DNA from: Obelidium mucronatum
Lineage: Eukaryota > Chytridiomycota > Chytridiomycetes > Chytridiales > Chytriomycetaceae
Assembly (NCBI GenBank): GCA_025765595.1
Contig: JAIVFH010000144.1
Location: forward strand, 1-64,000
Length of the DNA: 64,000 nt
Direction: 5' to 3'
Shown: positions 1-64,000 of the stretch, in pieces
How the letters are laid out: every line of letters begins with the position of its first letter
How positions within the stretch are numbered: the stretch's first letter is position 1
Program-made: the position numbers and the translations under genes
Notes under the pieces: model-generated
What the model saw: the letters and a program-made list of their open reading frames with translations, nothing else
What the model was told of the DNA's origin: nothing
Database searches by the model: none

Positions 1-2255
1 TGTCATCTTGAGAACCGTAGATTGAAGACATGCGCTGCTGTCTGGAGGGGGTTTTTTCTTCCATTGCGAGGCAGTCCATCGGGAATAGCCCTTCTTCAGC
101 ATTGGCCAAGTTAACTCCCACTGCCCAACCATCTAAATAAACCCAAGTTATTTTTACAGGTGTTAGAGAAATGTACGGCCAACAGTCATTACAACTTCAA
201 AACTCACCATCGTATTGTTGTTTCACCAAAACATGATCACCAACACGAAGAGCAATCTCATCAGAGTTGACTGGATTGAAATTATAAATCACATCAAATG
301 TATCTTTTGGTTTGTTCTTGGCTCCTTTCTGCAGAAGGCTTTGTCTTGAAGATTCGCGTTCCTTTCGAAGTGTTCCGCCAGCTTTCTTTGAAACAAAACC
401 GACAAGGAGATCCAGCGGGAAGAGTCCTTCAGCGCGAGTTAAAGCATTGGAACCGAACGCCCAGCTGGGGTTAACAAAACAGAGTTTAGGGAAAAAAAAA
501 TCATGAGATAAACAAGATTTAAAAAAATACTCACCCATCATCGTATTCCTCAAATACAAATACGCGATCACCAGCACCTTTTCAGATATTGTTAAGTTGA
601 GCAAAAAAAAAAACACCTAAAAATCAGCAGTCTAACTTACGAAGAAGCAATTCATCCGCCATATTGGGCCTGTAGTCAAATTTAATCGCATACGAGCCAT
701 CCTTTGCAGTTTCAGGAACAGATCCATAGATGCTAGAGACTCGTTTGTTGAAGTTATTGTTGGCTTTCGGTGCTGGCTTTTGGCCTTGTACCTCCGAGAC
801 ACATTCCCTGAACGTTGTTCCCATTAGACCACTGTATTACGACAAACAAAAAAAAAGGCGCTTCTTACATTGGGAAAAAGCCTTGACTTCTTGTAACAGC
901 ATTTGTACCAAAACACCATCCATCGTCATAAGACTCCTTAATATTCACAACGTCACCAATGACTATTAATAGCAACAACAGTCAGCATACAAAACCCAAA
1001 ACCAAGTGAACTTAAAAAACATACTAAGAGACAGTTCATCACGCTGCAAAGCCTTGAAATTGATGATAACAAAGTACTTTTTCTCGCTCTGGGCAATCGC
1101 AAGCTTCATATTCGGCATTGGCAAAACTGGTACAGGAGAAGCATAACCGACATTGGATCCATAACCGACATTGCTTCCCCCACCACCAGCACTGCTCCCA
1201 GGCACAATCGCTTTATAATAAGACTCTCGGCTTTTGTTTCCACTGCGATTATTCATGCCTGGTCCTCCCTGGTTCCCATAATAATCGCTTCCTTGCTGTT
1301 GTTGCTGGTCTTGCAATTGTGAATACTTTTGATTGTTTGCTTGCTGTAACTCAAAGGATGAACTTCCCGCGGACAAATCCTTATTGTCAACAGCTGTTTT
1401 CTGTCTCCGCTTGCGCATGCAAATGCAAACCATGGCCACAATGAGTAACAAAAGAACCGCTCCACCACCAGCAGCAATCGGCAAAACAGGAATCGAAGCT
1501 CCTTGATTTGCTGGTGGAGAAACCGAGGCCGAAGGGGCAACCGTTGGCTTTGGGGCCGGTGCGACTTGAGTGAGACCATTTTGTGTACAGCAAGGATCGA
1601 ATGTGGTTTGACAGTATTGTTCACCGAGGGTCTTTTGTGGTGAATCCGCAAAATGAACTTGAATCGACTTCTACGGCCACCGCACAAGCCGTGTCGTTTA
1701 GCATACTGAGCTGGTTGAACAGGGAAATATACTGGGATCTATTCGAAGTGACTGAGGGCGATGGAGATGCACTGCACAGTGAAGAGTTGCCCATGACGGA
1801 TCCCCACGAAGAAATAAAGTTTGTGATTGTGGAAGCGCAAATGGGGGAAGGCGGCGACTTGTCAGTGGCGTTCTGGCAGTGTTGACTGCCAATGTATGCC
1901 CATACGCCGCAATACGCAGAGATATGGTAGCGGAGACCGGTTCCGTTCCAGCCAGAGCATCCATAAAAGTTGGCCATTTGATTTGTGAAGGCAGTTGAGT
2001 TGTCGAACCAAGTTCCCATGTATACGTCGAAGGAGGCCAAGTCAGTGAACGCCTTGTTGTTTGTAGGATCCGCATACGTAAAATAACCTAGCAAGAAGTG
2101 TATTGTCAGCAAAGGCGCCCCTTGTTTGGCAGAGCAGGCCAATAAACCACCCCTTGACAGCAAACAACCCAAACAATTTCACGGTACTCACTTGCAAATC
2201 CACCCGTACAGACGCTCGAGCCTTTGAGGCTGATGCATCCTGCTGGTGTGCTCAT
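1..2255 (-). CDS. Single-pass membrane protein with three cytoplasmic SH3 domains (3' end outside window)
   Basis: Probable membrane adaptor or sensor; ligand unknown. Seven exons are readable, high to low: 2192-2255, 1025-2087, 869-962, 641-831, 535-577, 208-464 and 1-132, running off the left edge. The start at 2255 was chosen because the neighbouring paralogue begins with the same MST and a C-x-L-x-GS motif. A Cys-rich ectodomain with GCSGWNGTGLRY is followed by a hydrophobic segment (AVLLLLIVAMVCICM), the basic stop RKRRQ, a Gln/Gly-rich linker and three SH3 domains. Each SH3 shows DE-L, GD-V, DGW and a G-FP motif. No clear signal peptide is seen. In the ectodomain exon the frame shifts at an A run (1633-1636); one base fewer rejoins CGFTT to the CC-containing stretch and gives the right exon phase. 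The family resemblance is clear; the function is inferred. Confidence 0.82.
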
Positions 2256-2611
2256 CGGTTGTGTGGTGAACAGTGGGTGGAGATGAAAATTATTATTTGC
2301 TATTCCAAAAAAAGAGCAGCCAATCATTTCATCAAAACAACTTACAATGGCTGCATTGTTAAACGTGCCCTGCATCAAATGGCCCACGGCAGATCTTTCC
2401 TATCACTATCAGAGATATTCCAGCATCCTAATTAATTTAACAGTGTCACAGACTATTCGGATATCAATCATATATTTGTGCCTTGGCAATGATTGTCAAT
2501 GGAAAAAAAAATGATTTATTATTGCTCAGATAGTCATTGAAAAACACGGAAAATCATGATTAATTGTTGCTTGCTATGATACCCATTAAGTTTTTTTTTC
2601 TTTTTTTTTCT
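2256..2611. other. Spacer between the two SH3 genes
   Basis: AT-rich with T-runs (2590-2610). It holds the 5' flank of the left SH3 gene and the 3' flank of the right one. No gene, RNA or repeat is recognisable. Confidence 0.5.
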
Positions 2612-4460
2612 TTACTTTCTTGGGTGAATACTGAAGAGACTTGAAACTCTGTGGCTGGGCCTTTTCGAGGCTGCATCATCAAACGCATCGAGAACATTTA
2701 AGGGGAATAGACCGTCCATATTTGTGTTCAAATTTTGTCCATATCCCCAACCATCTGTTAAATGAAAATTGAATGTATGAGCCAATTATAGATACACAAC
2801 TTGCAAGAAAATTTCTCCTCACCGTCATATTCAAATTCGACCCGTACTTTGTCATTCACTCTCAACTCCAATTCATCTTCTCTCATGGGAGTGTACTTGA
2901 AAGTCACGGTTCTTGTCGAATTCACTTCTCGCCCTTTCACTTGTGCCGAAGACCCCCCACCGCCTTGCACCGAAATATACGAATCGTACTTTTGTTGAAT
3001 CAGCGATCGATTGTGTTCCATTGCACTTGTGATACTCGCTGCCCGCTTGCTATACACACTGAACCGATTATGCGCGCTAGACGACTTGTTTGCAAATTCC
3101 TTGAGGACAGCAAGTGGGAAAAATCCTTCAGCACCGATACGTCGGTTTGCACCAAACGCCCATCCATCTGAATATTCCAACTTCAAGACGATTTTGTCTC
3201 CACGTTCAATGGTGAGTTCGTCAGCCGCGGAAGCAGACCAGTCGCAAATCGCTTCATGGATTTCATCGCGGTTGATATTGTTGGTAGCGTCGATATTGTT
3301 GTTCAAGATTGCTGATGGGGGACGTTGGTTGGCGGGAGTGGCTGTGCGAAAGATTCCGGCGGCATCGGCCCGCTTTTTAGATGATGTAAAGCTGGATGTG
3401 TCTTGGTTTCTATTGCTGTTTGGTGATATAGTGCGAGCCATAGCGGCGTTGGCGTTTCTGCGCTTTCGGTAACAGAAGAAGAGGACGGAAAGAGCAATGA
3501 CTAGGAGTAGCCCGCCGACTCCAGCTGCTATTGCAGCAACAGGGACTTTAGAAGATGATGTGTCATTCGATGACGATGATGCTGCCGAGGCTGCAGTGGA
3601 AGGCACTGCTGTGGTCAGGGTACTCTGTGCGTTGGTTGTACTACTTTGTGGGCGACTTGATGCTTCTGCTGTAGTTGTAGTTTTTGATACATCACTCGAA
3701 ATAGTTGAACCAAGTGGTACCGACGTTGCGCTCGATAAGCAACAAGCGTCTCTTGGATTTGAAGAACAGAAGGTTGCCAACTCATCAGTCGTTGCAAACC
3801 CTGATGACAGTTTTCAAAAATTATATATCCATGAAAAAGTGCGTAATACATACCGCAGTGAGCAGACTCTCCTGCAGAACCCTCGGCCACCAGACAGGTG
3901 GGTGAAGAACTCAATATTCCTTGAATGGAAGCCATAATATACGCTTTATACATTATTGCATTTGGATCTGCGCCATTAGGACAAAACGTAGTATTCGAAA
4001 GAACCGAATCCCAGGATCTTGAAAAGGTTGCTGCAGATGATGCACACAGAGAGACAGTTGTTGTCGGTGGATTACATGTGCCAGTACTGCCTTCCGCGAT
4101 GTTCATGGTCCCCATTCCCACAAAATAGGCACAAAGAGTTGATTGAAAGTATCTCAGACCCGTGCCATCCCATCCTGTGCATCCGTATCCGCCGGGAGCT
4201 GTGCTTCTCATGGCAGACCCGAATCCAGAGGAGCCAGTTGTTTCGATAGAAGCTTTTATCAAGAGATCGAAGCTTGTGATATCAGTGATCTGTGAGGACA
4301 CGCTAGGCGGTATGAATGCATTGTTGGCTGCCAGTGGAAAGTTGGGTAAGTACAAGTGTGTTGCAATTCGGAGAATTCAAAGACCCAAAATACCAGAAAA
4401 ATCAGGGCACATTGTGGATCCAGTCAAAGGAATACATAGCGACGGAGCTGTCGTGGACAT
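2612..4460 (-). CDS. Single-pass membrane protein with two cytoplasmic SH3 domains
   Basis: Paralogue of the gene to its left. Exons are 4394-4460, 3854-4327, 2823-3800 and 2612-2754; phases fit and the protein is about 550 residues. It starts MSTTAPSLCIPLTGS, then a Cys-rich ectodomain with GCTGWDGTGLRYF and a CGF...CSSNPRDACC segment. A Ser/Thr-rich stalk precedes a membrane helix (GVGGLLLVIALSVLFFC) and RKRR. The cytoplasmic part has SH3-1 (ADELTIERGDKIVL, SDGWAFG, GFFPLAVL) and SH3-2 (EDELELRVNDKV, DGWGYG, GLFPLNVL). Introns split both genes at matching points, including inside DDGW of an SH3. It is divergent from the Sel1-repeat gene at 4669 across a 208-bp shared upstream region. Likely a plasma-membrane adaptor; partners unknown. 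Confidence 0.85.
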
Positions 4461-4561
4461 GCTGTTTTGGAAATAGAAAAAACAACCCCCTTAAAATTCT
4501 GTTTCAGTTTTCATACAACTGATCGTGAATGAAAATAAATGATCACAGGTGTCAAAGTATT

Positions 4562-4588
4562 GAAAGAGAGGAGGGAATACTCTCTTTC
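4562..4588. promoter_or_regulatory. Perfect inverted repeat in a divergent promoter region
   Basis: GAAAGAGAG and CTCTCTTTC lie as a 9-bp perfect inverted repeat with a 9-bp spacer. They sit between the divergent SH3 gene (start 4460) and the Sel1 gene (start 4669). A dimeric regulator site is possible but inferred only from position and symmetry. Confidence 0.35.
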
Positions 4589-4668
4589 ACTCTAAAGGCT
4601 CAAGATGCAGTGAAGTTTAGTCCAGCATTGGCTTTTCTTCTTCTTCATCTTTCTTATTTTCCACCAAC

Positions 4669-6140
4669 ATGTTCGCCCTGCGACAAGCCCGAGCGGCGCT
4701 CCTAAGGCTTCAGCCGGCGGCGCACGCACTCGAGCGCCAGCCTGGACGCGCTGACAAAAGACGCGGGCGCAGCGTTCTTCGAGCGCAAGGACGCGGCGGC
4801 GAGCGTGGCGCTGCTGCGCGAGCTGCTGGCGCGGCCGGACTGCGGCGCCGAGAGCCGCGGACTCGTGCGCATGGCCGCCGCGATGCTGGCGAACGGCGGC
4901 GCCGAAATCAAGCAGGACGTGGCGCGCGCCGAAGAGCTGCTCGAGGCGCTGGCGGCGCAGCGCGACGGCTTCGGGCTGTTTGGGCTCGGCCTGCTGCGTC
5001 TCAAGGGCCGCGGCGTGCCGCAGGACTTTCTGCGCGCGCAAAAGCACTTCAAGGACGCGGCGCGCGAGCACAACGTGTCGGCACACTACTACCTGGGCGT
5101 TCTGCACGAACTGGGCATTGGCGTGTCGAAGGACCTCGCGAAGGCAGCGCGAGTGCTACGAAGTAGCTGCGGCGAAAGGGGACGCGAATGCCCTCACAAA
5201 TCTTGGAATCATATCCAGAAGAGAAGGCAATTTTGAAACTGCCCTGAGTCTCTTTCGTCGGGCCGCAAGAGAAAACGAGCTTGCTTTCTTTACTCTCAGT
5301 GCAATGACGGATCGCGGTGAGGGTGTTTTGCCAACGTACAAGCCGAACCATGGCTACCTTGATCTTTTATGGATCACTGGCGCCTCTCCTGACGTGCATT
5401 TACAGGTATTTTATCACTCGCTTTTCCCCTTGTGTTTATCTCCTGTCTTCTAATTTGTCAAGAAGGCTGTTCTAACAGAGAATAATGCACCACTTGACTT
5501 TGGCCTTGACATGTTTGATTTTGCCAAAGCAGAAGGCCCTATTCGAGACAAGCATGCCTTCCAGTTCGTTACATTGCTGTATAATGCCGGAGAAGGAAAC
5601 GCCTTTGCTCGCTTCCTTGCTGGAATGCGTTACGAGTTCTCCCTTGTCGAAAGCTATGGACACAACATGCTCATGGACACCTACAAGTCTCAGCTCAAGG
5701 AAGGCGCCGCGGATTTTGTAGAACCAAGCTACAACAGAATCGCATTCGACATGTACTTGTCTGCCGCTGACAAGGAGTTTGTCTTGGCTCAGCGCAAGTT
5801 GGGTCTCTTGTTGGGTCTAGGAACTTGTGGGGTTGAAAGGGATCATGCGAAAGCCATCAGAATATTCCAAGAGTTGTCTGCCAAAAATGATCCAATTGCC
5901 CAGTTCAATTTGGGAGTCATGCATTTACATGGACGGGGAATGGAAAGAGATGATGTGAAAGCAGCTGGCCTATTCCAGTTGGCAGCAAGGCAGGGGCTTT
6001 CGGATGCAGAGTATAATTTAGGGCTCATGTATGAACAAGGATGTGGTGTTAAAAAGGATGCATTGAGGGCCAAGCAACTGTTTACAAACGCTTCAAAGCG
6101 TGGTTTATCGGATGCTACAGAAAAATTGAATTGCCTTTAA
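4669..6140 (+). CDS. Sel1-repeat protein, probably mitochondrial (two 1-base frameshifts)
   Basis: Sel1 (TPR-like) solenoid proteins act as protein-interaction scaffolds. Exon 1 is 4669-5405, a 57-bp intron lies at 5406-5462 (GTATTT...TCAAG, phase 0), and exon 2 is 5463-6140. The start MFALRQARAALL plus an Arg/Ser-rich stretch (SRRRTHSSAS) looks like a mitochondrial presequence. Sel1 repeats are visible, for example ALTNLGI, AQFNLGVMHLHGRGMERD and AEYNLGLMYEQGCGVKKD. The frame moves by one base near 4703 and again at about 5146. Removing one base at each gives 735 + 678 bp, a 470-residue protein, and restores a proper repeat at the second site. The first 550 bp are very GC-rich; the rest of the same gene is not. 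Either an assembly error or a recent pseudogene. Confidence 0.75.
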
Positions 6141-6273
6141 ATAACAATGTTTTTGAATGGTTCCTTGAGGTATCCTTTATCTTGAACAGTTAAGACAGAT
6201 GAGCTTGATGTCAGAAAAAATCTTTGAGATCTACTAAAATTTCATTTATTTTTTAGAATTTCAGATAGCATCC

Positions 6274-6346
6274 GCCCGGCTAGCTCAATCGGTAGAGCGT
6301 AAGACTCTTAATCTTAAGGTTGTGGGTTCGACCCCCACGTCGGGCT
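6274..6346 (+). tRNA. tRNA-Lys(CTT)
   Basis: The 73-nt cloverleaf has acceptor GCCCGGC pairing with GTCGGGC, a D-arm GCTC/GAGC, anticodon loop CTCTTAA and a T-arm GTGGGTTCGACCCCCAC. There is no intron. It appears intact. Confidence 0.95.
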
Positions 6347-6469
6347 GATGCCTCTTTGTTTTCTATTTCGAGCGACAACTTGTATCTACTTCATCAATGT
6401 TTTCTGTGCTTTTTGATTTGCAACAACCACTGCTACTTAACAACCACTAGTCGGATCTTGCTTGAAGAT

Positions 6470-6800
6470 TCTTAAAGCATGAAACAAGGATGCATGATGC
6501 TATCAAGTAGCAAATTGTAGTCATACTTTAACGCATACAATGCTTGTCCATTGTCTCTCTGAACCGCCGCATAATCAGTAGTCATACCACTGTACTTCTC
6601 CATCTTGAACCGTTTTAAGATGCATTCCATGTGCTTTGCCTGATCCATGAAGATATAACTTTCATCTGATGCATATTCTGGTACAAAACAATATTCACAA
6701 CAACCCTGATACTTGAAAGTGTTTCATGGCAGATCAATGAGAATATCATCCATGTAAAATGTGACCCATATAGTAAACCCATCAACAACTACCGTAAAGG
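6470..6800 (-). mobile_element. Ty1/copia reverse transcriptase relic
   Basis: Read on the minus strand, 6790-6470 contains FYMDDILI, the copia RT catalytic motif, followed after a stop by MDQAKHMECILKRFKMEKYS, the typical downstream copia stretch. It is a short dead fragment with in-frame stops. No LTR is seen. Confidence 0.65.
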
Positions 6801-7276
6801 ACGTTATCCTTTTTAGCCTCACCTATAAAGCTACACCATTAAAAATAAAGTGATGGCCCTCCTGTTTCATTGATTTGTCAATAAACACCATTGTTATAAA
6901 ACTCAGTTTCCAATATTACAAAATATTGGAAGGATCCCCTAATGAAACCAGATTTCTTTTTCCATTTATCGTCTTGATGACTAATCCCTTCTTCTGCTAT
7001 TTCTGTAATAGCAATTTGGTCAACATTTATCTTGATTGCATTCAAATGAGGACAAACAAGGAAGGCAAATACTTACCACCCAAACATTCTGAAGTTGACA
7101 AAATTCAGTTGAATACCAAACAGTCTGAATAATTTTTGGTTTAGTTAAATAGTTATGTCAAAGCAGTGATGCAAGCAAGTTGATATTCATCTTTAGTTCC
7201 AATAAAAATGACCATGCTTGCTGGACCTTGTCAGACGGCTCAAATGTTGCTGCTAAATAATACCCTGCAGCGGGCT
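6801..7276. other. AT-rich stretch without a recognised gene
   Basis: A short plus-strand open frame (6875-7132) has no recognisable domain and no splice context. Nothing else is supported here. Confidence 0.4.
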
Positions 7277-7395
7277 GGTGGATATGGGACAGGCCGAAGG
7301 CCTGTCCTATATCCACCATGGCTTCCGGAGCTTTGCTCCGGAATCCGCCGGGGCAATCCGGCGCAGGCGGATTGCAGGTGGATTGCACCGGCAAT
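7277..7395. repeat. Cluster of strong triloop hairpins
   Basis: 7277-7317 folds into a 19-bp stem with one G-T pair and a GAA loop. 7323-7343 is a 9-bp stem (TTCCGGAGC/GCTCCGGAA) with a TTT loop. 7342-7384 holds a further nested fold (AATCCGCC/GGCGGATT around CGCCGG/CCGGCG). The block is GC-rich in AT-rich surroundings. Such clustered hairpins resemble the mobile double-hairpin elements known from fungal mitochondrial DNA; that link is an inference. Confidence 0.6.
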
Positions 7396-7432
7396 GTACA
7401 CTTCTAAGAATAAAGCAAGACTGAACCGAAAT

Positions 7433-8615
7433 TTATTGGAAAAACTGTGCAATTGTTGTTGTTTGTGACTTAAAGAGTTTCGCTCTTTTACACGAGTCAC
7501 AAGCTTTGGGTTTTCGCTTCTTCGACAATTGATTGCTGCTCTCCAGGTGAATTCTTTTCTTTGAAATTGATGGCTCCGCCGCTATTGTTGGCATAATCAA
7601 GGCCTCTGCTGTTCCAGTCATTGTCGCATCCACAGTTTCTTCAGGTGCAATGGGAGGAACACAAGCAGCAATTTGCGGCACTATATCAATACCCACAAGA
7701 CTAGAAATTCCAGTAACGGCCGCTGGCGCCACTGGCGGTAATCGAACAGCCACCGCTGACGCTCCAACATTCGCTGTAGCCATTGGAACGGTTGCTGATT
7801 GACATGCTGATTGAGACTTCGACTTTCCTCGAGTAAATTTCATTCGAAGGGCATTTGGAGTCACCGATTGAAAGCTTGGGTCAAGCGCTCAGACCAAGAA
7901 TCTTCACTACGCTCTGCTCTTCCTGCACATTTCGTTGCATGTCAGCACTGTCAGGCTCAATTTGCAGGAGTTTGACAATCACAGCTTTATCGAGAATAAC
8001 AGGAGTTCCAACGTGACTCATAGATGTTTGAAAAAGGCGGCGAAACCCGAGTCGTTGAGAATTACTTGCAGTTGCCTCTTCAATGGCACTTTGGCTGTGG
8101 TGGTGATTTGGTGTTAAAAGACCAAAAAGGTCCCGCCACTTGGATAAGTTGGTTGCTCCTTCTGGAGAATAGCGCCAAACATCATTTGCTGGAAAGCAAA
8201 AGCTGTTTGATGAGAATCAGGAATCATTCCATTGATTGCTGCAGCGGCACGAGCTAAATCCGCGAACGGAACTGAATTTAATGTTGGAATACGGCCAAAT
8301 CGTTGACCTTGCTCCAAATTAACCTGTGAATTCAATCAGCATCACCAAAAATATGATAAGAATCTCGAACCAATATGAATCATCAGCAATCAAAGACCCA
8401 CACGCATAGAAACCGTTCGTCTGGGAAGTATTGCATTCAAGCCGCTGTTGGTCTCAACGATACTTCGCTCAATGCCGTTTTCAACATAGACATTACTGGC
8501 AATTGGCGACAAGTCTCCCAAGAATATATGTCGTAGAGTATTCAAGCATGTACCTTCCCACTCCGATTGGGTGCTTGATATATAATCGATTGGCGTTGTG
8601 TGGAATGTAGGGTAA
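7433..8615 (-). CDS. Hypothetical spliced gene with a partial Zn-cluster-like motif (uncertain, possibly broken)
   Basis: Several minus-strand coding-looking blocks lie in order. About 8404-8610 reads STQSEWEGTCLNTLRHIFLG onward. About 8114-8322 starts after a CACAG acceptor (VNLEQGQRFGRIPTL). About 7890-8100 contains SHVGTPVILDKAVIVKLLQ. 7433-7864 is Ala/Pro-rich and ends KKRKPKACDSCKRAK. ACDSCKRAK is how a fungal Zn2Cys6 cluster begins, but the remaining cysteines are absent and the reading ends at the hairpin cluster. The blocks do not join cleanly: stops lie between them. It may be a gene truncated at its 3' end by the hairpin block. No function is assigned. Confidence 0.35.
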
Positions 8616-8640
8616 AGCTACTGCTAAAACCACGAGATAT

Positions 8641-8928
8641 TTAATAGGTTCGATCAATCAGTAGAACTTCAGTGAGTATGGAGACAACAAAGAAGCCTGG
8701 CGTGAGTTCAATAAACTTAAATCCCAGCGAGTTAAGTATGTGCAGATATGAACGATCCAAAGTAAGTTGTGCTGGTAGATAGGTTTGATTGTTTTGAACG
8801 CGTTTGCTTTGATGGCCAACAACTGACAATTTATTCAACTTTTCAATAACGATAAAACAAAGTAATAAATGTGAATAAATATTGACTATAAACGGTTCTA
8901 AAATACTTCTTTCCGTTAGTTTACACAA
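8641..8928 (-). CDS. Short hypothetical open frame, possibly an upstream exon
   Basis: A 95-residue frame including NNQTYLPAQLTLDRSYLHIL and FFVVSILTEVLLIDRTY. It lies just upstream, on the same strand, of the uncertain gene at 7433-8615 and could be its first exon. No domain is recognised. Confidence 0.2.
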   Translation of the reverse strand: MCKLTERSILEPFIVNIYSHLLLCFIVIEKLNKLSVVGHQSKRVQNNQTYLPAQLTLDRSYLHILNSLGFKFIELTPGFFVVSILTEVLLIDRTY

Positions 8929-8999
8929 TGACTCTCCACAGTTTTCAATGGCTCAGCGCAGCGCTGAACGTCGTCCCTTGAAGTTCCCATAAGGTTTGG

Positions 9000-9888
9000 C
9001 TAATTCATACACTTCTTGGGAAGTTCCGAAGTGATATTTGAAGTGTTAAAACAAAGATAGTCAGAAACCTCCATTGTAGGAGAAGTCAAAATTGCTTGAA
9101 AGACTAGATCAGATATCAACGGAGTAGCTTCATTTGCGAGTTTGTCTTCAAATTCAGCTTGCAAGTCTTTCGGAAACAGAACAAGTCGATCCCCAGAAAA
9201 AGGGCGTTTGAATTTAGAACCTGAGAGCTCTCGCAGTAAATAACTGCCTTCTTGCACACCATAAATGACAAATGGACCCATAAACGTTTTCTCCAACTTT
9301 CGACCCCATTGTCTATCCAAATTAGAATTGTAAACTAGAACCCAATCCCCGACACTCAATGGCTCAAGACGAAGAGAACTCTTATGACAAAGGTTATACT
9401 CAAGACTCGATTTGAAGCGGGCGATATCAATCTTATTGCGCGCAACCCCAATGGTATAATCCTTGTTTTCTAACTGTAGCATTCAACTGACAAGTAAATC
9501 TTCTACGGCCATTCCATCTTTCCAAATGTACGGAGAATACCCTCGATTGGTACAACTGATACGTTTAGCAAACAAGCTGGGAACTACTCGATCTGGCCAT
9601 TCTCGAGGATCCTTAATGCAAGATTTAGCTATAGATTTTGTCAAGGGCGCGTGTCCACGTTCAACTGCAAGTGCCTTGTGATTGTGCGGAGCAATGGCAT
9701 GGATTTGAAAACCTAACTTCTGACCAACTTCCCTTGCTTCCTCTGACAAACTCCGCATTGTCCACTAAAACCACCATAGGCATCCCAAAACGCATAAAAA
9801 CATCTTTGACGACCCATTCCATGATAGGAGATAAACATTTGAATTTAAAAGAGTTTGCCTCCGGCCATAAAGACAAAGCTTCCTCCAT
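9000..9888 (-). pseudogene. Gypsy-type integrase, broken into three frames
   Basis: Pieces at 9661-9888, 9483-9758 and 9000-9482 correspond to the integrase core (DVFMRFGMPMVVLVDNAEFV; HAIAPHNHKALAVERGH) and to the C-terminal part (SVGDWVLVYNSNLDRQWGRK ... GPFVIYGVQEGSYLLREL). Both match the usual gypsy layout. Frame changes between them show loss of function. Confidence 0.7.
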
Positions 9889-10025
9889 ATGAAATAGATG
9901 ACGTTTGCCGTGTTTTCAGTAAGGCATGGTTATAATATCACCCGACCAAACCATACAAATAGTGAACGGTGATTTCAAAGGTTTCGCTGGCTCATGGACG
10001 CAACTCTGAGAATGATAGAGGCAAG

Positions 10026-11438
10026 TTAAACACTTTTCACAAAATTTGCGAACATCTTTCTGCATTCCTTTTCAATAGAATTTTCACTGAGAAATATCCG
10101 AGCACTCAATGATTCTCCTTTATCTTCATGGAAAACATCTATCATAGCGTCAATAGCATCCTCCACTTCTTGCGAATCATTCGAAGCATCAGCATGTGGC
10201 AGTGGTTTACTAAACATTCGAGAAGTACCGTCAGGAACCACATGATGGCGACCTGGAACAACAACAAATTCTATTGGAAAAGTTCCAGCGTAAATAATCC
10301 AGTGCATCATTGTTCTGTCTGCAGCAGAAGGGCTATTCATCATTCCTTTCAAACCACTAGTGTCAATCTCCACTATCAATCTTGGCACTCCGTCGACGAT
10401 ATAATAAATTTGGCGAAGACAGCGTACAAGTCCACATAATTCCATTTTGATCTGAGAATAGGCTTGTTCAGCCTCGTTGAACAACCCCGACATCATTAAT
10501 ATGAGAAAACGTTTCCCGTTCTCATCTAGTTGACAAAGAGAGCCTCCTTCTCCTACTTTATAGGCGTCAACCGACAAAATAGGAGGTCTGTCGACTAAAT
10601 CTGACGTGTCTAAGTTGCGACGAATTGGGTAGGACTTTAACGCTTGCTTCAAATCTTCAAACGCTGTGGCTTGCGGTTCTTTCCAGATCCATGGCTGTCC
10701 CTTTCGATACAGGTAGAATAACAGATACGCCCGAACGGAGAACGCTTCGATCCAATTTCTCCAAGTTGCGACTGTTTGAACAAAGGAGAGAAGTTCTTTT
10801 AAATTTGATGGTTGAGGCCACTTATCAATAGCATCAACTTTCTTTGGATTTGGTTCACGACTGCGTTCTGAAAGAATAACCCCGAGTGAAAGAATGCGAG
10901 GAACACAGAACTGATTCTTGGTCCCATGCACAGTGAGCCCAGTAGTGATTAATTTCTTGAATACAGTCTCAAGTTTATCCATGTGTTCAATTATTAAATT
11001 TTGGACCAACAGATAAGATGTGGAGTAATTTAAATCCGGAGGTTTCCCTGAAAATACCAATAAGTCGTCAACAAATACTTCCACCTCGCCTTCCTTCTGA
11101 AAAATTATGCCAGAAACTCTCTGTGCATTTGAGAGAGAGTTAGTCCACCCTTGAGGGAGACCAGTGATACGCATCAGTCCAAGGGGAGTTCGAATGGCAG
11201 TTAAGTCTCTATCACGCATAACCACTGGAATCCGATCAAAGAAACTGATGCAATCCATTGCTGTATAGATTATGTATCCTGCCGCACGAGCGGGGGAGGC
11301 ATCCATGTTTGGCGGACAGTTTGAATCTCGGATAGTGACCTTGTTTAGAAGCTGAAGGTCCTGAATAAACCTAATTCCACCATCTTTCTTTGCCACTACA
11401 AACCATGGAGAGGCGTAAGCCCCGATACAAGGTTCCAT
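10026..11438 (-). pseudogene. Gypsy-type reverse transcriptase and RNase H
   Basis: The 470-residue frame begins EPCIGAYASPWFVVAKKDGG, the usual start of a Ty3/gypsy RT. It contains LPQGWTNS and the catalytic-type FVDDLLVFSG. The RNase H part has SVDAYKVGEGGSLCQLDENG and ends VVPGRHHVVPDGTSRMF, as in fungal gypsy elements. The palm motif TAMD is partly kept. Upstream (11450-11700) the coding continues in another frame (KLDKSQEVIGIAAIRGDELY), so the frame is broken at about 11450. It is part of the composite retroelement. Confidence 0.8.
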
Positions 11439-11699
11439 AATTCCTTACGCCAACTTCTCTTTAAAATATCTTCTTGTGTACCGGCTTTTGACGCTTTGGC
11501 ATACAATTCGTCTCCTCGAATTGCCGCAATACCAATAACCTCCTGTGATTTGTCCAACTTCGGCTTTGCATTGATGTTGATTCGTTTGAGGTTTGAGTCA
11601 TAGAACTTTTGAATAGGTAGTACACAAATTTTGTGTGTAAAGGACGTATTTACTTCCTCTTGGAGCAGATGAGCAGTCCCTTCAGAATGTGGGTGAGTA

Positions 11700-12130
11700 A
11701 CTAAATCATCACTTTCAGATTCAATAGAAACACTCGCCTGAGGAAGGATGCCTGCACAGAGAGAACCCGCTCTCTCTGGGGTATAAAGACCCGGTGGGAC
11801 CGAGGGTGTTGCTAGGGCGTTGCCACCAAATTCCCCAATACCACCTGCAGGACTTTCGTTGCTTAAAATGTCTTCCTCAGGGATGGTAAATAACTCCCGC
11901 TGATTTAAAAAGGATTCCGTAGCTTAGATTGCCTCCAAGACTTGTGTATTTTCAAGGTGAGTAATCTGAGGACTATTTAATGAAAGGGAGGGACTTGCCT
12001 GAGGAAGAGTGCCTGCACAGAGAGAACCCGCTCTCTCTGGGACATAAAAGTCCGTTGAAACCGAGGGTGTTGCTAGAGCCGTTAAGCTAAATTCCCCGAT
12101 CTCAACTGCAGGACTTGTAGTCGCATTAAA
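11700..12130 (-). repeat. Duplicated coding module inside the retroelement
   Basis: Two related stretches, about 11700-11900 and about 11985-12130, both encode IGEF, then ALATPSV, then PERAGSLCAG, then LPQAS. Each lies on one side of the stop at about 11924. Upstream of each is a related ATES and EED-containing piece. This is an internal duplication within the linker between the endonuclease and RT domains. Confidence 0.7.
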
Positions 12131-12867
12131 ATCCTCCTCAAAAAGATCCTCGAGTTCAGTAGTTGTTCTGAAAGCATTTGCATGCTCCCACCAGTAGCCT
12201 TTGATCAGTTCGCCCTCTTTGCTTGTGACAAAAAGTGCTTCCGATTCTGCCTCATGTTTTAAGTCTAAATATTCAGAATCTTCTTCCTCAAAAGCGTCTA
12301 CTTCGTCATAGGTTGCCCGAGTTTGGAGGGATTCTGTAGCAATCAAATCATCCACAAACTCTGATAGGTCGAAAGTAGAGATAACCGGAATATGGTCAGA
12401 CCCATGGACGGTCCGACCGTGAGAGGCAGTAACTGGTTTGATATTATTGGAACTAAAGATACCATCATACCGCATGCCAATATTGCCTCGGCGATTGTGG
12501 TAAAACCAGGTGGTGTATTGTCCAGGAGAAAACGGATTACAGAAACGAAAGCTATCAATCAATATTTCCGAGAGACTTGACATCCAATTTTGTTCAACAT
12601 CTCGAAACCCAGAGCTAATCATTGGAATACAATCACAGTGTATGTCAAGTTCAGTCGCTGCTACATTGAAGTCCGCTCCGACCACGTAGTTGAGAGACTT
12701 GATTGCGAAAAGCGGTTTGAAATTTGTACTTGTACTCGAGACGATGGTCCTTATTACGGCTGGCGTTTGGAAAGTAGGCAGAAATCAAAACCAACGAGCC
12801 AAAATGCAATTCAAGGTAGCGCCCTTCCATTTCGGTAAGATCCCGGTACGGAAAAGTCTTGTACTCT
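11924..12867 (-). pseudogene. EEP/AP-endonuclease-like domain, C-terminal part
   Basis: 12685-12360 encodes VVGADFNVAATELD (the GDFN-type metal site), QYTTWFYHNRRGNIGMRYDG and SDHIPVISTFDL (the SDH-type active site), as in exonuclease-endonuclease-phosphatase enzymes. 12867-12690 encodes the preceding part (EMEGRYLELHFGSLVLISAY). One extra base at about 12700 separates the two frames. The acidic tail (11924-12360) leads into the duplicated linker. The N-terminal part lies at 15234-15546 beyond the inserted element. Confidence 0.7.
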
Positions 12868-12875
12868 GCTGTAGG

Positions 12876-15225
12876 GTGTCCCCATAGCGAGCCGGACCTC
12901 GCGAGCCGCTAACGAGCCGCTTAGCAGGCCGCTAGTGACCTGTGGGCGCCCCGCGTGCGAGCCCCTAACCAGTGGAAAGCCAGCCGCGTCGCAGTTAGTT
13001 CACAGGCCAAAAGCCAGTTGACAGTCAGTGGAGAGCCAGTTGAAAGCTAGTCCTTACTTTATTTCAAAAAAGGTAAGAAACAATGAGCAGAAAAGTTTTA
13101 AAACCATAACATATGTATTTAAAGTAATAAACAAAATCCAAAGTACCAACAATAAACAAAAACAAAAAAAGGATGCGCAAAGTTGAAATTAACAAAATAT
13201 TGAGGAAACAATAAATAAAACAACGCCCCAATCAGCACTTTGCCTTCTTGCTTGAGCCTCCTTCCTGAAGCGGCTCCTGCTACTATGCCTTCTTGACGTG
13301 TTGGTTGCTGCCGAAATTGGCTTGCAGTGCAACTGATAGTGTCCCCATAGCCAGACCTTTGCTCCATTGAATTTAACACAAATGAATTGTGCTTGAATAG
13401 TGGGACTTGCTTTGCAACGCCTCCATCTGTCATTCAAAAAATAAAAATGGAAGACTACAACAGAAAAAAAAGGAAAATTTAGGCTAGAGCTCACCATTGT
13501 TTGCAAGTTTGTCTGTGTTGAATTAATATTCCAGCAAATAGGAGCAGCACCAGGTCTTACTGTGACAACAGCACAAAAAGCAGAGAGAAAGAGAAAGCCC
13601 TTTCATCATCTGCGTTTTATGAGAGGGTGTGTGGCATAGCGGCAGTTCCGCAGCATGGCAATGTTGCAGACAGAACAGCAGACAAGAAGCCAGAGAGAAA
13701 GAGAAAGCCCTTTCATCATCTGATTCTCATCATTTTGAGCATCTGTTTTAATAGAGGTGGCAGAAGTGAATGGCTGGCAATGCGGCAAACCAACTACTGG
13801 TACAAAATACATCAATTTAACACCAGATTCGATACAGAGAGAGTTGAATAAAAATAAGGAAAATACAAATATGCGTGTTTTCAGTGGCAGGCAGGTAGGA
13901 CATTGTGTGGATACCCCAAGGCTGAAAACACCAAGACCAGAGCAGCCCCACAACAGAGAGAATGAGAAAGCCCATTCATCATCTGGTTGATTGTGTAATG
14001 GGAGAATGAGAAAGCCCATTCATCACCACAGGCTGCTCAGAGTGGTTTTGTATTTTTTGTTTAATTTTTTTTTTGACAGGAGCGGTGGGAAATGAAAAAC
14101 AAACAACAACACTCTCATCCAGCAGGCAACACCTTCATCAAGAAAAATCTTTGCAGCTTGTTATTTTAAAAGGCAGTTCTAGTTTGTATGTTTAGTTTGG
14201 TCTACTGTGATTTTATGAATTGGTTTTTACAATTCCAGTCAGGGAATATGAAAAGACAGTGGTTTCCAAAGCGTTCAAGTTGTAAAAACAACGTTTACTA
14301 TCTTTCCAATTGATTGTGTAGACAGTTTTAATTTTCCTCTTTTCCTTTGTTTTTTTCTTTTCTTTCCTTAAAAAATCCTGCACCAATCTTCTGCAACTCG
14401 TTGGCCAGCCCAACTGCAGCTCTTGCTATATCTATGAAGGTCATGTTGGTTGTTTGTAGTTATTTTTCTTGTTTGTTGCAGTCCAGAATGCGTGTCTTCT
14501 TTCTAATTCAGTTTTAATAGGTTTGCGTTCAGCCTGGTGGGGCAAAGCAGCCAGTCACAGTCAACACAACGCTGTAGGTCCAATGTATTGGCAAGAAGAA
14601 ATCCCTTAATTGTGTCAGAGGGTTTTCCTTTATTGCATGCGCTTCTGTACTTGGTGATATCACTTTCTCTTTGATCCCACTTTTGCCCGCTTCATCCTTT
14701 TACTTTCAGCCTTTTTGCAACAGATACTAGAAAGCGGAGAATCCGGCTGATTCTGGCAGATGGAACGGGAACAGCGAGCTGGGCAGTGAAAAATAACCAG
14801 GAAAGCTTGCAGAAAACGCTGTGGTGGAGACGCGGGGGGGTTACCTTCAACATCAATCGCAATGCCACAGATTGCAATCGTAAGATACGGGAATCAGTTT
14901 TGCAAGCTTTGGGTTGAGCAATGTGCATTTATTTACTATCCATTTATTTAATTATTTATTAATAATAAACAGCTATTTTCCTTATTTTATACATTTTTTG
15001 TGACTTATTCTTGAGTTTTAGTGATGGTTGGGGGGTAGCGGCCTGTGAACCAGTGGCTTGTGGCTCGTTCCCACATAAAAAGGTACAGAGCGGCCTGCTC
15101 ACAGGCCGTGGCACAGGTCGCAAGCGGCTTGTTTGCGGCTTGTCAACAGGTCGCAAGCGGCCCGTGAGCGGCCTGTGAAGCGACCGGTATCGCGACTTGC
15201 AAGGTCCGGCTCGCTTCCCCAATTG
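12876..15225. mobile_element. 2.35-kb non-autonomous KDZ-like DNA transposon with 8-bp target duplication
   Basis: GCTGTAGG is duplicated at 12868-12875 and 15226-15233. The ends are imperfect inverted repeats sharing AGCGAGCCGGACCT just inside each terminus, with GC-rich subterminal repeats (CGGCCTGTGAGC-like). Removing the insert and one GCTGTAGG rejoins the EEP frame in phase (GPTAEYKTF). Inside, 14380-14690 resembles 18300-18600 and 14700-14880 resembles 20840-20990 of the transposase-bearing copy. This is therefore probably an internally deleted derivative of that family. An 8-bp duplication suits the KDZ (and also hAT) superfamily. Confidence 0.75.
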
Positions 15226-15233
15226 GCTGTAGG

Positions 15234-15945
15234 TCCGACTTGAAATAGCTCTTGACGAACGAAGATGGCCACTCCATTTTGACCGAGACCGCGTTGCATA
15301 ATTTTGTGAGGATAATCAGAGAGAGGTAAAGATGTCATGAGTTTGGTAAATGCAATAGTTTGAAATGTTCAGGTGGTTGAGGATTTCTTCAAAGGATTTA
15401 CGACCAATGCGAGACTCTTGAATGAACAAAACATCGGCCGTTGCAAAGGCCTCGTTCGAAGCATCCGACATCTGAGGATTTGAGGAAACAGCAGTGGAAG
15501 AAAGGATCCATTTACCTAAAACATAGCAGTCTTTCTGATCCAGCACATACAGAAGAATTTCAACAAGCAGCTTTGTCTACTTGTCCGCAATAAGTGACTC
15601 CGATTTTGGCTTTTGGTGGTTCTGGTGCTGGACTTTTGTTGGCTTCATCTACTGAATGTTGTTAGCCAAGCAATAAAAACCAATCTCTCACCATCATCGT
15701 AATCCAAAGGAAAAGGCTGCGTATCACTAATGGAGCTGCGGATAGAGCCAGACGACTGCAGCTGGCTTGACACTTGTTCGTCTTTGTCGTCATCTTCGTC
15801 TTCATCATCCAAGTCTTCGTCATCATTGCAATCCTCCGGTCTATCAGACTCGCTTCAGGATGCAAGGACATTCTCATCATCAGTGCCATTGTCTGCGTCA
15901 CTTTCAGATTGTTTTGTTTGTATGGTGATCTGTTGTGTGATTTAA
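15234..15945 (-). pseudogene. EEP domain N-terminal part and acidic upstream region of the retroelement
   Basis: 15546-15316 encodes ATADVLFIQESRIGRKSFEE, the FIQES (QE) metal-binding start of EEP enzymes. 15338-15234 encodes GLGQNGVAIFVRQELFQVGP, the next conserved strand. 15945-15690 encodes a Ser/Asp/Glu-rich stretch ending FPLDYDDG at a possible intron (GTGAGA...CAG, about 15654-15693). Frames change several times. It belongs with the pieces at 11924-12867. Confidence 0.6.
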
Positions 15946-16645
15946 ACTAGAGACATACGCTCAGTCGCTTTGCTTCCTCGCAGTGCAGGTTGCAACTACA
16001 GAGAAATGAGGACTTAGTGGGATGGCAACACTTGCAAGGAGAAAATTTCTTTTAAGGGGTGTGTGCGATACGTCAGAATTTCTATTTTGATTACCAGAAA
16101 ATTAAAAGAGGCTCTCTTCTTTGTTTCCAAATTTAAAATCTTGGGGGATGACCAGAAGATGTCAAACAAGCCAAAAGCAGACAGATTCTCATCATGAGTC
16201 TGCCTGCAATCTGTGCTGCTTACTAGGCATTAATCTGGCCTTGAGCCACTTCTCTTTAAGAGCTTCCATTATTTGTGTTAGTTGATGAAATCAATTAGAG
16301 GAAAGCTTATTCTCCTTTTCAGATGCACAAGCATGACATGACAGCAGCTAAAAAATTAAATAAGTAAAACATGATTACTCAGGTCAAAAATACCTTCTTG
16401 AGACTTTTGTGTTGTCTGGAGTTACTTTGGTTTCCAAGTCAATTTTCCTTTAATTGCCAGGGAAGCAACAGCTTGAACATATTCAATTTCTAAAAATAGA
16501 ACTATTTAAAACCCCCATCTTAACCCTCAAACCATTTGAACAAAGTAGGAACATTTTTTCTATAAATAGAACTACAAGGAATTGGCCTCCAACCCCCTCA
16601 AACTCCCCCTTAACATGACAGGTTGACAAGCAACCTGCAATGATT
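15946..16645. repeat. Dispersed ~0.65-kb repeat, copy A
   Basis: Starts TAGAGACATACGCTCAGTC and ends GACAAGCAACCTGCAAT. It matches 21674-22303 in the same orientation, with many substitutions and a few indels. Copy A abuts the 3' end of the KDZ-like transposase relic on one side and the retroelement on the other. It has no coding potential. Confidence 0.75.
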
Positions 16646-16665
16646 AAAATTGAAGAAACCACATT

Positions 16666-19600
16666 TTAATAACGATTTGCAGGCCCTCCTGACCTCAATT
16701 CCTTGAATTTTGCTGGATCGCAAGGCTCTGTACAGAAGTTGTCCCTGTGCATCCGAAAGTGGAACCTGTCAACCACAAATGTAACAGTCTTGTACAAGAA
16801 CCTGATTCCAACAAAGATCGGTGGTGAGTATAAGAACAGAACACTCGCTATATAATAATGAACAGAGCATGTAATAATAAATAAGTAAAGTGCACCTTTC
16901 ATATATTGTGAATTTTCCTGCTACGTGTCCGGCCCGTAGGGATTGGAGCAAGCGGCAGGCTCTATCGTAGAAAACAAAGGTAGGTACTTTGCCCATTCGC
17001 GCAAAACAGTGGCATAAGAAGCAAGAAATAAAGGTAGAAGACTCAAAAGAGTACATCTTAGATATTCCAATGATCATGCCGCAGCTCCACACAGCCATAA
17101 ATATTCCAGGCATGAACCGCTGCTTCAGACTGTACTTGAACCTCTGATCTGCTACTAACTCTTTTTCTTGGACTTTCGCGAGTCGCTTTAAAGTCCTTAT
17201 TCCACGATTTCCTGGACAGTCGCGTTGTGAGAGCTGAGTCCACAGGTACTCAAAACAGTGTCTGTCTTTTTTCACTTGCAGCCAGAGATGAGTCTTTTTT
17301 CGCTTGCAGCCAGAGATGATGCATTCATTCTTCAGCTGGGCATGCGATGAGCAGAACAATGTGTTCACACCAAGAATAGGCAACACACAGCCGCGGTGAC
17401 ACCGCTTCTTGCTAAAGTAGTCAGTCATGAAGGCGACGTATTCCCGCATCTCGGGTCTGATGTCATGAATAGAATCACCTGTTTTTGGTAAGTATGGACC
17501 CAGAAATAGGGAGTTGTTCCACAAATGTGTTGTTTTGGGGGCCCAGGAAGGTCTGAAGTGAGTGTACTACATATGTTCATAGTCATCATTGGCAGGGATC
17601 TTGGAGATGTACTACTGCAGTAGTAGCATGTGATACACGTAAAATCCACGTTTGATGATCACTGCGCTGTCCTGATCAGGCACTTTGATGATTGGGAAGG
17701 CCAGTGAATATGTGCGCTGCTCACGATACAGCTTCACCCTATGTGCGAGGCATGAGTAAATAAGCAATTTAGTATTTACCATGCAAGAAAATACCAACAG
17801 AAGGCCAGATGGCAGGTGCTTTATAAAGCCAGAGATCCGCAAAAGGTATGGTGACGTAGTACTGCTCATTGATCTTGAGGAAGCCGACTGACAGAATTGT
17901 CAAGCGGATACATCTCTATCAACTGCTTCTGTTTGTCTTCGCTCATGTACGCGACAGAATCCACATTGTACCACATGCGGCATTTAGAGCAGTTGCCCTT
18001 GAACAGCAACGCTTGGTATGGGCCTTCCATCCCCAACACCACTACTTGTGTGCTGCTGAAAGTCAAGTTTTTGGTGCACCTGTGGCATTGTTAGAATGGA
18101 GCCACAAGGACAGATGGCTGGACAGGTTTCCAGTGATTGACCGCGTCCATGCCTGGGCACTGGAATACTCTGTCAGCCAAGGTAAATACTGTTTCATTGG
18201 TCAAGGAAAACTGCATGGAGACGTGATCACAGATGGCCCTCATGCGGTTGTTGTTGTCATATAGTTTGACTGCGGACTTGTACCTATGTAGGAATGGCTT
18301 GACTTTCCGAAACTCGTTGGCCAGCACAACTACCGCTCTTGCTATATCTATGAAGGGCATGTTGGTTATTTTTACTTTTGTTGTTCTGTGCATTCCAGAA
18401 TGCCACCATTCTTTGCAACTCATTTTTGATAAGTTTGCGTTCAGCCTGATGGGGAAAACCAACTAATCGCAATCAACGCAATGCTGTAAGTCCAATATAT
18501 TGGCAATAAAGAATCCTTTAATTGTGTCAGAGGGTTTTTCTTCATTGCATGCGCTTTGATACTTGGTGATATCACTCTCTCTTGCCTTGCTTTGCAGCTT
18601 TGGCTGCTGCCCCTCTTCCAGCATCACCCCGCACTGCCCAATTTGACACCAACTCAGCCACCACATCCCTCACCCCATCAAACCTGCAATCGCTATACTC
18701 TTCTACAGTTAGCAAGTTCCCTTGCAACTCTTGACAACCACCATTGTTGCCCTTAAAGATAGTAGTGCAGTAATAAAACCAAACCATATATTAGTGGTAC
18801 TTAACATTTGTGTTCCCCCAAGGGAACGTGTGCTTGCTGGCGCAGTTGTATTTGTATACATACAGGTAGTCTTTTGGAAAGATTACGTGTGCGCCGCCCA
18901 TGATGGATGTCGCGTCCTTGGTTGTTGAGACTGTGATCACAGGGTGCGGGTATCCAGAAGGAATGATAGAGAGCAAAGCAGATCCTTGCTGTGTATGTGC
19001 AGGAAGGGCCCACCTCCAAAGCCATGGCTTGAGCAAACGACAGGGGATTAAGGGTAGGGATGATGGCTGTAGGGTTGCTGGGGACAAGCACCACCCACAG
19101 CTTGAAGAGCTGCTGATTGGTGGGTGATTGGAGAAGGACGTTGATGGCTGTTCCATAGTCCTGATGGAGGGGGGAGTGGCGGTAGTGGTTGATGGGTTGA
19201 CACAACATGATTGGAGCAGAAAACGCCGCATGCTGCAGCTCCCATTGCTCCAATGGATCAAAAAACCCAGAAATAAAGCTCCTTTTGTGTGGTTGATCGT
19301 TATGGTAGCAGGCTGTGGGGAAATACTCCCCTGACGTCAAGTGATCTGCAGGAATACTGGAGGATGGTCGGAATAGAATCTTGCCAGGATTGGCAAGCAG
19401 GAGGGATTTCAATTGCTTTAGATCCAGGTTGCAGTCTGGCAGGGTGTAGATGCGGCTGCAATCCAAGAGCACTTGCTCAATTTGATCCAGAGCGGCAAGG
19501 ATCTCAGCAGGAGCAGCAGGACACGCTCTAATTGCAGAGATCAGGTTTATAGGAGAGGCTGACGCTGTTGTATGTTTGGTTGAGGCAGCAGCGGCGGCTT

Positions 19601-19691
19601 GGCGTCGTCGCATTTTCAAGTCAAAGTGATAAGGGAGAACACAACAAACCAGAGAATACTTTATTACAGCTTTGTAGCCGTTGATATGCAA
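16666..19691 (-). pseudogene. KDZ-like DDE transposase with cysteine-cluster region, multi-exon or decayed
   Basis: Minus-strand blocks run from 19691 to 16666. The N-terminal part (MRRRQAAAAAST, 19615 downwards) has an Ala/Pro-rich start. 18462-18091 contains ADRVFQCPGMDAVNHW and 18066-17866 a CSKC-x-MWYNVDS cysteine cluster. 17524-16990 holds FMPGIFMAVWSCGMIIGISK and FVFYDRACRLLQSLR. 16810-16680 holds FVVDRFHFRMHRDNFCTEPC. YD-AC and VDRFH-x-x-H-x-x-x-x-C are the signature positions of transposases carrying CxC clusters linked to KDZ elements. Several joins look like introns, others like frame breaks, so activity cannot be claimed. Confidence 0.6.
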
Positions 19692-20199
19692 GGAATACTT
19701 TGATTCAATAAATTACCTTGGTATCGTTGAGATAACTTGATTATTTATTTATTTATCTATTAATGCAAAGAACAAAACGTGTAACAAGTGAAAACGCGTC
19801 AAAAAGTCAGCATCCACCACTGCACACCAGATGCTGAAACGCCAGAAGCACATGTCTTAGCAGGGACTGAGCCACGCTGATGTTATAGGTTGGTGGGCCA
19901 ATACTTTCATTTTTGCTGTGGTTGCTGTTAAACATTTTCAGCAACAAAACCTGCAGAGCTGCAAGTGCTGGATGACAGAACCAAAGGGACAGGAGTTTGT
20001 GTACAGTCTAAACACAGACGGAGTTGAGGAGCTTGTTGCAGGGAGGTGAGGGGGTTTTTGGTTTTGTTGCGGTCAAGCATTGCTAAAAAGGCTTAGATTG
20101 CTGTTAGAATCAAGCTGCCGCCCTATATACTCAAGGTCGCCATGCCACACATCCGCGATCTCACCGCAATATTTTGACGCTCGCAGCCGAAGGTCAAGA

Positions 20200-21000
20200 A
20201 GCGCGGCAACATGTGTGTCATCAACCTGTGCTCCTGGACTGGAGTTGCGGATGGCATCAAGGACCCACACTACCCAGCAGATGTAGCGTCAGTCAAGGTG
20301 AAAGAACATGCCAAAAAAGTCGCCAACGGGCTGGCTGTGTTTGGAAAGGAGAACATCAAAGCCCCACTTTGAGGGCCTTCAGCCGCTGGTTGCTTACCTC
20401 ACTGGCGTTGTGGAGTCTCTGGTACATTGGGAGGCGTTTGAGATGGTGGCCAATATTACAATGGTATGTGTTTGTTATAGTTTAGTGCTCACCTTCTAAT
20501 TGCGAAAACGAGGCCAATAGGAAGTTGCAACCACATGACAGTGATCCCATCTTTGGGATCTTCACGTCCTCGTTTCTTGTGTGCTCAAACAACGGGGACT
20601 TTAAGTTCCACCTGGACAGCAAGAATTCAACCTTCGGGATCAATTTCAGTGTTGTGGTGGATGAGGAAGACACGGTACCGCCTGTGGTATGGCCAGCGCT
20701 GTACCTACCGGATCGAAACGTGGTGATCCCAGCGGTGCATGGGGAGGCAATTGTTTCCATGTTCAAGCATGAAAAACATGGGACCAGGATGTGGCATTCA
20801 GGGGAGCAACAATTTGTGGAGGCAGCGGAGTTGGCGGTGGAGGCAGATACTAGAAAGTGGAGAATCTCGCTGATTCTAGCAGATGGAATGGGAACAGCAA
20901 GTTGGGCGGTGAAGCGCAACCAAGACAGGTTTGTGGGAAGTGCAGGGGTGGAGAAGCGGGGAGTTACCTTCAACATTAATTGCGATGCCACGCGACCGGT
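20200..21000 (+). pseudogene. Unknown open frames carried by the KDZ-like element
   Basis: Coding-like plus-strand pieces: 20210-20370 (INLCSWTGVADGIKDPHYPA), a frame change to 20370-20460 (EGLQPLVAYLTGVVESLVHW), and 20525-21064 (CSNNGDFKFHLDSKN; WPALYLPDRNVVIPAVHGEA; RKWRISLILADGMGTASW). The last block is conserved in the deletion derivative at 14700-14880, which supports membership of the element. No known domain is recognised. Confidence 0.45.
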
Positions 21001-21039
21001 ATCGCAGCTCGCGAGGTCCGGCCCGCATCCCCAATTGGC
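20990..21039. repeat. Right terminus of the KDZ-like element
   Basis: CGACCGGTATCGC, then GAGGTCCGGC, then CCCCAATTGG matches the right end of the 2.35-kb element (15181-15225) nearly base for base. No matching left end was found for this copy, so it is probably truncated on its left side. Confidence 0.65.
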
Positions 21040-21566
21040 TCAAAGGCAAATGCAGCCTGTGTGACATTGGTAGAAACCATCATACCACTTCTCAGCCGTC
21101 CACTCAGAGTTCTTGTGCTTGGCTCGGTAGATTCTTGTGATCAAATTGATGAAGTCTACACGAGCCATGGGACAATGGCAGAGCAATCTCGCCTCTAGGA
21201 AGGAGAGGAAGGTTTCTTCCTCGACATCTGTGAACTGCTGGTTGCCATGGGAGCGTTCTGGAGCCTTCTCTTGTCGTCTATAACCAGATCAAAGTGTGTC
21301 AATGTTAATCTTGTGCTCTTGGCTGGCTAGTTTTGCGGCGTTGGGGACAGACAGAATGGTTGGCGTTCACCACATAAGCCATGTCTTGCAGGGCTGCCGC
21401 TTTGGCTGGTTCCTTGGATGCAGCCTTTGCAGACTTGGTTTGAATCGATTCATAAAAGGCTTGCCGTGGTTGGCAGTTGTTTGATTGTGTTTTATTTAAA
21501 ATTACAATGTTGTGGTAGGTCAAAATTATAGGATATAGGTCAGAATTGAAGGGCCACTCAGTTCTT
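21040..21566. other. Stretch between the KDZ terminus and the LINE
   Basis: A minus-strand frame (21305-21523) rich in Ala/Lys/Ser has no recognised domain. No other feature is supported. Confidence 0.35.
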
Positions 21567-21675
21567 CAGTTGCAATAAATAACACACAAACACTTGAGGC
21601 AATTGAAACCAGGATAGACAATTGCCCAACCAACACACACAATATCATCTACACTGGCGGATCATTGAAAACCAC

Positions 21676-22303
21676 TAGAGACATACGCTCAGTCACTTTG
21701 CTTCTTCGCAGTGCAGGTTGCAAATCCAGAGAAATTAGGACTTTATGGGTTCACAATGCTTGTAAGCAGAAAATTTCTTTTTAGGGGTGTTTGCGAAAAG
21801 TCTTTGTTTTCAAATTTAAAATATTGGGGAAAGACCAGAAGATGTCAAAGAAGCCAAAGCAGACAGATTCTCATCATGTGGCATTAATCCGGCCTTGAGC
21901 CACTTCTTATTTTGCCTTCTTTTAGAGATTCCATAATTTGTGTTAGTCGATGAAATCCATTAGAGGAAAGCTTATTCTGAGTTTTCAGGTACACAAGCAT
22001 GACATGACAGCAGCCGGAAATTAAATATGTAAAACATGATTACTCAGGCCAAAAAACCCTTCTTGAGACAGTTGTCTTGTCTGGAGTTAAATTGGTTTCC
22101 AAGTCAATTTTCCTTTAATTGCCAGGGAAGCAGCAGCTTGAACGAGTCCATTTTCTAAAATAGAACTATTAAAAACCCCTTTCTTAACCCTCAAACCATT
22201 TGAACAAAGTAGGTACATCTTTTCTATAAATAGAACTACAAGGAATTGGCCTTCAACCCCCTCAAACTCCCCCTTAACATGACAGGTTGACAAGCAACCT
22301 GCA
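21676..22303. repeat. Dispersed ~0.65-kb repeat, copy B, inserted in the LINE RNase H
   Basis: Matches 15946-16645 in the same orientation. Its removal rejoins IIYTGGSLKTT with NRSGAVFF in frame, with TA shared at both junctions. It is therefore an insertion with a 2-bp TA duplication. No long inverted termini are seen, so the class is unclear. Confidence 0.7.
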
Positions 22304-22476
22304 ATTAACAGAAGCGGGGCTGTGTTTTTCAGAGAAGGAATCAGTGATGGAAGACAAGTGAACTTTAAGCTAGAAGGGAACACCCACTCAATGAGCCCTG
22401 AACACATGGCAATGAATGCAGCACTTATTGGATGCGCAAGTACCATCAACATTACACATGTGCCAGATTTTTTCAA

Positions 22477-23235
22477 ATAGCAATAAACATCGCTGTATTG
22501 TGATCATCGCTCATCGATGTTTTGAGCTGTACCGTAATTATCGGTAACTTGCGATATATTTATTGATAAATAAAGAAACTTATAATCAATTACAATAATA
22601 TCTTTATTTTGCGATATTGTCACGATAAAATATCATACAACATCGCTATCATGCGAAAGCCAAAAAAACACACCAAGGCACAACCAAAACACATCCAGCT
22701 TGGTCCAAAACACATTTCAGCCAACTAATCAGCAAAGATTCCAAGTCTCCTTTGTCTGATTCTTGAAGTTACAAACCCATTTTTTCCTAGAAACTATTGT
22801 CCTTTTTCTGTGAGGTATGCTCCTTTGAAGTCCTTTTGCAGTTCTCTTCTTGCGCAGAAGGGGTATCTGCGATGTGACTTACCAATGAGGTTTGGTTTAG
22901 TGAGGTGAGGTGAGTTTCAAAGACGGTATGTCAGCTTCACCTTCACCGCTTTCGCCTTCTTGTTCATCTGCATGGCGTACGTTCACTGTGCGCAGTTAGT
23001 TTCAGATATATATTTAATAAACTTTATTTACCATCTTATTATTTAGTAAGGAGAATCTAACATTTCTTTTGGAAGGTCAATTCTGAAGACCTTTTTCAGG
23101 ATCGTTTTTTTTATCGATAATCAAATCAGGAAGCGCTACAGCGATAATTTCCAATAAAACACGGTAAAAATATATCATTATTTTGCGTTTATTTAGCGTT
23201 GATGGATGTGCGGTAAAATCCAGCACATGTCTTTT
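22477..23235. mobile_element. AT-rich insertion splitting the LINE RNase H domain
   Basis: The RNase H reading stops at DFFK (about 22476) and resumes at DSMAVITTY (about 23236). The ~760 bp between them is AT-rich, with repeated CGATA/TATCG words and no open frame. It is probably a non-autonomous insert; its ends are not defined. Confidence 0.45.
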
Positions 23236-24250
23236 GATAGCATGGCTGTAATCACAACATACTCAAAGAACTCAATTTAAATATCCACCCCAGAGAGTTG
23301 AACAAGAAAGCAAACATTATGTCCACTGCAATCACATGTGAAATAATGAGAGAGAGAAGAAGGGAAAGAATAACACAAATCCCGGAAGTAAAACATGTGA
23401 TGGGCCACAGTGGCAAAATAGGAAATGAGCAAGCTGACAAAGACGCCAACAAAGGCCACATGGCCCCACTGCTGACACAGAACATGCATGCCTAGTCATG
23501 TGTGCAATTCATCCTTAAAGCCAATGGGAATATAATTTAAGGTGCCTACAGAAACAACATCAAAGAAGTTACCACATGAGGTCCAAGACTTAGTTGATTT
23601 GGGACTCACCTTCACTGTAATCCAATGTGGGCACAAGACAACCTCACTGTTCACCAGCAAAAAACTTAGCCACTACTGGAAACACCTGATAAATGCAGGG
23701 GGGTGGGACTCCGAAAATTCCGGACAAATAAATGTGAAATGGTTGTCTTCAGCACTGCTGCACCAGACACTGGAGCCTCCAATTGGTCTCAAGACTTCAA
23801 AATGTCCTAGTGGCATTGCTAATCTTGCCCCGGGCCGAGGCAGAGCCTTCGGTAGGCACCGGGAGGTTTGAGGTGAGTCATTTGATGTTGGTAGATGTGC
23901 AAATCTACCAATCCAAAATTTTCAGTCCTGCCCCCGTGTGATAAATGTGACACACAGACAGTTCCCAACCCAAAAGGAGATGAGACAAAGATACCAAGAT
24001 CTATACCCAGACAGATGCTGTAGGGTATGCCTTACGGATGAGGAAGAAACCAACAAACATCTATGGAACTGCCCGGTACTGCAGGAGATCAGAGAAGAAA
24101 TCATGACCAACTTCATTGAAACACTAAGGGCCCGGTCCAAGTACAAAATCGTCGATAAAAGTCGTCGCGAAAAATATTTTTGTCATTTTGAAGTTTTCGC
24201 GACGATCGTCGCTACTTGAATCGCAGAAAAGCACAAACGTCACAGTTCTG

Positions 24251-25506
24251 ATGGACTCAGTCACTCTTGCAGCCACCGCCGGATCGCTTTTTTTTATTCT
24301 TGCGTCAGTGGCAATCAGCACAGCAGCAGTTGTAGCCAGTGACCATCAAGACGGTCGATCCAATCCAGCCCCTCGTACTCGACTCTGGTCCATCCGCAAT
24401 AACACTTGGGAAACAGTAAATGGTGATGTTCGCTATAGCCAAGGCTGGTTTCGCGCCAATCTTCGATGCTCTCAGGCATCATTCGACGTCATTGCGGCAC
24501 GAGTAAAACACGTGTGGGCTGAATACAACAAACCCCTCGGGAAAAACGTAATATTCTCGATTGAGGAGCGTGTTGCAGTGACAATTTACTATCTTGCAAG
24601 TGGAGGAACAATGAGAAACGCAGGGAGCTTGTTTGGCATGTCAAAATCAAGTACAGTTCGGTATGTGCGCCAGGTGGTCAAGGTCTGCGGATTCTTTCAA
24701 TCTGTATTCTGAACTGAGTGTTTCAGATTGATAATACTTCGGATTGATAGGTGCTGAAGCGTCATTATTTGAAAAGAGATATTCGGCTGCCAAACACAGT
24801 TGAACAGTGGAAAGCAATTGCTAGCGGATTTGAGGCAAAAACAGGATTCCCATATGTACTCGGTGCAATCGATGGTTCCCTCTTCAGCATATTCCGATTC
24901 TCCAATCATCAAGGCTGGTATTGCCAAAAATTCTTCCCGGCTTTCAACCTACAGGCCATCGTTGACCATCGAATGCGGATTATGAGTTATTCTCTACGCT
25001 CAGGAAGCTCAAGCGACAAAGGCCTCTTCAATAGTTCAGAGTTTGGAAGAACTATTACCCGTCTCATTCCAAATGGTCACTTCTTTCTTGCTGATGCTGG
25101 GTACAAACTGCTGCCTCACATCTTGATCCCTTATAAAATCTATTGGGGAATGCCAACTGAGGAATCTCACTTCAACTATGCTCATAGCAAGACAAGGATA
25201 GTTGTAGAGCAAGCTTTTGGTCTCTTGAAATCGCGTTTTCGTATCTTCAAACGGAATCTGGATCATTCATCACCGCAAGCCATGGCTGACATCATTCTTG
25301 TCTCACTTCTTTTACATAACTGGCTCATTGAGCTGGAAGATGATTGGGAGATTCCTGCTGGTGAAAACGTTCAAGATTGGATGGAAATGAATGATGATTT
25401 ACCTCAAACATTCTGTAACAGCAATCAACCTGGGGATGGAGAAGCAGTGCGAAAGCGAAATATTGTGAAGGGTATTTTAATGAGAAAGAAGGAACAACAA
25501 CAATAA
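24251..25506 (+). CDS. PIF/Harbinger DDE transposase (intact)
   Basis: Cuts and rejoins the element ends. Exons 24251-24682 and 24751-25506 with a 68-bp intron give 395 residues without stops. The N-terminal part has a hydrophobic segment, then SIEERVAVTIYYLASGGTMR (the helix-turn-helix region of this family). The DDE core shows GAIDGS (first Asp), LADAGY (second Asp) and VVEQAFGLLKSRFRIF (Glu), then SLLLHNWL near the end. The earlier methionine at 24188 lies in the terminal region, so 24251 was chosen. Convergent with the partner gene. All expected catalytic residues are present, so activity is plausible. Confidence 0.9.
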
Positions 25507-25544
25507 AAAGAATCTATCCAAAAGCAGCATAAAACAAAAACCAG

Positions 25545-26731
25545 CTAGCCGCTACGAAGCCGTTGCAGCAACAGTTCATTGATTTCAGCTTGTTGCTTTT
25601 GAGCCTTTGCACCCTTGTCTAATCTTTGGAGAATGGCTTCCAGTGTTGATTGTACAGCAGAAGTTGTCGTGGAAGTCTCCGGAGCTTTTGAAATCTCAGC
25701 AGCTCGAACAATGCTCTCTGATAGCTTGGTAACTGCAGAGTCCATAGATCTCCCAATCGACTCAATCGACTCAGCTGATGTTGGCTTCTTGGATGCAGAG
25801 GAGCGGGATTGGCAATCATAGCTGACTTGCAATTGCTTTAAAGCCTGTTTACGCGTCATGGCAGCAATTGCCTCTGAAGAAGATCCGCGATTATAGCTTG
25901 TTTCACCATCACCATCACTATTATCCTCATGGTCCCCGTCATTTTCATTGTTATTGTCATCAAAGGCATGATCCTCCAAGACATTGCTATCACGGCCTGC
26001 TTTGTTGTCATCATCAATAGCTTGAGAGTCCCCGTAGCTAATATGTGCTCCTCCAGCTTCTCCCTCACAGTATTCCTTGAGCTCCTCCCAATATTCCGGA
26101 AGATCCGACTCAGCCTCACACTCACATTCGGATTCTTCACAATGGCAAAAACAATTTCCAGTTTGCTGAATTTGTCCACAAATCAAGGAATGCTCCTTCC
26201 TTAATGAAATAAGCTTTGTTTTGACATGTTCCCCAAGAACAAGCTGATTCTTAAGGTCACCTCCGGTAGCAGTCAAATTGACTTCATCCGCCATTTTCTG
26301 ATACACTACACTCTTTTGGGAATTACTCTTGCATTTTTGAAAGCTAGTACGGTACCAAAGTTAACCATTCCATATTGTGGTCTTAGGCACTTACTATGAC
26401 TTCCATCTGAATCCTACATCCAGAAGAGTCTTTGTTTCTTGGATGGGGACTCGTGGATTTCTTCAATTTCCGGTTCCTTGTTTTCAAAGATGTACTTTAC
26501 GAGATCCTCCTTCTTCATCTTCTTCAGCCTCGATTCCAGAGACTTTGGTGCCATTCTTTTTGGCGGTTGCTTTGCTGTAGCTGCCTTTTTGATTGGGGTC
26601 TTCACCGGTGCCATAGGTTTGGCAACGGCTCTCTTGCGAACTGGTACAACTGACTGAACTGGTTCAACTTCCAGGTCATCATCCTCTTCAAGGGCCGAAC
26701 CAGACGCCAATAGCTGAAGAACAGGATTCAT
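25545..26731 (-). CDS. PIF/Harbinger second protein, Myb/SANT-like partner
   Basis: Exons 26418-26731 and 25545-26343 give 370 residues. The 74-bp intron runs from a GTAGGA donor to a CTAG acceptor and keeps phase. The N-terminal part is Lys/Pro-rich (KRMAPKSLESRLKKMKKEDL), followed by VVYQKMADEVNLTATGGDLK and TKLISLRKEHSLIC, which look like the second half of a Myb/SANT-like domain. An acidic Asp/Asn-rich stretch and a coiled-coil-like C-terminus (QKQQAEINELLLQRLRSG) follow. In this superfamily the second ORF brings the transposase to DNA; the role here is inferred from position and composition. Confidence 0.7.
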
Positions 26732-26989
26732 GCTTTTTTTTTGATGTTTTTACGATCTTTTCGTGATGACTGTTTTTTGAAATTTCGTTGCGAAAACACA
26801 AAAGCACTTTTTGCGACGACTTTTATCGACGATTTTGCACTTGGACCGGGCCCTAAGTACAAAAATTAAGGAGGAAAGCCAAAAAGAAAACAATGGGAAA
26901 CACCAGCAGCCTAACAGCCTGGAGGAAATAGGATCAAGACTACCAACCAAGAGCAACCCAGATGGAAGAATGGAAAAAGAACAAAACCT

Positions 26990-27130
26990 TACAGAGATCA
27001 GAGAAGAAATCATGACCAACTTCATTGAAAAACTGAGTATGAAAATTGAGGAAGAATGCCAGAAAGAAAACAAAGGGAAACAACAGCAACCCAACAGCCC
27101 TGAGGAAGTAGGGTCAAGATTACCAACCTG
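26990..27130 (+). repeat. Tandem duplication within the LINE reading frame
   Basis: EIREEIMTNFIE, then QKEN, then QQPNS, then GSRLPT occurs twice in a row: first across 24085-24127 plus 26857-26950, then at 26993-27130. The unit is about 135 bp, with conservative differences. Confidence 0.7.
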
Positions 27131-27758
27131 GAAGGAAAATTGGAAAAAGAGGATAACCTTACCCCGGAAGGAATCAGACAAAAGCTAGGAAAATGGTTCA
27201 GGAACTCGATGGGACCACCATGAACCCAGCACACAGAGGAAGAGGAAGGCACAATTAACATGAAGACAGATCAATTCACATTTGAACAGGTTGCAGGATA
27301 TGGCCTAATACCGGAAGTAACACATGAATGAATCAAAAGATGTGGAGTCCAGAAGGCTGAAGGTATAAGGAGAATCATAATACAGACCTGGAAGGACTTT
27401 AGATACCAAGTAAAAGAAAAAGTTTGGAAGTACTGCAACGAAAGACAATTGAATTTGAACTTACATGTGGAATCACTGAATAGCAGAGTAGCATTTGGAT
27501 ACCTTGAAGTAAAACCCTATTTTGTAAAATATGCTGGTGTGCGCAACATCCATGTTCAAAGAATGTTTGCAACAGAGATCATTCAGGCCTGAATCTCAAA
27601 GTGATGTCCTGGATGACAGAGGTCATGATTCAAAGAACCTCCAAGTTGCTGCGTACTTTGAGATTGCACTGGGTTTTGTGCAACAGCGTATTTTAGAGAA
27701 GATCCAGGAAAGCTAGATTTATAAAGTGTGGATCACACAACCGAGCTTGATGAGCAGG

Positions 27759-27844
27759 GCCTCCTTAGCTCAGTTGGTCAGATCGCCTGCCTAGTATTTG
27801 TGCTGGATAGCAGGAAGTCAGCGGTTCAAATCCGCTAGGAGGCA
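27759..27844 (+). tRNA. tRNA-Thr(AGT), intron-containing, copy 1
   Basis: Acceptor GCCTCCT/AGGAGGC, anticodon stem CCTGC/GCAGG, anticodon AGT followed by a ~12-nt intron (TTTGTGCTGGAT), and T-arm AGCGGTTCAAATCCGCT. The D-stem 3' strand GATC is imperfect. Confidence 0.9.
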
Positions 27845-27939
27845 TCACTGCATCATCCTGCATGGTGTTATTTTGGTTCTGTTAGTTGCGCTGTTCAAAC
27901 ATCTATTCTCCCAAAAAGCATTATACTGAAGAGATGAAG

Positions 27940-28014
27940 CGCCCAATACTGGGATCGAACCAGTGACCTTGAGGTTAACAGCCCCACGCTACTGCCAAAC
28001 TGAGCCAACTGGGC
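27940..28014 (-). tRNA. tRNA-Asn(GTT), copy 1
   Basis: Acceptor GCCCAGT/ATTGGGC, anticodon loop CTGTTAA, T-arm ACTGGTTCGATCCCAGT. No intron. Confidence 0.92.
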
Positions 28015-28140
28015 TTGCCGTTCCGCTATGCATTAGATGCTCCTGTCAACAGGATTATGACCAACAGGACGTTTTTGTCTGCTTGGATTTGTTGAGTCTC
28101 TTTTTGAAAAATCCCAGGAGTCAATGGGTGAAACCCTAGA

Positions 28141-28386
28141 TTGAGAATTTACAAAGGACTAAGTCATTCAATCACAGCACCAGCAGTTATCGGCTTCATT
28201 TTTAGCCCAATTGTGGAGAGTTTACACAGCCATTGGTCAAACCCTAATTTGACAGAAATAAATGGAAAACAGACACATATTGTAAGACATGGCTGTCCTG
28301 GGATCACTAGCATTGTTTCTGACAACTGGAAAGAACTGGAAAAACAAACAGCTCTACTACACAAATTCCAGTTAAAAGAGCTGTGA
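28141..28386 (+). mobile_element. LINE reverse transcriptase scrap inside the unit
   Basis: ITSIVSDNWKELEKQTALLH resembles TNTVANNWKELEVQAALLYE of the second LINE (about 40700-40760), just after its RT active site. The same scrap recurs at about 32530-32762 and 36430-36660 in the other copies. It is dead in all. Confidence 0.55.
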
Positions 28387-28476
28387 CTAAAACATGGATG
28401 GGGTGGGGTTTTCTGATATTCACCAGGATCAACAAGTTGGTGTCCCAGATCCTGTCCTGATGCTGGTTCCATAGAG

Positions 28477-28783
28477 GTTTATCATAATCGGTAGGTGACG
28501 CAGCACCGGACGATCACAGCCGCTAGATGTTGTATGGCTAAGAGGCAGCTTATGACTCTCAGGGGAAGGGGCGGTGGACGTCGCTCGCGCACGAGCTTAC
28601 TTCCGCAGAAGCGACAAGGGTGAAGTATCGTGCACGCGCACACTTCTCCGCATGTTTGTCCCTTTTCCGGTGAAGGACATTTCCTCCTATTTATACCTTC
28701 AGAACTCTGAAACACGGGGGTGTTTCCTAAGAACTCTAAGGCCATGCTCCGCACGCCTACAGATTCCAACAAGGTTCTGCTCT
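28477..28783. repeat. 307-bp block present only in unit copy 1
   Basis: Copies 2 and 3 read straight from CCATAGAGGT to TCTGCTCTGACTC, while copy 1 has this block between. Part of it (CTTACTTCCGCAGA, then GGGTGAAGTATC) resembles the region after tRNA-Val in the same unit (29690-29740). It could be an insertion here or a deletion in the others. Confidence 0.6.
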
Positions 28784-29100
28784 GACTCAAACACCCCTGT
28801 AATATTTCAGGGGCGCCATGGAAGGTCAACTACTGGAGAGCAGTCTCAAAGTGTGTGACTCTGTGCACTCCTGCAGAAGTGACTAGGGAGTAACTGCAAT
28901 GAAACATGGAAAAGTTTGTCCCAATTTCTAGCCAGAAGAAACTCTCAAAACCCATGACAGGTTCTGGAATACTAAGGCCACGCTCCAGGGCCACAGCCAG
29001 ATTTATGCCAACTGAATGCTTGAAAACAAAACAGAGGACATTGGTATGAGCAACATTTCATTGTACTAACACAGAATCAACCACTCGTAAACAAGGCTAA

Positions 29101-29183
29101 CCGATGATAGCTCAGTTGGCAGAGCATCTGACTGTAACATTTCAGTAATCAGGAGGCCCCCGGATCGACCCCGGGTCGTCGGA
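29101..29183 (+). tRNA. tRNA-Tyr(GTA), intron-containing, copy 1
   Basis: Acceptor CCGATGA/TCGTCGG, D-arm GCTC/GAGC, anticodon stem TCTGA/TCAGG, anticodon GTA followed by a ~10-nt intron (CATTTCAGTA), T-arm CCCCGGATCGACCCCGG. Confidence 0.9.
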
Positions 29184-29539
29184 TTTAACTTTGGTTTGAG
29201 TTAGTTTTCATGACCAGTCATTCTTTTATTTGACACACAACGGGACCTTGGTTATTTTTCTATGGCCTGTTTTGGAACTTTTTGCTGAAAAGCAAGGCTG
29301 CTTCCTATTGTTGAGGGTGGGCCTGGCTTGAGGATATCCATTTGCTGGTTGAAACATTCTCTGTTGAACATTCATGCCTTATGAAGCTCCTTGGGATAAA
29401 AACTTCTTGACTCCAAATGTGCTCAAAGGAACTGGATGATGTAAAGTATGAGACAAGGGGGTGTATTACAGGAACCCTCAATACTGTGCCAGCCCTGAAA
29501 AGCCTGTGTCCTCAGCACCCCAAATAAAAACCTAACGTG

Positions 29540-29613
29540 TGTTTTCGCCCGGGTTCGAACCGGGGACCACCAGTGTGTTAGACTGGTGTGATAACCAACT
29601 ACACCACGAAAAC
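29540..29613 (-). tRNA. tRNA-Val(AAC), copy 1
   Basis: Acceptor GTTTTCG/CGAAAAC, anticodon loop CTAACAC in a CCAGT/ACTGG stem, T-arm CCCGGTTCGAACCCGGG. No intron. Confidence 0.93.
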
Positions 29614-30619
29614 TCATGCCTCTAGCTACTGTATGGAAATCACAAGCTGCTTGTCAGTTCACAGTGGCAAAGACACTGCTTGCAAGCGCAAACTTACTTC
29701 CGCAGAGTGACTAGGGTGAAGTATCATGGATGCCCACACTTTGCTGCAAGTCTGACTATTTCCACGTGAGGAAACTTCCTATATCCAGCAGGACACCTAC
29801 AGGTTCAAACTATCAAAGTCTGCTAGGCACGCCTCATCTCTAAGTCAATTTAAGTATTGATGGTTGATACTAAAAGAGTATTTTATTCAATAATGAAACG
29901 TGAAACCACCACTATATATTCCAAACATCTAAAGCATGCGATCAATGAGTTATGGTTAGCAGGCAACGTTTATACCTTTGGAAGTGATTGTGCAAGGTCA
30001 AGTTACTATTTTATGTGATGTGCGTTGTTCAGAAGAATATAAGAATTACATTCCTGACACAGGTTCTCCTGACTTGTAGAAGGGAGTTAAAAAAAGAAGA
30101 TCTATTTATCTTTCCGTCAATTTTTTGAAAGAGATGTTAACGCAGGGACAAGAATCTCATTCTCAGGATAAAAGCCATTCAGACACTCCTTGATTTCTAA
30201 TCGCTGAGTAGTCTGATAGAAGTCATCATATTTGGAATCTAATGCATCTTTCACCGGGAATCTGATAGAAATAAAAGGAAGCTTTTTCCAACGGAAATTT
30301 TGCTATCTGACCTTGCACATCCGACACCAACCATACTGCTGGGATGCCTAAAGATTCAGGCCATACTGCCAGCAGAGTTTTGGTAGCTGTGAGATACATG
30401 TACATGCTATGCAGACTGAACAGACTTCTCAGCTGGACTTGAATCCCATTGAATTGTTTGCACTCTAGCTCAGCTCTTCTGTCTTGCTTCTCTTTTCCGA
30501 GTCTGAATGGCGTGATGCAACCAGATGCAAGGCAGACTCGAGCCAGACACAAGGCACATCAAACAGTGCCACAGCACTGATTGGAAAACAATTTTGCCAA
30601 CAAAACTTCATCCATTCCT

Positions 30620-30701
30620 CGACTACGGCAGGATTTGAACCTGCGCTCCCAGAGGGAAGTAGATTTCTAGTCTACCGCCTTAACCGCTCGGCCACGTTGT
30701 C
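30620..30701 (-). tRNA. tRNA-Ser(AGA), copy 1, with acceptor mismatch
   Basis: 82 nt with the long variable arm of Ser tRNAs (TTCCCTCTGGGAG), anticodon loop CTAGAAA and T-arm GCAGGTTCAAATCCTGC. The acceptor GACAACG faces CGTAGTC, giving an A-A mismatch at the fourth pair. Copy 2 has CGTTGTC and pairs fully, so this copy may be impaired. Confidence 0.88.
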
Positions 30702-31169
30702 ATGGGACTGCTTGCAGTTCCGCGTTACTCTTGTTCAAATAGGCATCCACAGTATTGCTGTTCTTTTTTGCCAGTGCGAGGCAATAAGGGTACACTTGCT
30801 AACTCCTTTATGACTAATGCACAGATTAGGTAGCAGCTTGCTAGACTAGTAGCCCTGTTGATGTTGACGTTGACATTTTCTATTGAGATATAGTTTCAAC
30901 CACTTAAAGCTTCTTTTGTGACAATTCTTTTCTTTATCTTTACTTCTTGTTTGGAACTCTATGCATTGTGCTATTATTATTCACGTCTACACACATTGTT
31001 CTTAGTTTTTGGTTATTTGAAGCAGAAAATTGAAACTAGCTTCATGAGGGGTCTAGTTCCTTGAATCTTTCATAATTTAGAGTACTCCCATGGCTTTATA
31101 TATCCTATGACATACAACCCCCAAGCACTGCTGTTATACCAATGACTAAGGTTTTGGTTTTGAGTGATT

Positions 31170-31213
31170 TAAGCCCTAGCCCTAACCCTAGCCCTAAACC
31201 CCTTACCCTAAAA
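31170..31213. repeat. Interstitial telomere-like repeats, copy 1
   Basis: Degenerate CCCTAA/CCCTAG words in a row (AAGCCCTAGCCCTAACCCTA, then GCCCTAAACC, then CTTACCCTAAAA). CCCTAA is the complement of the TTAGGG telomere repeat common in fungi. The same block recurs at 35068-35110. Confidence 0.7.
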
Positions 31214-31403
31214 AACATCCTTTGCATAGCTGCTGAAAACATCAAATCCAGTTGTATCTACTGCTATGGATACATCAGCAGCCAAGTATACTGATCTATT
31301 CCTCATTGGTGGGAACTAGGGGTTTTTGGGGAGCTGTGTTTTGAGTCAGCAGTTGATAGATGCCAATGTACAGAAAGCTGCACATGAAAATCACAGGACA
31401 AGG

Positions 31404-31476
31404 GCCACCTTAGCTCATCTGGGAGAGCGTAGCACTGAAGATGCTAAGGTAGTGTGTTCGATCCACACAGGTGGCA
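31404..31476 (+). tRNA. tRNA-Phe(GAA), copy 1
   Basis: Acceptor GCCACCT/AGGTGGC, D-arm GCTC/GAGC, stem TAGCA/TGCTA around the CTGAAGA loop, T-arm GTGTGTTCGATCCACAC. No intron. Confidence 0.94.
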
Positions 31477-32134
31477 GATTGGATCTATACTGATGGTCCT
31501 GGCCCTGCCTGCTGTACAAGGAAGGTGTGGGGCTTGAGAGGCCATTGGGGGACATTTGGGCTGGTTCCATCTTGGCTTTTGCGAGCCACGCTGCAAGGTT
31601 TTGTAGTTTTGTCAAGAATGCCATTGTATTAGGCAGGTGTGAGTCGGTGCAATCAGCTCAAACTTGATATTACTGCCCTGCAAAAAGAGATTTGCAACTT
31701 TTCCACCAGTTATGAAACATTCCTTTTTGGTGGCATTTGATGTCCCCACCCTGAAACAAGAGTTCACTGATGTCCCTCCACGCACAATCACAAACAAGCA
31801 AGAAGCTCATTACCCCTGAAAGCCTGTAATGCATGAGCCACACTCTCTTGATGAGGACAGCTTCATGGTCACTAAGGATTAATAGTAGCATTTGGATACC
31901 TTGAAGTAAAACCCTATTTGGAAAAATATGCTGGTGTGCGCAACATCCATGTTCAAAGAATGTTTGCAACAGAGATCATTCAGGCCTGAATCTCAAAGTG
32001 ATGTCCTGGATGACAGAGGTCATGATTCAAAGAACCTCCAAGTTGCTGCGTACTTTGAGATTGCGATTTTACAGTAAGATCCAGGAAACCTAGATTTATA
32101 AATGTGGATCACACAACCAAGTTGGATGAGCAGG

Positions 32135-32220
32135 GCCTCCTTAGCTCAGTTGGTTAGATCGCCTGCCTAGTATTTGTGCTGGATAGCAGGAAGTCAGCGG
32201 TTCAAATCCGCTAGGAGGCA
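32135..32220 (+). tRNA. tRNA-Thr(AGT), intron-containing, copy 2
   Basis: Differs from copy 1 only in the D-loop (GGTTAG rather than GGTCAG). Anticodon AGT and the same short intron. Confidence 0.9.
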
Positions 32221-32315
32221 TCACGGCATCATGCTGTAGGGTATTATTTTGGTTCTGTTAGTTGCGCTGTTCAAACATCTATTCTCCCAAAAAGCATTAT
32301 ACTGAAGAGATAAAG

Positions 32316-32390
32316 CGCCCAATACTGGGATCGAACCAGTGACCTTGAGGTTAACAGCCCCACGCTACTGCCAAACTGAGCCAACTGGGC
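32316..32390 (-). tRNA. tRNA-Asn(GTT), copy 2
   Basis: Identical to copy 1 across the 75-nt gene; the flanks differ slightly. Confidence 0.92.
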
Positions 32391-33178
32391 TTGCCATGGA
32401 GCTATGCATTAAATTCTACTGTCAGCAGGAATATGACCGACAGGACGTTTTTGTCTGCTTGGATTTGTTGAGTCTCTTTTTGAAAAATCCCAGGAATCAA
32501 TGGGTGAAACCTTAGATTGAGAATTTACAAAGGACTAAGTCATTCAATCACAGCACCAGCAGTTATCAGCTTCATTTTAGCCCAATTGTGGAGAGTTTAC
32601 ACAGCCATTGGTCAAACCCTAATTTGACAGAAATAAATGGAAAACAGACACATATCGTAAGACATGGCTGTCCTGGGATCACTAGCATTGTTTCTGACAA
32701 CTGGAAAGAACTGGAAAAACAAACAGCTCTACTACACAAATTCCAGTTAAAAGAGCTGTGACTAAAACATGGATGGGGTGGGGTTTTCTGCTATTCACCA
32801 GGATCAACAAGTTGGTGTCCCAGATCCTGTCCTGATGCTGGTTCCATAGAGGTTCTGCTCTGACTCAAACACCCCTGTAATATTTCAGGGGCACCATGGA
32901 AGGCCAACTACTGGAGAGCAGTCTCAAAGTGTGTGACTCTGTGCACTCCTGCAGAAGTGACTAGGGAGTAACTGCAATGAAACATGGAAAAGTTTGTCCC
33001 AATTTCTAGCCAGAAGAAACTCTCAAAACCCATGACAGGTTCTGGAATACTAAGGCCACGCTTCAGGGCCACAGCCAGATTTATGCCAACTGAATGCTTG
33101 AAAACAAAACAGAGGACATTGGTATGAGCAACATTTCATTGTACTAACACAGATTCAACCACTTGTGAACAATGCTAA

Positions 33179-33261
33179 CCGATGATAGCTCAGTTGGCAG
33201 AGCATCTGACTGTAACATTTCAGTAATCAGGAGGCCCCCGGATCGACCCCGGGTCGTCGGA
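33179..33261 (+). tRNA. tRNA-Tyr(GTA), intron-containing, copy 2
   Basis: Identical to copy 1 over 83 nt, including the intron. Confidence 0.9.
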
Positions 33262-33617
33262 TTTAACTATGGTTTGAGTTAGTTTTCATGACCAGTCATT
33301 CTTTTATTTGACACACAACGGGACCTTGGTTATTTTTCTATGGTCTGTTTTGGAACTTTTTGCTGAAAAGCAAGGCTGCTTCCTATTGTTGAGGGTGGGC
33401 CTGGCTTGAGGATATCCATTTGCTGGTTGAAACATTCTCTGTTGAACATTCATGCCTTATGAAGCTCCTTGGGGTAAAAACTTCTTGACTCCAAATGTGC
33501 TCAAAGGAAGTGGATGATGTAAAGTATGAGACAAGGGGGTGTATTACAGGAACCCTCAATACTGTGCCAGCCCTGAAAAGCCTGTGTCCTCAGCACCCCA
33601 AATAAAAACCTGAAGCG

Positions 33618-33691
33618 TGTTTTCGCCCGGGTTCGAACCGGGGACCACCAGTGTGTTAGACTGGTGTGATAACCAACTACACCACGAAAAC
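33618..33691 (-). tRNA. tRNA-Val(AAC), copy 2
   Basis: Identical to copy 1 in the mature gene. Confidence 0.93.
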
Positions 33692-34517
33692 CCATGTTTC
33701 TGGCAAGTGTATGGAAATTACCATCTTCTCGTCAGTTCACAGTGGCAAAGACACTGCTTGCGAGCGCAAACTTACTTCCGCAGAGTGACTAGGGTGAAGT
33801 ATCATGGATGCCCACACTTTGCTGCAAGTCTGACTATTTCCACGTGAGGAAACTTCCAATATCTAGCAGGACACCTACAGGTTCTAACTATCAAAGTCTG
33901 CTAGGCACGCCTTATCTAAGTCAATTTAAGTATTGATGGTTGATACTAAAAGTGTATTTTATTCAATAATGAAACATGAAACCACCACTATATATTCCAA
34001 ACATCTAAAGCATGCAATCAATAAGTTATGGTTAGCAGGCAACGGTTATACCTTTGGAAGTGATTGTGCAAGGTCAAGTTACTATTTTATGTGATGTGCG
34101 TTGTTCAGAAGAATAAAAGAATTGCATTCCTGACACAGGTTTTCCTGATAACCGGGAATCTGATAGAAATAAAAGGAAGCTTTTTCCAACGGAAATTTTG
34201 CTATCTGACCTTGCACATCTGACACCAACCATACTGCTGGGATGCCTAAAGATTCAGGCCATACTGCCAGCAGAGTTTTGGTAGCTGTGAGATACATGTA
34301 CATGCTATGCAGACTGAACAGACTTCTCAGCTGGACTTGAATCCCATTGAATTGTTTGCACTCTAGCTCAGCTCTTCTGTCTTGCTTCTCTTTTCCGAGT
34401 TTGAATGGCGTGATGCAACCAGATGCAAGGCAGACTCGAGCCAGACACAAGGCACATCAAACAGTGCCACAGCACTGATTGGAAAACAATTTTGCCAACA
34501 AAACCGCATCCATTCCT

Positions 34518-34599
34518 CGACAACGGCAGGATTTGAACCTGCGCTCCCAGAGGGAAGTAGATTTCTAGTCTACCGCCTTAACCGCTCGGCCACGTTGTC
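34518..34599 (-). tRNA. tRNA-Ser(AGA), copy 2
   Basis: Same as copy 1 but with a fully paired acceptor (GACAACG/CGTTGTC). This is the better candidate for the working gene. Confidence 0.94.
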
Positions 34600-35067
34600 A
34601 TGGGACTGCTTGCAGTTACGCGTTACTCTTGTTCAAATAGGCATCCACAGTATTGCTGTTCTTTTTTGCCAGTGCAAGGCAATAAGGGTACACTTGCTAA
34701 CTCCTTTATGATAATGCACAGATTAGGTAGCAGCTTGCTAGACTAGTAGCCCTGTTGATGTTGACGTTGACATTTTCTATTGAGATATAGTTTCAACCAC
34801 TTAAAGCTTCTTTTGTGACAATTCTTTTCTTTATCTTTACTTCTTGTTTGGAACTCTATGCATTGTGCTATTATTATTCACGTCTACACACATTGTTCTT
34901 AGTTTTTGGTTATTTGAAGCAGAAAATTGAAACTAGCTTCATGAGGGGTCTAGTTCCTTGAATCTTTCATAATTTAGAGTACTCCCATGGCTTTATATAT
35001 CCTATGACATACAACCCCCAAGCACTGCTGTTATACCAATGACTAAGGTTTTGGTTCTGAGTGATTT

Positions 35068-35110
35068 AAGCCCTAGCCCTAACCCTAGCCCTAAACCCCT
35101 TACCCTAAAA
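35068..35110. repeat. Interstitial telomere-like repeats, copy 2
   Basis: Same CCCTAA/CCCTAG stretch as at 31170-31213. Confidence 0.7.
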
Positions 35111-35299
35111 AACATCCTTTGCATAGCTGCTGAAAACATCAAATCCAGTTGTATCTACTGCTATGGATACATCAGCAGCCAAGTATACTGATCTATTCCT
35201 CATTGGTGGGAACTAGGGGTTTTTGGGGAGCTGTGTTTTGAGTCAGCAGTTGATAGATGCCAATGTACAGAAACTGCACATGAAAATCACAGGACAAGG

Positions 35300-35372
35300 G
35301 CCACCTTAGCTCATCTGGGAGAGCGTAGCACTGAAGATGCTAAGGTAGTGTGTTCGATCCACACAGGTGGCA
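35300..35372 (+). tRNA. tRNA-Phe(GAA), copy 2
   Basis: Identical to copy 1 over 73 nt. Confidence 0.94.
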
Positions 35373-36029
35373 GATTGGATCTATACTGATGGTCCCGGCC
35401 CTGCCTGCTGTACAAGGAAGGTGTGGGGCTTGAGAGGCCATTGGGGGACATTTGGGCTGGTTCCATCTTGGCTTTTGCGAGCCACGCTGCAAGGTTTTGT
35501 AGTTTTGTCAAGAATGCCATTGTATTAGGCAGGTGTGAGTCGGTGCAATCAGCTCAAACTTGATATTACTGCCCTGCAAAAAGAGATTTGCAACTTTTCC
35601 ACCAGTTATGAAACATTCCTTTTTGGTGGCATTTGATGTCCCCACCCTGAAACAAGAGTTCACTGATGTCCCTCCACGCACAATCACAAACAAGCAAGAA
35701 GCTCATTACCCCTGAAAGCCTGTAATGCATGAGCCACACTCTCTTGATGAGGACAGCTTCATGGTCACTAAGGATTAATAGTAGCATTTGGATACCTTGA
35801 AGTAAAACCCTATTTGGAAAAATATGCTGGTGTGCGCAACATCCATGTTCAAAGAATGTTTGCAACAGAGATCATTCAGGCCTGAATCTCAAAGTGATGT
35901 CCTGGATGACAGAGGTCATGATTCAAAGAACCTCCAAGTTGCTGCGTACTTTGAGATTGCGATTTTACAGAAGATCCAGGAAACCTAGATTTATAAATGT
36001 GGATCACACAACCAAGTTGGATGAGCAGG

Positions 36030-36115
36030 GCCTCCTTAGCTCAGTTGGTTAGATCGCCTGCCTAGTATTTGTGCTGGATAGCAGGAAGTCAGCGGTTCAA
36101 ATCCGCTAGGAGGCA
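36030..36115 (+). tRNA. tRNA-Thr(AGT), intron-containing, copy 3
   Basis: Identical to copy 2. Confidence 0.9.
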
Positions 36116-36210
36116 TCACGGCATCATGCTGTAGGGTATTATTTTGGTTCTGTTAGTTGCGCTGTTCAAACATCTATTCTCCCAAAAAGCATTATACTGA
36201 AGAGATGAAG

Positions 36211-36285
36211 CGCCCAATACTGGGATCGAACCAGTGACCTTGAGGTTAACAGCCCCACGCTACTGCCAAACTGAGCCAACTGGGC
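36211..36285 (-). tRNA. tRNA-Asn(GTT), copy 3
   Basis: Identical to copies 1 and 2. Confidence 0.92.
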
Positions 36286-37076
36286 TTGCCAGTTCCGCTA
36301 TGCATTAGATTCTACTGTCAGCAGGATTATGACCGACAGGACGTTTTTGTCTGCTTGGATTTGTTGAGTCTCTTTTTGAAAAATCCCAGGAAGTCAATGG
36401 GTGAAACCCTAGATTGAGAATTTACAAAGGACTAAGTCATTCAATCACAGCACCAGCAGTTATCAGCTTCATTTTAGCCCAATTGTGGAGAGTTTACACA
36501 GCCATTGGTCAAACCCTAATTTGACAGAAATAAATGGAAAACAGACACATATCGTAAGACATGGCTGTCCTGGGATCACTAGCATTGTTTCTGACAACTG
36601 GAAAGAACTGGAAAAACAAACAGCTCTACTACACAAATTCCAGTTAAAAGAGCTGTGACTAAAACATGGATGGGGTGGGGTTTTCTGATATTCACCAGGA
36701 TCAACAAGTTGGTGTCCCAGATCCTGTCCTGATGCTGGTTCCATAGAGGTTCTGCTCTGACTCAAACACCCCTGTAATACTTCGAGGGCACCATGGAAGG
36801 CCAACTACTGGAGAGCAGTCTTGCAGTGTGTGACTCTGTGCACTCCTGCGGAAGTGACTAGGGAGTAACTGCAATGAAACATGGAAAAGTTTGTTCCAAT
36901 TTCTAGCTTAGAAGAAACTCTCAAAACCCATGACAGGTTCTGGAATACTAAGGCCACACTCCAGGGCCACAGCCAGATTTATGCCAACTGAATGCTTGAA
37001 AACAAAATAGAGGACATTGGTATGAGCAACATTTCATTGTACTAACACAGAATCAACCACTTGTGAACAAGGCTAA

Positions 37077-37121
37077 CCGATGATAGCAGACTGGTGTGAT
37101 AACCAACTACACCACGAAAAC
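37077..37121. pseudogene. Fused tRNA-Tyr/tRNA-Val remnants ending the array
   Basis: The first 11 nt of tRNA-Tyr (CCGATGATAGC, 37077-37087) join directly to the 5' half of the minus-strand tRNA-Val (37088-37121, ending CGAAAAC). About 470 bp present in copy 2 are missing. Unit similarity ends here and a gypsy relic follows. Confidence 0.85.
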
Positions 37122-37129
37122 CCAACCGC

Positions 37130-38291
37130 CTCCTTTGCCAAAGTCAGTTTCTTCAACCGTTGCTAAAGCTCCTCCAGGTTCTACACAACCGGAATCTGCT
37201 CCGAAGCAATCGCCAGTTCCTCTTGAAAGTCTCCTCCCGTAGAAAGTCCAAAAGTACCGCTACGTAAAGAAGGGACCATTGCTGGAAATTGTTGTCGATG
37301 ATGTGGTTAAGAGAACTCTCAACAAACCTTACATGGGATACGACAGCTTCTATGAGTTCCTTGCAGTCGCGCCGGAAGCGGTGAATCATATTCTTCAATG
37401 CATCAAAACTCACCGGATCTATCCAAAAGGAAGAAGCATCAGATTCCTGAGCCGCTGCCGATGATTGTGGACAATATTCAAGCCGACTCCAACTTGATTC
37501 AACGCAAAGTACTCGAAAGTAGTCCAGCCGATCCGATTCCTGAAGCCGTTTGCAGCATTTTCCGTTCTAATGTGGTCAAACTTGCGAAATGGGAAGGCGG
37601 AATGCAAAATCTTGAAAGAATTTCAGCAAGTCTCCATAAATTCACAAGCATTCCCCACTTTGGCACCGAACTTGGATACGAGCCTGTTTCGAATATTCAA
37701 AACAACTTCAAAGCCAAGATGTTCAGTATGGGAGTGGGCGCGTCTCTGGTTCCAACATTCTCGCCTCAAACTCAGTATTCCACTTACGGGTCGCCTTGCT
37801 TTGGAAATGTCTTGTTTCAAAAGACTTTCAATGTTCATAAAGTCTTGATGGATAAGGGATCGGAAATCAATGCGTGCAGTTTTGATATCGCTCGCGACGT
37901 TGCCGCCGCTGGAAAAGGAGCCTACGACTTGTCTGTTCTGCTGTTCATGACTCACGCTGGCGGTGGAAGAAATGAAATGTATGGCTTGTTTCGCGACTGC
38001 GAATTTCTTCTTGAAGGGAAAATGGAGTCTCGTCAAAAGTGCTGGATTTGCCCTCGCGGCAAACCGACGCCTTTCGCTGTCTTGTTTGGAATGCCGTTCA
38101 TTGCCTCAATGCGTGCTACCAGTTCTTGGGATTCTCGCGGAAATATGTGGACAAAACTTACCGCTCAAGACGGAAGCTTCAGTGCCCAGTATCAAACAGT
38201 CAACTACAATAACGCTCGTAATGTTGTCGAACTGCAAAAGAGACAAGTTGAAGATGTAGCGGACTTGAATGTGCTGCCTTGGGTTGGATAG
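37130..38291 (+). pseudogene. Ty3/gypsy gag-protease region
   Basis: 37250-37400 encodes YRYVKKGPLLEIVVDDVVK and YEFLAVAPEAVNHIL, like the capsid/protease linker of fungal gypsy polyproteins. The frame shifts at about 37400 into a 297-residue frame with VHKVLMDKGSEINACSFDIA, a retropepsin-like D-x-G-SEIN site (Asp-Lys-Gly instead of Asp-Ser/Thr-Gly), then VLFGMPFIASM. No RT follows on this strand. It is a 5' fragment, not obviously the other half of the retroelement at 8950-15945. Confidence 0.6.
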
Positions 38292-38459
38292 ATGTGAATG
38301 GAGGGAAGACAAAATTTAGAGAAGACTTAGTTAAAAGGGCATATTTATTTTATCTTCATTTATTTTATTCTTTATTCTTTTAAAAGTGACTTTCAATAAA
38401 TCTGACAATTCTGCCCAAAATAAAAAGATCACACCCTCTTCTGAGTGATATTCTTCGCT

Positions 38460-38830
38460 CTAACTTATGCACATCCTATTCTGGATCTTCTACGTTTGCT
38501 TCTATTTATTCAACTTTTCAATGGCTTCACAGTCAGCTACCAATCACCGCGATCGGATTAAAACTCAAAATATCAACAACTGGTCCTGGGAGCTCTCAGT
38601 CGACGTCAGCAACGCCACCTTCTGGTCCTGGAACCAAAACTCAACCCGTAATGCCTTTTCAAAGATGTATTAACTCTGTTTTAGCTCCAAGTGACATCAT
38701 CAAGGTCCTCTCAGGTCACGCAGCATTCCTGGCAAGGGGTATCCGCTGCGACTACGTGGAGCTTGTTGACTAAGATGGCTTTGGACAATCGTCATTTGTA
38801 ATTCAATACACAGCTGTCTTGCAAGCTGTT
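38460..38830 (+). pseudogene. Coding-like fragment of unknown family
   Basis: One plus-strand frame reads ISTTGPGSSQSTSATPPSGP, then MPFQRCINSVLAPSDIIKVL and AAFLARGIRCDYVELVD before a stop. It looks like a Ser/Pro-rich linker and a folded segment. No family recognised. Confidence 0.3.
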
Positions 38831-38852
38831 GGCTGAAGGGAACATACGGAAG

Positions 38853-39151
38853 GACAAGATCCTAGCAATGGTCAAGCAGGAGACTGGGTTGGTCAACTTC
38901 CCTGACAAGAAGGAGTCCGGACATGTGTAAGTTGGGCTAATGACAAGATCCTAGCAATGGTCAAGCAGGAGACTGGGTTGGTCAACTTCCCTGACAAGAA
39001 GGAGTCCGGACATGCGTAAGTTGGGCTAATGAAGAGCTGAAAAAGGTGATTGCATGTTTATTGATTGTTATCTGCGTCTCTGACTTGCTAATGAAGAGCT
39101 GAAAAAGGTGATTGCATGTTTATTGATTGTTATCTGCGTCTCTGACTTTGC
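38853..39151 (+). repeat. Two adjacent tandem duplications (89-bp and 62-bp periods)
   Basis: GACAAGATCCTAGCAATGG begins copies at 38853 and 38942. AATGAAGAGCTGAAA begins copies at 39028 and 39090. The first unit encodes KILAMVKQETGLVNFPDK before a GTAAGT-like donor; the second contains a GTGATT and a TTGCTAAT tail. They look like repeated exon/intron borders of a dead gene. Confidence 0.8.
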
Positions 39152-39207
39152 TATAGATCTTCTTCACTCCCCTCAGTTGCAGGCAGGACGTGGATTAGCG
39201 GCTACCA

Positions 39208-41968
39208 ATGGATAACCAAGCCGCGTGCAGATGGCTCAGTCAACCCCAAGTCACTCAAGTACCTTTGGAAAACAATCCACAGGCATGTGTTTTACCCAAA
39301 CATCTCAAAATTGGCGCCCAACACATGCACAGACCTACAAGAGAATGTGGAAAAGAACACAAGAAATCAGGAATCCACAACCAATGGATAGCACTGTACA
39401 GCAACCTCGAAAAATGCATCCAGGAAACAAAGAGGTTTGACAACAAAACAGTAATAATAAACAAACAAAACCAAAGAAAACTCCAAGAATCCATGGAGAC
39501 AACAGAATATGAATGGACCAGACCACAACCTAGCAAAGAAATCGGAACGCCACACAAAAAACTACGAGAAGAAACAAACAAATGGCTCATAGAACAACAA
39601 AGTGACGTTAGGAAAAAGATGGAACAGGCAACAACACAAGCAATCACCCAAATGGTTGAGGAAAATGTAGCTGCAAGAAAAAGAGATTCCTCAACAGTGT
39701 ACTAGACAGGTTCCACAAGATTGATCTGGACCGAATCAAAGTCACTGAACAAGATGGAACTAGCTACATAGAATTTGATAGCAAAAAAGTCAAAGAAGAA
39801 GTAGCAAAACAGATGAAGGAATGGTTCCACAGATGACCAGACAAAGAATTCAAAGAAAGCTCCATCTTCCAAGAAGCCTACAAGCCAATAGAAAGCATTG
39901 ACGAAGAAATATATGAACCAATGAAAAATAAAATCACTGAAGAAGAGGAAGCCCCAGGAACTAGTGGAATAATCAAAGAACTCCTCACCAAAGGAGGAAA
40001 AGAGAACTGGAAACTTGTTGTGAAAATGATACAAATTAGTGAAGAATACATGGACTCACCCACTAGCTGGCTACAAGGTATCATCAACCCCATCCCCAAA
40101 AACCAGGAATGGGGAGCAGACATCTACTCAACAAGGCCCATTGCCCTCCTCGAAACACTATAAAAACTACAAGAAATGATCAAAAAGAACAGACTGATAC
40201 CAATCCTCGAAATGAACATTGTCCTCAAAGGAAGAAACTGTTCAGTTCTCCCAAGCAAATCCACCAACCCAATCCTACACTGTGTCAAAGCAATCATTGA
40301 CCACTGCATAGAAACCAAAAAAGAATGCTACATCCTGCTGAACAACATCAAAAAGGCCTTTGACTCAGTCAGCTCAAGAGCAGTGATGAGAAGCCACCAA
40401 AGAATCAAAATTCCATACTGCTACTCAGCCTGGAAATACAACACACAACAAAGACTCACCGCAAAAATAAGAACAGCCATGGGAGAAACTGAGACCATCG
40501 AAATTGGTACAATGATCCAACAGGGATTGGTCTTGGCGCCAATTGAATGGAGAATCTTTTGGGACACCATACTGTGTGCAATTGATCAAGAAACCAAGGG
40601 AGTGACCCTGTCAGCAAAAATCAAAACCAAATATAATGGAAGAGATTGGGACACAAAACACCTATCTGAAGACATAGCAGCACTTGTGTTTGTTGACGAC
40701 ACAAACACAGTAGCAAACAACTGGAAGGAACTGGAAGTCCAAGCGGCACTACTATACGAGTTCCAGGAAGGAAATACCATCACGTCAAATACAAAAAAAG
40801 TCAAAGTGATAGCAATTAACCCTACATCACTGCACACATCCCTCACATGGGGCAACCAAAGTGAGGCGGAAGTCCTCAGGAAAGACCAAAGCGAAAGAAT
40901 ACTTGGAAACTATTTCTCTGCCGATAACCTGAACACCAGGGCAATTGAAGAAATCCAAGCCCAAATCAAAGATATGATCAATCTGCTAAAAGACAAAAGA
41001 ATCACTGACAAAAGCACCGTCATGATTATCAACAACATGCTCCTACAACAAATAAGATACAAGTGGCAAACTGTACCAGTCTGCCCCAAAGAAGTAGAAC
41101 AATGGTTCACACCAGTACTAGGACTGGTAAAGCGGGAGGCCAAACAGCCCATCAGCATTCCAACAACCCAAATGAAACACACACAACTGTACAACCTCAT
41201 TGACTGGAACGACCTATTCATGTACAACAGCATAAGTAACCTAATGATCCAAGTAAACTCTGAGGATCTGCTAGGTAGAGTAACAAAAATAAGACTTGGA
41301 AACCTCCAGGAAGAACTGGCCCTTCCTCACTGCCCACTAGAATAACCATTTCCCGCCAAGGTGGAAAAAGGAACACACCACCTTGCTGCCACACTGACCA
41401 GAATGTTCAGACACAACTTAAGCATAATACCAATCAAACACCTCAATAACGAAGGACACACTAAACCTGTGTTCGGGAAGATAGAGGGAGGAGAAGCCTC
41501 AATGTACCACGCAATATCAAACTACGTAGTCTATAATGAAGTCAAACTCAGCCTAAAAAAGTGGAACATCCTGTTTGTAGAGCAAATCCTCTGCAAAAAC
41601 AGCAGGAGAATACTCACCCAACAGGAGATGGCAATAAGATACCCAGGATTTCTGCCGGTAAAGAGAAATGGTACTCCACAATCACACAAACACTCCAAAA
41701 AGCAACAACCAACGGTGGGTCTAGACTAAATGAAATTACAAAAAAAACACCAAACCCATTTGCAAATGAGAAATCAACCATGAACCTACTGAGCCAAGTA
41801 AAAAACGAGGATATAGTCTCATGGACAACCACAAATGGAAACACTGAATATGGTCAAGTAGCCAAATGCACACTTATAAAAGGTAGGATGACATACACAC
41901 TCAAACACCTGAGAGAAGTTTCCTTGGAGGGATGTGCAGACTTCCCCCCCCCCCTCCCCCAAAACTGA
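39208..41968 (+). mobile_element. Second LINE, decayed reverse transcriptase and C-terminal part
   Basis: Main frame 40176-41345 (389 residues) has AIIDHCIETKKECYILLNNI, KKAFDSV, IQQGLVLAPIEWRIFWDTIL and LVFVDDTNTVANNW, that is, RT motifs with VDD as the active site. 39208-39835 supplies the linker before RT. 41361-41968 supplies the C-terminal part (KWNILFVEQILCKN). Frames change at about 39700, 39835, 40160, 41345 and 41680. The element ends near a C-run at 41943. Confidence 0.75.
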
Positions 41969-42990
41969 CCCACACCTGGGAGACCAGGTCTGACCCTTGC
42001 TCGACCAGGTAAACCCAATGACTCATACCTGCAGGTACCGGGTTTTCACCAGGTACCCATCCCTATCTGGAATAAGTGTCTTGTTGCATCCTGGATCTAA
42101 GATCCCTTTGTAAAGTTGTGACATTTCTTTCAAAGTCTCTTAACAATACAATGGAAAACAACAATTGAACTTTAAGTAAAACACAAGAACAATAACAACC
42201 CAATCACAAACAACCAGAAGAAACCCTGAATTAACAACAAAATAACCATAACCGCTTAGCTGTTTCTGAGAATTCCATTTTCCAGGTGTCCATCCGACAT
42301 GTTTAAGTTCATTTCCACCATCGTTTTTTCTACGTCTTTGCCATTTTCTTTGCCTTCATTGTCCAATTCAAGTTTGACGACTGACCCTGCAGTTTTCCCA
42401 ACTTTTTCTGGTAGCAAGTTGCTTCCACAACGCCTCTGGTGGGTTTGGACGAAGGCACTTGTTCACGAACGGGAAAAACTTAGTTCTTTTGTTCAACTGA
42501 CCTATCTCTGTCAACATCTAACGTTTTGTTAGTCTCACTTATGAGGATTCGCTTACTCCCTGGCTTCGCATCTTGGTCTTTTGACATCTTTTGTTTGTGG
42601 AACAATAACACCGTCTGACGGCGCTGAATTCAAACAATAGCAAGAATCCTCAAAATCAACCCTGCACAAAAGATACCTGAAATCCGCTTTTGAAAGCAAT
42701 TTTGGTGCAGGCTGTCACATCTGAGGACTTGATCATTGTGCACAACGATCCCACCAAACTTCCTTTTTCCGAATACTACTAGCTTAGAGATAACTATTTA
42801 TTGAATAAACAACTACTTAAACATAAAGAAGACTTTCTATTATGAATTAGACAACGTTGGGTTTGCTCTCTTGTGGTCCAAAAAATTTTTACTTTGCCTT
42901 GTATAGTATAGCACCTGGTGCAATACTTTGCGTATAGAAGACCACTTGCAGGTGGACAAATTTTTCAGCAGAGTGGCTGTGTTAGATGCT
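41969..42990. other. Non-coding stretch
   Basis: GC-richer start with repeated ACCAGGT/ACCTG words (41970-42060), then AT-rich DNA. No gene, RNA or clear element end is recognised. Confidence 0.4.
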
Positions 42991-43965
42991 TTTGTGATCC
43001 GAAAGCACAATGAATAATTAATTTTGTTTGTCCAAAATCAGCAATTGGCTCGCTTTTTGCAAAGACCAACCGCTTGGACCCATGGAAGTGATTTTGAAGC
43101 GTCTCTGGAGTGGTACCTTCTGGGTTTAGCTTTGTCATTTGGTCTATGATCAATAGAGGTTCCAGTTACTCCACTAGTACTCAAGGCAGCAAGAGCTTTT
43201 GATATAATTTTGGTAGCTTGGCCTTTCAATGTATACTGGTGACAATGATTTACTTACACCACTTTCAAATAATTCCTTGTGTGCACTGCGAACCAATTTC
43301 ATCTTCCGAGACAATTGCCAAGACTTCCATTAAGTCCAGAGGGTCTTTTACTTTTGAGAAAATCAAGGCTTTCATGGATCTGGCAAATGAGTCCAGTAAA
43401 GAAGGTTTCAATGTTATTGGCATGAAATTCAGTGCACAATTCTCCATTGTTGATGGCGGAATAGTTGAGGTCCGGGAGAATGAGAGAAATCTTGGAGGAA
43501 ATGGGGTTTTTGTTTGGAGCAAGACATAACGACTGAAGAATATTCTTGGCAGTATTTGATTGATGGGAGACTTGGCAGTGGCATTGTAACCAGAAACAAT
43601 GTCTTCATCAATTCCCGCTGATAACTTAAAGACTGTACATGAAGGTTTGTCTGTGTAGTCCTGGATTACGCCACTTTTAGCAGTTTAGGGTTACCGTTGA
43701 ATCTTTGAGCGATAGCACCTTCAACTAAATCATTGAGACCGTAAATTTTTGCCTGAGAAACATGAGTGACATGCACTGTCATGAATTTGTTGACAGGAAA
43801 GGAGTCAGCGTTGTTTGGAGTGAGTTGGGAGAGCGCAGAGCCATGAGGAAAGCCAATATTGCCTAAGACCTTTTAAATTTCTTGGTACTACTTAAGGAAA
43901 TACGTGATGTAGTTTGACTTGTTAAGTTTGTTAGACTCCTTTGGTTGGCCGTACTTGGCGAGCAT
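42991..43965 (-). pseudogene. Degenerate gene of unknown family
   Basis: The minus strand from 43965 reads MLAKYGQPKESNKLNKSNYI, then two stops, then IGFPHGSALSQLTPNNADSF, VTHVSQAKIYGLNDLVEGAI and, after a frame change, VIQDYTDKPSCTVFKLSAGI. A further frame reads KISLILPDLNYSAINNGELC. The pieces are collinear and coding-like but broken. No domain is recognised. Confidence 0.35.
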
Positions 43966-44820
43966 TGTGTTGTTTGTTGGTGCTGATAACGCTTTCAGAA
44001 TAAAGACCAGCGCAGTTGGTAGGGGCACTCACGCCTTTTCTAAAATCAAAACTAATTCTTACCTACATAGATGAAAGTGTTACAAAGAAAATCTGACTGA
44101 ACAGTGAGGGGGAATGCAAACACAAAACTGGTGGCAAGAGCTGGCAGCCAGTATGTGTATTAACTCAAATACTGATAAGTGATGACAAGCAAAGAGTCAG
44201 AGTTTGTTTCAGTCCCAAACTTAGTGGCAAATACAAGATCGGCGGCGTTGACGCAGCGGCTTGTTTGTTTGGACAGGGAATCCAGAGTTTGCAGACAAAC
44301 AGAGCCACCATTGCTGCAACTAATCATCTAAGTTGGCAGTAAAATCTAGCCCCAGAACAGTCCGTCCAGCAAGAGTCAAGTAACCTACCCGGTTTAAGGT
44401 ATTTCAGTGGTGATGCAGGTTGTCAGTTGTGTTGGTTATCAAAAAAGGAAAAGGAAAAACTGTTAAGGGGCCAAAACCACAAAAGTACATAATCACAGTT
44501 AGTTCACGTTTAATATCCTCACCTCAAAGTAAGGAGAAGTTGGTTGGCTCGGCCAATCAGATTGCGAGGAAATGCCCAGGAATTGTTGCCCTCCTCAGAA
44601 TGAAGGTTGTAGAGACTCCCGATTTGAAACGTGAGTGATTTACGTTTATTATTTTCCACCCACACTCCAATATTGGTTAAAGCCCTTTGAGAACTCAACA
44701 TGAAAAAAATCATGGGACCTTCATTGATCTTTACAACTTTTTGATCAATAATGGTTTGACAGTAAAAGGATGATGAGTAGAGCTACCGCCTCTGAGAGAT
44801 ATAAGTTTTCGGTAGTAATG
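43966..44820. other. Stretch without a recognised gene
   Basis: Short open frames only (for example 44420-44638). No repeat, RNA or domain could be supported. Confidence 0.4.
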
Positions 44821-44894
44821 TCTCCATTAGCTCAGTTGGTTAGAGCGTGGTGCTAATAACGCCAAGGTCACAGGTTCGATCCCTGTATGGAGCA
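44821..44894 (+). tRNA. tRNA-Ile(AAT)
   Basis: D-arm GCTC/GAGC, stem TGGTG/CGCCA around the CTAATAA loop, T-arm CACAGGTTCGATCCCTGTA. The acceptor TCTCCAT faces ATGGAGC, so only the outermost pair (T-C) fails. No intron. Probably functional or only recently impaired. Confidence 0.88.
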
Positions 44895-45118
44895 TTTTGT
44901 CGTTCTTTGAAACGTAATTTCAAACCAGTGATACCGTTTTAATGACAAGGCAAAGCTGTCAAGTTATCGGAAATCCTCCACAACCTGTGTCCAGCCGATT
45001 AGTTCCGAATGTAAAGCCCTATGTTGTTGATTAAGATGTTCAGTCAATCAAAACAATTGAATCCCAAGGAAAAACGGTACATCCACGAGTCCATCTTTGC
45101 CAAAAGGGACGACAACAA

Positions 45119-45174
45119 AGCACCGGATGGGGGTTGATCCCATGACCTCGGGATTTGCAGTCCTACGCTCTACC
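45119..45174 (-). pseudogene. tRNA-Cys(GCA), 3' part, split by an insertion
   Basis: On the minus strand this reads GGTAGAGCGTAGGA, the CTGCAAA anticodon loop, a variable loop, a T-stem ATGGG/CCCAT and the acceptor strand CCGGTGC plus T. The 5' acceptor and most of the D-arm are missing here and occur at 52961-52980. The last four plus-strand bases (TACC, 45171-45174) are repeated at the other half. Confidence 0.9.
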
Positions 45175-45176
45175 CT

Positions 45177-45199
45177 GTAAAGTTTCTGGGACATTTGCT
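45177..45199 (+). promoter_or_regulatory. Left recombination arm of the tRNA-Cys element
   Basis: GTAAAGTTTC followed by TGGGACATTTGCT, two bases inside the TACC. It is inverted relative to 52941-52963. If the ends were joined in a circle, the two arms would face each other across about 3 bp, like a tyrosine-recombinase binding site. Confidence 0.7.
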
Positions 45200-45232
45200 C
45201 GCGCTGCGAGTAAATGGCCCAGAAACTTGACC
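45196..45232. repeat. Triloop hairpin and partial palindrome at the left end
   Basis: CTCGC, GCT loop, GCGAG forms a tight hairpin (about 45199-45211). Beyond it, AAATGGCCCAGAAACTT (45213-45229) mirrors AAGTTTCTGGGACATTT of the arm with one mismatch, so the whole end can fold into one large cruciform. Confidence 0.65.
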
Positions 45233-45238
45233 ACTCAT

Positions 45239-45408
45239 GCGTCGCAGACTTACCATCGTTTTTCTATACTCGCATGCGTCGCAGACTGATTGGACCTTTT
45301 TTTATTACTGTTTTAGCGTCGCAGACTCGTTTACCCAGCCTTTTACTGTCTTGCGTCGCAGACTCACTGCTCCAGCGACACTTTATCGACTCATTTGCGT
45401 CGCAGACT
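45239..45408 (+). repeat. Five iterons GCGTCGCAGACT
   Basis: Exact 12-mers start at 45239, 45276, 45316, 45353 and 45397, spaced 37-44 bp, all in one orientation. They lie between the left arm and the first recombinase gene. Such subterminal repeats usually bind the element's own protein; that role is inferred. Confidence 0.85.
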
Positions 45409-45425
45409 CATTCTGGAACCTGGTA

Positions 45426-45502
45426 CGGACCGTTTTTTGGTTTTTGGCTGTTTTTTATGTTGGGAATATGGTGGTTTTTTCGGACAAAAAACACGGTCCG
45501 AT
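45426..45502. repeat. Inverted repeat after the iterons
   Basis: CGGACCGTTTTTTG and CAAAAAACACGGTCCG face each other across about 45 bp. It lies upstream of the first recombinase gene and could be a regulatory or structural site. Confidence 0.55.
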
Positions 45503-45754
45503 TTGCTCTATCTCAGAACTATATCGACTATTCTGAGTCGATCTGTAATAAGGAAAAGTCTCTAGGACGAATGCCTGGATGTGGATTTTGAAAATAAGGA
45601 TCGAAAATCAGCCATTTAAATACAAATTAAATACTAATATTAAAATACTAGATGCGACGACACTTCACCGACCGACCCTCCTTCCTTTCTTTGATTAAAT
45701 CCCTTATTCTTTAACTAAATTCTTTTTCATTTTATTGATAGGTGACACCTCGTT

Positions 45755-48711
45755 ATGCTGCCCAAAGGCTACTTTTCGTATGCATCAAATATGGTCGCAA
45801 TGACCGCTCCCAATAATACAAACCGCATCGATCCGATTCGATATACTCGAAACTACATAGCCACTTGTGCGGAGGCAGAGGACGATGTGTTTGTCGACGT
45901 TCAATCAGAATCCGATGCCGTCAACAGTACCGACGAATCGGAACACGCCGCTGCAGCAAATAACAAAAGAACTTTTGATTCTGCGTCTGCAAGTCGTTCT
46001 TTTGTCGGAAATCCTGGAAAATTAGTGCCACAAACCGCAATTAAACGAGTTAAAGTGGACAGTGAGGCGAAAAACTGGACTGACGCTTTGGATTGGAATA
46101 GCCCCGGAGAAAGCGATGCTGAAAATATGGAAGCGGAAGATTTGGTCTCTGACGAAGAATGCGGTCAGTGACTTTCCTTGTTTCGACGCGTTCTTAATTA
46201 ACAAAACTATTACATCAGATGATGGTGACGCTACAGAACGTGCACGCAGCAATTACGACGATTTCGACGATGAACTGGAACCCGCCGCGCCGATTTCCAA
46301 AAAGATCCGCCGTGGACCACAAAAAAAACCGCTTCTACTTACTGCCGCCGCAACACGCAAGAAAGCCTATCGCGAATCTACAAAGAAATCGAACGTGCAA
46401 TTGCTTCCTCTTGTCGAATTTTCTCTCCCAAACAACAAAAAGGTCTTGGCAGAAATGCCAATGACCAACAACTTTTTTCTTCGAAACACGGCTCAAAATG
46501 CAATGACGCGACTCCATGCCACGATTCGAGATAGCGGTAAATTTTTGAGCTTATTTTTTTTTGTTTCATTTTTTTTCTGATTATTTGTTTTAAGCTTCCC
46601 TTCTGGAAGAAGAAAAGGCAACCCTGAATGTCTTTGTGGTCTTTTTTTACGGCCACCCTCTCTACGACGCGCTGATTGTCTCACTGATTCGAAACTACTC
46701 TTCAATGTCCACCGAAACCAAAAACGACGTCAACAACATCGCCAACGATTTTCTCACCAAGCTTCAAGCCCCTGGATTGAGTACATATCGCTCTGTTCGC
46801 CGCTCCTTCTACAGATATGCGGAATATATGGAGGAGCACTTGCAAGATCTTGCACGATTAGTGGACGAAGCGGAAGCAGCAAAGCAACCCACCAATCACT
46901 TGGTGGATCTCATTCACCAGTTTCGCGAGTATCTGACCAAACCAAAGACAAGTCTTCATGGCGTCAAATTCATCAAAATGTATGGTGAAAAGGAGTTGGA
47001 ACGAAAAAACTCTCAGTCCAGAAACGGAGCCAAAGGTTTTGGTTCTTTTCAGTTGCTTGTTTTTCGTCAATGCTAATTTTATTTCTTCATCAGGAACAAA
47101 ACAAGCGACTCCATACCACAAACAGGCGTTTATTTGGGTGATTCGAATCTGCCAAGCGATTTTAGGTGTCAAGATTGACTTTGACCGTGAATCGCTCAGT
47201 GCCGAATCAAGTTCGTTTTTTTTCTTGCTTTTTTTTTGTTTTCGAAAATAACAGCTGACAATTGCTACAGCCAATATTCGCGCCAACGTCGGCCAAGAAT
47301 ATCAAATCAACGACGTCGACCGCCAGGCTACCAAGCGCAAGGCGGCTTTGTCGTATGAGGACCAGATTGCCGCTCGCGAGTATTTCTACACGTCCAATCG
47401 CGTCAATCCCTTTGATGGGATTGTTTTCTTGAATATGGGCCGCGCAATGATGACCCGAGCTCAAGAGCGCCGTTTTACTGAATACTTGGACCTTGACGCA
47501 AATGAGCACTACACAGCTTCCTACACGGACCGAAACAAAAGCAGAATTCCGAAGATGATGGTCACTGAGCTCTTAATGGACAAGAATAAGCTGTCGCATC
47601 TTTTTAGTCATGTCGGTCAAGATGACAAGTCCATTGTTTCTGCTGCCACCCACCGCAATGCTGCATTTTCTGTCGATGTTGCGGTCGCTCAATTTTTGTT
47701 TCAAAAGCATTCAGTCCTAAAGATTGCTTGGCCGCCCTTCGAAGACGGGTACGATGTTTGCAAAAGATATGCACTGATGCCAGGAACAGACCCGTTGAAG
47801 CCAATGTCCCACGGCAACTTGAATCAAATGTTGCGAAGCTGTTATACTACTATTGGTCGCTATACTGCTGGATTGGTTACTCACTTGGAACGTAAGGAAG
47901 GGTCGTATTGGCGCCGAGCGTTGGGATGTCCCAATGAAGAAATTGAGGATTCAAACTGGAGTTCGGGACAGCAAACTGGAAAAAAGGCGGTCTACAAGTC
48001 GGTTTACAACAAGGGATTCAGTACTGATTTTATTGTGGCCAGCACCGACCACGGCGTTTGTGAACAAAAGGAGGTTTATTTTATTCCCTGGGACGTCGAT
48101 GTAAGTATTAGTGCACTTTCAATTGCGTATATGCTGCTGACTTTTATTTTAGGTTCCTCAGAATCTTTTGGATTCGACGTGGCCTGAGTTGGATCCCTTC
48201 TTTCAACTGATTGCGGCAAGTGCTCCAGGTTTCGGCGACAGCGAATCGTTTCAAGGATTAGCCCGAGCGCTTAGTCTTTTCAAGAAGCGGTTGTATCAAG
48301 GTTTGTCAATTTATTGATTTGAGTTACAAACTAACCTGCTCAACAGGAACTGCCCATAACATCTACACTGGAATTCTGAAGGAGAATAATCCATTCTTAA
48401 AACACGACGTGTTTCAATCACCGGACTTCAAATTGGTGTTGAAACGTGTTTCAGTCTCTTGCGATGAATACACCGCAAAGTGCGATGCTGCGGTAAGAAT
48501 CTTGAGACAAAATAGCGTGATTTAATCTGTCTTGTTCCAGGGCGCCTGTGGTCCAGCTCCATCGGACTTGGTCGATATTGGAATTTCTGGAGAAAGGCGT
48601 CTCCTTTCACGTTTGGATTCTCAAGATGCTATCATCGGGGGACTTAATACCAATGTAGAATCGTTGATGGCCATGGTTCAGGCTCTGTTGGATAGGCCAT
48701 CAAATGTTTGA
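45755..48711 (+). CDS. Crypton-like tyrosine recombinase (Ndc10/GCR1-like), gene 1
   Basis: Proposed to cut and rejoin DNA at the element ends. Eight exons: 45755-46163, 46219-46536, 46595-47035, 47094-47210, 47271-48100, 48153-48300, 48347-48492 and 48541-48711. Total 2580 bp, 859 residues, no stops, all introns GT-AG. The N-terminal half is acidic and Lys/Arg-rich. The catalytic part (exon 5) shows MMTRAQERR (candidate first Arg), ATHRNAAFSTD-like AATHRNAAFSVDVAVAQF, THLERKEGSYWRRALG (H-x-x-R) and YKSVYNKGF (candidate Tyr), then HGVCEQKEVYFIPWDVD. These follow the order R, H-x-x-R, Y of fungal Crypton proteins with Ndc10 domain 2. The later Met at 45791 is an alternative start. Convergent with its paralogue, 147 bp apart. 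Confidence 0.82.
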
Positions 48712-48858
48712 GCATGAAAAAAGGATGTACTTGTTACATCCAGATAACTGGTTTCATTTATTGCAAATAAACCAGGGTTACCCTACGCAAAATCTCTTCA
48801 CTTCTTTATTCCAATGCTTACATTCTTTCACTTCGCAATGGCTTAAATCTTGGCTCAA

Positions 48859-51800
48859 TTAAATAGTGTCAGATCTGGAATGGACAAGCAATGTCAACAT
48901 TTCAAGTGCTGTCTTCATATTTGCCTTGAGTTCATCGTTGCGTGCTTGAAGTTGGTGAATGTTTTCCTCTTGTATTGCTAATTTATTTAGCAACGTTGTC
49001 TGAAGTTCCTTGAGCTGCCGTGTGTTGCATTCGCGGTCTGTTTCAGCCATCCTTCCCTCATTCTGAATAAATGCCAATGAAAGACTGAACTATCAACATA
49101 AGACCAAAACAAAAGTAGAATGTACCTCTAACAAAACTCTAGCATATTTATCACATTCCAATTTGACCAAAGAACGCAGTAGCAAAAATTCAGCTGATTT
49201 AAAATTCTGATGATTCAATATCGGGTCGTCTTCACGAAGAGAGCCAGTATAAAGCAAATGAGCACATCCTGTGTTTTCGATCACATTAAAATGTTTTCGT
49301 TGGTCAATTGGTCAAAAGAAATCCTACCTGTATATAGCCGACCCTTTAGCTGTTTGATGCTACGAACCAACCCTGCCATACCATGGTTGTTGGCAAAGCC
49401 TGGTGCACCGGAGTCCACAAGCGCTATAATTTCATTGAAAAAAGGCCAGGTTGCGGCCAAAAGGCTGGCAGGTACCTGAAACGTTTTGATTCAAAACATT
49501 GGGTATGAAACAAGTAAAAACCTACCTCAACATCCCAAGGAATGTGGTACCTTTCAAAACACTCCGCTACCCCATGGTCTGTATTGACCACCACAAACTC
49601 TTTGGAGTAGCCTTCATTATATGCAGACAAGAACACAGGTTTTTTTCCTGGTTTTTTGTTGAGACTCCAGTTTGCCTTTTCAATGTGTTCGACCCCACAA
49701 CCCCTCCTTATAAGTGCCTCAGAACCATTGGTTCTAGTGTGATGGCCAACAAGTCCAGGGAAAAATTTACCCACGTGAATCAGCCCACGCTTTAAAACCT
49801 TGTTCATTGTCGAGTTTGAAATTGGATTCGACTCATTGCTTCCAGGAAAAAGAAAACAGTTCTTGCAAGCATCGTGGCCTCCTGCAAAATCTGGGACCTT
49901 GTTCTTTCGAACTTCAAAGTGCTCCTGGAAATGCAGAGCAAGAGCAACGTCTGTTGAGAACAACGCATTTCTGTGGGTAGCCACAGTCATGGTAGTTGTA
50001 GCGTTCATACCAACTTTTGTAAATGCGTGAAGCAGCTTCGATCGCTTTAACGTAACAGTCATTTGTAGCATTTGAGGCACCTGTTGGCGTGGCGTACAGT
50101 GCTGCGAGTCCACCATGTGAGCATCCAAGTTGAGAATCCCCGGTATTCTTCGCTCTTGTCCACGAGCCATTGTTTGCCCCCCAAGATTTTCCAAGGCCAG
50201 GTGAGTGAACCGATTGATATTCTTGTCCTTGAGGTTCAAGATAAAAAGGCGAAGCTCCAGCTTGTCGGAATCTGTCAAGCTGACCTTTTTTCTTGAAGAT
50301 TGTCTGTCAATTTCGTTGTCAGCCCAAGCCTGGCCCACAGCCAATCTAATACGGCCTGAAATAAAGCATAAGCGTTTCCTCCGATGGAAAACTTGTCATG
50401 TCTGCAGATACCTGATTCAACTGCCATTGCCTTTAGATTTCCAGTCAACGGCACAATGTTGTCATACAAACAAGAGGAAATCTTATGGATGATTTCAAAC
50501 GCTTGCTTACAATAATCAGTAGCCATCTTCACCCCTTTCAAAGAAAAGGATAAGTATAAAGCCAAACTACAATGTGAGTACATACCTCTGATTCCATTGA
50601 GAGATGATGAAGTTGCACGATCCATGGGCTTTGTTCCATAGATCCTAATAAACATTTTCCCATGCATATTGGGATCAGGTTTATACCCAGCCACTTCATA
50701 CGCCGCAATCTCCTCCTCAACAGATTCAACTGATTGGCCTCGCGATAAAAGATTCACCCTCATCTCTTTCAACTCCAACAGGTACTCTGCCATGAATTCA
50801 ACATAACGAAAAAGGGCTTTGCGTAATGAGAGGTATGTGGACAACCCTGGGATTCGCATTTTCTCAAAAAGCCAGCTTGACAGAGCATCTAATTGGTTTC
50901 GAAATTCCAGGCTTCGAGTCGAATACCTTTCGACCATGATTCTTAGTATTGGACTAAGAAGTGTGTGGCCTGCAAATGCCGTGACAAAGACATGCAGATA
51001 TTCTCTTTGATTGGGACGAAGACTATCTAATTTAATGCAACATTATTGATGGGAGGCGAATAGGAATAAAATAAACAAGTATACTTGTGTCATTGATCAT
51101 CTGATGAATGCCCATCATCTCGTTCCTTCTTCGCACCCCTTCACGCATGTTGATGCATGGAGGCATTATTTCAGTATATCCCCCCCCTGGATAACTATAT
51201 GGGACTGGAGCAATGGCCACTGGAACTGGTAACTTATTTTCGGATCTGGTTTGCCGTTTACGGACAGCCTCGGGATTCTGAGACAGAGATTTTTTGCTGG
51301 GTCCGCGGTGGCGTGCTGGTACGACTAGCGGTGGCGTAGATGCCGTTTCGGTGTCATTCTTTGATTCTGGATCAGATTCTAGAATCTCTGCTTCTTCTCG
51401 GTCGCTCCAACTGTCGGAATCCTCTTCATCTAGTTTAAAGCTTTATTAATGATATTTATTTGCCAAGTGTTAAGAAATACCAGAGCCGCTGTCAGTTCCG
51501 TTTTCGTCAGAATCCTCAAACCACTCATTCAGTTTCCTTGATTTTCTATTTTCACCGCCAACAAGATCATCCTCTAATATTTGGTGTTAATTACGATCAT
51601 ATAGCAATATTTGTGGATCGAAAACAGACTTACCATTACCATTTTGGCGCATTCGTTTTTCCTTTGGAGCCGAAGGCTTCAGGACAGCACTGAATTGATT
51701 TATAACCTCTGACGCGGATTCTTTCACATTGTGAGTTAACTAAATTCGATTAATAAAACTCACCAGACAGTGTCGAGCTTATTTTTTGCAAGGTCGTCTT

Positions 51801-52003
51801 CACTCTCGTGACAATGGAAGCTTGATTTGCCAATGCCCCTTGTTTCGGACGCCATCAGCATAAGTATCATAGTATGGGATTTGTCTGGTCCTGTAGAAAC
51901 CTGATAATGGGTGTGTTTCTTCATGTCGTTGCTTGAGTGGGTGAGCGCGAGTTGCTGCAGAATTCATTTCAGAACTCAATTTGACAGAACAGCTAAATCG
52001 CAT
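48859..52003 (-). CDS. Crypton-like tyrosine recombinase (Ndc10/GCR1-like), gene 2
   Basis: Paralogue of gene 1. Eleven exons from 51901-52003 through 51764-51838, 51634-51720, 51481-51573, 51085-51429, 50586-51026, 50412-50534, 49526-50355, 49328-49475, 49126-49268 to 48859-49062. Total 2592 bp, 863 residues, no stops. Exons of 441, 830 and 148 bp are exactly the size of the matching gene 1 exons. Catalytic landmarks: ARGQERRIPGILNLD, ATHRNALFSTDVALAL, GHHTRTNGSEALIRRG (H-x-x-R) and FLSAYNEGY, then HGVAECFERYHIPWDVEV. The C-terminus is a predicted coiled coil (CNTRQLKELQTTLLNKLAIQ). The two proteins have diverged clearly, so this is an old duplication with both copies kept. An internal Met at about 51967 is an alternative start. 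Confidence 0.82.
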
Positions 52004-52009
52004 GAATTA

Positions 52010-52430
52010 CCAAAAGCATTGCCGAAACAAATCCTGGATAAGAATCTCGCATATGTCTAAATTGGCTAAAGGAGAAGTGTTCAAGACAAAAGGAGTTGGA
52101 GCCTTCTCAAAAACTACAGCTGAAAGCGTGTTTTCGTGATTTTCGAAGAGAAGCAAAAATAAATAAGAAATAAAGATGCTTGTTTATTAAATGCACATAG
52201 GTACTTCAATGGACTTTCAATATGCAGGATGTTCGTGACTGCGAGCGAAAAATTTCCGTTCTCACATTATCGTAAGTGAAGATCCTGAACACAGCACACC
52301 GGAGCAGACCATTCCGTAGTCCTTTCGATCAAGTTGTACTTGATTGGAAGCGGAGATCGGGATAAATGAGGACGAAGTTACTCAAGGTGATGGGACTATT
52401 GTCGATAGAAAGACAAACGCACCATGGATG
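52010..52430. other. Right part of the element without a gene
   Basis: AT-rich upstream region of recombinase gene 2. No separate gene is supported; a short frame at 52344-52697 overlaps the repeat motifs and looks spurious. Confidence 0.45.
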
Positions 52431-52433
52431 CAA

Positions 52434-52862
52434 ATTCGAAATTCTGTTGCAGCGAATCAGTTCCATTCAAGGTTAGTAAATACTGTGCCGAACCTGAGCG
52501 AGCTGTCGATTCTCCTGGATGAGCGAAAAAGCAGTGATCCAGTATCCGTCCTGAGACCAAAATCGAAATCCTGGCGCAGCGAAACAGATTTATTTCGAGT
52601 AGAGAAGGGCTGTGTAGAAGATGGAGGCGGTGCGGGGTGCGTAGAGCAAATGGCGGCGACGATTTGTGTTTTTTCGATGGGGATCGATCCAGTTTGATAG
52701 GAGGCTTATTTTGACATTCTGACGCAGCCAAAAGCATCAAATTGGCGTGTAGAATGCACTGATTTAGTGGGGTTACGATTCGACGTAAGATGGGCGACTT
52801 ATGTTTGGTGGAGGACCCTTTTTCGGAGAGGGATTTTCGACATTCTGATGCGGCGAAAATCG
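52434..52862. repeat. Four right-end repeat motifs
   Basis: Related words at about 52436 (AAATTCTGTTGCAGCGAA), 52566 (AATCCTGGCGCAGCGAAA), 52714 (ACATTCTGACGCAGCCAAA) and 52839 (ACATTCTGATGCGGCGAAAA). They are less exact than the left iterons. Position suggests recombinase-binding or replication repeats of the right end. Confidence 0.65.
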
Positions 52863-52892
52863 AGTATTTGATGCATTTCATGCATCGATCGA

Positions 52893-52940
52893 GTATGGCG
52901 GCCGTAGGCCGCCAGTGGAGCAGATGGCGGAGCCATCTGT
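52893..52940. repeat. Two triloop hairpins at the right end
   Basis: GGCGGCC, GTA loop, GGCCGCC (about 52898-52914) and AGATGGC, GGA loop, GCCATCT (about 52923-52939). They sit directly inside the right arm, mirroring the hairpin of the left end. Confidence 0.7.
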
Positions 52941-52963
52941 AGCAAATGTCCCAAAAAATTTAC
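52941..52963 (-). promoter_or_regulatory. Right recombination arm of the tRNA-Cys element
   Basis: AGCAAATGTCCCA followed by AAAAATTTAC. It is the inverted partner of 45177-45199 with 21 of 23 matches, and its last three bases overlap the TACC direct repeat. Confidence 0.7.
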
Positions 52964-52980
52964 CACTGAGCTACCAGTGC
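52961..52980 (-). pseudogene. tRNA-Cys(GCA), 5' part, split by an insertion
   Basis: On the minus strand: GCACTGG acceptor, TA, then GCTCAGTGGTA of the D-arm, stopping exactly at the element boundary. Joined to 45119-45174 through GGTA it gives a 72-nt tRNA-Cys with acceptor GCACTGG/CCGGTGC fully paired (one G-T). Confidence 0.9.
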
Positions 52981-53059
52981 TTAGTGAGCTCTCAGTGCTT
53001 AGTTATTATCTTAGTCTCATTCATTATAATATTTTGATGTAAAAAGCAAATGCCCCAAA

Positions 53060-53900
53060 CTAAAGCATCTGTTTTTTGAATAGCCACACCGCCATTCGTG
53101 ACAGCCAATCCAATCTTCTTTTCCACCCTGCTGACGAGAGATTGTCAAGCACCCAATTGTCAACAAGCTTGACCCAACAGTCATAAAACTGCTTAGGTGC
53201 AGTTGGTGTCTTGTCAATTGCTTGACTACGGAAGGTTAAGAAGAACTTGACTTGATTTCCTTTAGCACCAAAGAGTTTTGCGATGGAGTTTGGGTCTTTG
53301 GACACGCTGAAGGCATCGTCCTGAATCGAGCAAAAAGATAAGAACATGAGTTGTTCATTATTCCAAAGTACGACAAGAAAGAGCACTTACACAAATTACA
53401 GTTCCGCTGGCTCTGTGGAGGGCAATAAGTCCATTGAAGTGATTGGACGATTCTGGTTTGGGAGAATCAAATTCACAACCATCTGTAATGCGCATTTTGA
53501 TTTCAGGGGATCATAGAGTGCGAACTGCTTCATCTGTGACAGATTCAGTCCTGGCAGGGTGGTTTTGTTTGAGGATGAACACAAAACAAAATCATTTACT
53601 CAACCGGCGAGCCATTCGATTGACTCCATGATTGCGTCTTGGGGCGCCATAAAACTTTGCTTTCGGAAACAATTGGTAGAACAGTGGAAATGTAAGAATG
53701 TGGAATGGATTTGTTGCAACAACTGTGTCCAGCAATTCCCATTTTGAGTCAATTGATTGACACAGCAAATTTGCATTCAGAGAAACAGCGGACAAAGCTG
53801 CAAATTTTCCTGTGCTCAGCTTGATGAATGTCATGTAGGTTTTGATGTTGACCACACCGTGCAAGTGGAACGGTGTTTGAAGTATGGGGTGATTTCTTGC
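53060..53900 (-). pseudogene. Broken metallo-hydrolase-like (DUF4336-type) gene
   Basis: The minus strand reads HGVVNIKTYMTFIKLSTGKF, then VVATNPFHILTFPLFYQLFP and KFYGAPRR. After frame changes it reads MRITDGCEFDSPKPESSNHF and GLIALHRASGTVIC. After a plausible intron (GTAAGT...TTCAG, about 53320-53391) it reads DDAFSVSKDPNSIAKLFGAK and FYDCWVKLVDNWVLDNL. The order THPFH-like, then GTPRH-like, then SNHF, then a DD start recalls a small MBL-fold family; the assignment is from memory. At least two frame breaks and a lost C-terminus suggest a pseudogene. Confidence 0.4.
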
Positions 53901-53959
53901 GGTGAGCTCATGATTCTGGAGAAGGTATTCCTGTTTTTAATACAATTTAAAATATGGTG

Positions 53960-54889
53960 AAAATTTTCCACAAATTTTGAATATGGGTGAATAATAAATC
54001 CAACGTTGCTAACAAGATGTATTTGAAACACCATTCTGAGGAAGGGTGAGTTGATTGAGGCATATTCCTTAACACAGCATGGATTCTTTGTCTCGTTCCT
54101 CCCATTTCTGTCCAATTAAAAACCCTCACATATGTTGTCCCAAGGATATTCCCTTTCATTGTTCAATCTAAAAGGAAAACTCGATCATGTTGAGAAAATT
54201 GTGCTTTCATATGAAAGAATGAAAAATGAAGTGTGCTGTGAAGTTGAAAGAAAGGACCAACCGGCTCTTTTAAATCAGGGCTTCAAAAAATAAAAACTGA
54301 GTTTTTTTATGTTTTTCAGGAGAGGGGTTTTTAAAGACCCTATATCCTTCCCTCAAGCACATGCCACTTGTGAGAGTGATTTAGTGCACATCTACTTCGA
54401 AATTAGAAAGTTACAGAAGAGTAAGGCTTTGTGTTGGTCGGCAAGATTGCATTGAATGGCAGGCCACGGGAGGACTTTTTGCTGACAAGCTCTAACAATT
54501 TGGCAGTAGCCACTACTGATTGCAGCTGATTGCAATATCCTGGCTGTTTCGAAATACTGTACCACTCACAGAGAACATACAGGATTGGCTGCTTCAACTG
54601 CATCAAGGTTAGTATCCCATAAGACAGTTGACACCATCAGGATTGTTGTCGTAGATCTGTATATATCAAACAAAATAAAGAAAAGGGCTGTGTCATCTGA
54701 ATTAGGTGGAGCTCTTCCTATTTTGTAGTTTGGGTAAGAAAAAACTCAGTTTTTTGACGAAATTGGAGAAATTGGTAAAATAAACTGATTTCTCCAAAAA
54801 TAAACCGATTTCTCCAAAAAAAACGAACTTTTTTTTGCCAACGAAACTTCAATTTTTGTTGTTGAAAATTGCAACTTTGAAACCTAATT
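53960..54889. other. AT-rich stretch without a recognised gene
   Basis: A short minus-strand frame (54403-54606, PILYVLCEWYSISKQPGYCN) may be an old coding scrap. Repeated AAAAACTGAGTTTTTT words occur at about 54292 and 54742. Nothing else is supported. Confidence 0.4.
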
Positions 54890-54894
54890 TATTA

Positions 54895-55387
54895 GGGGGT
54901 TTCAAAGTTAGATTTTTTCAAACAAAAAAAGCTGTTTCTTTGATGTCAAAACTCTTTAAAAAAATCAAGTTTTTCTGGCTGGGGGTTTCAAAGATAAACC
55001 CCAGCTTTTCATGGACCGCCAATGCCCTACCAATGCCCAGCCAATGCCCTGCCTTTCTTCAACTTGGCTCCTGAAACATAAGTACCATTTAAAGCGGCGG
55101 AACCAGTAATAGGTTTGAATTTTTGGCTGTGATTTCCAGCCAGGAAATGATTGTGTTTTATTGAGCAAGAGTTTTGAGCTTTGTGTATGGTTTAACGTTT
55201 GCAGCTGCAGCCGTAGTCTTGGTTGCAGCCTGAGGAATGAGGGCACAACCCTTTGGCATTGCTGCTTGAAAAAAAAAGGAATGAAAAAAACAGCATCTCA
55301 ATTGATGCTTCTTTGAAAAAAAAAAAAACGATTTCTTTGAGAAAAAAATAAAAAGAAGTGGATTTTTTTTGTAACTTTGAAACCCCC
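54895..55387. mobile_element. MITE beside the acid phosphatase start
   Basis: 493 bp with inverted ends GGGGGTTTCAAAGTTA and TAACTTTGAAACCCCC, flanked by TATTA on both sides (54890-54894 and 55388-55392). It has no coding content; inside are CCAATGCC repeats and poly-A/T runs. It ends 27 bp before the ATG at 55415, so it supplies most of the gene's upstream DNA. Confidence 0.75.
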
Positions 55388-55414
55388 TATTATTTCTTTC
55401 CTGCAATTTTTGCA

Positions 55415-57106
55415 ATGACGGAACCAAGTCTGACTCTAAAACAACTTCTCATTGTCCATCGTCACGGAGAGCGAGTTCCCGGTACGTTGAAAAAAGCAAA
55501 GATGACTGAACGTTTATCCGTTTTACTAATTCAACCTCCAGTTCGCCACGTCGAGAGAATTCACCAACCCGGATCTCACGCCTTCAATCTTCTCTGGAAC
55601 CAATGCTCTGTACCTCCATTCATTACCGCTCTTCATGAGTTTCGCCAATCATTTGAACCAGCTCTGCCTCAATCTGCGTTTGGGTTCCTGTCTCGATTTG
55701 CCCATGCTCCGCACTACCCGCCCATCATTGGAGAACTGAAGATCCTACAAGGAGATCGGGATGAATTACCACCGTACCTTTTTTCTAGATCTTCGAGACT
55801 TCAACTGGATACAAAGACCAAAGATTGTAATTTATGGTGTGTAATCATTATCAACTGCAACTTTAAGAGTTTCTAACTCCCTCCTCCTCCTCCTTTTTTT
55901 CATTGACTAGCCATCCTGGCCAACTCACCGACAAGGGAAAACAAACCCTCCTCACTCTCGGCAACTCTATCCGTGAAAAATACACTGACTCTCTCCACTT
56001 CCTTCCCTCCATTCTCACCCCGCACTTCACTACACATAATCTCTACGTGCGCTCAACGGGGTACATTCGCACAATCGAGTCGGTGCAATATCTTCTTGGA
56101 GGCTTGTTCCCGTTCCAAACGCGTGAATTGGGACAGCAAGTCACGATCCACGTGAAGGCAGATGAAAACATGTATATTGACTTCAAATGCAAGAAATTGA
56201 TGGATCTGGTGGAACCGTTCAAGAGAGCTGTGCATGATAGATACAAGGATGCCATGGAAAAACTCATGACGGAATTGACAGCCAAGTTCCCAGGTAACAA
56301 GGCAAACAAGCAGCAGTTACTACTGTTGATAGTGTTTTTTTAAATGCGTTTTTCTCTTTCGTCTAAGAGGAACCAAAGGAAAACAAGGATGGCATGGTTG
56401 ATATGTCAACACCCGGCAGCTTCATAAAACCGTCTGCTCAAAAACAGGATAAATTCAGTATCCAACAAATTGACGCCTTTTACGACACATTTAAAGCAAT
56501 GAAAGCAGCCTCGTTGCCTTTACCAAAAGGCGTGACGGATCAGGATGTGGAATCGTTGGGAAAGATATTCATGGAATACTTTCTGGGAGGATTTGTAGAT
56601 GCTTCTTATTCGCCGCAGCATGGGTCAGAGGTCAAAAGGCTCTTTACGGGTCGATTCGTTGGGGACTTGTTGGATGTTTTGAAGACACGAGTCGAGAAGC
56701 CACTGAATGATCCCTATGGCATAAAATTGGCCTTGTTTTCGGGACATGATACAACAATCGGTCCATTGTTAGTGGGCTTGGGTCTTTTTAATGGAGAGAG
56801 GAGGGAGTGGCCTATGTTTGGGGCCAATGTCACGTTGGAGCTGTTTGAAGATGTCAAGGCAGGAAAGGTTGCACCAGCAGCAGCTGACGATCGCCACTTT
56901 GTTCGCGTAAGATACAATGGTGTTGCACAAAAGCTTGATTTTTGTCAAGCCAGAGGTACGTTCATCTGCTTGCTTTCTTCACTTTCTTACATCTCTACAA
57001 AGGCTCGCACTTTGTTGGAGATCCCACTTTATGCACTTACAAGGCATTTAATGATGCTATGAAATTAATTGTTCCCCAAGATTATTGTGCAGAGTGTAAG
57101 TTGTGA
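55415..57106 (+). CDS. Histidine acid phosphatase family protein
   Basis: Hydrolyses phosphate monoesters through a phospho-histidine; the arrangement recalls lysophosphatidic acid phosphatase (ACP6-like) enzymes. Exons 55415-55836, 55911-56293, 56368-56955 and 57003-57106 total 1497 bp, 498 residues, all in phase. The motif LIVHRHGERVPG near residue 15 is the RHGxR catalytic loop. HPGQLTDKGKQ and YVRSTGYIRTIESVQ follow, and LFSGHDTTIGPLL is the HD proton-donor motif. The C-terminus is Cys-containing (YCAECKL). No signal peptide is visible, so the protein may be cytosolic or mitochondrial. The upstream MITE may influence expression. Confidence 0.9.
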
Positions 57107-57212
57107 TAAAGAAACGTTGATAAAATCCGGCCAGTGCTCAATAAAAAACAAGATCAAATCAAAATCAAAATTCTCCATTATTTAACTTCTCTTGTTTTAA
57201 TGTTGTTACTCT

Positions 57213-59067
57213 CTAAACATTCAACCCATAAAGTATCCTACTAATGTCTTGAAACAATGGTCTCTCCTTGACGCTGACCAAGGTACATTTTCTATGCAAC
57301 TCGTTCAATTTGGCAACAATAGCTGAAGAGGAGTCTTCGATTGCAGCATTAGATGCAGCAGCATCTTCCTCCTTCTTTTCAGTACTTGTCTCTTGAACAA
57401 CCAAACCCACCAAATCTTCCACCAAATGACCAAACGCCAAGACTTCGATTTTCTCCCATCCCTCTGTCCACTGTTGCGATCGCGTCTCGTCTCTACCGTA
57501 GATGAATGCCGCGCCAAAGTCCCCAAAGATAGGGAAACCGCTGCTTTTGTCAACCAAAATGTTGTGAGCGTACAAATCTCCATGCGAGATTCCAAGAGAA
57601 TGCAAATGAGCCGCAGCACTGGCAACACCCTTCAAAATAGCAAGGACTTTCTTGAGAGGGAATGTAACGTTGGGAGCATACACATCGCGGGTGCAAGTTT
57701 CGAACGAGGGTGGATTTGCCAGGTTTTTGTATGTTGCGGGAATGAGTGGCAGAATAAGACCGCTGGCGTTTTGTGGGTGATGTGAAAGGAAACCAATAGC
57801 CGTATTCAAGTGTGGATGGGATCCAGCGGCGATGCAAGCAGCCATTTCGTCAGATGGTAGTCCGTCAGAAGTAACAGCGCCTTTAAAAACCTTCAGGGCG
57901 ATGTTTTTGGTTTCAAGAATAGATCCATCCTCTGCGCTCTTCTTTGCCCAGAATGCTTGGGATATAAAACCTGATGCACCTTCGCCAAGATTCTTTTGGA
58001 TGGTGAGGTCATGGAATGGGATTTCTTGCAGAAGAGGGAGATTATGGGTAGGAGTTGGAGCGGCAGGGTTTCCTGCGAATCCAACAAATGCAAGTTCAGG
58101 AAGGTCAAACAGCCAGGCCGGGAATTCGGGGAATTGATTTGCGCTGATGCGGAGAAGCGCCAATTTCTTGCACTGTGCCATTTCAATTGGAAGAGCAGTG
58201 AGTCGATTTCCAGCTAAACCACATTTTTGCAAACGCGTACAAGACCCAATGGATTTTGGGAGGGCTGTGATTTCATTGTTGGTGAGAATGAGCCAACGCA
58301 AAGTAGATGTTGGTAGTGCATCTTCCGGAATGGAAGTCATCTTATTTCCACGAAAGGCAATCATTTCCAGCGATGGACACCCAGCGAGTTCTCGTGGAAA
58401 AGTTCTGAAACCGCAATCGCTGAAGAAAGCGGTTTTCAAATCCTTGAGAGAAGACATGGCCGCCGGAAGGGCATTCAAGAGAGGGTTCGAGGACAAATCA
58501 AGGAAAGTAATGTTGAGCTGTGGTTGTTGACATCAGCACAAAACAATATGGTCAATCCTCCAGACTTTACCGCCAGATCCGTGGGGAAAACGCTCAAATT
58601 CGCATTTCTTCTGTCAATCTTTCGCGCTTCTTCAATCTTTCGACGCTTGGCCGCTTCAGCTTTTTCTTCAGCGATGCGCTTTCGCTCGTCCGACTTTTGG
58701 CGCCGCAACACGCACGGCGGACAGCGCCACTCATCGGGCAGCGCATCGCGATCGACTTCAGTGACGCATTTGACGTGCGACCACTTGATTATTATTTAAT
58801 ATTATTTAATATTAATATTTAATATTTAAGTATTCAACAACACACCTCGTCGCAGTCGTCGCAGCACAGCATCAGCTCGCCGTCTGGATGCTCAAAGTTG
58901 CCGCAGCGGCAGTTGATGATGCTCACTTCCGAGTCCGCGTCGCTGACTTCGACCTCGTCGTCGTCCGCCAGCGCCACGTCCGCGCTGTTTGCGCCGCTGT
59001 TGAAGCTGCTTTCGGAGCCAAAGTCGTCGTCGTCGCTGTCGGCCGCTTTTCTCTTTCGGGGCGGCAT
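57213..59067 (-). CDS. PHD finger, leucine-rich repeat and protein kinase fusion
   Basis: Exons 58846-59067, 58571-58783 and 57213-58517 total 1740 bp, 579 residues, in phase. The N-terminus is basic/acidic (MPPRKRKAADSDDDD). A PHD finger spans the first intron: CRCGNFEH, CCDDCDEWSHVKC and EWRCPPC give the C4HC3 pattern. A charged helix (DERKRIAEEKAEAAKRRK) leads into about six LRRs (LDLSSNPLLNALP, LILTNNEITALPKSIG). A kinase domain follows with NLGEGASGF (loop), ALKVFKG (Lys), HGDLYAHNIL (catalytic loop with HGD instead of HRD) and FGDFGAA (DFG). Probably a nuclear chromatin-reading kinase. The first exon is GC-rich. Confidence 0.85.
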
Positions 59068-59249
59068 TTTGTCTGATTTGTTTGGTTGTTTTTTTTTTGT
59101 TTATTTTGTTTGTTTTGTTCACTCGATCGTCTCCCTGAAAAACGAAAAAAATAAAGGTCACTTGCCAATGAAAAGCACTCCGCTAAATAAATGAGTTCAG
59201 AGCGGTAGAGCCAATTCTGCCAAAATCAACGCCCAAATAAATAACCGCA

Positions 59250-59477
59250 TCACTTGCCTTTGCAAATGCCGCCGCCAATATCAACAAAACGCGATGCAGG
59301 TCCAGCTGAGAAACCCGTCAATTTTCCGCAAGGAACATAAAGACATTCGCCAGCAAAAGTGGTCCCGCGCTTTGGACAGCCTCCTATTCCTGCAATGGCC
59401 GCTACAGTGGGTGTTGGTCCAATTCCTGTGTTCTTTGCAGGAGTACCACCAGCTCCAGGGTCGTACCCGCCAGCCAT
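59250..59477 (-). CDS. Small Gly/Cys-containing hypothetical protein
   Basis: 75 residues from MAGGYDPGAGGTPAKNTG to GGGICKGK. Four Cys (GCPKRG, GECLYVPCG, GICKG) and high Gly/Pro content. The longer frame adds 7 residues upstream. No domain is recognised, and the upstream DNA is AT-rich. Confidence 0.4.
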   Translation of the reverse strand: MAGGYDPGAGGTPAKNTGIGPTPTVAAIAGIGGCPKRGTTFAGECLYVPCGKLTGFSAGPASRFVDIGGGICKGK

Positions 59478-59839
59478 CCTCCCTGCCCTGACCAACAACG
59501 ACGACTTGTTAAATCAGTGACTCGCCTTGAAATTGGATACTTTTCTATTTTATAACGAGAACTTTGGTATTGTTGCTGGTGATCTTCATACTGTTCAACT
59601 TTTTAAGTTGAAGAGCTTTATGGCTGAGTGTTGAGCAGCGGTTGGGGCGTATGTACTGTTGAGGTACTGTTTTAGCTTCTGCAGGACGAAGGAAACTATT
59701 AGTTTTTGCTTATTATTGCCCACTTCTCCAATGATAAAAATGACATGTTCTATTATTATTATCAAATTAATTAATTGTAAGTAACTTTTCAGCTCCTAAC
59801 CCATCCCATGCCCTCGCAGGAATAAAGTCAGGAGGAGGT

Positions 59840-60127
59840 TTAATTTTGTTCTTGAACTTTTCTTGAACTCAGTGGTACAAATGCGGTGCCAGCAACAAGA
59901 CCGGCATCTACAGCAAAAGAAACGAGACTTTTCAATCCCCATGTACTTTTGACTAAGGAGGTGTTTGTAGTTTTTGTGAGGCTGGATGGCTTCCGTCTTT
60001 TGTTGGGAAATACAGCTGTCAGGATAGTAGAACAGGAAAAGCTGAAGTTTCGATTCCAATTAATTGAATTTAAAGCATTAGGCTCAAGCATCAATATCAT
60101 CGCAGAATCGGCGATGTCATCTGCCAT
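59840..60127 (-). CDS. Small hypothetical protein with a C-terminal hydrophobic stretch
   Basis: 95 residues starting MADDIADSAMILMLEP, a basic middle (FPNKRRKPSSLTKTT) and LKSLVSFAVDAGLVAGTAFV near the end, which could be a membrane segment. No family recognised. Start chosen at the Met giving an acidic N-terminus; an upstream Met exists at 60208. Confidence 0.4.
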   Translation of the reverse strand: MADDIADSAMILMLEPNALNSINWNRNFSFSCSTILTAVFPNKRRKPSSLTKTTNTSLVKSTWGLKSLVSFAVDAGLVAGTAFVPLSSRKVQEQN

Positions 60128-60441
60128 TTTGACTGTGCAAAGGTTTGAAATTACTGATATTTGAATTAAACTGTGAAACAAATCTTTCGACCATTTTAAA
60201 TACGACATATTTACATTTTTGTGGGCTTATTGACTCGCGGATCATGGTGGCGTGGTGGCGTGGGCAAGCGTGCTGAAAATTTGTTATTGCGACATGAGGC
60301 CGTGGTTCCGCCCGTGCAGGCCCCCGTGCAGGTTGGGCTTATCAGTCTTATAAAAAAAAGTATTTCCGAACCCACTGGAATAACACACCGACCTGCAGTC
60401 TCCAGACCCTTGATTCATAATTTGATTATACCGCTTCAAGA

Positions 60442-61021
60442 ATGCAGTTCAAAGGTCCCGGAGGTTTCGACTTGCTTGATGATCCTACACCCAGCCCGAT
60501 GATTCAACTCTATTTCTCCACCGAATTCACCACGCCATCAGGCCCATCACCCAGCCTGGGAACCTGTGATGACACTCCTGACGTTATTCTTGCTCCGAGT
60601 ATCTTCAGCTGGACCAACATCTCTCCACCCAATTCCCCTAAACTGGCATTTGCATGTTCAGAATCTGCCAAGATCTGCCAGCTCTACGTTCCCCCTTTGC
60701 AAGTCCTCAAATCCCACAGAGAATCCGAAACATCTGCTACAACTCAAATCAAACTGCATCGCCGATTCTCACCACCAGCGACTCCACCGTCCCAACTGCA
60801 AACCATTCATCACACAATCACCACGTCCATTGACGAAAAAGCGTCATGCATGTACATGGGAGGGTTGCTCCAAGTCATTTTCGAAACCTAATCTCCTTCA
60901 AACCCACTTGAACATTCACAACCAAATCAAGCCCCATAAATGCATAGCATGTCCATCTGAATTTGCAAGGAAGCATGACTTGTTGCGGCATTCGCGACAT
61001 GTACACCAGTTGAATTTATAA
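60442..61021 (+). CDS. C2H2 zinc-finger transcription factor (1-base frameshift)
   Basis: Starts MQFKGPGGFDLLDDP with a Ser/Pro/Thr-rich N-terminal region. The C-terminal part has two C2H2 fingers, ACTWEGCSKSFSKPNLLQTH and CIACPSEFARKHDLLRHSRH, joined by the usual IKPHK linker. The frame changes at the A run 60836-60840: SIDEK in one frame, KRHACTW in the next. With one A fewer the gene is 579 bp, 192 residues. Probably a DNA-binding regulator. The A-run slip looks more like an assembly error than a lesion. Confidence 0.75.
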
Positions 61022-61130
61022 AAAGAAAACAATACCCATGTATCAATCGCAGCATAATATACACCCATCTTTCTTTTGTAATTTAATAATGTAATACAGA
61101 ATAAAACCAATCTAAGGCTTCATAGAAAAG

Positions 61131-63490
61131 ATGACACATTTGTTAGACCTCCCACAAGACGTCCTTCAAGCCATCTTCTGCAACGACACCACCAACCAAT
61201 GCGCCAAAATCAACCTCCTCTCAACCTGCCGCACACTCTACTCAAACGATACCCTCTGGCTCCACCTCATCTACCTAGAAACAGAGTCCCAAAACCGCCT
61301 CCTCCTCCCATTCAAAGAGAAACACAAAAAGTCACAAGCATTGATCCTATCAACGCTTCGAGTCAAAAACATTCCTGTCGTAGGGAATCGAGTCAAGGCG
61401 CTTGAAGTCGCTGCTGGATCTGGGAATTTGGAATTGGTTGAATGCTTTCTGACACAAACGGCATCAGCAGCAACAGCAGCATCTTCAATGTCAGAACAGT
61501 ATCTGATTCCTTCTACAATGACCTTTGATGCAGCTGCCGCGAACGGGCACTTGGATGTTGTCAAACTGTTGTGGCAGAACAGTGTCGAAGGGTCCTGCGA
61601 AGCCTTGAATTCAGCGTGCGCGAACGGACAATTGGAAATAGTTCAATGGCTTCATTCTAATGGATTCCAGTGCACGGTAAACGTTTTTTACACTTGGGCT
61701 TTGGGTGGGCATTCAAAGCCTCTCATATTTTTTTTTATCATTCAGCAAAAAGCCATGGATTCCGCTGCCACAAACGGATTCCTCGAGATTGTACAATTCC
61801 TACACGAAAACAGAAGCGAAGGTTGCTCGCAAAACGCTGTCCAACGGCGCCGCCGAGAACAACCATCTCTCCATATTGGAATACATGCACAGCGTTGGAC
61901 TCTTGGAAGGGCCACCTTATGCGTGTTCAAACTGGGCGTTGGAGGCTGCCGCACTGAATGGCTCGTTACCTGTTCTTGAATGGTTGCATGAGAATGTGGC
62001 TCTGTTTTCAGCAGAGAACTCTAAAAAAATTTCACTCAAATCCGCGATCGATGGCGCGGCGGGGCGTGGGCATTTGCATGTTGTGCAGTGGCTTCATTGT
62101 AATAGGAGAGACGGTGCGTCGACGTGGGCAGTCGACAGGGCTGCTGGAAGCGGTTATTTGGATAGTAGTGCAATGGTTACTAGAGCATCGATCAGAAGGA
62201 GGAACAACTCAGGCCGCGACTTTGGCAAGTTTGAATGGACACTTGCATGTTCTGCAATGGCTTCATAAAAACACAGAAATCGCCATCAACAGCAGTGAAA
62301 CATATCAGAATTCTATCCGTGGTGGTCATATTCATATCCTGGAGTATCTCTACTCTCTCCAAAAAAGTAACGAGCCCGCTAACCTATTGGTAAAATAATT
62401 TCCATACATGCTTTGTTTTTTTACTTATTCAAGGAATCGTCATTGATCTTCTTTTTGTTTGTAGGAAACTGCTTGGACACACAACCGTTTCGAAATAATC
62501 CAATTCCTATTCCTCCAGCACCCAAACCTCACAATATCCCCTAATGCACTCAAAAACGCTTTTCGATCCCAAAACACCACCCTATTCCTCGACCTGTTTG
62601 AAAAAGCCACCAAGCAACAAGCAACACTTTTACAAGAACGCGCATTCCAACCCATATTCACAGAACTATGGAACATTGTGGGAACAACAGGCTCACAGGC
62701 GTCCCTCCAACTTTTGAAATCCCTCCAGATACCGGGGATTTCAAACTCAGAGGTGTTGACGAAAGCCGCTGAAAACGGACATTTGGAGCTTGTCCGCGAG
62801 TTGATATACACTGAAAAAATGACACCCCCAGACCCAATGTCTTTGCGTGCAGCTGCCGCGAATGGGCATTTGCGGATTGTAAAAATGCTGTCTCCGTTGA
62901 TTCAAGACGTTGCAGCTAACGAAATTGCAATAGTGGAAGCAGCAAGGCGTGGGAATTTGAAAATCGTGGAATGGTTGGATAGGAATATAGCGCTTGAGTT
63001 TCGGTCGAATCACGTGTACAGTTTAATCAGTGTTGTGGCTGAATACGGTTTTTTGGACATTGTTCAGTTCTTGCATGTCCATAAGGGCGCGGTTTGTATA
63101 ACGCGAGCTATGGTGAGTTCATCAGTGTTGCGTAATTTTTTTCACTTGGTTGAAAATTAAATTAAGGACCGAGCGGCTATGAGTAATCACCTCCACATCA
63201 TCAAATACCTGACTGAAATATGTGGTGCGACTTGCTCACAATGGGCGCTAAACGACAGTGCAAAGTACGGTTACCTCCACATTGTCAAGTATCTACTCAA
63301 GCATCATCGTACAGAATGCGATACCATAGCTTTCAGGTATGCTGTCGAGTCTGGACGGATCAATGTTGTCAAATTCTTTCTCGAGAATGAGTTTGTATGG
63401 GAGGTGGGTCGAAACGGTGATCTTGTCGATTTAGCTGTCAAAAATTGGCATTGGAAAGTCCAGCGGTTGTTGGTCCATCATGGGTTTTGA
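61131..63490 (+). CDS. F-box and ankyrin-type repeat protein (two 1-base frameshifts)
   Basis: Exons 61131-61676, 61746-62389, 62465-63112 and 63167-63490. The N-terminus LLDLPQDVLQAIF is an F-box start, suggesting an SCF ubiquitin-ligase substrate adaptor. At least twelve ankyrin-type units follow, for example NGHLDVVKLL, NGQLEIVQWLH, NGFLEIVQFLHE, NGHLHVLQWLHK, NGHLELVREL, RGNLKIVEWLD and YGYLHIVKYLLK. The frame slips at about 61827 (extra T) and about 62164 (extra A). Without these two bases the coding length is 2160 bp, 719 residues, with unbroken repeats. Either assembly errors or a very young pseudogene. Confidence 0.75.
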
Positions 63491-63590
63491 CCACTTCAGT
63501 TACTAGTAGATGGTATTACAGTTTTAAGAGTAAAACGGTTTTGACCACTTCAGTTACTAGTAGATGGTATTACAGTTTTAAGATTAAAAC
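63483..63590. repeat. 54-bp tandem duplication across the stop codon
   Basis: GGTTTTGACCACTTCAGTTA and what follows to TAAAAC occurs twice, at 63483-63536 and 63537-63590, with one or two differences. The first copy contains the TGA of the ankyrin-type gene. Confidence 0.9.
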
Positions 63591-63724
63591 GTCATATAAA
63601 ACTTCTATTCGCAAGCGACTTTTTATAAAATGTGTTGTAAATGAAAAACAAAAAAGGGAAAAGAGTAAAAAAGACCTCAGAGATAACCATAAGAGCAAAG
63701 TCCTCCCAGAAGTTCTTTTTTTTT
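63591..63724. other. Convergent 3' spacer
   Basis: Between the ankyrin-type gene (+) and the partial SH3 gene (-). AT-rich; no feature seen. Confidence 0.4.
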
Positions 63725-64000
63725 TTACTTTCCATAGTACATAGAATCGGTATTGTAAACAGAGTTGGCCCCATAGTCTGATTGCGGGTAGTACATGCTG
63801 TCCTTGTTGGCCGCATACATGCTTGAAACTCTGTTGCTAAATCTCTCTCCATTGGGTTGTTGTTGCTTCTGTTGTTGGTTGCCGTGACCAGCAAGGCAAT
63901 CCAATGGGAAGACACCCTCCTTTTGAGTGTTGACGTTAAGACCGAAACCCCATCCATCTGTTTGAAGTAGCGTGAGTATCACCTTCATCGGGGAGAGGTG
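63725..64000 (-). CDS. SH3-domain protein, C-terminal part (5' side outside window)
   Basis: Third member of the family at 1-4460. The last exon (63725-63959) encodes the SH3 end DGWGFGLNVNTQKEGVFPLD and a Gln/Tyr-rich tail with repeated SMY (NRVSSMYAANKDSMYYP, ending SMYYGK). A 25-bp gap (GTGATA...AACAG) may be an unusually short intron. The upstream exon then ends LPDED before GW, as in the paralogues. The VSS-x-Y tail motif also occurs in the two left-end members. Confidence 0.75.
   Translation of the reverse strand, partial: HLSPMKVILTLLQTDGWGFGLNVNTQKEGVFPLDCLAGHGNQQQKQQQPNGERFSNRVSSMYAANKDSMYYPQSDYGANSVYNTDSMYYGK

Follow-up and report, generated by a model that had tools for sequence, protein, structure and literature searches.

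A Crypton-like element with two tyrosine-recombinase genes inserted in the D-loop of a tRNA-Cys gene of the chytrid Obelidium mucronatum

The D-loop of a tRNA-Cys(GCA) gene in the aquatic chytrid fungus Obelidium mucronatum (Chytriomycetaceae) is the exact insertion point of a 7,786-bp element that has inverted arms at its ends and carries two tyrosine-recombinase-like genes with the signature residues. The element lies in the window, i.e., the whole stretch of 64,000 nucleotides analyzed here (contig JAIVFH010000144.1 of assembly GCA_025765595.1, positions 1-64,000, plus strand). A characteristic feature of prokaryotic mobile DNA is that its tyrosine recombinases target tRNA genes. In the literature examined, the eukaryotic elements known at such genes are either retrotransposons or DDE transposons. 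With its readable empty site, its inverted core arms and its pair of recombinase genes, a fungal tyrosine-recombinase element located in a tRNA D-arm would be a eukaryotic counterpart of the prokaryotic solution. The locus would also be a small system for site recognition by a Crypton-type recombinase, a putative relative of the kinetochore protein Ndc10. Table 1 lists the features.

Table 1. Features of the element and of the interrupted tRNA-Cys gene (positions in the window)
Feature	Position	Strand	Remarks
tRNA-Cys(GCA), 3′ part	45119..45174	-	includes the shared GGTA (TACC on the plus strand)
Left direct repeat	45171..45174		TACC, 4 bp, at the junction
Inserted element	45175..52960		7,786 bp, one TACC excluded per side
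Left terminal inverted repeat	45177..45199	+	23 bp, 21/23 to the right one
Left-end palindrome	45177..45231		terminal repeat plus inverted second copy; 26-bp arms, 88%; z -9.3
Iterons	45239..45408	+	five exact GCGTCGCAGACT after the left end, at 45239, 45276, 45316, 45353, 45397
Gene A	45755..48711	+	tyrosine-recombinase-like; 8 exons, 859 aa; R491, H633, R636, W658, Y674; splice sites inferred
Gene B	48859..51924	-	tyrosine-recombinase-like; ~10 exons, 862 aa; R486, H626, R629, W651, Y667; splice sites inferred
Two right-end hairpins	52896..52939		beside the right terminal repeat; stems 52896-52914 and ~52920-52940; z -5.1 for 52890-52964
Right terminal inverted repeat	52941..52963	-	23 bp; outer 3 bp overlap the shared TACC
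Right direct repeat	52961..52964		TACC, 4 bp, at the junction
tRNA-Cys(GCA), 5′ part	52961..52980	-	includes the shared GGTA
Tandem near-duplication	52967..53002		2 x 18 bp, 2 mismatches (16/18); tRNA start plus 4 bp upstream; outside the element
GGGACATTTGCT upstream of tRNA-Cys	53045-53056	-	also at L010, L017, L019, L022

An earlier note on this DNA had proposed that the two parts of the tRNA-Cys gene, both on the minus strand, give a complete 72-nt gene when joined through the shared TACC. Their coordinates were confirmed. ARAGORN identified 12 tRNA genes in the 64-kb window as it stands and no tRNA-Cys, i.e., the element leaves the gene broken and its integration restored no tRNA. Once the flanks were joined through GGTA, the same program called a tRNA-Cys(GCA). 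Two queries were run against the 48.3-Mb assembly (694 contigs), one with the 20 nt of the 5′ half, allowing 2 mismatches, and one with the first 25 nt of the 3′ half, allowing 3. Each half was found in 15 places; 14 of the pairs are adjacent and constitute intact genes, and the sole separated pair, 7.8 kb apart, is that of the window. Of the 14 intact genes, 12 match the joined gene at every position (72/72) and the other two at all but one (71/72), which bears out the proposed join and the reconstruction of the empty site. In addition, an uninterrupted tRNA-Cys gene lies at loci C202 and C28 between flanks that match those of the window at either end, the neighboring tRNA-Ile gene included. 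Therefore, the empty state was observed as well as reconstructed. These are paralogous loci rather than alleles (BLAST blocks ~85-100% identical). C28 is collinear with the window and has extra DNA upstream of its tRNA gene, whereas in C202 (L010, ~2042-2341) a ~300-bp segment with the tRNA-Cys gene is inverted between collinear flanks with respect to both the window and C28.

Two other readings of the interrupted gene were discarded. A functional split tRNA or a giant tRNA intron was ruled out because the insert has two recombinase genes and inverted ends and because 14 intact genes exist. A chimeric assembly was ruled out by the single-base agreement of the tRNA halves with the duplication and the inverted ends.

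The symmetric end structures described in the earlier note were also found, as inverted termini and as hairpins at both ends (Table 1). The match between the terminal repeats was equaled by only 2 of 20,000 random pairs of stretches taken from the interior of the element. The repeats are not flush with TACC, as 2 bp separate it from the left one and the outer 3 bp of the right one lie within it. When the ends are joined as a circle they form AGAAACTTTAC-AGG-GTAAATTTTTT, a core with inverted arms. The iteron GCGTCGCAGACT was absent, at up to 1 mismatch, from loci L009-L025. The end hairpins, the palindrome and the iterons may be functional. A search of the assembly with each end, in which short or very common words were skipped, found no further copies of either one.

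The interrupted D-arm, GCTC-AGTGGTA-GAGC, has a 7-bp loop flanked by short inverted arms, which is the geometry of a tyrosine-recombinase core site. The sequence GCTCAGTGGTAGAGC has 31 exact matches in the assembly (0 for the reversed control), 14 of them in the intact tRNA-Cys genes. At least 10 of the other 17 sites coincided with tRNA hits (63 of 2,792 candidates scored), and two of these 10 are tRNA-Ala genes according to ARAGORN. tRNA genes occupy at most 0.43% of the assembly, counting all 2,792 first-look candidates. Five of the 15 tRNA-Cys genes also have the 12- to 15-bp core of the terminal repeats, GGGACATTTGCT, in their upstream sequences, at a distance of 56 to 79 bp, and these upstream sequences belong to two different families. 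When 2 mismatches were allowed, the genome had 233 matches to the 15-mer of this core and 78 to the reversed control. Weaker matches were seen by eye near tRNA-Phe and tRNA-Ser genes of the window, at a different position. Near tRNA-Cys genes, GGGACATTTGCT may be the scar of an old insertion, a site of recognition or an upstream element of these genes, and it could also be a promoter element of tRNA genes in general.

The interior of the element contains the two genes that had been taken for intact tyrosine-recombinase-like genes, and both could indeed be spliced into uninterrupted frames of 859 (A) and 862 (B) amino acids. The gene models are predictions with splice sites picked by eye, and the first exon of B is uncertain because its first donor is non-consensus. 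A and B are convergent and paralogous (33% identical). The putative catalytic signature R, H-x-x-R, W and Y is present in A, B and three relatives from R. globosum; the motif alone also turns up by chance in other reading frames. Proteins of the A/B type gave a weak match to the NDC10_II profile, and a profile search of solved structures with the recombinase returned chance helical matches only. An AlphaFold2 model of P0004 with four relatives (pLDDT 51.5) had a best Foldseek E value of 0.26 and nothing meaningful among its matches. With P0001 first (pLDDT 44.2), Foldseek ranked Ndc10 first and second (E 0.47 and 1.2), and only VIA-align 2 set Ndc10 apart from the other fold matches. The best fold match of the recombinase, as judged from this low-confidence model, would be yeast Ndc10.

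Relatives of the recombinases were searched for at the protein level, scoring the best 7,994-7,996 candidates by shared words per search. All relatives among the scored candidates came from O. mucronatum or R. globosum. P0001 and P0005, from O. mucronatum, are nearly identical to the two recombinases, and the A-type proteins of R. globosum, P0002, P0003 and P0004, share 63%, 61% and 53% identity, respectively. The B-type search returned only the O. mucronatum copy among its scored candidates; it missed the A-type proteins as well and therefore does not imply that B is absent elsewhere. A scan of viral contigs confirmed no relatives. The predicted N-terminus of P0003 includes S-V-A-D-S and S-V-A-D-R, which are close to the C-V-A-D-S encoded in one frame of the window iteron, and these peptides hint that the iterons may be conserved in R. 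globosum. The pair C66 and C176, which are 100% and 99.5% identical over two overlapping stretches, encodes a more distant relative that scored 66 and 50 bits against the profile of the A/B family. Among the weak low-complexity matches of the C66 relative is one to GCR1_C that stays below threshold (17.3 bits versus a cut-off of 23), and the gene may represent a distant link between the element and CryptonF. Other recombinase-like genes of the same genome were located at L046 and L049 (C66), L047 and L050 (C176), L086 (C33) and L087 (C56).

The window element is the only copy with both ends that was found in the assembly. A second large copy, in C366 (L011, 1-7247), matches window positions 47009-50963 at 99% and 45541-47337 at 98% in the opposite orientation. 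Neither end is left in this copy, which shows a rearrangement with a 329-bp inverted overlap and includes 938 bp of foreign DNA. Its gene A has a stop at codon 29, and its gene B lacks the arginines R486 and R490, a loss shared by P0005. CpG decay accounts for 20 of the 46 differences between C366 and the window, and only 3 go in the reverse direction; therefore, the window copy looks less decayed. The comparison of these two copies (in gene A, 3 synonymous and 12 non-synonymous differences in 479 codons of one block and 2 and 8 in 450 codons of the other; in gene B, 6 and 6 in 608 codons) is uninformative about selection. P0006, another predicted protein on C366, overlaps the recombinase; its match to Pol_BBD falls slightly short of the cut-off.

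The C366 copy lies 567 bp upstream of an intact tRNA-Cys gene, which it does not split. An island-like integration that restored this tRNA was ruled out because the intervening 567 bp consist of other repeats and native upstream sequence. Downstream of the same gene, C366 (7397-8237) has ~840 bp with 36-nt inverted ends; the paralogous locus C553 lacks this segment, which is probably a short, unrelated transposon. Decayed fragments of the element were found in C44 (~675 bp), C502 (~260 bp) and C113 (~100 bp), none of them inside a tRNA gene. The C44 fragment is 500 bp upstream of an intact tRNA-Ala gene and the C113 fragment ~2.2 kb from one; no tRNA gene was found in 7 kb around that of C502. 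The location of two of the four remnants (C366 and C44) within 0.6 kb upstream of an intact tRNA gene is suggestive of a link, and repeat-rich, tRNA-dense regions could also be the source of this proximity. The earlier interpretation was sustained with respect to the precise insertion, the reconstruction of the empty site, the Crypton-like recombinase and the fungal host; one complete insertion is insufficient to establish a habitual preference of the element for tRNA genes or for their D-arms. As to whether the other copies all sit in D-arms, the sole complete copy does, and C366, endless and beside a tRNA-Cys gene, neither confirms nor refutes it. Since the other copies have no ends, the window copy is the only one in this genome that informs on targeting.

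We hypothesize that a Crypton-like element in circular form entered the D-arm of the tRNA-Cys gene through the action of its tyrosine recombinase or recombinases, which we consider the probable course of events. The D-arm, recognized as such rather than hit by chance, would be the attB site, and the joined ends of the element, with the 23-bp inverted arms meeting at TTTAC-AGG-GTAAA, would be its partner. Catalysis would be due to A, B or both. A crossover within the shared GGTA would leave one GGTA at each junction. The element would have brought no replacement tRNA half and therefore have broken the gene, a loss that would be tolerable because at least 14 intact copies exist.

Xer recombinases act as a heteromeric pair, with one protein per half-site. 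We propose, tentatively and with doubts that outweigh our confidence, that A and B may be a similar pair acting on the imperfectly symmetric core, in a eukaryotic Crypton-like lineage that has the tRNA D-arm, which we take to be the A box, as its attB and that places the cost on a multicopy tRNA family instead of carrying a tRNA fragment. The GGGACATTTGCT copies upstream of tRNA-Cys genes could be a second recognition point.

Other explanations of the insertion were considered. An ordinary Crypton-like element with little target preference, e.g., for a core as short as GGTA, could have landed in the tRNA gene by chance. There is one complete insertion, the other large copy and the three fragments lie outside tRNA genes, GGTA is a very common word, and tRNA genes are frequent on the contig, with 12 in 64 kb. 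Nonetheless, we regard this explanation as rather unlikely in view of the small share of the assembly that tRNA genes represent and the cut within a stem-loop that has the geometry of a core site; the other copies are no evidence of free targeting because their ends have been lost. It is very unlikely, in turn, that the termini are those of a tRNA-targeting DDE transposon, such as a relative of Dada, and that the recombinase genes are passengers. The inverted repeats of DDE transposons are generally flush with the target duplication, unlike the offset termini of this element, and no Pfam match to a transposase, DDE or otherwise, was found in A, B or ten other open reading frames. Inverted termini next to a short direct repeat would be expected from such a transposon, and Dada, like the element, is a eukaryotic DNA transposon located precisely within tRNA genes, in some families in the A box with duplication of TAGCTC; according to the excerpts of its description, however, Dada has a DDE transposase and duplications of 6-7 bp, as opposed to 4 bp here (PMC3706591). 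A composite of a Crypton and a Mariner is known in Fusarium (PMC3212892).

The tRNA gene hit by a prokaryotic island is restored by a tRNA fragment that the island brings along (PMC4383910). The element could have behaved in the same manner, contributing the 5′ part of the tRNA gene, in which case the outer 18-bp near-copy would be the displaced original. This near-copy (16/18) lies directly outside the 5′ half, and none was found upstream of the other 14 tRNA-Cys genes. However, CTAA precedes the tRNA in both 18-bp copies and is missing at C202 and C28, and therefore a local tandem duplication suffices in one step. As the tRNA gene is still split and nothing was restored, an origin of this kind is extremely unlikely.

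The recombinase-mediated insertion into the D-arm that we favor was compared with known systems. Prokaryotic integrases use tRNA arms, where a 7-bp loop and a palindromic stem resemble a core site (PMC8371274), and the element shares with these systems the tyrosine recombinase, the tRNA attB and the loop and palindromic stem as core. It differs in that prokaryotic islands mostly use the anticodon loop, the T arm or the 3′ end (PMC8371274, PMC4383910) instead of the D-loop, and in that they restore the tRNA. As in Cryptons, the tyrosine-recombinase genes are the sole recognizable enzyme genes, the host is a fungus, and the terminal direct repeats are short (4 to 6 bp in Cryptons; TACC at both junctions here); unlike Cryptons, which have been described without terminal inverted repeats, the element has 23-bp inverted termini (PMC3212892). 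Two recombinase genes and a location in a tRNA gene also set it apart from Cryptons; the insertion sites of CryptonV families are microsatellites (PMC8869645). The earlier designation as Crypton-type is therefore plausible in the broad sense of a DNA transposon moved by its own tyrosine recombinase, and the inverted ends and two recombinases make the element a Crypton variant. It is not a CryptonF in the strict sense, since GCR1_C gave no match at E values up to 1 in A, B or P0001-P0005. Among the literature matches listed from a limited collection of papers, none was on a Crypton, or on any other eukaryotic transposon with a tyrosine recombinase, located within a tRNA gene.

The fold match and the weak NDC10_II match may point to a likeness to yeast Ndc10, of the CBF3 complex. 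The DNA-binding domain of Ndc10 is a relative of tyrosine recombinases, as the title of a reference in PMC6077249 states; Ndc10 differs in being a centromere protein, and PMC3212892 reports that the catalytic site of its Crypton-like portion is not preserved. Endogenous nimaviruses are likewise eukaryotic tyrosine-recombinase elements with fixed multicopy targets, i.e., 28S rDNA and telomere repeats, but they are large crustacean viruses with a recombinase of another group and other targets (PMC10871703). For the polinton-like viruses of cryptophytes, some of which have tyrosine recombinases, no tRNA genes were reported within the 1 kb scanned around the inserts (PMC12220804).

Elsewhere in the window, positions 27724-36673 are occupied by a tandem repeat with a unit of ~3.9 kb that includes tRNA-Asn, tRNA-Val, tRNA-Ser and tRNA-Phe genes, with partial copies further on at a spacing of 4.1-4.4 kb. 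At 27759-27844, ARAGORN called an unusually long tRNA-Gly(gcc) of 86 nt, perhaps a gene with an intron or a mis-call.
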